This document shows, one piece after another, positions 1 to 35,749 of a stretch of DNA of 35,749 bases. The stretch covers positions 1 to 35,749 of the forward strand of contig CALXMP010000014.1 in the NCBI GenBank assembly GCA_944389505.1, given 5' to 3'. The notes beneath the pieces were generated by a model. That model saw only the letters and a program-made list of their open reading frames with translations. It did no database searches and was not told where the DNA came from. Position numbers and translations under genes: made by a program. Every line of letters starts with the position of its first letter. Within the stretch, counting starts at the first letter, position 1. Source of the DNA: an uncultured Spirochaetaceae bacterium. Lineage in GTDB: Bacteria > Spirochaetota > Spirochaetia > Sphaerochaetales > Sphaerochaetaceae.

Positions 1-26
1 CGCGGGAGAGTAGGTCGCCGCCAGGT
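1..26 (+). rRNA. rrf: 5S ribosomal RNA, 3' end (partial)
   Basis: The first bases read GCGGGAGAGTAGGTCGCCGC followed by CAGG, which matches the conserved 3' strand of bacterial 5S rRNA (the GAGAGTAGG segment and the closing GCCAGG). A T-rich run follows immediately. Only the last ~26 bases are inside the window; the exact mature end is uncertain by a few bases. An rRNA operon therefore lies just upstream and reads toward typA. Confidence 0.85.
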
Positions 27-45
27 TCTTTTTTTATCCTTCATC

Positions 46-72
46 CCCCTCTCTATGAGGGGTTTTCTTTTT
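46..72 (+). terminator. Rho-independent terminator after 5S rRNA
   Basis: CCCCTC at 46-51 pairs perfectly with GAGGGG at 57-62 around a five-base loop and is followed by a T-rich tail (63-72). Its position about 20 bases after the 5S end fits the end of the rRNA operon. Confidence 0.85.
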
Positions 73-149
73 GATTAATGCTTTGCGCTGAAAGAAAATC
101 CTGCAGGGTACTACACCAAAATCCCTAAACGGTATATATTCACTCCGGT

Positions 150-1988
150 ATGATTACAAAGAACGGATCAATCAGGAACATAGCTATTATCGCACACGTA
201 GATCATGGCAAGACTACGCTTGTCGATGCTCTTTTCCATCAGAGCGGACTTGAAGGAAAGGGAATGGATGTGGATCGCATCATGGATAGCGGTGCGATTG
301 AAAGAGAGCGTGGCATTACCATCAGCGCAAAAAACTGCGCAATACACTGGAAGGGTGTTAAGATCAACATCATCGATACGCCGGGACATGCGGACTTCGG
401 AGGTGAGGTTGAGCGTGGGCTCTCAATGGTTGATGGAGCTGTTCTTCTTGTAGATGCGGCTGAGGGACCTCTCCCGCAGACAAGGTTCGTTCTTGAGAAA
501 GCGCTTCAGAAGAATCTTTCCCTTATTGTCGTGATAAACAAGATTGACAGGGCTGATGCCCGTCCTGATGAGGTTCTGAATGAGGTTTATGACCTGCTCC
601 TCGAGCTTTCTCCCGATGAGAGGATGCTTGAGGTTCCTGTTTTCTATGCAAATGGAAGGGAAGGACGCTGCGGCACTTCCATTGATGATATCAAAGGGAA
701 TATGCATCCGCTTCTTGATGCTATCATCTCTGAGATTCCTGCGCCTGAATATGATGACCAGGAACCGTTCCAGATGCTTGTCTCCGATCTTTCCTATTCG
801 GATTTCCTTGGACGCCTCGCTGTCGGCAAGGTAATCAATGGATCTGCTGCTGCAAATGATTCCCTTGTATGCGTGAAGAAGGATTCCGTTGAACCCCTGC
901 GCGTTACGAGGATACAGGCATACAACGGCCCAGTCTTCTCTGATGTACCCAAGGCCGATCCCGGGGATATAATCGTGCTCGCTGGCGTCAATGATGTCTC
1001 TATCGGTGATACGATCTGTACAAAGGACGAGATAAAGGCTCTTGAACGGATCGAGGTCGATGAGCCAACTGTATCGATGCTTTTTTCTAAGAATATATCC
1101 CCGCTTGCAGGAAAGGAAGGCAAGGCCGTGACCGGAGCGAAGATATGGGAGCGTCTTGAGAAGGAGGCCCTCAGAAACGTCTCCATAAAGATAGAGAAGA
1201 ATCCTGATGATACCTTCACCGTCAAAGGCAGAGGTGAATTCCAGATGGCTATCATCGCAGAGGAGATGAGACGAGAAGGCTTTGAGTTCTGCGTAGGAAG
1301 ACCGAAGGTAATATTCCATGCAGATGAGAATGGCAATAAGACCGAACCTATCGAGGTGCTCATTATAGACTGCCCCGAGGAATTCTCTGGAACTGTAATG
1401 GAGAAGCTTGGAAAGCGCAAGGCTGTCATGAGCGATATAACATATACCGCTGGAAACAGAGTGAAGATGCGATTCGATATCCCTGCCAGAGGGCTCATAG
1501 GCTTCAGAGATGAGTTTCTGACGGACACAAAGGGCTTCGGCATAATGAATAGCTACCTCAAGGGATATGAGGCCTACAGGGGCGATTTCCCGGACAGGCT
1601 CTCCGGCTCTCTCGTGTCAGACAGGGCCGGAAACGCTGTTGCCTATGGAATCTGGGAGCTTGAGGATCGCGGCAGGTTCTTCATTGTCCCCGGCGATCCT
1701 GTGTATGAGGGAGAAATCGTAGGAGAAAGAAACAGGGAAGGCGATCTCATGCTGAATCCTACCAGGACGAAGAAGCTTACCAATCTCCGTGCTGCTGGAA
1801 AGGATGAGGCTGTTACGCTTACTCCAGTCATGAAGCCGACTCTTGAGCAGGCAATACAGTTCATCAAGGAAGATGAGCTTGTCGAGGTTACTCCGCAGTC
1901 AATAAGGATGTGCAAGAAAGTCCTCGATACACAGCAGAGGAAGATCCTGCAATCCAGAGGAGAAATCCCTTCATATCTGCTTAAGTAG
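150..1988 (+). CDS. typA: GTP-binding protein TypA/BipA
   Basis: Translational GTPase of the EF-G-like family that binds the ribosome and helps 50S assembly and stress adaptation. The G domain is intact: G1 AHVDHGKT at residues 15-22, switch region RERGITI, G3 DTPGH, G4 NKID. Domain II, the EF-G-like domains and the TypA-specific C-terminal domain follow, and the 612 residues match the family's usual ~600-615. The ATG start places the N-terminus exactly as in known TypA proteins; no strong ribosome binding site is visible before it. The gene follows the rRNA terminator, and its stop overlaps the 3' end of convergent xth by 8 bases. Identification is secure. Confidence 0.97.
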   Translation: MITKNGSIRNIAIIAHVDHGKTTLVDALFHQSGLEGKGMDVDRIMDSGAIERERGITISAKNCAIHWKGVKINIIDTPGHADFGGEVERGLSMVDGAVLLVDAAEGPLPQTRFVLEKALQKNLSLIVVINKIDRADARPDEVLNEVYDLLLELSPDERMLEVPVFYANGREGRCGTSIDDIKGNMHPLLDAIISEIPAPEYDDQEPFQMLVSDLSYSDFLGRLAVGKVINGSAAANDSLVCVKKDSVEPLRVTRIQAYNGPVFSDVPKADPGDIIVLAGVNDVSIGDTICTKDEIKALERIEVDEPTVSMLFSKNISPLAGKEGKAVTGAKIWERLEKEALRNVSIKIEKNPDDTFTVKGRGEFQMAIIAEEMRREGFEFCVGRPKVIFHADENGNKTEPIEVLIIDCPEEFSGTVMEKLGKRKAVMSDITYTAGNRVKMRFDIPARGLIGFRDEFLTDTKGFGIMNSYLKGYEAYRGDFPDRLSGSLVSDRAGNAVAYGIWELEDRGRFFIVPGDPVYEGEIVGERNREGDLMLNPTRTKKLTNLRAAGKDEAVTLTPVMKPTLEQAIQFIKEDELVEVTPQSIRMCKKVLDTQQRKILQSRGEIPSYLLK

Positions 1989-2742
1989 GATCAGAGAGTT
2001 CGAGAAATACAGGAGCGTGGTCCGAGCCCATGACGGTGCTCATTATGCCCGCTCCTTTCATTTTATCAGTCATGTCGTTGGATACAAGGAAGTAGTCGAT
2101 GCGCCATCCCGCGTTCTTCTCCCTCGCATGGAACATATAGCTCCACCATGTATATGCCCCTGTCATATCAGGATAAAAATGGCGGAAAGAATCGATCATT
2201 CCAATGCTGATAAGCTTCTCGAAGCTTGATCTTTCTTCCTCTGAGTATCCCGCATGCCCTTCATTGGGCTTGGGGTTCTTGAGATCAATGGGTGTCCTTG
2301 CGACATTAAGATCCCCTGTAATAATCACACCCTTCGATGCATTCAATCCAGCAGCATATTCTCTCAGGGCCTCATCGAATGCAAGTCTGAATGAAATACG
2401 TCTTAGCCCATCCTGGCTATTCGGGACATATACATTGATGAAGTAGAACTCATTGAATTCCATTGTGATGATTCTTCCTTCATGGTTGAATTCATCATCA
2501 GGAAGACCATAAGTGACAGACAGCGGAGAAATTCTTGTGAAGATTGCAGTCCCGCTGTATCCTTTCTTGTCGGCATAACTGTAGTATGAGGAATATCCCG
2601 GAATCCCTGCGCTGATGCTCTCCGCAGATCCCTTGACTTCCTGTATGGCGATGATATCCGCATCAGATCCCTCTGCGAACTCCATGAATCCTTTCTGGAT
2701 GCACGAGCGGAGGCCATTGACGTTCCAGCTTATGAATCTCAT
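1981..2742 (-). CDS. xth: Exodeoxyribonuclease III (AP endonuclease family)
   Basis: Member of the exonuclease-endonuclease-phosphatase fold (ExoIII/APE1), which cleaves abasic sites in base-excision repair and digests 3' ends. Visible landmarks in order: SWNVNGLRS at the N-terminus with the metal-binding Asn, IAIQE carrying the metal-binding Glu, YVPNS with the catalytic Tyr, GDLNVA, WRIDYFL and the terminal GSDHAPV with the catalytic His. The 253 residues are normal for the family. The ATG at 2742 begins the conserved RFISWNVNG strand, so the start is sound despite a poor ribosome binding site. It is convergent with typA, overlapping it by 8 bases, and its promoter must lie in the AT-rich gap shared with the parA-like gene. 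Confidence 0.95.
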   Translation of the reverse strand: MRFISWNVNGLRSCIQKGFMEFAEGSDADIIAIQEVKGSAESISAGIPGYSSYYSYADKKGYSGTAIFTRISPLSVTYGLPDDEFNHEGRIITMEFNEFYFINVYVPNSQDGLRRISFRLAFDEALREYAAGLNASKGVIITGDLNVARTPIDLKNPKPNEGHAGYSEEERSSFEKLISIGMIDSFRHFYPDMTGAYTWWSYMFHAREKNAGWRIDYFLVSNDMTDKMKGAGIMSTVMGSDHAPVFLELSDPT

Positions 2743-3024
2743 GTGCTGATTCTATATCATGTTTGATATTTTGTCTTTGATTTAAATATATATTAAATAA
2801 TAATTCCAAAAAAGGATTAATTTTATAAATTAAATATAATGTGTTAATTTATATTCAGAAGTAAACTCAACTATTCCAATTGTGTAATGATAGTTATTTT
2901 CTACAAAATTTTTATATTAATTATATATTATTTATTTAATTTCAATTCAGACTGATATTTTTCCATTTAAAAGATTGTGAATCTTTCTGTTATGTCATAT
3001 AATCAGAGTCAGTTTGGAGGATTG
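2743..3024. other. AT-rich intergenic region between xth and the parA-like gene
   Basis: About 280 bases between divergent genes, strikingly AT-rich (10 G/C in the 60 bases from 2821). It must carry the promoters for xth and the parA-like gene. Short AT words recur (for example AAATTAAATATA and ATATTAAATAA), but I cannot define clear iterons. In type Ib partition loci the centromere-like site often lies upstream of parA, so this is where such a site would be expected. No coding sequence is apparent. Confidence 0.5.
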
Positions 3025-3789
3025 ATGTCAAAGACTGTTGCGTTCCATCTTCAGAAGGGCGGAGTTGGCAAAACGACCATTTCCGGCACCTTAGCCTGCC
3101 AGTCTGCGCTGGAAGGCCATAAGACGCTTATCCTTGACTGCGATCCTCAGGGGAACCTTTCGTCATGGTTCCTCAAAGAACCTCCTAAGTTCGAGCTTTC
3201 GGATGTGCTTCAAGGCCGCTGCTATGTAGGCAATGCTATCGTTGCCGCTCCCGAGTTAGAGAATCTCAGCATTCTTCCGACCTTTGGAATCGGGGGCACT
3301 CTCAAGAATTACAGCGAGACGAAGCTTTCTGAGGAGCCGTTCATTCTCCAGGATCTGGTGAAAGAGGTGTCAGAGGAGTATGAGCATATCATCCTCGATC
3401 TCTCACCTGGACTCGGGAGGCTTGAAAGATCCGCACTGATTGCAAGTGATGAAATCGTTACGCCCATGACGCCTGAGGTATTCAGTCTTGATGGGCTTGA
3501 GATATTCATAGATGAGCTGGCGAAGCTGAAGAAGAATATGCGAGCATCTGTCAAACATAATAAAATCATAATAAATTCTTATGATGAAAGAATTAGACAG
3601 CATCGTGACATATTCAGTGCCGCTGAATCATCTGGACGATTTCTGGTGTATAGGATTCCTGTTGATCCTCTGTTCAGGAAGGCACAGGAAGCTGGAAGAG
3701 TACCTCAGCTGTACAAAGTACGGGGTAGGGGAATGAAGGCAGCCACACAGCAGGCGATCATGGATCTTGACAGCAGCATCTGGAGATAG
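3025..3789 (+). CDS. ParA/Soj-family partition ATPase (short, type Ib-like)
   Basis: P-loop ATPase of the ParA/MinD superfamily that segregates DNA or positions cargo by ATP-dependent nonspecific DNA binding. The deviant Walker A KGGVGKTT lies at residues 11-18, the Walker A' region reads DCDPQGNLSS, and Walker B reads HIILDLSPGLG. There is no N-terminal helix-turn-helix extension and the protein is only 254 residues, as in type Ib plasmid ParA. A GTG at 2977 would add 16 residues, but GGAGG at 3016-3020 sits just before the ATG at 3025 and the fold begins there, so the later start is chosen. An RHH protein follows 10 bases downstream, as in parF-parG-like cassettes. This is not the canonical chromosomal parA, because no ParB is adjacent. 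Confidence 0.88.
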   Translation: MSKTVAFHLQKGGVGKTTISGTLACQSALEGHKTLILDCDPQGNLSSWFLKEPPKFELSDVLQGRCYVGNAIVAAPELENLSILPTFGIGGTLKNYSETKLSEEPFILQDLVKEVSEEYEHIILDLSPGLGRLERSALIASDEIVTPMTPEVFSLDGLEIFIDELAKLKKNMRASVKHNKIIINSYDERIRQHRDIFSAAESSGRFLVYRIPVDPLFRKAQEAGRVPQLYKVRGRGMKAATQQAIMDLDSSIWR

Positions 3790-3799
3790 GGGTAGGAAA

Positions 3800-4018
3800 A
3801 TGGCATTGAGGAAGACAGAAGAAAACACAAACGAGAGCCTCAGCGGAATGAAGGCAAAGCAGGTATTCTCCAATAAGGAGAAGAAGGTGCTTACGACATT
3901 CTCTATTGAACCTTCTTTCAAGGCAGAGCTTGAAGCTCTCTTCTCTGATATGGGCCTGGGGTGGGCCGCAGGAGTCAGGTTCGCTCTTAAGGAATTCCAG
4001 AAGAACCACGCAGAATAG
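3800..4018 (+). CDS. Small ribbon-helix-helix protein, probable ParA partner
   Basis: A 72-residue protein with a basic, disordered-looking N-terminus (residues 1-28), then a beta strand around KVLTTFSI (29-36), a helix around 38-51 and a second helix around 53-68. This order is that of a ribbon-helix-helix (MetJ/Arc, ParG-like) DNA-binding fold, where the strand contacts the major groove in a dimer. The ATG at 3800 follows GGGGTAGG; an upstream alternative start overlaps the parA-like gene and is less likely. It lies directly behind the ParA ATPase and before a terminator, so it is probably the centromere-binding protein and autorepressor of the pair. The fold is assigned from the residue pattern alone; an antitoxin-type RHH is the alternative. 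Confidence 0.7.
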   Translation: MALRKTEENTNESLSGMKAKQVFSNKEKKVLTTFSIEPSFKAELEALFSDMGLGWAAGVRFALKEFQKNHAE

Positions 4019-4047
4019 TTTCGTTATTTCTGCAAAGCCGGTGAGTG

Positions 4048-4096
4048 CTGTGCCTCTTTGCTATATGGGAAGAGGCACGGTTTTATTTTCTTTTTA
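4048..4096 (+). terminator. Rho-independent terminator after the parA-RHH cassette
   Basis: GTGCCTCTT at 4050-4058 pairs perfectly with AAGAGGCAC at 4070-4078, extendable by two more pairs, around an 11-base loop. A long T-rich tail follows from 4081. It closes the two-gene cassette as its own transcription unit. Confidence 0.88.
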
Positions 4097-4185
4097 TTTG
4101 ATTTCGATATCGCAGGTTGTGTACTCTGCTCTGGGAATTATATTCCATTAACTGTATTTCTTTAATTACCAATAGAATTTCTGTA

Positions 4186-6174
4186 TCAGTTCTTTCTGTT
4201 CTGAAATCTCTTTGCTATGAGTTCCTTTAGCATATCTGCCTGGGCTTTCTTCCTGTCCTCTGCGCTCATTTCCTCATTCTTCAGAAGATCTGATGGAATT
4301 TCCTCAAGAAAACGGGAAGGTATTGCCGCTTTCTCATCACCTTCTCTTGTGATAAGGGTATCTGAATAGTTGAGGATGAGCTTCTCCTCGGCTCTTGTTA
4401 TCGCGACATAGAAGAGCCTCCGTTCCTCCTCGATATTCCCTGGATTCTCCTCCAGCGCTCTTGATGAAGGGATTATGGAATCATTGATTCCTGCAAGATA
4501 TACAATCCGGAATTCAAGGCCTTTAGATGCGTGCATCGTCATTAGGTTCACCTTGTTTCCTTCGTCATCATTCTCATCGCCAGCAAGCGTTACAGCGTTG
4601 ATATAATCCTTCATCGTGCTGTCAGGATTCTGTGAGAGATAGCGGCGCAGCCTGTCAGAAAGGATCTCGATTCCATGCATACGGTAGTCAACAGCCTTCG
4701 GGTTATCTGGAAACTCCTCGGATAGCATTGCCTCATAGCCTGTATCGGAGATTATTCTCTCAATGATATTGCTGCAGTCTGCAGCATTCTCCCATGACTG
4801 GATTCTCTCGAGGAAGGCTTTGAGATTGCTTCGGGTTCCTTCCCTTAGGCCTGCGGCTGCACCTGACATCTCTGATATGGAGTCGAAGAGCGATATGTTC
4901 TTGTCATCGGCATTCTTCCTCAGCTTCTCTACCGTAGTCCTTCCTATGCCGCGCCTCGGTGTATTGATGATTCTCAGAAGCGATGTATCGTCGCTGTGAT
5001 TGAGAAGGACCTTCAGATAGCAGAGGATGTCGCGGATCTCACGCCTGTCGAAGAAGCTCTGTCCGCCAGAGATCTTTACTGGGATATTCATTTCCGTAAA
5101 GGTATTCTCAAGCTCTGTGATAAGCGCATTTGTACGGACAAGTACCCCGATATCGCCATACTTAAGATCATGGATCTTCATGTCATTCCTGATCTGCGCT
5201 CCGATCCAGCTTGCTTCCTCTCTGTTGTTTGCGTGATGCTTTATTGAGATTGCGGCGCCTCGGTCTCCCTCTGTCCAGAGCTTCTTATCCTTCCTTTCAG
5301 TGTTGTGGACGATAAGCGCATTGGCCGCCTTGAGTATGTTCCCAGTAGATCTGTAGTTCCTCTCCAGCCTGAACTCCTTTCTTTCAGGGAAATCATGCTC
5401 GAACATCACGATATTCTGATAGTTCGCTCCACGCCATGAGTAGATTGACTGATCATCATCGCCGACAACGGCAATGTTCCTGTATTTCGATGCGATCATC
5501 GAGATGAACCGGTACTGGAGAAGCGATGTATCCTGGAACTCATCTACCATGATATAGCGGAAACGGTCCTGCACCTTCTCGAGTATCCAGGGCTTTTCTT
5601 CGAATATCTTAATTGGAAGAAGGATGAGATCATCGAAATCAACGACGTTGTATGCCTTCTGAGTTAGTCTCCATTCATTGTATATCTCCGCAATCGCTCC
5701 ATCGGGATTCTCCATCTTCTCTCGTCCGGTCTTCAGATTGCTGAAGAAGGTGAGGAGAGTACGGACATTGTAGTCCGGTATCTGATACCCGCATGCAACG
5801 ATGCAGTTCTTTATGAGCGCTTCATTGTCATTCGTATCGTAAATGGTGAAATCATTGTGGTAGCCGATGTGCTGTATATACTGCTTCAGAAGGCCAAGCC
5901 CGAATGAGTGGAATGTGGAGGCGGTAAGATCCTTGAGTGTTCTTCCAATCTGGGCCTGAATCCTGTCTCTCATCTCCTTTGCTGCCTTATTCGTGAACGT
6001 CAGAGCAAGGATATTCCTTTCATCGATTCCTTCCTCAAGCATATGGGCGATGCGGTAGGTTATCATGCGGGTCTTGCCGGAGCCTGCACCCGCTATTATA
6101 AGGAGCGGGCCGCTGATCTGTGATGCCGCTGCCGCCTGTTCCTTATTCAGAACCGATGATAGATCTGTCTTCAC
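4186..6174 (-). CDS. uvrD: UvrD/Rep/PcrA-family superfamily 1 DNA helicase
   Basis: ATP-dependent 3'-5' DNA helicase acting in nucleotide-excision repair, mismatch repair or replication restart. Motifs in order: Q motif LNKEQ at 9-13, Walker A GAGSGKT at 29-35, AFTNKAAKEMRDR (motif Ia), VDEFQDTS (motif II), GDDDQSIYSWRGA (motif III), LERNYRST (motif IV), LMTMHASKGLEF (motif V) and YVAITRAEEKL (motif VI). The 662 residues are close to Rep and slightly short of UvrD/PcrA, so the subfamily is not settled. The GTG at 6174 is preferred over a start at 6198 because AAGGAG lies eight bases before it. It follows the LexA/CI-type repressor gene on the same strand with a 77-base gap, suggesting a damage-responsive operon. 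Confidence 0.95.
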   Translation of the reverse strand: MKTDLSSVLNKEQAAAASQISGPLLIIAGAGSGKTRMITYRIAHMLEEGIDERNILALTFTNKAAKEMRDRIQAQIGRTLKDLTASTFHSFGLGLLKQYIQHIGYHNDFTIYDTNDNEALIKNCIVACGYQIPDYNVRTLLTFFSNLKTGREKMENPDGAIAEIYNEWRLTQKAYNVVDFDDLILLPIKIFEEKPWILEKVQDRFRYIMVDEFQDTSLLQYRFISMIASKYRNIAVVGDDDQSIYSWRGANYQNIVMFEHDFPERKEFRLERNYRSTGNILKAANALIVHNTERKDKKLWTEGDRGAAISIKHHANNREEASWIGAQIRNDMKIHDLKYGDIGVLVRTNALITELENTFTEMNIPVKISGGQSFFDRREIRDILCYLKVLLNHSDDTSLLRIINTPRRGIGRTTVEKLRKNADDKNISLFDSISEMSGAAAGLREGTRSNLKAFLERIQSWENAADCSNIIERIISDTGYEAMLSEEFPDNPKAVDYRMHGIEILSDRLRRYLSQNPDSTMKDYINAVTLAGDENDDEGNKVNLMTMHASKGLEFRIVYLAGINDSIIPSSRALEENPGNIEEERRLFYVAITRAEEKLILNYSDTLITREGDEKAAIPSRFLEEIPSDLLKNEEMSAEDRKKAQADMLKELIAKRFQNRKN

Positions 6175-6191
6175 GATGCAAGCTCCTTTCC

Positions 6192-6205
6192 GTGACAAGC
6201 GTCAC
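6192..6205. repeat. Small inverted repeat between repressor gene and helicase
   Basis: GTGAC at 6192-6196 and GTCAC at 6201-6205 form a 5-bp inverted repeat around AAGC, 18 bases upstream of the helicase GTG start. It has no T-tail, so it is not a terminator; it could be an operator or an mRNA hairpin near the ribosome binding site. Evidence is only the sequence symmetry. Confidence 0.3.
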
Positions 6206-6251
6206 AGCAGAAAGGAACTTGCCATAAAAGAAGAAGGCAGTCAAGCCATGG

Positions 6252-6899
6252 TCAAACCATCTCGTTATGTATCCAGCCGATTACTTTGCCAAGGATTCTG
6301 ACTCCATCTGATTCGGCATCGATGATGCGGACAGGGTAGTTCTTGTTTTCGCTTATGATGCTGAGCTTGTTCTTCGGGGCGTCGAAAGCAAGCCGCTTGA
6401 CCATTATATCGCCGGCAAAAGCGATGACGTATATTCCTTCGCCTTTGATAAGTCCTTTGGAGAAGAAGACATAATCTCCAGGAAAGATATTCGCATCAAT
6501 CATGCTGTCTCCCTTGACCTCTGCACTTACCAGCGTTGATTTATCCGCAACACCCTTCGTAAGCGATTCTGGAATCTGGATTCTCTTCATCGTGATGCTG
6601 TCATCGTCAAGGAAATCCTCTCCATAACCTGCGGAGATCTTCTGGGAGATAAGCGGAATGGAGATGTAATTCTCACCCTTCTGGCTGTTCCATGGACCAT
6701 CCCAGCCGAGAATCTCCCATGGTTCGACATCGAGGGCTTTTGCCAGTCCCTGGAGCTTCTTGTTAGGAATAGTATCGACTGCACCGGATTCATATTTGAA
6801 TATATTCTGCTTCGTTGTTCCGATTGCCTTTCCCAGCTCGCTCTGGGTCATTCCTTTCTTTTCTCTGAGTTCCTTTATACGCATTCCCTGTATGGACAT
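6252..6899 (-). CDS. LexA/CI-type self-cleaving repressor (XRE HTH + peptidase S24)
   Basis: A 215-residue transcription regulator. Residues 7-40 form a Cro/CI-type helix-turn-helix (MTQSELGKAIGTTKQNIF). The C-terminal S24 peptidase carries the catalytic Ser132 in VKGDSMID and Lys168 in MVKRLAF, with a candidate Ala90-Gly91 autocleavage bond in KISAGYGEDF. All elements for RecA-stimulated self-cleavage are therefore present, as in LexA, phage CI and HdiR-type regulators. The start ATG has AAGGAG six bases upstream. A perfect 7-3-7 palindrome lies 45 bases upstream, and a UvrD/Rep helicase follows. It could be the organism's SOS regulator or a domesticated phage repressor; the XRE-type rather than winged-helix DNA-binding domain means it is not classical LexA. 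Confidence 0.9.
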   Translation of the reverse strand: MSIQGMRIKELREKKGMTQSELGKAIGTTKQNIFKYESGAVDTIPNKKLQGLAKALDVEPWEILGWDGPWNSQKGENYISIPLISQKISAGYGEDFLDDDSITMKRIQIPESLTKGVADKSTLVSAEVKGDSMIDANIFPGDYVFFSKGLIKGEGIYVIAFAGDIMVKRLAFDAPKNKLSIISENKNYPVRIIDAESDGVRILGKVIGWIHNEMV

Positions 6900-6943
6900 G
6901 TTAGACTCCTTGGCTATAGAGTAAATTTTAAATCAGATTAATG

Positions 6944-6960
6944 CAAGGAAAAGTTCCTTG
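6944..6960. promoter_or_regulatory. Candidate operator of the S24 repressor
   Basis: Perfect inverted repeat CAAGGAA-AAG-TTCCTTG (7-bp arms, 3-base spacer), located 45-61 bases upstream of the repressor's ATG within an AT-rich promoter region. On the minus strand a TAAAAT -10-like hexamer lies just downstream of it, so a bound dimer would block transcription. The position suggests autoregulation; binding itself is inference. Confidence 0.55.
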
Positions 6961-7043
6961 AAAGCAAATAAAATCAAACTGAGATTATACTCTGGTTCTA
7001 ATCTTTAAGTTTCCATTGGCTGGTCTGAGCCCTTCATTGATAC

Positions 7044-7068
7044 TTCTTGATTAAACCAAGGTCAAGAA
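7044..7068. repeat. Inverted repeat between MATE remnant and repressor promoter
   Basis: TTCTTGA at 7044-7050 and TCAAGAA at 7062-7068 are perfect 7-bp arms around 11 bases. It lies 27 bases past the stop of the truncated MATE gene, but no T-tract follows on the minus strand, so a terminator is doubtful and a second regulatory site is possible. Confidence 0.3.
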
Positions 7069-7094
7069 TTCATCGAGAAACGGAAATAAGGGTA

Positions 7095-7451
7095 TCAGCT
7101 CAATCTGCTTCTGCTTTCTCCTGTAAGCCTGCGGAACATTCCGAAATACATCCCAAGTGAGACGGGGAGCATTATTATCTCAACAGTCATCTGCGTCCAC
7201 ATCATTCCGAACATTCCGAATACAGCATTCATGATTATCAGAAGAGGAATGTTGCAGAGTCCTTGTCTGCACGATGTTAGGATTGCGGAGTGCATTCCCT
7301 TGCCCATTGCCTGGAGAATATAGCTGATGAGATAGTTTACTGATGAGAGGGGTAGGGCAAGGCAGGCTATCCTCAGGAATTCTGCGCCAAGCATGCTAGT
7401 GTTCTTTTCAGGAATGAAAAGGTGCAGAAGCTCCGGAGCAAAGAGACGCAT
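7095..7451 (-). pseudogene. MATE family efflux transporter, C-terminal remnant
   Basis: A 118-codon open frame whose product matches the last quarter of MATE (NorM/DinF-like) multidrug/Na+ antiporters: the LHLFIPE segment, ACLALPLSSVNYLISY, a LQAMGKG loop and two final hydrophobic helices. Functional MATE proteins have about 450 residues and 12 membrane helices; here only three or four hydrophobic stretches remain. Reading upstream, the frame continues about 13 codons and then meets a TAA, and no other MATE sequence is recognisable before the next gene. It is therefore a 5'-truncated pseudogene. It is unlikely to be expressed as a working protein. Confidence 0.7.
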
Positions 7452-7703
7452 ATACCTGCAGGGATGGATGAAATGCTCTCCGATGTATCTTTATATGTAT
7501 CGTACAGGGCCTTTTTCATGATGAATACATCTTAGAGCATGATCTGAGCCTGTCAACATTGAGGATAATTGCTTATATGGGTGTTCTTCCTCGATGAAGT
7601 CCATTAGGATTCTCTGCAGAATTGATAGCTTGTATTTCCTCTCTCATGTTCTGGAATATGGATTTATAATTCAGATGATAGTCATTAAGGGAGGATTGCG
7701 ATT
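7452..7703 (+). promoter_or_regulatory. Leader of the Sel1/DUF1963 gene cluster
   Basis: About 250 bases with no gene. A perfect -10 hexamer TATAAT at 7665-7670 lies correctly placed before the GGGAGG ribosome binding site (7689-7694) of the first Sel1 gene, although the -35 region at the matching distance is poor. The left part probably contains decayed sequence from the truncated MATE gene. No terminator is visible. Confidence 0.4.
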
Positions 7704-9353
7704 ATGGCCGATATTGATTATTTTGAGCTTTCCCGATCCACATTGGAAGAGCTTGCAGGGCAGGGGGATACCGATGCGATGATTGCGCTTGGGCTTGGCT
7801 TGTATTTTGGGTCTTTTGGGGAAACGGATGCGGGTTCCGCCTTTGACTGGTTTTCCGAAGCATATAGGAAGGGTGAGGCGAAGGCAGCTCCATTCCTTGC
7901 CGAGATGATCTATTTCAGGCAAGTCAGCATCTCCGGCTTTGATTCCGATGAAGATTATTGCCGTAGAGCATATGAACTTTACAAGGAAGGTGAGGAGAGA
8001 GGAATGGTCGCTGCAATCAGGGGCATATGCAAGATGATGCTTCGCGGCGATTATCTTGAGGAAGATGTTGATGGCGCTTATGAAAGGCTTAAAGAATTAG
8101 AGGACAAGGATGAGGAATGTGCTCATCTTGTCAGTTTGCTTGAAGATGGGACGCTTACTGATGATGACATCGTCCCATGCAATGAGTTCGGGGACGATGT
8201 TGAAGAAGAAAGCGAAGAGGCTGATGGGGATGAAGACATAATCCGACGCTGGCTGGAAAGGGATACCCCTGAAAGTGACGGTTTCAGCCTTTCTGTGGAC
8301 ATTGATGAGATCATCGACCATCTGGATGATTACATCAAGGATGATATCGATGAAGGCATTTTCCGGTTCAATGAGTATTTTTCAGGGGAGAGCGTGAAGG
8401 ATCTTCTCATGGATGTGATCAACAGCGGTGATGAGGCTGTGGAGGAGCTTGTTGCACTGGCGAGATGCTATCGGTTGATGTCGGGGGCTGATGCGGATGA
8501 CTTTGCCCGCGCTGCATACTGGGCCCATAAGGCCGCCGTTCTGGCAAGGAAGGGCTGGAACGATAACTCGCTGGAAGATGGCCTTGACCTCATGACGTTG
8601 GCTTACGGAGAACTTGGAAACGTCTTCTTCTCTTATCCTGGGCATAAGGATGACCGCTTTCCTGATGTTGAGGCTGCGGCGAGGTATTACAGGAGGGCTG
8701 CGGAATGCGATGCGATAGTCTTCAATTACGATTTCAATATAAACGCAGGCAGGGCATATGCGGCACTTGGCCGCTATGAAGAGATGAAGGAGATGTTCAG
8801 CTCGGAGTTGGGGATCGCTGAAATCGGGGATGCCTGGTGCGGCCAGATGCATTATGTCGTAGGAGACATAAGCACTGCTATGAAATACTGGAAGGCATCG
8901 TTGGGTGGGTATTGGGGATGGGGAGAGTATTTCCTTGGAAGATACCAGTATTCTCATGGGGACAGCTATTCTGCTGTGAAGAACTGGGAAAAGGGAGCAG
9001 AGAAGGGCAACGTTGAATGCCTTGCCGAGCTTGCCGCCATGAGCTTCGGGAAGAGAAAAGATATGCAGAAGAACTGGGATATACTCATGAGCCTCTATAA
9101 CGAAGGGGAATGCTTCGGAGTGTTCAAATATATCTATCGATATTGCACTGACCCCGATTACAGCTTCGATATGGATGAGATACAGCGGAATATGCTGGCT
9201 GGAGAGGCCCTTGCCAAGGGAATGAGGATGTTTTGTCCTTACTGTGCATCACTCTATCTCGATCAGTTCAAGGATGATGGCAGTGCGGATATCGGAGCTG
9301 ACAAGGCGATGAAGGCATGGGGTTTCGATTATAATTTCCTTGACTTCTCGTAG
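7704..9353 (+). CDS. Sel1/TPR-like repeat protein (acidic, 549 aa)
   Basis: A cytoplasmic-looking, strongly acidic protein without signal peptide or membrane segment. It is built of alpha-helical hairpins of the Sel1/TPR type: DAMIALGLGLYFG followed by FDWFSEAYRKGEAKAAPFLA near residues 24-70, a similar unit AYELYKEGEERGMVAAIRGI, and later VKNWEKGAEKGNVECLAELA near 430. An acidic low-complexity stretch (many Asp/Glu, about residues 145-175) divides the N-terminal repeats from the rest. Sel1 repeats are protein-interaction scaffolds; no enzyme motif is visible. GGGAGG precedes the ATG by nine bases. It heads a plus-strand cluster, and a paralogous Sel1 gene follows after 11 bases. Specific function unknown. 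Confidence 0.75.
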   Translation: MADIDYFELSRSTLEELAGQGDTDAMIALGLGLYFGSFGETDAGSAFDWFSEAYRKGEAKAAPFLAEMIYFRQVSISGFDSDEDYCRRAYELYKEGEERGMVAAIRGICKMMLRGDYLEEDVDGAYERLKELEDKDEECAHLVSLLEDGTLTDDDIVPCNEFGDDVEEESEEADGDEDIIRRWLERDTPESDGFSLSVDIDEIIDHLDDYIKDDIDEGIFRFNEYFSGESVKDLLMDVINSGDEAVEELVALARCYRLMSGADADDFARAAYWAHKAAVLARKGWNDNSLEDGLDLMTLAYGELGNVFFSYPGHKDDRFPDVEAAARYYRRAAECDAIVFNYDFNINAGRAYAALGRYEEMKEMFSSELGIAEIGDAWCGQMHYVVGDISTAMKYWKASLGGYWGWGEYFLGRYQYSHGDSYSAVKNWEKGAEKGNVECLAELAAMSFGKRKDMQKNWDILMSLYNEGECFGVFKYIYRYCTDPDYSFDMDEIQRNMLAGEALAKGMRMFCPYCASLYLDQFKDDGSADIGADKAMKAWGFDYNFLDFS

Positions 9354-9364
9354 GGCATACAGCT

Positions 9365-10783
9365 GTGTCAGATGAATGTCTTGTAAGCATATTCATTGAA
9401 TTCAATGATAGGGGTGTTATCTCAGATAGGCTTGAGAAGGCAATCCCTATCGACGCCCAGTCAATAGTGGAAGGTGAGTATTTTCCGTTTTGGGAATTCG
9501 ATAGGAGAGCCCCAGTTGTTGAATATTATGATGGAGAGACGCTTGAACTATCATATGAAGGGAAGAAGCATGCCTGCAGGGTAGGATGGGAGCCTGCTGG
9601 AATCAAGCGTTTTCTCGTTCATAACGGATATGTCCAGGAATCTGCAAGGATCGAGATTGGGTTGGTGTCCATTGCTTATCACATTCCTTTTGATTACGCA
9701 AAGGCGTTCCGTCATGGTTCATTCAATGCGCTTATCCAGAACTTCCTCAGTAGGCAGAAGGCTGCAGTTCCTTCGTTTGCAATCAGGTATTACCTATGGT
9801 CGGTAGAAGCCGGAGAGAATTTTTTCTTCCTCTCTGATGATACGATCGAAAAGCTCAGGACCTCCGCGGAAGAGGGCAATGCATATGCTCTCTATGCGCT
9901 TGGACGCTACCATTATTATATCCGTCCTGATTCCAGATCCGTCAGCATTGCCTTGTCTGCATTCATCAAGGCTTATGATAAAGGTATTTCGGACGCATTG
10001 GCCGCCGCTGCGCTCATGTACCGGTTCGGTGATACCGGGATAGCTGACAGGGAAAAAGCTGATGATCTTCTTATGAAAGCCATCGAAGAGGGCAGCTGCT
10101 TTGCCAGACATATCCACCTGCGGGATATGATCTTAGGTTCATACGGAGTAGCAGAAGATCCTGAAAGCGCCAAGAGGATGCTGGATTGCATGATAATGGA
10201 GGATGGGGAAGATCCTTTTCTCTATCAGCTAAGGGGCTGGGCCTGCCAGGCACTCTCATCCATCTGTGATGCAAAGGCTGATTATGCAAAAGCCGCCGAG
10301 CTTGGCTCCATCTCATTCTGGCTTGATAGGGCAGTTGCCTTTTCTGTCGATGAAGACGGAGACATCATAGATCGTAGGGTTTATCTGGAAGCCTTGGATG
10401 ATGGGGTGGCCAATAGGTCCTCACAGTGCCTTTTCCTGAAAGCCTTGGAATCTGTTGAGGATTATGACTCCGTTTCCCAATATGAGCAGTATACAAGACG
10501 CGTTTTCCTGATTCCGGAACTTGAGAGGGCAGCCGGCATGGGATCCATTTCTGCAGCGGAGATGCTAGGGGATATATATTCCAATGGCTTGTATGGAATA
10601 GCTGAGGATGATCAGAGAGCATATGAATGGTATCTGAAAGCATCGCATCTTTACAGCAGCTCTGCATATGAGAAGCTTTTCTCTATGGTAAAGGATGGCT
10701 ATCCTTGCGCTCCTTGGTGCAAGGCTTGGTTCTTCACGATTGGCAAGGGAGGTTGTCATAGCTTATTCCAAAGGCCGGCTTGA
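9365..10783 (+). CDS. Second Sel1/TPR-like repeat protein (472 aa; possible 3' frameshift)
   Basis: The N-terminal ~110 residues form an unrecognised beta-rich domain (SIFIEFNDRGVISDR... through WEPAGIKRF). Sel1-type units follow: EEGNAYALYALGRYHYY near 175-190, FIKAYDKGISDALAAAALMYRFG, KADDLLMKAIEEG, YAKAAELGSISFW, and a classical unit AAGMGSISAAEMLGDIYSNG...YEWYLKA near the end. GTG at 9365 is the most upstream start, 11 bases after the previous gene, with TAGGG upstream. The last residues of this frame look unlike a Sel1 protein. A +1 frame from about 10690 to a TGA at 10862 encodes a convincing continuation (AYSKGRLECYRKEIEQYYVP, then an acidic tail), so the intact gene may extend to 10862. 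Function unknown. Confidence 0.72.
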   Translation: MSDECLVSIFIEFNDRGVISDRLEKAIPIDAQSIVEGEYFPFWEFDRRAPVVEYYDGETLELSYEGKKHACRVGWEPAGIKRFLVHNGYVQESARIEIGLVSIAYHIPFDYAKAFRHGSFNALIQNFLSRQKAAVPSFAIRYYLWSVEAGENFFFLSDDTIEKLRTSAEEGNAYALYALGRYHYYIRPDSRSVSIALSAFIKAYDKGISDALAAAALMYRFGDTGIADREKADDLLMKAIEEGSCFARHIHLRDMILGSYGVAEDPESAKRMLDCMIMEDGEDPFLYQLRGWACQALSSICDAKADYAKAAELGSISFWLDRAVAFSVDEDGDIIDRRVYLEALDDGVANRSSQCLFLKALESVEDYDSVSQYEQYTRRVFLIPELERAAGMGSISAAEMLGDIYSNGLYGIAEDDQRAYEWYLKASHLYSSSAYEKLFSMVKDGYPCAPWCKAWFFTIGKGGCHSLFQRPA

Positions 10784-10949
10784 ATGCTATCGAAAGGAGA
10801 TAGAACAGTATTATGTTCCTGTCTTTGACGAAGATGATGGCAGATATGATGCTTATCTCTGAGCCGTTTGATACATTGCGGCAATCTTTTTCGCGCGGGG
10901 ATAACCTAGGGCTGCCTTGATGCGGCATGGTGAGCAGTCTCCGCTGTTT

Positions 10950-10978
10950 TTGCTTATCTTGATCTCATGAGATAAAAA
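10950..10978 (+). promoter_or_regulatory. Candidate internal promoter with palindrome in the spacer
   Basis: TTGCTT (10950-10955), 17 bases, then TAAAAA (10973-10978) resembles a sigma-70 promoter 48 bases before the ATG of the 674-residue gene. The spacer and the first -10 base contain the perfect 12-bp palindrome ATCTCATGAGAT (10962-10973), a natural place for a repressor. Supported only by sequence; it would give the downstream two genes their own promoter. Confidence 0.4.
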
Positions 10979-11025
10979 TAGGTGCTGCTGGGAATAATGC
11001 CTTAGAATGGTAATGAGGTGGGCAT

Positions 11026-13050
11026 ATGTTCTATGACTATGAGATCAGGGCTATAAACGAAAGCCTGGCATTGTATGAGGAAGAAGCCGGGGATCCCGGG
11101 GTCAATTTCATCAGATTCATATCAACGACGCAGAGGCATAAATGCTCTGTTGTCGGGCAATACCAGAGGCCGGATAAGGATTGCATCCTCTCAATTGATT
11201 CATGGTCAGATGCTGAAGATGACGGGGAGGCGTATGATATCGCGGTGGATATCCCTGATATCCCGGAAGGGGAATTCTATCATGGTATCGCTCCTACCTT
11301 CACCGCAGAGAATATAAAGGCGATGATCCAAAGAGGAACATTCAGGAACATCCGCACGCTCATTTCCTTCCTCAGCAGGTATAGATCCCATTACAACTGG
11401 GTATTCCCCTGTCCGGCAGAGCCATCTGGCTATCCATGGATGGAGGAGTATTTCATCTATACCGTCATCCGGATGGCTAGTCATTTCGGATTCGTGTTCA
11501 GAATAGCGGACAGCGATACCTTGGAGATCCTCAAGGCCATAACCGGATCCGCTGCTGATATCTTCGTCCATTCTGTGACATTCTCGATCATCGCCAAGGA
11601 GAATGGCCGGATGGAGTTCAGCCTGATAGGCGGGCCGTCGGATGCAATCGTTGAGATGCTTTCCTATTTATATATCTCTTCTGATATGGTGATCTCCTCG
11701 AAGAAGAAGGAGGGGATGATCCCCTTCGCTCTCTTCTACGATAATACGGTGAATGAATTCATCAAGGTCCGCATGCTGGGCCGCGCTGGCTATTATTCCG
11801 GCGTGATATCCAGGCTGATGAGAATAGATGTACCGTCCTCCTCCGAAGATGGGAACAACAGCATAAGGGTAATGAAGCTGAAGGTCGGCCGGACAACGTT
11901 CGCGACGCTTGATGCCTTCGATAATGGCAGTGATATCTCGCATCCGCTTCTCAGGCATCGCCTTCACGGCCATGGTTCTTCAATAGCTGACGCGGTCCGC
12001 TCTGTAAGGCGGGCAGAATACAAGAGGATGGACTTGGTCATGTCATATGACAACAATCCCATAGGCAGGCAATCCCATGCCAGGACGCTGGTAGGCCTTA
12101 TCAACGGATATCTCCAGCAATCGATCAATTCGAACACCATTGCCGTAAGCGCGAATCTTGTCTCCCGTGATGGCTGCCTCATCGCGGCTGTACGTGATGG
12201 CAGCTCGATTGACAGCAATACCGGCTACTGCTCAGCCAACGGGCAGACCGAGTTCAGGGACAATTTCGTTACATTCTATCGCAACAGCGTGTATGAAGAC
12301 CTTCCTTCTCTGGTGGTCCCTGCTGAGAATGAAGAGGATTTTGTCCGTCTCGACTATACCAGCGAAATAGAAAGGGAGACCATAGCGGAGCTGAATTCCT
12401 CGCATTTCTCAGCAAACTGGATCTACTATGGGATCTCGGTTCTCGGGATCAGGAATAGGATCGGAAATGATGCGGCAGGAAGCATGAGGCTGCATTTCAA
12501 CATACTGCTTAAGAATATCCTCTCGGATGATTTCATCGATATCTGCGAGTTCAGGAATGACGCTACCGAGAGCTTCGAGAACAGCCGGCTCATAGGCCTT
12601 AAGCCCGTGAAGGCATCTGTCATCGTCGAGACTGCAATCGGATGGATACTTGACCATGGCGATCTTCTCACGAATCTTCTGCTGATAGTGTATCTGGTAT
12701 ACACCCGATTCGCGGAAGGCCATGTGCCTGACCTTACGGATTATGCCATGACCGTCCTGTTCACGGCCCTTGAAATGTTTTATTTCGGCAGCCTTTATGC
12801 TAGATATATGAAACGCAGGAGAGATACACGCGCCAGGGTGCTCTTCGTGCGCGGCATGGCGCTTAAGCGAAGGGATAAATCCGCCATGGATGTTGATTCG
12901 CGCCGCGTGATCCTTGTTTCCGAGCTTCATGGCAGCCTATGGAGCATGAGCCGCAGAATGAGGAATGCGGGGAAGTATGGAGCTTATCCGAATGCAATCC
13001 TCCAGCTTATGTATCTTCTTGACATACTTGGCGATACCATAGATAGGTAA
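11026..13050 (+). CDS. Unknown 674-residue protein with C-terminal membrane segments, possible Nudix-like core
   Basis: I do not recognise this family. The N-terminal half (1-320) is mixed alpha/beta with no known motif. A central segment from about 345 reads like a divergent Nudix fold: strand TIAVSANLVSRDGCLIAAVR, then YCSANGQTEF, then the helix EIERETIAELN, which retains R-E-x-x-x-E of the Nudix box but lacks the usual glycine spacing, so catalysis is doubtful. Two hydrophobic segments follow near 550-570 (LLTNLLLIVYLVYTRF) and 580-600 (MTVLFTALEMFYFGSLY), then a basic tail rich in Arg/Lys. A GAGGTGG ribosome binding site precedes the ATG. It sits after the two Sel1 genes and 11 bases before the DUF1963 gene. 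A membrane-anchored sensor or effector is conceivable, but this is inference. Confidence 0.6.
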   Translation: MFYDYEIRAINESLALYEEEAGDPGVNFIRFISTTQRHKCSVVGQYQRPDKDCILSIDSWSDAEDDGEAYDIAVDIPDIPEGEFYHGIAPTFTAENIKAMIQRGTFRNIRTLISFLSRYRSHYNWVFPCPAEPSGYPWMEEYFIYTVIRMASHFGFVFRIADSDTLEILKAITGSAADIFVHSVTFSIIAKENGRMEFSLIGGPSDAIVEMLSYLYISSDMVISSKKKEGMIPFALFYDNTVNEFIKVRMLGRAGYYSGVISRLMRIDVPSSSEDGNNSIRVMKLKVGRTTFATLDAFDNGSDISHPLLRHRLHGHGSSIADAVRSVRRAEYKRMDLVMSYDNNPIGRQSHARTLVGLINGYLQQSINSNTIAVSANLVSRDGCLIAAVRDGSSIDSNTGYCSANGQTEFRDNFVTFYRNSVYEDLPSLVVPAENEEDFVRLDYTSEIERETIAELNSSHFSANWIYYGISVLGIRNRIGNDAAGSMRLHFNILLKNILSDDFIDICEFRNDATESFENSRLIGLKPVKASVIVETAIGWILDHGDLLTNLLLIVYLVYTRFAEGHVPDLTDYAMTVLFTALEMFYFGSLYARYMKRRRDTRARVLFVRGMALKRRDKSAMDVDSRRVILVSELHGSLWSMSRRMRNAGKYGAYPNAILQLMYLLDILGDTIDR

Positions 13051-13061
13051 CGGAGGAGGCG

Positions 13062-13838
13062 ATGTCCTTGCAGAGGAACAGCATAAATCTTGATATTTCC
13101 GGTAAGGAGCCGTATAGAAAGGGAGGCAGCCGGTTCGGAGGCCGCCCTGATATTCCAGAAGGCTTTGAATGGCCCCGGTTCTGCCCGGGAGAGGGGCGCT
13201 CAGCAGTCCCCCTTTCATTCATTGCCCAGTTTGATTGCGGCGCTCTGCGGCAATATGATGATGACAATATGCTCCCGAATCATGGCGTGCTCTCGTTCTT
13301 CTATGAGACTGATTCGATGAGATGGGGGTATTCCCCATCCGATGCAGGATGCGCAAAAGTCTTCTGGTTTGAAGACGTTTCAGCCCTGTCTGAGGCGAGT
13401 TTCCCAGATGATCTACCTTCTGAAAGACGGTATCCCATGCTCCATATCGGCATGCAGAGGCTTCCGTCTTTCCCTGATCCTGAGGATTGCTATGAATTTG
13501 GCCTGGCACAGGAAGGCAATCCTTATTCTGAGCAGAATACAGGATCAAAGCTTCTTGGCTGGCCTGACATAATACAGGGTAGCATGGCTCTTGAATGCGA
13601 GCTTATAGCAAGGGGTTTCTTCCTCGGCCATGGGTGGGATGATATCACAGAAGAGGAGATTGCGGAGGCCCGGGACCATGCGGGTAGATGGCGGCTCCTT
13701 TTCCAGCTTGATATGGTGGAGACCGAGGATTTCTCCCTTATGTTCGGGGATTGCGGCAGGATATATTTCTTCCTGCCTGCAGAGGATCTCCTTGCACGCC
13801 GTTTTGAGAATACCTGGCTCATGCTGCAGTGCTATTGA
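13062..13838 (+). CDS. YwqG/DUF1963 family protein
   Basis: A 258-residue cytosolic protein of the DUF1963 (YwqG) family. Family landmarks are clear: SRFGGRPDIPEGFEWPR near the start, PLSFIAQFD, GVLSFFYE, the KLLGWPDIIQGSM segment, WRLLFQLDM, and the closing MFGDCGRIYFFLPAEDL and FENTWLMLQCY. The biochemical role of the family is unknown; members are often found in bacterial accessory loci. The ATG has GGAGGAGG just upstream and lies 11 bases after the preceding gene, so translation of the two is probably linked. It is the last gene of the plus-strand accessory cluster; no clear terminator follows. Family identification is confident, function is not. Confidence 0.9.
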   Translation: MSLQRNSINLDISGKEPYRKGGSRFGGRPDIPEGFEWPRFCPGEGRSAVPLSFIAQFDCGALRQYDDDNMLPNHGVLSFFYETDSMRWGYSPSDAGCAKVFWFEDVSALSEASFPDDLPSERRYPMLHIGMQRLPSFPDPEDCYEFGLAQEGNPYSEQNTGSKLLGWPDIIQGSMALECELIARGFFLGHGWDDITEEEIAEARDHAGRWRLLFQLDMVETEDFSLMFGDCGRIYFFLPAEDLLARRFENTWLMLQCY

Positions 13839-13977
13839 TCCCAGCAAGAGGCAATTGAATTGAGCAGAATGGAAGACAATCAGAGCACCTGGAAAGGAAA
13901 TCGATAATGAATCCGGCGTGGTCGATTTGGCGCTTTTTGGCTTTCTGAACAGGTTGTATAATAACTAATTCTTTATA

Positions 13978-15057
13978 TTATTTAATCTTAATCGCATCAA
14001 AAGGACACATTTCATGACAGCAGAAGCAGTGGATACACCTATGCTTATCGATATGTATGCGTCCATGGCGGAGTTCCAATGCCTTTGCAGGGCAGACTTC
14101 TGCGCACTTCAGGCATCGCCTGCAGAGAGAGGTATCGAAATGCGGATAGGGCCTTGTATCGTGCTGTATGCCGAAGAAGCCCAGCACATTTGGCATGAAC
14201 AGCGACCTGAGCGTACTCTTCTTTCCTTCTGGGATTCTTATGAAGCTGTCTATGACAACCTCTTCCGGATGGAGAAGGGGATAGCTGCAGTCAGTGATGC
14301 CGGGCTGGATCCTTTCCGCCTCGCTTATGAGTGGAACCGAGCTGTAACCCATTATCGCAGCTTCAGCCTTATCGAGCGCATAGGCATTGGCTGAGCCCAT
14401 CAGCAGCCCTATATGCTTCCTTATTCCGTTTGCAGGCCCAGGGCCTTCCATTCCCTCAACGGCATCGATGAATGCATAGTCTGTATGTGATTCGGCGAAC
14501 ACAGCCATAAGGAACCTTGCAAATGATTCCGGGGTCCTGGCCTTAAGGTGCATGGGGCTTTTATTGAGTCCCGGGATAAGGCCGAACATATTCTTGACCG
14601 CTCCTGTCGCATACATCAGCTGGTGAGTCTTGAATTTCGCTATGGATATGACGATGTCTGCCTCATCGAGGACTGCTGCCATGGGCATGCGGAAACCATC
14701 TCTCTCATGCATTCTGGGGTTATCACGAAAATCGGCAAGCTCGGCACCAAGTTTATCCGCAACGTCGATTATCCCGGACAGCTTCGGCCTGAACGGCCCT
14801 GTCTGCATTCCAGGAGAGTCCCCTATGATGATTCTTGCCGCTCCTTTCTCCTTTATGAGCATTCCAATCTCATATACAACGGCAGGGTGTGTCGTAATCG
14901 CTTTCTCCGGGGGATTGTCGGAGAGTACATTCGGCTTCAGTAGTACTGTCTTTCCCTCTACACATGGGAAATCTGTATTGGCGATTATCTCCTGCAGCGC
15001 TTTTCTTATACTGCTGCTTTCATAGTCCATGCATCGGGTTATCGCGCATCCAGTCAT
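13978..15057 (-). CDS. DUF362 domain protein with two C-terminal 4Fe-4S clusters
   Basis: The N-terminal ~300 residues are a DUF362 domain, recognisable by LLKPNVLS, the ITTHPAVVYE segment, IIIGDSPG and AKFKTHQLMYATGAVKNMFG. The C-terminus is a bacterial 2[4Fe-4S] ferredoxin module: CRRCLKCAEVCP from residue 312 and CIHCFCCHEMCP from 341, giving all eight cluster cysteines. Members are thought to transfer electrons in anaerobes; the partner reaction is unknown. There is no signal peptide or Tat motif, so it is probably cytoplasmic. The ATG overlaps the stop of the upstream methyltransferase gene (ATGA), with GGAGAAG before it, indicating coupled translation. It is the last gene of a five-gene minus-strand operon. 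Confidence 0.92.
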   Translation of the reverse strand: MTGCAITRCMDYESSSIRKALQEIIANTDFPCVEGKTVLLKPNVLSDNPPEKAITTHPAVVYEIGMLIKEKGAARIIIGDSPGMQTGPFRPKLSGIIDVADKLGAELADFRDNPRMHERDGFRMPMAAVLDEADIVISIAKFKTHQLMYATGAVKNMFGLIPGLNKSPMHLKARTPESFARFLMAVFAESHTDYAFIDAVEGMEGPGPANGIRKHIGLLMGSANAYALDKAEAAIMGYSSVPLISEAERIQPGITDCSYPLLHPEEVVIDSFIRIPEGKKSTLRSLFMPNVLGFFGIQHDTRPYPHFDTSLCRRCLKCAEVCPAKALELRHGRIHIDKHRCIHCFCCHEMCPFDAIKIK

Positions 15058-15815
15058 AGCTTCTCCAGAAGAGCCGCATACATCGGACCGCGTCCTCCGC
15101 TCCTGTCAGGAAGGACTATGGCTCCATGCTCCCTTTCCTCTCCGTATTCCAGTGCTATCGGCAGTTCCCTGATCTCTCCGGGATGCTTTTTCATGAGCCT
15201 TGCTATGATATCCTCATCCTCGCCTCTGTTTATCGAGCATGTGGAGTAGAGCATGATGCCACCCGGTCTGAGGGCAAGCAGGGCAGAGGAGATCATCGAG
15301 AACTGCAGCGCCTGAAGCCTTTTGGGCCTCGATGGCGACCACTGGGATAGATGCTCCGGACTGTTCATGACATGGCGCTCCGATGAGCATGGCGCATCAA
15401 GCAGTATTCTGTCATAAGCTTCCTTCTCGTAGACTCCCCATTTCGATGCATCATGGCCTGTTATCGTTATGTTACTTCTCCAGTCCTCAGGGAGGGATGT
15501 CTCGAATGCCTTCCTCATGCGGCCTCTCCTGTCAGGGGATCTGTCATTTGAGACAAGACTTCCGCTTCCTTTCAGGCGCGATGCTATGACGATGCTCTTT
15601 CCTCCCGGGGCGGCACACATATCGAGAACATCAAGCCCTTCTTCAATCGGAAGCAGCATGGCTGTCTCGATGCTTGTCCTGTCCATGAAATAGGGCTCAA
15701 GCAGTCCATCTATGCTTGCCTTGTCCTCTTCCTCAGATAGCATCGCTGCGGCCAGGTTATCCCACCGCTCACCATACTGCTCTCTATAGAATCCATTGAA
15801 ATCGGGTTTATGCAT
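15054..15815 (-). CDS. RsmB/NOP/NSUN-family RNA m5C methyltransferase
   Basis: SAM-dependent cytosine-5 methyltransferase, probably acting on rRNA or tRNA. Seen in the sequence: SAM-binding DMCAAPGGKS, the acidic residue in SNDRSP, motif IV DAPCSSERH and motif VI LYSTCSINRGEDE with the nucleophilic Cys. At 253 residues it consists of little more than the catalytic domain, without the PUA-like or NusB-like extensions of RsmF and RsmB. It thus resembles short NSUN4-like or single-domain bacterial members, and the exact substrate cannot be read from sequence. It overlaps the upstream PAP2-like gene by 8 bases and the downstream DUF362 gene by 4. Confidence 0.92.
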   Translation of the reverse strand: MHKPDFNGFYREQYGERWDNLAAAMLSEEEDKASIDGLLEPYFMDRTSIETAMLLPIEEGLDVLDMCAAPGGKSIVIASRLKGSGSLVSNDRSPDRRGRMRKAFETSLPEDWRSNITITGHDASKWGVYEKEAYDRILLDAPCSSERHVMNSPEHLSQWSPSRPKRLQALQFSMISSALLALRPGGIMLYSTCSINRGEDEDIIARLMKKHPGEIRELPIALEYGEEREHGAIVLPDRSGGRGPMYAALLEKL

Positions 15816-16275
15816 TTGTCATCAGCAATGTTGATGCTGTCCCTACAGCCAGTCCCAGCACAAGGCCTGCGGCTACCTGGAGACCGGAATGTCCTATCAT
15901 CGTCTTAAGATTCTGCGGGGAGAAAGGACCATTCTTGTGTATTTCCGAAAGCAGCTCAGACCACTGGTTGAGGAGCTCTGCCTGCTTTCCTGTCTCGTAG
16001 CGTACATTCGTGGCATCGCTCATCGTTATGAGTGAGAATATTACGGCAAAAGCGAAAAGCGGACTTGATAGCCCTTCCGTCATCGCAATCGATGCCGTCA
16101 TAGCAATGACAGCTGACGTATGCGAGGATGGCATTCCACCGGTTGTCAGAAGCAGATGCCAGTCCCATCCTCTCCTCAGGACAAGGTGGATGATCGGCTT
16201 AAGTATCTGGGCACTCACAAGCCCCGATACGGCAGCCCAGAGGACTATGTTTCCTAAAAGCTCCTGCATGCCCAT
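15808..16275 (-). CDS. Divergent PAP2 (YuiD/DUF212) family membrane protein
   Basis: A 155-residue integral membrane protein of the divergent PAP2 family, related to acid phosphatase/vanadium haloperoxidase folds. It shows the family signature GGMPSSHTSAVIAM, which holds the Ser-His pair of PAP2 motif 2, and the terminal IGHSGLQVAAGLVLGL with a second His. Hydrophobic helices flank both. The ATG at 16275 is chosen because a longer frame from 16326 would run into the HAD gene, because AAGGAT precedes it, and because family members are about 155 residues long. The gene starts 7 bases after the HAD stop. A lipid-phosphate substrate is likely from the family but not demonstrated. Confidence 0.9.
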   Translation of the reverse strand: MGMQELLGNIVLWAAVSGLVSAQILKPIIHLVLRRGWDWHLLLTTGGMPSSHTSAVIAMTASIAMTEGLSSPLFAFAVIFSLITMSDATNVRYETGKQAELLNQWSELLSEIHKNGPFSPQNLKTMIGHSGLQVAAGLVLGLAVGTASTLLMTNA

Positions 16276-16282
16276 TAGCTTA

Positions 16283-16945
16283 TCATCCTTGGATGCCAGC
16301 ATCAAGGAGCTCGGAGAATGATGCAATCTCCTCGATTCCGCCGATGCTGAGATCCTTTCCCTTCGGTCCCCTTATTCTTATCACCTTCATGCAGCCGGCA
16401 TCGAGCGCAGCTTTCACCCCTGATTCCGAATCCTCGAAGATGAGGGTACGGGAGGAGGGGAGTCCGATGCTCTCTGCTGCCAGACGGAATATAGTTCCAT
16501 CCGGTTTTGATGGTATGTCGCGCCGACCTGCGATAATTCTCTCCAAGGGAACGAACTCCGTAAGATTGAAGTATGGTATATACCAGTCCATATTCACCTT
16601 CGGAGCAGAGGATGCTATCGCCATAGGAACGCCCTTATCCCTGAGCATTCTGAGCAATTCCCTTGATCCCGGAGAAAGATCGGGATTGCCTTTGAGGCAT
16701 ATCTCTTTGTAGATCTTCTCCTTCTCATTGCTCCAGTAGTCGATTGTGCGTATATCCGCATCGGGTAGGAAGTAGAGGATCGTTTCCTCATCCGTCCTTC
16801 CATTGAGAGATGAGAATTCACTGTCTGAGAGTGCTTTTCCGCGTATCATGACTGCAGCCTTGTCCCATGCCTCCCTGTTCTCATCTTCATCCCAGAATAG
16901 CGTTCCATTGAAATCGAATATGATGCCGTCGGCTCTGAGTTCCAT
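16283..16945 (-). CDS. HAD-superfamily (beta-PGM-like) hydrolase
   Basis: A 220-residue haloacid dehalogenase superfamily subgroup IA enzyme. Motif I reads FDFNGTLF near residues 10-17, motif II is IASSA, motif III Lys is in PSKPDG, and motif IV is IFEDSESGVKAALDAG, with a helical cap between motifs I and II. Such enzymes are sugar-phosphate phosphatases or mutases. In motif I the general acid/base Asp is replaced by Asn (DxN), a variant that may alter or slow catalysis. The gene starts one base after the dehydrogenase stop, and PAP2 follows 7 bases after its own stop, so the operon is compact. Substrate unknown. Confidence 0.9.
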   Translation of the reverse strand: MELRADGIIFDFNGTLFWDEDENREAWDKAAVMIRGKALSDSEFSSLNGRTDEETILYFLPDADIRTIDYWSNEKEKIYKEICLKGNPDLSPGSRELLRMLRDKGVPMAIASSAPKVNMDWYIPYFNLTEFVPLERIIAGRRDIPSKPDGTIFRLAAESIGLPSSRTLIFEDSESGVKAALDAGCMKVIRIRGPKGKDLSIGGIEEIASFSELLDAGIQG

Positions 16946-16946
16946 C

Positions 16947-17834
16947 TCAATCCTCGTTCATGCCAGATAGTCTTCTGAGGGCTTTGACAAGGACCTGTGT
17001 TCCATCCTGCCCATGGCCTTCTGCGCTTACGGCTTTGTACAGTTCCCTCGTAAGGGCAAGCGATGGAAGTGAGAGTCCCATGGAATCTGCCTCGGAAAGC
17101 GCGATTGACATGTCCTTGATGAAATGGTCTACCATGAAGCCTGGCGCATAATCTCCTTTGATTACTCTTGGAGCAAGGTTATCGAGAGTCCAGCATCCTG
17201 CTGCGCCTTTTCCTATCGTTGCAACTAGCTTCTCAGGGTCGAGACCAGCTCTCGCTCCGTAGACGAGGGCTTCTGAAACACCTGCCATCGTACCTGCTAT
17301 GACAATCTGGTTTGCCATCTTCGTGTGCTGACCGCTTCCTGCTGGTCCCAGATGGACAATGTTCTTGCCAAGAACGCTGAAGTAGGGAAGGAGAGATCTG
17401 AATGTCTCATCATCGGTACCGCACATGATTGATAGCGTTCCTTCCCTCGCTCCTCTGTCTCCTCCCGATACAGGAGCATCGGCGAATGCAGCTCCTTTCT
17501 CCGCAAGGCGCTCTGCTATCATGACCTCAAGCGATGGCTTTGTCGTTGTCATGTCGCAGAATATCTTCCCTTTTTCCGCTGCTTCGATAAGGCCGTCTTT
17601 GCCAAGATAGACATTCTCAACATCCTTTGGATAGCCGACAATGGTGAAGATGACAGAGGCTTTCATCGCGGCTTCTCTGGGGGTGTCGCACCAGATGGCG
17701 CCCTTTGCCACAAGGTCATTGCCTTTCGATTTTGTCCTGTTGTAGACATAAAGCTCGTATCCTGCATCGATCAGCCTTGAAGCCATCGATTTCCCCATTA
17801 CGCCAAGTCCAATGAATGCTATTTTTCTATCCAT
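16947..17834 (-). CDS. NAD(P)-dependent beta-hydroxyacid dehydrogenase (3-hydroxyisobutyrate/tartronate-semialdehyde type)
   Basis: A 295-residue member of the 3-hydroxyisobutyrate dehydrogenase family. It has the N-terminal Rossmann motif GLGVMGKSM, the substrate-binding DAPVSGGDRGA, and the catalytic Lys in GSGQHTKMANQI, followed by the all-helical C-terminal domain. Typical reactions are oxidation of 3-hydroxyisobutyrate, reduction of tartronate semialdehyde, or reduction of succinic semialdehyde/glyoxylate; the sequence does not decide among them. The ATG at 17834 begins the Rossmann strand directly, with a weak ribosome binding site. It is the first gene of the five-gene operon, and a promoter with an inverted repeat lies 41 bases upstream. 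Confidence 0.93.
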   Translation of the reverse strand: MDRKIAFIGLGVMGKSMASRLIDAGYELYVYNRTKSKGNDLVAKGAIWCDTPREAAMKASVIFTIVGYPKDVENVYLGKDGLIEAAEKGKIFCDMTTTKPSLEVMIAERLAEKGAAFADAPVSGGDRGAREGTLSIMCGTDDETFRSLLPYFSVLGKNIVHLGPAGSGQHTKMANQIVIAGTMAGVSEALVYGARAGLDPEKLVATIGKGAAGCWTLDNLAPRVIKGDYAPGFMVDHFIKDMSIALSEADSMGLSLPSLALTRELYKAVSAEGHGQDGTQVLVKALRRLSGMNED

Positions 17835-17874
17835 GGCTGAAGTTTACCATGTGCTGACGATATCCGCTACAGAA

Positions 17875-17906
17875 TTCCGGTATACTGTCCGGAAAGAAAC
17901 TGTTAA
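17875..17906 (-). promoter_or_regulatory. Candidate promoter and operator of the dehydrogenase operon
   Basis: On the minus strand TTAACA (17906-17901), 16 bases, then TATACC (17884-17879) form a sigma-70-like promoter. The inverted repeat TTCCGG (17875-17880) with CCGGAA (17889-17894) around eight bases overlaps the -10, as expected for a repressor site. The hexamers are imperfect, so confidence is moderate. Confidence 0.45.
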
Positions 17907-17974
17907 GGAAATATAGCAATATGAATGATGATTAATTAAATATTATATCTAATTTATATTGATTAATATATCAA

Positions 17975-18592
17975 TTATTTATGTTTCGATATAAAATCGA
18001 GTATTTTCTTCAATGGGAGTCCTACGACAGTGGTCCAGTCGCCATCTATTCTGTCAACAAGCCTGTAGCCTGTTTTCTGGAGCCTATAGCCACCTGCGGC
18101 ACCCTGCCATTCCCCTGTAGAGATGTATGCACCGATCTCATCATCAGTGAGCGTCCTGAAGACTACATCTGCCGTATCGGTCAATACGATGCTGTCCTGG
18201 CCCGGCAGCTTTACGCCTGCTGCAGAGATCACGGTCTGTGTCCTCCCTGATAGCTTCCTGAGCATTGTCCATGCATCCTCTTCAGAGGAAGGCTTTCCCA
18301 ATAACTCTCCGTCAATCAGGACAAGCGTATCCGCAGCGATTGCTATCCTTGCCGGATCATAGGAAGAGGAGGATAGATATGCCTTTATCTTTCCGTCCGC
18401 TATCCGAGAGACTGTCTGTACGGGAGTGCTGCCTGACTTCTCCTCATCTGTCGATGGGATGAATACATCCACGTGCGAGCCACCTGCCTCAAGAAGGGCT
18501 TTCCTATTCGGGGAGGAGGAGGCAAGAATGAGCGATGGGACAGCTCTGGAAAAATCGAGCTGAAGAGAATCCGGTTCAGTTATCCTGTCCAT
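17975..18592 (-). CDS. maf: Maf-family nucleoside triphosphate pyrophosphatase
   Basis: House-cleaning pyrophosphatase that hydrolyses modified or non-canonical nucleotides (dTTP/UTP or m7GTP types). Landmarks: LILASSSPNRKALLE, with the conserved Ser-Ser-x-Arg phosphate-binding loop, AADTLVLIDGELLGKP with the catalytic Asp, and the Maf signature YISTGEWQGAAGGYRLQ near the C-terminus. The 205 residues match the family. The ATG overlaps the ABC-F gene by 17 bases and is preceded by GGAGGAG, so translation is coupled. Downstream of the stop lies only AT-rich sequence with a weak hairpin. Substrate specificity is not readable. Confidence 0.94.
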   Translation of the reverse strand: MDRITEPDSLQLDFSRAVPSLILASSSPNRKALLEAGGSHVDVFIPSTDEEKSGSTPVQTVSRIADGKIKAYLSSSSYDPARIAIAADTLVLIDGELLGKPSSEEDAWTMLRKLSGRTQTVISAAGVKLPGQDSIVLTDTADVVFRTLTDDEIGAYISTGEWQGAAGGYRLQKTGYRLVDRIDGDWTTVVGLPLKKILDFISKHK

Positions 18593-20501
18593 TCAGCTCC
18601 TCCAGCTCAGAGGACCTGGTGAGCCATTCCTCTTCCTTTGTATCTATCATTCCCTGCAGCTCTTCCTTCTTTGCCATGAGCTTGCCGATCTTCACTGCGT
18701 CAGAGTAGTTCTCAGGCTTTGCTATATCCTCATCGAGTGCGATCATATCGCTGCTTAGTCTGTCAAGATCGGCAGAGAGCTTCTCGACCTCCCTCTCCAG
18801 AGATCTCATCCTGTTGCGTCTCTGCTTTGCCTCCTCATGGGAAAGGGCGTTTCTGCTCTTCTCCTGCGGCTTCTCTCTCTTTACCTGGAATTTAGCTTCC
18901 TTTTCAGCGATCTTGTATTCGAAGTACTCATAGTCGCCGTCGAAGAACTCAGGTCCATCCTCCGACAGATAGAGTATCCTTGTCGCGAGGTTTTTGATGA
19001 AATGCCTGTCATGGCTGACGAATATGACAGTGCCGCCATATGACTTTATCGCCTCAAGGAGCATCTCCTTGGCGTTTATATCGAGATGGTTCGTAGGCTC
19101 ATCGAGAAGGAGAAGATTTGATGGATGGAAAAGTATCTTCAGCAGCTGCAGCCTTGACTTCTCTCCGCCGGATAAAACCTCCACCTTCTTGAAGACATCA
19201 TCATCCGAGAAGAGGAATGCTCCCAGAAGATTCCTTATCCCAGGGATATCCTTCGTGTCCGCTTCGCTCTCAGCTTCCTCCAGCACTGTATTCGATGGAG
19301 TCAGGTAGTTCTCCGTATCCTGGGCAAAGTATGCCTTCTTAACCCCGGCTCCATCCCTTATCGTGCCAGTATAGGATGTATCCTCGCCGGCAATCATCCT
19401 CAGCAGCGTTGATTTGCCTGCGCCGTTGCGTCCTGTGATTGCAAGGCGCTCTCCCTTCCTGACTAGGAATGAGAACCCATTGTATATGACATGGTCGCCA
19501 TAGGCTTTATGGAGATTCTCGACAGCCAGCACATCATTACCGCTGTGTGGGGATGGCGGGAATGTGAAGGAAAGCTTTCTAAGATGAGGGGGGATTTCGA
19601 TGATATCAAGCTTATCCAGCGCCTTTATCCTTGACTGGACCTGTTTTGACTTTGTTGCCTTATAGCGGAAGCGCTCGATGAACTCCTCTGTCTTCTCGAT
19701 CTCCTCCTGCTGCTTCCGGGCTCTCTTCTCGAGCTCCTTAAGCTCCTCTTCCCTTGTCCTGAGGTATGCTGTGTAGTTCCCTGCATACCGAGCAAGATGT
19801 CCGGAGAATAGCTCATAGACCTCATTCACCATGTCATCAAGGAAGCCCTGGTCATGCGATACGACCATGAGTCCTCCATCGAATGCCTTCAGGTACTCCT
19901 CAAGCCATATCATTGCTTCGATATCAAGGTAGTTCGTAGGCTCATCGAGGAAGAGGAAATCGGGATCCTCGACAAGGATCCTCGCAAGTGCGATCCTCAT
20001 CTGGTATCCACCGCTGAAAGTCCTGGCACTGCGTGAGAGATCAGCTTCTGTGAAGCCGAGTCCGAAGAGTATGGCCCCGATCCTGCTTTTCCTGTCATAG
20101 TATCCGGAGGATGAGAGTTCATCATGGATCTCCGCAATCCTCTCTGCAGCCTTCATTGCCCGGCTTCCGCCCTCAGCTGCTTCATTCTCGAGAGCGCTCA
20201 TCTCCGAAAGCATCGCATCAAAGCGCCTATAGCCTTCCTCTGCAGCTTCATAAACAGTGCTATCAGGAAGTACGATTCCAGACTGCGGCAGATATGATAT
20301 CCTTGCTCCCTTTGTGATTGACAATGATGAGGAATCGGCTTTTATATCCCCTGAGATGACCTTAAGAAGGGTTGATTTACCAGAGCCATTCGCTCCTGCG
20401 AGCGCGGCCCTTGTCTTCTCATTCATGGTGAATCCGATGTCTTTCAGTATCTCCCGATCCCCGAAGGCAAGCGATACATTCTGAATCTGAAGTGTTCTCA
20501 T
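18576..20501 (-). CDS. ABC-F family ATPase
   Basis: Two ABC domains in one 641-residue chain without membrane segments: Walker A GANGSGKST with signature FSGGYQMRIALARIL and Walker B FLFLDEPTNYLD, then Walker A GRNGAGKST with signature LSGGEKSRLQLLKIL and LLLLDEPTNHLD. A charged linker (RTREEELKELEKRARKQQEE, the P-site tRNA interaction motif region) joins them and a coiled-coil C-terminal domain ends the protein. ABC-F proteins bind the ribosomal E site and modulate translation or give antibiotic protection. The ATG at 20501 is preferred over a longer frame from 20570 because the ABC fold begins there and because of the promoter position. It is divergent from aroDE and overlaps maf by 17 bases. 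Confidence 0.93.
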   Translation of the reverse strand: MRTLQIQNVSLAFGDREILKDIGFTMNEKTRAALAGANGSGKSTLLKVISGDIKADSSSLSITKGARISYLPQSGIVLPDSTVYEAAEEGYRRFDAMLSEMSALENEAAEGGSRAMKAAERIAEIHDELSSSGYYDRKSRIGAILFGLGFTEADLSRSARTFSGGYQMRIALARILVEDPDFLFLDEPTNYLDIEAMIWLEEYLKAFDGGLMVVSHDQGFLDDMVNEVYELFSGHLARYAGNYTAYLRTREEELKELEKRARKQQEEIEKTEEFIERFRYKATKSKQVQSRIKALDKLDIIEIPPHLRKLSFTFPPSPHSGNDVLAVENLHKAYGDHVIYNGFSFLVRKGERLAITGRNGAGKSTLLRMIAGEDTSYTGTIRDGAGVKKAYFAQDTENYLTPSNTVLEEAESEADTKDIPGIRNLLGAFLFSDDDVFKKVEVLSGGEKSRLQLLKILFHPSNLLLLDEPTNHLDINAKEMLLEAIKSYGGTVIFVSHDRHFIKNLATRILYLSEDGPEFFDGDYEYFEYKIAEKEAKFQVKREKPQEKSRNALSHEEAKQRRNRMRSLEREVEKLSADLDRLSSDMIALDEDIAKPENYSDAVKIGKLMAKKEELQGMIDTKEEEWLTRSSELEELNGQDN

Positions 20502-20518
20502 TCTTCCGGTCCCATCTC

Positions 20519-20577
20519 TTGAATTCTGCAACCCTCTGCGGCTAAGATAAAATATCTTAAAACAAATCATTCATCAA
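20519..20577. promoter_or_regulatory. Divergent abcF/aroDE promoters sharing one palindrome
   Basis: The perfect inverted repeat TAAGATA-AAA-TATCTTA lies at 20543-20559. Minus strand: TTGATG (20577-20572), 17 bases, TATTTT (20554-20549) for the ABC-F gene. Plus strand: TTGAAT (20519-20524), 18 bases, TAAGAT (20543-20548) for aroDE. Both -10 elements fall inside the palindrome, so one factor could control both genes. The 7-3-7 geometry and AAG-N9-CTT half-sites match the palindrome at 6944-6960. Confidence 0.5.
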
Positions 20578-20589
20578 GGAGCGCCTCAG

Positions 20590-22032
20590 TTGATCTGTCT
20601 TACGTTATCTTCACCAACACTTGCCCTTTGTCTTGAGGAGATCAGAAAGAACAGAGAGTATATACAGATGGCGGAGCTGAGGCTTGATCTCCTGGATGAG
20701 GAGGAGCAGAAGAGGGCAAGGCTCTTTCCTGCAATGACCGATGTGCCCGTCATCCTCACACTCAGAAGAAAGTGCGATGGAGGAAAATGCACTCTCTCTG
20801 AGCGCCAGCGCAGGTCTCTTCTCCTTGATGCACTCGATGGGGATTTTGCCTATGTCGATATCGAGGAGGACATAAAGCGCAGCGAAGTCGAGCAGAAAGC
20901 CCGGGAGCGCGGTGTGAAGATAATCAGATCGTTCCATGACTTCACTGGCATGCCCGATGATATCTATTCCCGGATATATAAACTTGCTGAGCGCGGTGAT
21001 GTCGCGAAGGCCGCGGTCACTCCCCATTCGATTGCGGATCTCATGACGCTTTTCCGCATCGCGGATGAGCTTAGGGATGTCCCGAAGATAATCATAGGAA
21101 TGGGTGAGTGGGGAATGCCCCTGAGAATCCTCTACAGGAAGGCTGGATCGATGCTCACATTCGCTTCATCCGGCAGGGAGGTTGCCCCAGGCCAGCTTAC
21201 GGCAGAGAAGCTTAGTGTCCTTTACAGGGCGGATAAGGTCGATGACAGGACTGCTATCTATGGCATCATAGGCAATCCTGTGCTGCATACATCGTCTCCG
21301 GAGATCCATAATCCTGGATTCCATGCCATCAACTACAATGCGATATATCTTCCATTCCTTGTGGACAGCGTGCGCCATTTCTTCTCCCTTGCTGAGTACC
21401 TGAAGATGAGGGGATTCTCCGTCACGATTCCATTCAAGACCTCTGTCCTTATGTATCTTGGGAACATAACGAGGGAAGTGAAGCAGATAGGGGCATGCAA
21501 CACTGTCGTCAGGGTTCCTGGGATGTGGAAGGGCATAAATACCGATTACTATGGCTTCCTCCGTCCTATCCTGAAGGATATCGAGTCGGGAAGGATCAGG
21601 AATGCTCTTGTGATAGGTGCAGGAGGGGCTTCTCAGGCTATTGTATGGGCTCTCAGGAACCGCGGGGTGAAGGTCACAATCCTTAACAGGACGCTCAGCC
21701 ATGCCCAGGAGCTGGCAACGCTCAATTACTGCGGCTATGACAAGCTTGAGAATGCAAAGGCATATGAGGGCACGGTTGATCTGGTTGTGCAGACCACATC
21801 GGTAGGTCTCTATCCCGATTTCGACCAGAACCCGATCGAGGGATTCCGCTTTACAGGCAAGGAGATTGTCTACGATATAATCTACAAGCCGAAGATGACA
21901 AAGCTATTGAGGGAAGCTGAGAAGGCAGGATGCACCCTCCATTTCGGGGAGGAGATGCTCCTTGAGCAGGGCAAGCTGCAGTTCGAGGCCTTTACAGGCT
22001 ATCACTATCCGAAGGAACTCCCTCAGTCCTGA
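20590..22032 (+). CDS. aroDE: Bifunctional 3-dehydroquinate dehydratase (type I) / shikimate dehydrogenase
   Basis: Catalyses two successive shikimate-pathway steps. Residues 1-220 are a type I dehydratase: conserved AELRLDLL, the His in RSFHDFTG and the Schiff-base Lys in VAKAAVTPHS. Residues 220-480 are shikimate dehydrogenase: GNPVLHTSSPEIHN, the catalytic Lys in SVTIPFK, NTDYYGF, the NADP-binding GAGGASQAI with NRT, and TTSVGLYP. The fusion is known in plants, Chlamydiae and some spirochaetes. The start is a TTG with AAGGAG eight bases before it. Its 3' end overlaps the convergent XPB-partner gene by 41 bases. aroC and aroK lie about 4 kb away on the other strand. Confidence 0.95.
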   Translation: MICLTLSSPTLALCLEEIRKNREYIQMAELRLDLLDEEEQKRARLFPAMTDVPVILTLRRKCDGGKCTLSERQRRSLLLDALDGDFAYVDIEEDIKRSEVEQKARERGVKIIRSFHDFTGMPDDIYSRIYKLAERGDVAKAAVTPHSIADLMTLFRIADELRDVPKIIIGMGEWGMPLRILYRKAGSMLTFASSGREVAPGQLTAEKLSVLYRADKVDDRTAIYGIIGNPVLHTSSPEIHNPGFHAINYNAIYLPFLVDSVRHFFSLAEYLKMRGFSVTIPFKTSVLMYLGNITREVKQIGACNTVVRVPGMWKGINTDYYGFLRPILKDIESGRIRNALVIGAGGASQAIVWALRNRGVKVTILNRTLSHAQELATLNYCGYDKLENAKAYEGTVDLVVQTTSVGLYPDFDQNPIEGFRFTGKEIVYDIIYKPKMTKLLREAEKAGCTLHFGEEMLLEQGKLQFEAFTGYHYPKELPQS

Positions 22033-23677
22033 TTGATTTCACCGACAGTGGAAGCTCTGCTGTCTTCCATATCTTCGCGATATCCACATCCTCGCCATCG
22101 ATGATGACGTGCCCTGGATCCTCAGCCTTCGAGGCTCTTCCTATTATCGTCCGGCCATCGGTGAACTCGGCATAGACCTTAGCATTCCGTGTCGCCGCTG
22201 ATGCTATGAGCCTTGCTTTCTCCTGGTAGTAGAGGCCCAGTATCATGCTGACAGGGGGATTCTCTGTATCAGGGGACAGGATGAATCCTGATTCGATAAG
22301 CGCCCGTCTCAGCGCACTATCCGCATTCTGCAGCATGTCCATCCGGTTCTCAGCTCCGAACGGAATGCTGCGCTCCATTGCAATGCAATCAAAAGATGAG
22401 GCCTTGAGTTCCATCGGGCTTTCCTTCTCCTTCAGCTCCCAGCCTTCGGTCCTGCCAAGCATATCGAAACCCGCTGTCTTGAGTATCTTCCTCCATTCCT
22501 CTTCTGTCGATGGGTTCATTATGAAGACATTATCGGACAGCTTGGAGACTATATGTATCTGCAGGGTAGGAAGTGCATCCATCACACGAGCATTCTTGTC
22601 ATCCGCAGAGATTACAAGCGCTCTCATGCATCTGAGCGAGCTGAATGAGCCATACCATGATGAGATCCTTCCAGATACCATATCCGGCACGGTCTCGCTG
22701 GAGATCTTCTTTATCTCCTTCATGATATCCTTGTCCGACATTCCCATTGAGAATGCAGCCTTCGCCGATGTCCTTGTTATCGCCCACTGCTCTGAGATAT
22801 CAGCCTTCAGAGGCTGAGCAAATTGGAAGACAGGTGCTTTGAGCGAGCCGTCCGATGTTATCGTGAAATCCGAGGAAATTACCGCTGTGTCGGCTCTTCT
22901 CTGATCTGCATCAAATGCGCTTATCCGTCCTCCTTCAGCATATAGGACAGAGAATCTGAAGAGCATCTCCATATCGTTGGAGAGATCCACACCTGTTATC
23001 CTCGAAATCCTATGGAGAAGGGTTCCTATTTCATCCTCTGGATAGTCCGAGAGCCACTCTATGATATAGATTGCATGGGCAATCTTTCTGTGCATATCCC
23101 CATCCGCTTCAGGATGCATCATGTATGCAAGCTTGTCGTGGAGAGGGAGGGAGAAGAACGATAGCGCTGTATTTCTGTCCATGCTGAGTTTTCCGCCATC
23201 ATGGCGCAGCATCCCGAGCTCATCCATCGCCTCTGCCGATCTCACAGCTGCGAATGCTGTATTCTCCTTGTCGATGGAGGGAAAGCATCCGGTGATCAGA
23301 TCTAAGGATAGATACCTTGAATAGAGCGCATGATGCGAAGGAACATCCCCGGAAGAGAGTATGGAGAGCAGCATCGGGAAGAATGAGAGCAGATAGGGCT
23401 TCCTGCTGCTCTTTTTCCCCATCAGCGGATATACAGATACCGCCTTCATCCCTGTCTCGGTTATCTTCAGCGTCCCGTCCTTCTTCCTCTCTATGAGTCC
23501 TCTGTCAGCAAGGGATGCCTCCTCTTCGTCATCAAGGTGGTAATCATCGGAGAGCGCTATCGACGAAAGAAGGATGCCATCATCGTCCGAAGCCGCTCCT
23601 GCAATGGCATCGGAGTATGTCCTGATGAACTGCTTCCTTCTGTTTCCCTGGTCCCTGTAAAGAAAAAGACTCTCCAT
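21992..23677 (-). CDS. Helicase-associated partner protein of XPB
   Basis: A 561-residue protein with no classical enzymatic motif. It resembles the 'helicase-associated' (Helicase_C_3, XPB/Ssl2-like N-terminal) proteins found next to XPB in Actinobacteria and spirochaetes: an N-terminal winged-helix-like region (LADRGLIERKKDGTLKITETG) and a central segment of the LQIHIVSKLSDNVFIMNPS type, followed by a helicase-associated C-terminal domain. Its ATG overlaps the stop of the XPB gene by one base (TAATG), so the two are translated together and probably form a complex. The 3' end overlaps aroDE by 41 bases. The family assignment rests on context and general pattern, and is moderate. Confidence 0.7.
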   Translation of the reverse strand: MESLFLYRDQGNRRKQFIRTYSDAIAGAASDDDGILLSSIALSDDYHLDDEEEASLADRGLIERKKDGTLKITETGMKAVSVYPLMGKKSSRKPYLLSFFPMLLSILSSGDVPSHHALYSRYLSLDLITGCFPSIDKENTAFAAVRSAEAMDELGMLRHDGGKLSMDRNTALSFFSLPLHDKLAYMMHPEADGDMHRKIAHAIYIIEWLSDYPEDEIGTLLHRISRITGVDLSNDMEMLFRFSVLYAEGGRISAFDADQRRADTAVISSDFTITSDGSLKAPVFQFAQPLKADISEQWAITRTSAKAAFSMGMSDKDIMKEIKKISSETVPDMVSGRISSWYGSFSSLRCMRALVISADDKNARVMDALPTLQIHIVSKLSDNVFIMNPSTEEEWRKILKTAGFDMLGRTEGWELKEKESPMELKASSFDCIAMERSIPFGAENRMDMLQNADSALRRALIESGFILSPDTENPPVSMILGLYYQEKARLIASAATRNAKVYAEFTDGRTIIGRASKAEDPGHVIIDGEDVDIAKIWKTAELPLSVKSIRTEGVPSDSDSL

Positions 23678-25317
23678 TAGACGTATCCTTTCTCTATTGT
23701 GTAGCTGTAACCCTGCTCTGACAGGAACTTCTGCCTGTTCTGCGCGAAGGTCTCCTCCTCCGTATACTCCGTGATCAGGGTATAGAAATGGCTATCATGG
23801 TCCTTGGGCCTGAGTATCCTTCCGAGTCTCTGAGCCTCCTCCTGCCTGGAGCCGAATGTGCCGGAGATCTGTATCGCAACCGATGCATCGGGAAGATCTA
23901 TGGCGCTGTTTGCTACCTTGGAGACTATAAGGACATGAATCTCCTTTTTCCTGAATGCATCATACAGCTCCTCACGCTTCTTATTCGGTGTCGATCCTGT
24001 GATGATGGGGTAGCCGAACTCCTCTCTGAAGAGCTCAAGCTGTGTCAGATACTGCCCGATTATGAGGATAGAGTCGTCCTGGTGCTTCTCGATGATGCGC
24101 TTGGCAGCCTCTATCTTTCTTGGATTCTCTGCCGCGATCCTGTACTTCCCGCCCTTCGCGGCAAGCGCGTAGCGTATCTCATCCTCCTCGGAGAACTGCA
24201 GCCTTATCTCATGGCAGTATGCTGTGGCGATGTAGCCTGATGAGGCGAGCTCCGACCATGGTGTGTCATAGCGCTTTGGGCCGACGAGGGAGAATACCTC
24301 ATCCTCCCTTCCATCCTCCCTTATGAGCGTTGCCGTGAGTCCGAGCCTGTGTATGGCCTGAAGCTCAGCCGTGACACGGAATACAGGAGCGGGAAGCATA
24401 TGGACCTCATCATAGATGATGAATCCCCATCCGCCTTCCTTGAAGAGGGAGAAGCGGGGATAGGGCCCTTCCTTGTTGGGTCTCCATGTGACAATCTGAT
24501 AAGTACAGACAGTCACTGGCTTTATCTCCTTCTTCTCTCCTGAGTACTCTCCAACCTCTTCCTCTGTCAGATATGTCCGTGAAAGGAGTTCCCGTATCCA
24601 CTGATGCACCGCTGTCACATTCGGGCAGAGTATCAGGGTGCGCTTTCCGAGCTTTGCTGCCGCCATTATGCCAAGTATTGTCTTTCCTGCACCGCATGGA
24701 AGCACGACAGTACCGAAGCCAGAACCAGGCTTTCCATCTCCGAGGAATGCATCGAGCGCATCCACCTGATACGGTCTTGGGCTGAATGTGGGACGGAGCT
24801 TGATCTGAAGATCCTTCCCTCCAGATAGTGGGATCCTGTCATCGACAGGGAAGCCAAGCTTGATCATCAAGGCTTTCACTGTTCCCCTGTTCAGCCTGTC
24901 AATGAGGAATGAGCCATCATCCGTCGGCTCCAGATACTTCTCAAGACTCTTCTCAGCCTTGAGCTGGAGAGCGAAGACAGGGCGTCTTACCGTGAGGAGT
25001 ATCCTGGCATCATCGTAATCGGTCATTATGAAGTCGCCATACCGCGAGCATTGATCATCGATGAAGAAGAGAACCCTCTCGTCGATTCCGTACTTCGACC
25101 ATTTCTCCAGCCGCCTGATAATCTCCTCTCCAGATATGCCTGAAGACACGGCATTCCAGAGCGATAGCTGCGAAAGAGCATATGTATGCACATGCTCAGG
25201 GCTCTTCACAAGGTCTGCGAATGCGATGATATCGCTGCGGCACTCCGCAGCATCAGGAGAGTGCACGTCCAGAAGCATCGTCCTGTCGCTCTGTATCGTA
25301 AGCGGTCTATCTTTCAT
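23677..25317 (-). CDS. Bacterial XPB-type DNA repair helicase (ERCC3 family, SF2)
   Basis: ATP-dependent 3'-5' DNA helicase related to eukaryotic XPB. The N-terminal ~180 residues form the XPB damage-recognition-like region, followed by RPYQVDALDAFL (Q-like), Walker A PCGAGKT near residue 215, the DEVH box (IIYDEVHMLP), GLTATLIRED with the XPB-specific RED motif, and motif VI EEAQRLGRILRP. The ATG at 25317 is chosen over a longer frame because GAGGG precedes it and the longer frame would run deeper into aroC. It overlaps aroC by 11 bases and its partner gene by one. It is likely involved in nucleotide-excision or transcription-linked repair; its bacterial role is poorly known. Confidence 0.93.
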   Translation of the reverse strand: MKDRPLTIQSDRTMLLDVHSPDAAECRSDIIAFADLVKSPEHVHTYALSQLSLWNAVSSGISGEEIIRRLEKWSKYGIDERVLFFIDDQCSRYGDFIMTDYDDARILLTVRRPVFALQLKAEKSLEKYLEPTDDGSFLIDRLNRGTVKALMIKLGFPVDDRIPLSGGKDLQIKLRPTFSPRPYQVDALDAFLGDGKPGSGFGTVVLPCGAGKTILGIMAAAKLGKRTLILCPNVTAVHQWIRELLSRTYLTEEEVGEYSGEKKEIKPVTVCTYQIVTWRPNKEGPYPRFSLFKEGGWGFIIYDEVHMLPAPVFRVTAELQAIHRLGLTATLIREDGREDEVFSLVGPKRYDTPWSELASSGYIATAYCHEIRLQFSEEDEIRYALAAKGGKYRIAAENPRKIEAAKRIIEKHQDDSILIIGQYLTQLELFREEFGYPIITGSTPNKKREELYDAFRKKEIHVLIVSKVANSAIDLPDASVAIQISGTFGSRQEEAQRLGRILRPKDHDSHFYTLITEYTEEETFAQNRQKFLSEQGYSYTIEKGYV

Positions 25318-26374
25318 ATGCCCTCGATATAAGCAGATGATCTGCGATGACAAGTGCGGCCATTGCCTCGGCAACGGGAACTGCCCTGATTGCTATGCAT
25401 GGATCATGGCGTCCTCTGACTGTGATCTCCGTGTCCTCCATGGTATCGGTTATGGTCAGCTGTCTGGTGGATATCGATGGGGTAGGCTTCACAGCGATCC
25501 TCATGATTATATCATTGCCATTCGATATCCCTCCGAGGATTCCTCCTGCATTATTGGAAAGGAAGACAGGTCGGCCACTTTCCATTCTCATCATGTCATT
25601 GTTCTCAGAGCCTCTGTGCATAGCGCCTTCGAATCCGCTTCCGAACTCGATGCCCTTGACCGCTCCGATGGACATAATCGCCCCTGCAAGATCCGCATCA
25701 AGCTTTCCTGCAGCAGGTTCTCCAAGTCCGGGAATCATTCCGGTTGCCCTGCATTCGATGAGGCCTCCTATGCTGTCGCCATCAGCAGCTGCCCTCCGTA
25801 TTTCCTCCTCCATAGCTTTCAGTTCAGGGCATTCGGGCGCATAGATCGGGGGAGGGAAAGGCGGGGTCCAGCTGTAGCCCGAGGCCTTCGTCCCTCCAAC
25901 TGCTATCACTCCGGCATCTATGCTGATGCCTTCGTTTCTGAGAAGAAGCTTGGCAAGGGCTCCTCCGAATACTCTGCAGCTTGTCTCACGTCCTGAGGAT
26001 CTGCCACCGCCTCTTGGGTCACGTATCCCATATTTCATCTGGTATGTGTAATCGGCATGGCCCGGCCTGAATGTATGCGCTATATCATCATAGTCCGATG
26101 ACCGCTGAGATGTATTGCGTATGATGAACCCGATGGGAGCTCCTGTAGAAACACCATCCAGGATTCCAGAGAGAATCTCCGGCTCATCGCTTTCGTTCCT
26201 TTTTGTCCCCAGGGAAGTGCTTCCAGGTCTCCTCCTTGCCATCTCGGAGCGGATGAAATCCATGTCTATGGCTATGCCTGCAGGAAATCCATCGATAACG
26301 CCTCCGAGCGCTGGTCCGTGCGACTCCCCGAATGTAGTAAGACGCAGTAATCTTCCGAATGTGTTATTGGACAT
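25307..26374 (-). CDS. aroC: Chorismate synthase
   Basis: Makes chorismate from 5-enolpyruvylshikimate 3-phosphate using reduced FMN, the last shikimate-pathway step. Signatures are present in order: TFGRLLRLTTFGESHGPALG (N-terminal signature), RRRPG, GTPI-like TGAPIGF, the central RGGGRSSGRETSCRV signature, and SNNAGGILGGISNG with VKPTPSI. The 355 residues match the family. A longer frame exists, but the ATG at 26374, preceded by AAGGAG, is exactly at the conserved N-terminus. It overlaps aroK by 11 bases and the XPB gene by 11, so the genes are one translationally linked operon. Confidence 0.97.
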   Translation of the reverse strand: MSNNTFGRLLRLTTFGESHGPALGGVIDGFPAGIAIDMDFIRSEMARRRPGSTSLGTKRNESDEPEILSGILDGVSTGAPIGFIIRNTSQRSSDYDDIAHTFRPGHADYTYQMKYGIRDPRGGGRSSGRETSCRVFGGALAKLLLRNEGISIDAGVIAVGGTKASGYSWTPPFPPPIYAPECPELKAMEEEIRRAAADGDSIGGLIECRATGMIPGLGEPAAGKLDADLAGAIMSIGAVKGIEFGSGFEGAMHRGSENNDMMRMESGRPVFLSNNAGGILGGISNGNDIIMRIAVKPTPSISTRQLTITDTMEDTEITVRGRHDPCIAIRAVPVAEAMAALVIADHLLISRAYER

Positions 26375-26894
26375 AGCCATTCTCCTTGAGCGCTTCCAGG
26401 ATTCTCTTTGCTGTCTCCTCCTTGTCTCCATAAGGACCGAGCTCCAGCACAAGGTCTGCCATATCAAGATATTTCCTGTCGCGTTCCATGTAGAGCTTAT
26501 GGAATGAGAGCGCAGGATCATCCTTGTCCAGAAACGGTGGAATACCATCTTTGAGGATAACAGGAAGCATATCCTCCTCATTCCGCCTTAGGTATACGAC
26601 CTTCCCCGCTGTTTTGAGATAATCCCTCAGCCTGGCATTATCGGAAGCTCCGCCTCCAAGCGAGAGTATGAAGCTGGAATGGCTCTCAGCATAGTTCCTG
26701 ACAGCTTCGTATTCCTTCTCCATGAATGCGTCCTTGCCGGATGACCTGTAGAACTCCCTCACGCTAAGGCCTCCGAGAAGCGGCAGGGCCAATGCATCTG
26801 CATCACTGCATTCTGCAGCTATCATATCCGAGACAAGCTTTGCCATCCTTGTCTTTCCTGAATGTTTGATGCCAGCGAAGAATATCTTTGCCAT
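26364..26894 (-). CDS. aroK: Shikimate kinase
   Basis: Phosphorylates shikimate at the 3-hydroxyl with ATP. The P-loop GIKHSGKT is at residues 8-15, the shikimate-binding SLGGGA follows mid-protein, and the lid with KLYMERDRKYLDMADLVLE is at the C-terminal side. The 176 residues are normal. The region equivalent to the usual DxD/FxD metal site reads CSDADALAL, slightly unusual but acidic. The ribosome binding site is weak. It lies downstream of a small membrane-protein gene with a 31-base gap and overlaps aroC by 11 bases. Confidence 0.9.
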   Translation of the reverse strand: MAKIFFAGIKHSGKTRMAKLVSDMIAAECSDADALALPLLGGLSVREFYRSSGKDAFMEKEYEAVRNYAESHSSFILSLGGGASDNARLRDYLKTAGKVVYLRRNEEDMLPVILKDGIPPFLDKDDPALSFHKLYMERDRKYLDMADLVLELGPYGDKEETAKRILEALKENGYVQ

Positions 26895-26925
26895 AATAGA
26901 TGGATTCTATCAAAGCCGGAATAGA

Positions 26926-27378
26926 TTAATCAATGTCATCAGGGACTCTGTACTCCGGAACGGATGGTATCTTCTGCTCCGTAGCCGCACGCTGAAGTGT
27001 CTTCTTCCTCTCCCTCTTTCCCTTCCTCATCTCATACTTCTCAAGGTACTCAGCTTCCTTCCTGTTCTTTCTTGAATCGCTTTCGAACCTGTTCTCATCG
27101 ATTGTCTTCTTCAGCGCATAGTGGAATACGACAATCATCATGTACCAGAGGAATGCAAGTATGAACGGTGCGAAGTTCGTGAAATTGTACTCAAATGATG
27201 TTATGCCGGCCTCGCCAAGCATAAGCAGGGTATTGAGATTCTGGAAGAACATCAGCAGCGAGATGATTGCAGGGAATATCCAGTACAGACCCTGCCGGGA
27301 GAATATGAACCGGAGGGATGCCAGCAATGCCATGAATGTCAGCATGAGCGCTGTTATAGGAATGATGTATACAATCAT
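26926..27378 (-). CDS. Small membrane protein of unknown function
   Basis: A 150-residue protein with three predicted membrane segments (about residues 3-26, 32-56 and 68-90) followed by a strongly basic cytoplasmic tail (KNRKEAEYLEKYEMRKGKRE). I recognise no family. GAGG precedes the ATG by five bases. It is first in the minus-strand operon with aroK, aroC and the XPB pair, and divergent from the dNTP triphosphohydrolase gene, from which only 30 bases separate it. Membership in the operon may be positional only. Confidence 0.65.
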   Translation of the reverse strand: MIVYIIPITALMLTFMALLASLRFIFSRQGLYWIFPAIISLLMFFQNLNTLLMLGEAGITSFEYNFTNFAPFILAFLWYMMIVVFHYALKKTIDENRFESDSRKNRKEAEYLEKYEMRKGKRERKKTLQRAATEQKIPSVPEYRVPDDID

Positions 27379-27408
27379 CTTTGCCTCATAGCAATAATAG
27401 CATAAATC

Positions 27409-28602
27409 ATGCTCCGTATGGTATCATCTGGTATGGAATTACCGCGTCATGAGGATAAAGATGCCCTTCTGAAGTCAAGAAAGCGCAGAAGGGATGAGGA
27501 TGTAAGGGGCCCTTACTATAGGGATACGACAGCAATAATCCACTCATCGCCGTTCAGGCGGCTGAAGCATAAGACACAGGTCTTCTTCGCTCCTTCGAAT
27601 GACCATATATGCACGCGTATGGAGCATGTTCTTCATGTTGCCTCGATAGCATCTGCGATCTGCCGTCCTCTCGGTCTTGATTCAGAGCTTGCATGGGCCA
27701 TCGGAATGGGGCATGATCTCGGGCATACTCCGTTCGGACATGTCGGAGAGAGGATAATATCGAAGATGTCCGAGGAGCGTGGGCTCGGCAAGTTCGAGCA
27801 TGAGGTCAATTCGCTCCGCGTCGTCGACTTCCTTGCCGATAACGGCAAAGGGCTTAATCTCACATATGCCGTGCGCGACGGTATTGTATGCCATAATGGC
27901 GAGAGCCTTAGGAAGAGAATAAAGCCATCATACGAGCTGAAGGATCTTGACAGCATAACGGAACGGGAAGGCCTCCTCCCTTCGACATATGAAGGCGCGG
28001 TCGTACGCTTCTCCGATTCTATAGCCTATCTTGGGCGTGACTGGGAGGATGCGTATCGACTTGGGATCCTGAAGGGCCGTGAACTGCCGGAAATCGTCCG
28101 CGAAAGACTCGGGTCGACAAACGGTCAGATCATCAATACGCTCGTCTCCGATATAATCTCTGGTGCCTCTGAAGCGGAAGGCATAGGATTCTCCGAGGAC
28201 ATATTCGAAGCTGTCGAAGCCTTCAGCGCATTCAACTATGAATATATCTACCGTTCGGAGATACTCAACGGCTATACAAGGTACTTCACAAGGCTCCTGC
28301 ATCTCATTGCTGACTACCTTGAGGATCTGTACTCCTCATACGGCCTCGATGAGAAAGGCTATGCAGCGGAGCATAACATGCTCGCGGCGGGGTTCTACAG
28401 CCATATTAAGGAGATGTATCCGAAGTATATTGAGAGGGAGGGATCCGATCGCCGCATGATAATCGATTACATAGCGGGAATGACCGACAACTTCACCCTT
28501 GACTGCGCGAATGAGATCCTCAAGCCTGACCATCTCAATGTCGAGATAGAGCAGAGCATAACAGGACGCTGGTTCGACGCTGTCAGGACTGGTGGCCGGT
28601 AA
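27409..28602 (+). CDS. dgt: dNTP triphosphohydrolase (dGTPase-like, HD domain)
   Basis: Hydrolyses dNTPs to nucleosides and triphosphate, lowering dNTP pools. The HD metal site is complete: H-to-R segment RMEHVLHVASIA, then GHDLGHTPFGHVGE, with a later H in VCHNGE and a final Asp in VRFSDSIAYLGRD. The protein, ~397 residues, is normal for the short bacterial group. Possible starts are ATG at 27409, 27418 or 27433; none has a good ribosome binding site, so the 5' end is uncertain by eight codons. It is convergent with nrdR and overlaps it by 20 bases, placing two dNTP-control genes side by side. Confidence 0.93.
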   Translation: MLRMVSSGMELPRHEDKDALLKSRKRRRDEDVRGPYYRDTTAIIHSSPFRRLKHKTQVFFAPSNDHICTRMEHVLHVASIASAICRPLGLDSELAWAIGMGHDLGHTPFGHVGERIISKMSEERGLGKFEHEVNSLRVVDFLADNGKGLNLTYAVRDGIVCHNGESLRKRIKPSYELKDLDSITEREGLLPSTYEGAVVRFSDSIAYLGRDWEDAYRLGILKGRELPEIVRERLGSTNGQIINTLVSDIISGASEAEGIGFSEDIFEAVEAFSAFNYEYIYRSEILNGYTRYFTRLLHLIADYLEDLYSSYGLDEKGYAAEHNMLAAGFYSHIKEMYPKYIEREGSDRRMIIDYIAGMTDNFTLDCANEILKPDHLNVEIEQSITGRWFDAVRTGGR

Positions 28603-29047
28603 GACTCTCTATCTCCTCGATGAACTGGTCAAGATCGTCGAATGCCCTGTATACCGATGCGAACCTTACATATGCGACAGGGGAGACGGGGTAGAGCTGT
28701 CTAAGCGTCTCTTCTCCCACTTCCTTGCTTGTTACCGTATTCTTCGCACCGGCAAGGTCGTAGATATTGTCCTCAATCTTCCTGAGGATAGAGTCTATAT
28801 CGCCCTGCGGAATGCTGAGCTTCTCCGTGCACTGCCTGATTCCGCGCTCAACCTTGCTTATATCAAAGGGCTGATGACGTCCATCCTTCTTTATGACCAT
28901 GATCGGTTTTTCCTCGATGCGTTCATAGCTCGTGAACCGGTGCCCGCAGCTGAGACACTGTCTCCTGCGCCTTATTGCAGTTCCTTCCTTGTTCGATCTC
29001 GATTCGATCACCTTATCATCATCATTTCCGCATCTTGGACAGACCAT
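28583..29047 (-). CDS. nrdR: Transcriptional repressor NrdR
   Basis: Represses ribonucleotide reductase genes in response to dATP/ATP. The N-terminal zinc ribbon (CPRCG, then CLSCGHRF) is followed by the ATP-cone (MVIKKDGRHQPFDISKVERGI...). The 154 residues are normal. A longer frame starts at 29065, but the family begins with M-x-CPxCG, matching the ATG at 29047. The 3' end overlaps dgt by 20 bases. No NrdR-box pair resembling the known consensus is visible next to it, and no nrd genes are in the window. Confidence 0.95.
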   Translation of the reverse strand: MVCPRCGNDDDKVIESRSNKEGTAIRRRRQCLSCGHRFTSYERIEEKPIMVIKKDGRHQPFDISKVERGIRQCTEKLSIPQGDIDSILRKIEDNIYDLAGAKNTVTSKEVGEETLRQLYPVSPVAYVRFASVYRAFDDLDQFIEEIESLTGHQS

Positions 29048-29090
29048 GGAATGATGATAGCACATCCGGCGAGGATGGTGTTGATTTTGA

Positions 29091-29126
29091 TATGTTAATT
29101 ATGTAACATAATGTTATTAAAATAAC
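29091..29126. promoter_or_regulatory. Two adjacent inverted repeats upstream of the ACT-like gene
   Basis: TATGTTA (29091-29097) and TAACATA (29104-29110) form a perfect 7-bp inverted repeat around six bases; GTTAT (29113-29117) and ATAAC (29122-29126) form a second one around four bases. Both share GTTA...TAAC half-sites and lie between the divergent nrdR and ACT-like genes, 24-59 bases before the latter's ATG. This is a tandem-operator layout; the binding protein is unknown. Confidence 0.5.
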
Positions 29127-29149
29127 AGCATTGGAGTAGTCAGGGACTT

Positions 29150-29812
29150 ATGGCAGCATCTATAGCGAGCTACGTGAAGACGATTATCGACAGAAGCCCA
29201 TTCATTTCGGATATGCTTATACAGGATATCGCGTCATATTCCAACCTTGCTCTCTCTATCAAGCCGAAGGTTGAGGAGCTCTATGGTGCTCCCGTCTCGG
29301 ATTCATCCATCGTGATGGCAATCAGGAGATACGCTGAGGAGCTTAGATCAAGACCTAAGAAGAGCAGATCTGGAAGCATAAACTATGAGATACAGATGAA
29401 GACGAACATCTATGATGTTAATCTCCGCCGCAATGATCTCTTTGCCGAGAAACTTCCTGAGATATACTCTTCCGTTCACACTGATCGTGGTGATTTCATC
29501 AATGTAACAATCGGCTCACATGAGATAACGCTTTCCGTATCGGAGAACTGCAGGGAGAATGTCGATAGAATCCTCTCCGGCTTTGACATCGTCCATTCCT
29601 ATACTGATCTTGTTGCATTGACTATAGTTTTCCATGGAGATTATATCCAGACTCCTGGCATCACATATCTTGCGGTAAGGAAGCTTGCCTGGGAGCACAT
29701 AAACATCATTGAGATCGTCTCCACGATGAATGTCCTTACTTTCATCGTATCGAGAGAGGACAGCCACAGGGCGTATCAGGCACTCGAGGCATTTCTTGAT
29801 GAAGAGCTGTAG
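29150..29812 (+). CDS. ACT-like domain putative regulator
   Basis: A 220-residue cytosolic protein. Residues 1-70 form a helical, winged-helix-like region (SPFISDMLIQDIASYSNLAL... SSIVMAIRRYAEEL) and residues 80-220 an ACT-like duplication: strands around DFINVTIGSHEITLSV and a final LTFIVSREDSHRAYQALEAF. Proteins with this architecture, sometimes annotated as ACT-domain or 'aspartate kinase-like', occur in archaea and some bacteria; the function is not established. The family assignment is by pattern only. Two inverted repeats lie upstream, fitting autoregulation. The gene overlaps the downstream NTPase gene by 14 bases, implying coupled function. Confidence 0.65.
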   Translation: MAASIASYVKTIIDRSPFISDMLIQDIASYSNLALSIKPKVEELYGAPVSDSSIVMAIRRYAEELRSRPKKSRSGSINYEIQMKTNIYDVNLRRNDLFAEKLPEIYSSVHTDRGDFINVTIGSHEITLSVSENCRENVDRILSGFDIVHSYTDLVALTIVFHGDYIQTPGITYLAVRKLAWEHINIIEIVSTMNVLTFIVSREDSHRAYQALEAFLDEEL

Positions 29813-30242
29813 GATAATCACTGGAGAGAAGCGCGAGGGAAAGAGTACTCGCATGATGCAAATTGCAAATGAGATTCCTAATTCGGTAGGATTTATTATG
29901 CCTGTATCTGAATGTGGCTATTCATTGTACCGCATCTCCTCGAACAAAGCCGTTCCTTTTATGACTGATAGGGATGTATTTCCTGACAGGATAGGGAAAT
30001 GGTACTATGTTCAATCTCTTTTTGAGACAGTTCTGGATGAACTTTCAGAAGTATTCTCAGGCACTGTTCTTATCGATGAGGTAGGGCGTCTAGAGCTCGA
30101 TGAAGGCGGATACGCTCCCGTCCTGCGCCTTCTTAAGGATAGGGATATCGACCTTGTGGTATCTGTGAGAAAGAGCTTTGTCGATGATGTTATCAGTAAG
30201 TTCTTCCAAGGAGAGAAGGTCTCGGTGGAAGCGCTTTCCTGA
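29799..30242 (+). CDS. THEP1-like nucleoside triphosphatase
   Basis: A 147-residue P-loop NTPase. Walker A GEKREGKS is at residues 9-16 and Walker B reads TVLIDEVGRLELD, the arrangement of small THEP1-type NTPases that hydrolyse ATP/GTP and other nucleotides. A conserved MPVSECGYSLYRI segment follows the P-loop. The ATG at 29799, inside the end of the preceding gene, is preferred over a frame start at 29730 because the P-loop strand begins there. GAGG lies nine bases upstream. It is convergent with the inositol-phosphatase family gene and overlaps it by 50 bases. The substrate is unknown. Confidence 0.8.
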   Translation: MKSCRIITGEKREGKSTRMMQIANEIPNSVGFIMPVSECGYSLYRISSNKAVPFMTDRDVFPDRIGKWYYVQSLFETVLDELSEVFSGTVLIDEVGRLELDEGGYAPVLRLLKDRDIDLVVSVRKSFVDDVISKFFQGEKVSVEALS

Positions 30243-31014
30243 GATACTCCCTGCTAATCTCTGTCCCTGAGTATACAGATCCTATGAATGGTTTCTTCTG
30301 AAGCATCTTGTCGTCATAGAGGTATGGCGTTCCATCATAGTATACAAGATCCATCCCAAGCTTCCTGACAACAGCGTGCGACGATGCGGTGTCCCAGATG
30401 AAGCAGGGAAGAAGGGCACTTGCCTCCACGGATGGAAAGAGCACCGGTGCGAGGATGTGCAGGATCGTTGATCCAAGGATCCTGATCTTTCCCGTATAGG
30501 CAGAGAAATCAAGATAGCGGCAAGCCTTTGATCCTGTTGTAATCTGGCTGACTCTGTCTTTGTCTCCGATAAGCACAGGTTCTTCTCCGTTAATCAGCAC
30601 ATCTTTGCCTGGAAGCAGTGAGACGAACAGCGATTCCTCACCGACACCAAAGCGGGGTGCTGCAATGAAAGCTCCGACAGGCTCCTTATTGGAATCAAGG
30701 ATACCGAGCGAGACAGCGAAGGCAGGCATTCCCTGGGAATATACATCCGTTCCATCGATCGGATCGAGGACAAATGTCCACTCCGCATCGATCTGTCCTT
30801 TTGCCTCTTCTTCTTCGGATATCACAAGAGCATGGGGGAATAGCTCGTGGATTAAGCTGGTTATCCTATGGCTTATGGCAAGGTCTGTTTCCGTAAGAAC
30901 AGAGCCATCTGCCTTGAATGACCTGTGGACGCTTTTCTGCATCCTGAATGCATACTCTCCTGCTTTCCTGATTTCCTCGCTGATTATCTGAAGCCTTTCC
31001 TCATCAAGATCCAT
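30193..31014 (-). CDS. Inositol monophosphatase/CysQ family phosphatase
   Basis: Mg2+-dependent phosphatase fold. Motifs: KADGSVLTETD, with the acidic residues of motif 1, SEEEEAKG with the metal-binding Glu, DPIDGTD (motif A), and IWDTASSHAVVR (motif B, WDxA). Family members dephosphorylate inositol phosphates, 3'-phosphoadenosine phosphate or fructose 1,6-bisphosphate; the specificity cannot be read here. The ATG at 31014 gives 273 residues; a TTG at 31050 is possible but has no better ribosome binding site. Its upstream region is AT-rich, and its 3' end overlaps the NTPase gene by 50 bases. Confidence 0.93.
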   Translation of the reverse strand: MDLDEERLQIISEEIRKAGEYAFRMQKSVHRSFKADGSVLTETDLAISHRITSLIHELFPHALVISEEEEAKGQIDAEWTFVLDPIDGTDVYSQGMPAFAVSLGILDSNKEPVGAFIAAPRFGVGEESLFVSLLPGKDVLINGEEPVLIGDKDRVSQITTGSKACRYLDFSAYTGKIRILGSTILHILAPVLFPSVEASALLPCFIWDTASSHAVVRKLGMDLVYYDGTPYLYDDKMLQKKPFIGSVYSGTEISREYLRKALPPRPSLLGRTY

Positions 31015-31497
31015 ATGGATAATTCTATTTTTCAAAAATATTTGATTCAAGTCCCAATTAAAAGGATACGGAATATATTGCTTGTATTAATGATTCCTGT
31101 AGCTATAAAGTATGATTTACTTCAATAACAAATGGATATTGAAGCGTTTTTAGTTTAGAAAGTAGATAAAATGATATTTTGACCATAAAAATCAATATTA
31201 TATCTATATAATAAAAATTAAATAAATGAATAATTTTATTTTTTAAAACATATAAATTTTATTTATAGAAATATGAAAATTCTTCAATCGGCTGAATCAG
31301 AATATATTCATTAATAAATTAGTTTGTTTAGACCTATTTCAATATGGTTTAAATTAGTAAGAATATCAATATTTAATAAATTAAATATGAAAAATATGAA
31401 TAAATTATTAAATCAGATATATAAATTTGCATGTATCTGTTGTTATTACTCTGGATCAATATCTGAAATGCTAAAATCATACAGGTTTTCATAGCTG
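31015..31497. other. Long AT-rich intergenic region before mfd
   Basis: About 480 bases without a gene, extremely AT-rich (3 G/C in the 60 bases from 31201). Words such as TAAATTAAATATGAA recur in variants, similar to those before the parA-like gene. It carries promoters for the divergent phosphatase and mfd. An extended -10 element is seen at 31469-31477. No RNA gene or terminator was recognised. Confidence 0.45.
31469..31477 (+). promoter_or_regulatory. Extended -10 promoter element before mfd
   Basis: TGCTAAAAT at 31469-31477 matches an extended -10 (TG-n-TAnnnT). Transcription would begin about 14 bases before the TTG start of mfd, giving a very short leader, consistent with the missing ribosome binding site. 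No -35 is visible. Confidence 0.3.
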
Positions 31498-34400
31498 TTG
31501 CCCAAAGAATTCCTATCAGATAATATTCAGCAAGTGGACAGGGCATTTCAAGACATCGTTGCTGATTATATAAAACGCAGCCGGGTTTTCAGCGATTTCA
31601 AGGATGGACGTGGGAGAATCATCAGGGCAGATGGCCTTGATTACTATCCGCTCTCCAGAGCTGTCAGATATATCGCTGGAAGACGCCGGGGCCGTGTCTT
31701 TGTCATTGCGTCTACGGAAGAGTTCGCCAAATCACTGATAACGGATCTTTCCGATTCCGATGATATCCCTGCTGTGATGATTCCAAGCGATGGCAAGCAG
31801 CTCTATTCATCATATACAGCCTCGGCATCAGAGTATGAGCAGAAGAGCGCACTCGATACGCTTTCGGAGATGAAGCACGGGATTGCGGTTATATCACTCA
31901 GGGCTTTTGTCTCTCCGATGCTTTCACCTGAATCCCTTGAGCGCTATTCATTGAAGCTGAAGCCGGGAGATCCATTCGATCCCCAGGCAATAGGGGCAGA
32001 GCTTGCCGATGCGGGCTATTTCCGTTCCCCTTCATGCTATGAGGAGGGCTCTTTCTCGATACGCGGCGAGGTAATGGATATATTCCCGTTTGCCTCGGAG
32101 TATCCGATAAGGATATATGCGGACTGGGATAAGATCGGGAGGATAGCAGCCTTCGATCCGATGACGCAGAAAGCTTCCAAGGAGTTCGGCCGTGTATCTA
32201 TCTCCCTGATATCCGGCAGCACGAGTCCTAGACTGTCTGGTATATCGAGCTACATACGTCCTGATGACTATTTCATCCTCTCAGGATTTGAGAGGCTGGA
32301 GACATCATGGAACGCGATGCAGAATGAGGCTAAGGCCAGATTCCGTGAGGCATACAAGGAGAATCCCGATGCAGTGCTCCCGGAGAAGCTGCTGTATGAC
32401 TGGGAAGGCTTTGTCAGGTCCCTCTCTGAAGGCTTCTTCATCTATGATATCTCATCCCCTGAATACTTCCATTTCTCCATAAGCGCATCCAGGTCTTATT
32501 TCGGCAATGTGACGTACTTCAAGGACGATCTTTCAGGAATGCTGAAGAACGGATGGAAGGTATACGTCATTGCTCCATCTGCGGTGCAGGAGGAGAGGCT
32601 TAGGAATGTTCTCAGGGATTATCCTGTAGATATCCTTGTCGGCGATATCTCCTCTGGTTTCCAGATTGAGGATGTGCCGATGCTTGTTGTCCTCGATTCT
32701 GAGATATTCGGCAGGAAGAAGAGCAGATCCAAGAGCATTGTCGAGACAATTTCATCGCCTCTTGATTCCTTCGTCGAGCTGAAGGAGGGGGATTTCGTCG
32801 TCCATGTCAATTACGGTATCGGCTCATTCGTGAAGATCGAAAGGGTGAAGACAAGCCGTACTGAGCGCGACTATATCAAGATACGATATGCCAATGACGA
32901 TTTTCTATATGTTCCGATCGAGCAGGCCGATCTTGTCCAGAAGTACATCGGAAACGATGGACGTCCTCCTAAGCTCGATTCCCTTGGCTCGCAGAGCTGG
33001 AACAGAAAGAAGGAGAAGGCCATACGCAATGCCGCTGAGCTTGCGGCAGAGCTTGTCCATCTTTATGCCGCCAGGCAGGCTGTCCATGGATATCCTTTCG
33101 AGAAGGATAAGGACTGGCAGGTGCAGTTCGAGGCATCCTTCCCATTCACAGAGACTCCCGATCAGCTTAAATGCATTGAGGATATAAAGAAGGATATGGA
33201 GTCTGACAAGGTCATGGACAGGCTCGTATGCGGAGATGTCGGATACGGGAAGACCGAGATTGCCTTCCGTGCTGCGTTCAAGGCTGTCATGAGCGGGAAG
33301 CAGGTTGCTTTCCTCGCTCCGACTGTCATCCTTGCAGAGCAGCACTACAATAATTTCAGGAAGCGTCTTGGGTCATTCCCTGTGGTCCCCGGAATTCTTT
33401 CCCGTTTTGTGCCTGCCAAGGATCAGAGGAAGACGCTGCAGGGTATTGCCGATGGCTCTGTTGATATCCTTTTCGGAACGCATAAGATCCTTCAGAAGGA
33501 TGTCCGTTTTAAGGATCTGGGGCTTCTTATAGTCGATGAGGAGCAGCGTTTCGGTGTGAAGGACAAGGAGCGTATTAAGGCGATGAAGACGAATATCGAC
33601 TCGCTGACGCTCTCTGCTACCCCGATTCCACGTACGCTCTATATGTCTCTTCTTAAGGTTCGTGATATGTCTCTTCTCACAACCGCTCCGAGAGAGAGGC
33701 AGCCGATTGAGACGGAGATAAGGCAGTTCGATCCAGCAGTCATCGGCGAAGCAATCAAAAGGGAGCTTGATAGAGGAGGGCAGGTATTCTATCTGCATAA
33801 CCGTATCGACGATCTTGAGGATGTATGCCAGATGATACGTTCCCAGGTTAGATACGCTATTGTCGAGAGCGCTCACGGGCAGATGGAGGCAAAGGATCTT
33901 GAGGATATAATGCACAGGTTCGTCTATGAGGGCATACAGGTGCTTGTATCCACAACGATAATCGAGAATGGTATCGATATCCCTAACGTCAATACAATCA
34001 TCATCGACCATGCGGACCGGTTCGGTCTGTCGCAGCTTTATCAGCTCCGGGGAAGGGTTGGACGGTCAGACAGGAAGGCATACTGCTATCTGCTGTATGA
34101 GGATAGATCAGCCCTGAATGATGATGCACTGCGCCGTCTGCGCGTTCTTTCCGAGAACACCGCTCTTGGCTCAGGGTTCAAGGTAGCGATGAAGGATATG
34201 GAGATACGAGGAGCAGGGAATATCCTCGGCAGAGAGCAGTCCGGCCATCTGGAGGCTGTCGGTCTTGATATGTATATGCGCCTTCTCGAGGAGGAGGTCG
34301 ACAGGCTTACCGATAATGAGAAGGAGGCAAGGCCTGTGCTTCTCGAGCTCGATTATTCAGGCTTCATCCCCGACCAGTACATCCCCGATCCATCGTCGAA

Positions 34401-34770
34401 ATTCGAGGCATACAAGAAGATCGCATCCGTTTCCACAGAAGGGCAGCTTGAAGGGCTCAGGGCAGAGATGGAGAACAGGTATGGAACCATGCCTGAGGAG
34501 GTTGATAACCTCTTCTGCATAGCGGAGATAAAGATTATATGCAGAAGCCTCTCTATATTCCATCTCTCAGAGTCCAGGGGTGTTGTCGAGATTGAGTTCT
34601 CGAAGCTCTCTGATCTCAATCCTGACAGGGTAATAAATCTCCTGCGCCTTGCTGATGGGAAGATCCAGCTTGACAGCAGGAGGATGAACTATATGCGCAT
34701 GGAGACCGGCGCAGTATCGCTTAAAGATAAGGCTGTATTCATACTGGAGCAGCTAAGGAGACTCTTATGA
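31498..34770 (+). CDS. mfd: Transcription-repair coupling factor Mfd
   Basis: Removes stalled RNA polymerase at DNA lesions and recruits UvrA. Seen: UvrB-like N-terminal module, the RNA-polymerase interaction domain ([18 protein letters not shown]), RecG-like translocase with Walker A GDVGYGKT, the [10 protein letters not shown] box, [28 protein letters not shown], and a C-terminal D7 domain. The 1090 residues are slightly short of the usual 1150. The TTG start at 31498 is the first codon after an upstream in-frame TAG/CTG and has no ribosome binding site; GTG at 31534 is an alternative. The stop overlaps the trmB ATG (ATGA), so translation is coupled. Confidence 0.96.
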
Positions 34771-35486
34771 CAGATGAGGAGCTTTTCCAGAAGCTGGGAA
34801 AGATCGAGATAAGGGAAGGGAAGGAACGGCAGATAAAAAGCTATGTCCTCCGTAATAATGTCCTATCTGATAAGGAGAAGGAAACCGTGGCAGCATATAT
34901 GCCCCAGTACGGCTTCTTCTTTGAGGACAGGATTATCGACTATAAGGAGCTGTTCGGCTCGGATAAGCCCGTGATAATCGAGATAGGGTTCGGCATGGGC
35001 GATACGACACAGCAGGTCGCTATAAGAAGACCGGAGTACAACTATATCGGGATAGAGGTCTTCCTGCAGGGATTCGTAAAGCTTCTGAAGCACCTAGGGG
35101 AAGATAACCTGGATAATGTCAGGATAATCCGTTTCAATGCCGTCGATGTCATTACGCATATGATAGCTGACGGATCCATCCAGGGCTTCCATATCTTCTT
35201 CCCCGATCCGTGGCCTAAGAAGAAGCACCATAAGCGCCGCCTCATGCAGCTTCCTTTCCTTCATCTTCTTGCAACGAAGCTCGTGAAGGGCGGGTATATC
35301 TATATGGTCACAGACTGGGAGGAGTACGCTGAGGAGACTGTGGAGACAGCCAAGGGAGAGCCGCTGCTCTATAATCCATTCTTCGGATTTGCTCCCCCTG
35401 TAGCATGGAGACCAGTGACGAAATTCGAACAGAAAGGCATGGAAAAAGAGTATTCAATCAATGAAATATGGCTGGAGCGTGTCTGA
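34767..35486 (+). CDS. trmB: tRNA (guanine-N7-)-methyltransferase
   Basis: Methylates G46 in the tRNA variable loop using SAM. The SAM-binding IEIGFGMGD lies near residue 70, IGIEVFLQG follows, and the hallmark FFPDPWPKKKHHKRRL sits mid-protein. It ends with a Thr-Lys-Phe-Glu motif (TKFEQKG). The 239 residues are normal; an N-terminal ~45-residue extension (SYVLRNNVLSDKEKE) precedes the fold and is common in spirochaete and Gram-negative homologues. The ATG shares four bases with the mfd stop. Confidence 0.95.
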   Translation: MTDEELFQKLGKIEIREGKERQIKSYVLRNNVLSDKEKETVAAYMPQYGFFFEDRIIDYKELFGSDKPVIIEIGFGMGDTTQQVAIRRPEYNYIGIEVFLQGFVKLLKHLGEDNLDNVRIIRFNAVDVITHMIADGSIQGFHIFFPDPWPKKKHHKRRLMQLPFLHLLATKLVKGGYIYMVTDWEEYAEETVETAKGEPLLYNPFFGFAPPVAWRPVTKFEQKGMEKEYSINEIWLERV

Positions 35487-35569
35487 ATTTGCCTTATTTC
35501 CAGCAATTCTGGATGTATCACTACTTTTTCGTTGTTAATAATCAGCTGATATAGTAGCATGGAATTGAA

Positions 35570-35629
35570 CTAGTAGCTGTCGTTGGGGAAAAAGATCTGC
35601 TCGTTCAGAGGCGCATCCTGCACCCATAT
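35570..35629 (-). other. Possible decayed C-terminal coding fragment
   Basis: On the minus strand a short frame ends with residues QDAPLNEQIFFPNDSY and a TAG. Its composition looks like a genuine protein C-terminus, but no start or intact upstream domain is visible and a hairpin lies just upstream. It may be a relic of a gene disrupted near the element at the window end. The rest of 35487-35569 shows nothing recognisable. Confidence 0.2.
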
Positions 35630-35660
35630 GAAAGCCCGGAAGCAATGCCTCCGGGCTTTC
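35630..35660. terminator. Strong hairpin, probable terminator
   Basis: GAAAGCCCGGA (35630-35640) pairs perfectly over 11 bases with TCCGGGCTTTC (35650-35660) around a nine-base loop. The T-tract is short on both strands (TTTC), so it could act as a bidirectional terminator for trmB and for anything arriving from the right. Confidence 0.55.
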
Positions 35661-35672
35661 TGACATTCATAT

Positions 35673-35749
35673 GAGAGACTGTAAATAAGTTTGTGGACAT
35701 TTGAGAAAGCTCCTAAGCTGGAAGGAAGAAGGCATAGGAGTTTTTGTTA
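35673..35749 (+). mobile_element. Probable left end of an IS256-like insertion sequence (partial)
   Basis: GAGACTGTAAATAAGTTTGT and the following GGACATTTGAG resemble the terminal inverted repeat of IS256/Mutator-type elements. About 60 bases later AGGAG (35736-35740) is followed by TTTTTGTTA at the window edge, a plausible ribosome binding site for a transposase start just outside. The transposase itself is not in the window, so this is a partial, tentative call. Confidence 0.4.

Follow-up and report, generated by a model that had tools for sequence, protein, structure and literature searches.

The window analysed here, a stretch of 35,749 nucleotides from contig CALXMP010000014.1 of an uncultured Spirochaetaceae bacterium, carries a compact gene string on its reverse strand. 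This string starts with a 150-aa protein (26926..27378), predicted from its own sequence to be a membrane protein and lacking any Pfam match above cut-off, and continues with shikimate kinase aroK (26364..26894; PF01202, E 1.8e-20), chorismate synthase aroC (25307..26374; PF01264, E 4.2e-128), an XPB helicase/translocase of 546 aa (23677..25317; NF045503) and a partner protein of 561 aa (21992..23677), which is p52/Tfb2-like according to its AF2 model, Foldseek and profile searches. Convergent to the partner on the forward strand lies aroDE (20590..22032; PF01487, PF08501 and PF01488), comprising DHquinase I and shikimate dehydrogenase. Overlaps of 11 bases join aroK to aroC and aroC to XPB, the XPB stop and the partner start share one base in the junction TAATG, with AAGGA upstream of the partner start, and the tail of aroDE overlaps that of the partner by 41 bases. 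Re-reading of the sequence reproduced this geometry exactly as claimed in the original prediction. The span given there, 21992-27378, runs from the partner stop to the 150-aa membrane protein, which was left unnamed. Coupled translation of the overlapping genes is plausible; the fixed stoichiometry previously suggested from the TAATG junction is not demonstrated by an overlap.

Judged by sequence, the helicase is a standard bacterial XPB, reaching 765.4 bits for the bacterial family NF045503 (cut-off 610) over residues 5-541 and matching TFIIH XPB chains in the PDB with an E value of 8e-84. Its motor motifs are intact, namely GAGKT at 209, DEVH at 303, TATL at 328 and QRLGRILR at 496, together with the RED motif at 333. 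The human counterpart of its N-terminal domain (24934..25302, reverse strand; PF13625, E 6.0e-25) binds p52, as described in passages of PMC6422496. In the window's genome, only the XPB and partner genes carry a PF13625 match. The description of XPB as rare in bacteria proved too strong for this phylum, with an XPB match in 158 of the 198 genomes drawn from it.

Architecture of the partner protein

The AlphaFold model of the partner has a mean pLDDT of 90.4. Its comparison with 350,542 PDB chains by Foldseek returned p52/Tfb2 chains at all ranks from 1 to 20 (E 1.9e-10 to 2.7e-4, probability 1.00, up to 497 columns), of which 6trs, 8ebt_D and 7o4i_2 were named by the tools and the others inferred from TFIIH entry and chain length; XPB chains of TFIIH followed. 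With VIA, the model aligned to 7nvv_2 with Z 13.2 over 255 residues, the first non-TFIIH row having Z 7.7, and residues 84-406 were placed on p52 139-461 (8bvw_3; Z 13.2, 262 residues, rmsd 7.1). The whole-chain superposition is loose, with rmsd values of at least 6.5 for p52 chains and a query TM of 0.18-0.32. Modelling XPB and partner as a single chain gave halves that match their TFIIH counterparts (Z 17.5 for XPB and 13.5 for p52), in a model with a pTM of 0.51, a poorly modelled motor and no readable interface.

In the predicted model and in sequence comparison, the parts of the partner follow one another as in p52, with a loose fit over the whole length: a helical/winged-helix N-terminal part, a clutch, which in p52 binds XPB, and a small domain in the position of the p52 C-terminal domain. 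An extra small barrel lies at the C-terminus. Residues 1-258 (22904..23677, like all partner segments on the reverse strand) are mostly helical and resemble the N-terminal part of p52 by fold match, model residues 14-406 aligning on 27-461 of p52 chain 8ebu_D; the label winged-helix for this segment is borrowed from p52. The clutch domain, residues 262-348 (22634..22894), is a homologue of both the N-terminal domain in XPB and the clutch in p52. It superposes on XPB chain 7egb_6 with Z 13.3 and an rmsd of 1.7 over 86 residues, and hhalign aligned partner 262-405 to XPB 3-157 with an E value of 3.8e-15; the tie to p52 is also seen by sequence, with the profile of 48 partners. A small domain at residues 353-404 (22466..22621) is placed like the p8-binding C-terminal domain of p52, the structural alignments with p52 extending to model residues 402-406; taken alone, it found no relative among PDB sequences. 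Kinship of this domain with p8/Tfb5 was considered and discarded, no p8 occurring among its six PDB-sequence matches and the Tfb5 family reaching an E value of only 0.185 in the window's genome, with sub-cut-off matches also in 4 of 14 controls.

Beyond the p52-matching region, residues 482-547 (22037..22234) form a small Sm/WYL-like beta barrel, for which CapW (9c5g_B, Z 7.7), BrxR (7qfz_G, Z 7.6) and PafBC (6sj9_B, Z 7.4) were retrieved, in a range that may signify only a common arrangement. In 42 of the 48 aligned partners the barrel stretch is filled, and in the other six it is short or empty; the p52-like part has its stretches filled in every one of the 48. Pfam searches up to E 1 listed only PF13625, Mrr_N and DUF4984 for the partner, all below their cut-offs, and no WYL family. 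A Bax1-like nuclease identity found no support in this Pfam listing.

Probable sequence kinship with p52

As a single sequence, the partner has no match among PDB sequences at E 10, and its relatives there were found by profiles only. A profile of 48 partners searched against all PDB sequences ranked Tfb2/p52 at the top (E 7.8e-8 for yeast and 1.4e-5 for human), with the next unrelated match at 2.1e-3. The evidence points to a p52-like partner, whose nature the original prediction did not name. The Pfam family Tfb2 (PF03849) matches 9 of the 48 partners at E ≤0.1, with a best value of 3.1e-7. Over 118 genomes it produced six matches at E ≤0.01, every one in a partner-family gene and a single one (L213) with XPB within the fetched stretch, and there was no such match in 14 control genomes. 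None of the 118 genomes reached the family cut-off of 34.5 bits; the highest score, from a relative, was 30.1 bits, and Tfb2 had no match in the genome of the window itself. On the basis of profiles and predicted fold, the partner is probably a p52 homologue that works like p52, not a member of PF03849.

Within the clutch, the partner profile gave 34.4 and 30.6 bits for p52 pieces and 26.2 and 25.4 for eukaryotic XPB pieces; the corresponding scores of the XPB profile were 9.2 and 9.8 for p52 and 67.1 and 42.6 for XPB. The outcome varies with the partners included: XPB outranks p52 with a profile from 29 nearer partners, a clutch profile from the window's six nearest partners gave 30.9 and 28.9 bits for eukaryotic XPB against 11.8 and 10.3 for p52, and of three samples of 20 rows drawn at random, one had a human XPB piece ahead of human p52 (30.2 versus 22.2). 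A tree separated XPB rows of both kinds (24) from partners and p52 (24) with support of 100/99, from an alignment of 104 columns in which the program flagged the deep joins, including the XPB split, as meeting long branches. In the window's own close family, sequence ties the partner to p52 weakly, and the assignment derives from the fold and the wider family. A search of the window's genome for DEAD_2/XPD-DinG returned one 702-aa frame elsewhere.

Conservation of the locus

Among 80 loci found with XPB alone, a partner-family gene adjoins XPB in 57, 15 of them outside the spirochaetes; this count was obtained with a profile grown with ORFs of the same loci (51/80 with the unexpanded profile) and includes as positive L115, L140 and L151, whose ORFs overlap XPB by more than 250 bases. 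No partner was seen in the other 23 loci, eight of which have full 4.5-kb flanks. When 38 of the 198 phylum genomes were compared by position, namely those with listed partner matches at E ≤1e-10 not overlapping XPB, the partner lay directly behind XPB in 28, the window's own included, and the best partner match lay away from XPB in 10, among the matches listed; G086, G184 and G198 were left out, their XPB place not being listed. If the start codon nearest the XPB stop is taken as the partner start, the two genes overlap in 36 of the 52 pairs in which the partner lies downstream; the gene order is reversed in L172, L180, L181 and L101. A 1037-aa partner ORF in L221 was dismissed as a long protein, being an open frame that merely runs into XPB. 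Of seven regions from a plasmid collection (33 matches), four (L101, L102, L104 and L105) have a partner-profile match, and L099, L100 and L103 have none within the stretch. The linkage thus spans several phyla and both gene orders, often with overlap. The expectation that the partner belongs with XPB, open to refutation had the two not been neighbours elsewhere, was borne out by these counts.

The order aroK-aroC-XPB-partner on one strand recurs in 20/20 loci picked from the window's family among genomes with a partner match. The 150-aa membrane protein precedes aroK in all of them, and aroDE is convergent after the partner in 19, the contig of L188 ending before that place. This arrangement is more than chance in the family. 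Across the 80 XPB loci, some of them incomplete, an aroC match occurs in 7 and an aroDE match in 12. The shikimate-operon setting emphasised in the original prediction therefore holds within the family and does not extend broadly. Since the aro string is rare across the XPB loci, the aro genes are probably outside the XPB-partner function; they constitute a local family neighbourhood and probably share only the message with the pair.

Proposed function and known systems

The two genes are likely to encode a bacterial XPB translocase and its dedicated p52-type subunit. Judging from profiles and the predicted model, the partner is probably related to p52, which holds and drives XPB in human TFIIH, a factor of both repair and transcription. 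By analogy with p52, it would dock on XPB by means of paired homologous domains and control the motor. The clutch-type domains of the two proteins would pair pseudo-symmetrically as in TFIIH, and the small domain behind the clutch would rest on the second RecA lobe, where it may stimulate or limit the ATPase. The motor may be directed by the partner's barrel and N-terminal part, which would bind DNA or another nucleic acid, and the gene overlap would allow joint production of both proteins. Such a pair would most likely serve to open duplex DNA during repair or where transcription has stalled.

That the partner is instead a lineage-specific duplicate of the N-terminal half of XPB, owing its p52 likeness to a similar duplication without common origin, is quite unlikely. 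The hhalign match to XPB (E 3.8e-15) does extend the kinship past the clutch, and the clutch profile of the window's family prefers XPB, but the p52 match also takes in what precedes and follows the clutch, p52 outscores XPB with the wide partner profile and is hardly recognised by the XPB profile, and the tree groups p52 among the partners. A rather unlikely alternative, compatible with p52-type docking, is that the pair forms a transcription or stress regulator in which its N-terminal helical part and WYL-like barrel make the partner a DNA-binding sensor using XPB, instead of a motor subunit with the task of p52. It draws on the resemblance of the barrel to WYL domains of PafBC, BrxR and CapW (Z 7.4-7.7), values that may, however, mean a common arrangement only, and the barrel is short or empty in 6/48 partners whereas the p52-like stretches are filled in 48/48.

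An SF2 helicase with an accessory protein is a common layout of defence systems. An anti-phage role of XPB and its partner would fit this layout and the PADLOC matches over parts of the XPB motor (PbeA, E 3e-23), but is highly improbable given that PADLOC had no match for the window's partner and two relatives and that, in contrast to the patchy occurrence expected for defence genes, metabolic genes accompany the locus in 20/20 family loci. Barely credible is a grouping that signifies nothing about function except common transcription in a compact genome: the upstream aro genes are indeed functionally unrelated and the best listed partner match lies away from XPB in 10/38 genomes, yet the linkage recurs in several phyla, in both gene orders and with overlapping starts.

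Returning to an XPB translocase with a p52-type subunit, the chances are about even that this module predates eukaryotes, the pair having arisen by clutch duplication ahead of the bacterial/eukaryotic split and surviving, as a two-gene unit that is the minimal working TFIIH translocase, in numerous bacteria and one or more archaeal lineages. Bacterial XPB, studied on its own, proved weak: according to a 2012 paper (PMC3353954), its helicase activity requires a high molar excess, bacteria had yielded no XPB complex, and homologues of p52 and p44 had not been found there. A 2026 review (PMC13024598) calls what XPB does in archaea and bacteria elusive. Among the titles, opening lines of abstracts and passages covered in open-access PMC papers, no report of a bacterial p52 homologue was found. 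XPB mutations lead to disease, and flies with mutant p52 show disease-like phenotypes (PMC6422496). If the assignment is true, the subunit missing from studies of bacterial XPB is encoded by the next gene and the puzzle becomes testable, a two-protein XPB-p52 would offer a simple model of the way p52 drives XPB within TFIIH, and the origin of the XPB-p52 part of TFIIH would move before eukaryotes.

The partner family is already annotated under a domain name: proteins termed 'helicase-associated domain-containing protein' at XPB loci of Paenibacillus, Deinococcus and Actinomyces are found by the partner profile, and the annotated family members of L102 and L104 contain PF13625. This annotation states neither a function nor the kinship with p52. 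The likeness to the WYL-domain proteins PafBC, BrxR and CapW is limited to the C-terminal barrel, at moderate Z, whereas the remainder of the protein is p52-like. Archaeal XPB-Bax1 resembles the window's pair in providing XPB with a dedicated partner protein (parts of PMC7293015, PMC7672443 and PMC13024598). Bax1 is described as a nuclease that binds the thumb and the second helicase domain of XPB (same parts of PMC13024598); in contrast, the partner matches no nuclease family above Pfam cut-offs and matches p52. Compared with TFIIH p52 (Tfb2/GTF2H4, PF03849), the partner is prokaryotic, falls below the Pfam cut-off and bears an additional C-terminal small barrel, and the p52 C-terminal domain dimerises with p8, whose family has no match above cut-off in the window's genome. 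Like p52, it possesses the same predicted fold and order of parts, has XPB as genetic partner and contains a clutch homologous to the XPB N-terminal domain, as the clutch is defined in passages of PMC6422496.

Gene arrangement and conservation of the XPB-partner pair

On the minus strand of the window, aroK, aroC, XPB (23677-25317), and a 561-aa partner protein (21992-23677) follow one another with successive overlaps of 11, 11, and 1 bases, and the convergent aroDE overlaps the tail of the partner by 41 bases, exactly the overlap geometry put forward in the original prediction. With 765 bits to NF045503 (cut-off 610), the helicase is a complete bacterial XPB; its motor motifs are intact and it carries a PF13625 domain at residues 6-128. 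The partner contains a single weak Pfam domain, likewise PF13625, at residues 279-362 (31.4 bits, where the cut-off is 34.2), and a search across the whole genome found this domain confined to the XPB and partner genes.

The partner is present in 54 of the 61 genomes sampled from the order Sphaerochaetales, and the end of XPB lies immediately before it in 29 of 30 loci from these genomes (the window counted in both cases); in the exception, L030, the stretch stops just short of the start of the partner frame. In 20 larger loci chosen from same-family genomes having a partner match, aroK-aroC-XPB-partner was found on one strand in every case, with aroDE convergent in 19 and the twentieth cut by a contig end, and this order is kept despite partner identities falling to 22-42%. 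Across the phylum, XPB was detected in 158 of 198 genomes. Among the matches listed, 38 genomes had a partner match (E of 1e-10 or better) that does not overlap XPB; 28 of these matches immediately follow XPB and 10 lie elsewhere.

A 150-aa protein of membrane-like appearance and no family (window 26926-27378) precedes aroK in all 20 same-family loci, and an ORF at 29150-29812 combines a near-threshold DUF7523 match (26.0 bits, cut-off 27) with an ACT-like end. Two genomes, G091 and G116 (loci L214 and L215), encode the partner far from XPB, and neither gene was seen in the seven listed genomes (1.0-1.8 Mb) of g22, a genus belonging to the same class.

Linkage beyond the phylum

With XPB as the only query, a scan gave at least 586 confirmed stretches, of which the best 80 were analyzed; 53 bear spirochaete titles and the other 27 include Chloroflexi, Bacillota, Planctomycetota, Gemmatimonadota, SAR324, and Methanophagales. 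The proposed check, here a partner-family ORF beside XPB elsewhere, proved positive in 57 of these best 80 loci (42 of 53 spirochaete and 15 of 27 other), and in 51 with the starting profile, which had not been grown on these loci. No partner was found in the remaining 23; of these, 8 have their 4.5-kb flanks in full and 15 are truncated on one or both sides. Placement in the 57 was downstream on the same strand in 53, directly upstream on the same strand in 3, and upstream on the opposite strand in 1. Taking the codon nearest the XPB stop as start, 52 downstream pairs (51 from these best 80 plus one Paenibacillus plasmid record) comprised 36 overlaps, 9 spacings of 0-30 bases, 4 of 31-100, and 3 farther. 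The partner precedes XPB in L172 (SAR324), L180 (Cysteiniphilum), L181 (an ANME-1 archaeon), and L101 (a cyanobacterial plasmid), and a linkage kept through such changes of gene order is difficult to account for if the two genes have no function in common.

Individual loci show other arrangements. In L181:2789-6150 the partner lies directly upstream of XPB with a 4-base overlap. Just upstream of the partner, L172:1277-2728 and L180:526-1881 encode an extra protein (483 and 451 aa; 32% mutual identity) that the partner profile matches weakly and that has no Pfam match at E 0.05, possibly a third subunit. Two distinct partner paralogues stand in tandem after XPB in an Anaerolineae locus (L170:2801-6938). 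In L115:5592-8408, L140:1060-3948, L151:4650-8399, and L221:4372-7485 the partner frame has no stop for a long way upstream within the XPB gene that it overlaps, and ORF callers therefore report a partner far longer than likely.

Within the same best 80 of at least 586 loci, aroC occurs in 7 and aroDE in 12, a low frequency which marks the shikimate genes as a local setting. Six spirochaete loci (L115, L116, L119, L123, L127, and L139) have aroDE near XPB-partner with no aroK or aroC match in the stretch, so the aroDE link may predate the full string.

Relationship of the partner to TFIIH p52 and XPB

When all PDB sequences were searched with a 29-partner profile, the best hits were XPB N-terminal domains (6.1e-6), with TFIIH p52/Tfb2 second (2.4e-4) and a single further weak hit (0.69). 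A more diverse profile of 48 partners placed p52/Tfb2 on top (yeast 7.8e-8, human 1.4e-5), followed by an unrelated synthase (2.1e-3) and XPB (0.02). Nine of the 48 partners matched the Pfam Tfb2 family with E no worse than 0.1. In a reverse search of 118 genomes this family gave six matches, all under the curated cut-off and all in partner-family genes, one of which has XPB in the fetched stretch; 14 control genomes gave no match.

AlphaFold modelled the window partner with high confidence (mean pLDDT 90.4, pTM 0.82), and Foldseek against 350,542 PDB chains returned p52/Tfb2 at ranks 1-20 with TFIIH XPB next, this identity being tool-named for 6trs, 8ebt_D, and 7o4i_2 and inferred for other chains from TFIIH entry and chain length. 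VIA-align 2 placed partner residues 89-402 on p52 145-458 in 7nvv (Z 13.2, 255 residues), and matched the XPB N-terminal domain in 7egb (Z 13.3, 1.7 A over 86 residues). Whole p52 chains superpose loosely (rmsd 6.5 or higher), as might be expected for a flexible multi-domain protein, and the p52 claim therefore rests on domain order and domain fold. In a second model, of a Treponema pair, the two halves gave the same two answers, XPB and p52.

In human TFIIH the p52 clutch is a homologue of the XPB N-terminal domain, and the two pair as a pseudo-symmetric dimer (PMC6422496). A less likely alternative is that the partner is simply an XPB duplicate. In hhalign, partner 262-405 aligns to XPB 3-157 (E 3.8e-15 for that single comparison). 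Clutch pieces of the yeast and human proteins scored 34.4 and 30.6 bits (p52) and 26.2 and 25.4 (XPB) with the 48-row partner profile, and 9.2 and 9.8 (p52) and 67.1 and 42.6 (XPB) with a 90-row XPB profile. With the partner profile p52 leads by a modest margin that depends on the rows used, the human XPB piece outscoring human p52 in one of three random 20-row samples. A profile of the window's six nearest partners alone favors XPB (30.9, 28.9 bits) over p52 (11.8, 10.3), so that p52 kinship of the window's own family rests on the wider family and the fold. In a tree (48 rows, 104 columns), 24 XPB rows of both kinds separate from 24 rows of partners and p52 at 100/99, p52 falls beside the L162 partner (89/86), and the window partner with two near relatives joins between the two groups, deep joins at which the program marks long branches.

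Proposed working and comparison with known systems

In TFIIH, p52 recruits XPB via the clutch (PMC6422496), and in the Chaetomium system p52 suffices to enable XPB ATPase function (PMC7708078). By transfer from TFIIH, the partner would dock on XPB by clutch-clutch pairing and set the activity of the XPB motor, while its N-terminal part and barrel may contact nucleic acid and the gene overlap may aid joint production of both proteins. Homology, predicted fold, gene linkage, and overlapping genes are what the analysis shows for the two proteins; the pair was modelled as a single chain, which provides no interface measure.

According to PMC3353954, a paper of 2012, no p52 homologues had been found in bacteria. 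Among the top-ranked matches of a search of open-access literature, no later report to the contrary was found. Relatives at other XPB loci are named 'helicase-associated domain-containing protein' in annotated records, so the family is already in annotation, without the p52 link.

Beyond the region that aligns with p52, the model has a small Sm/WYL-like barrel at residues 482-547, which resembles CapW, BrxR, and PafBC at Z 7.4-7.7, values that may reflect a common arrangement only. Compared with TFIIH p52, the partner is alike in build, but it is prokaryotic, carries an added domain, and falls below the formal Pfam cut-off.
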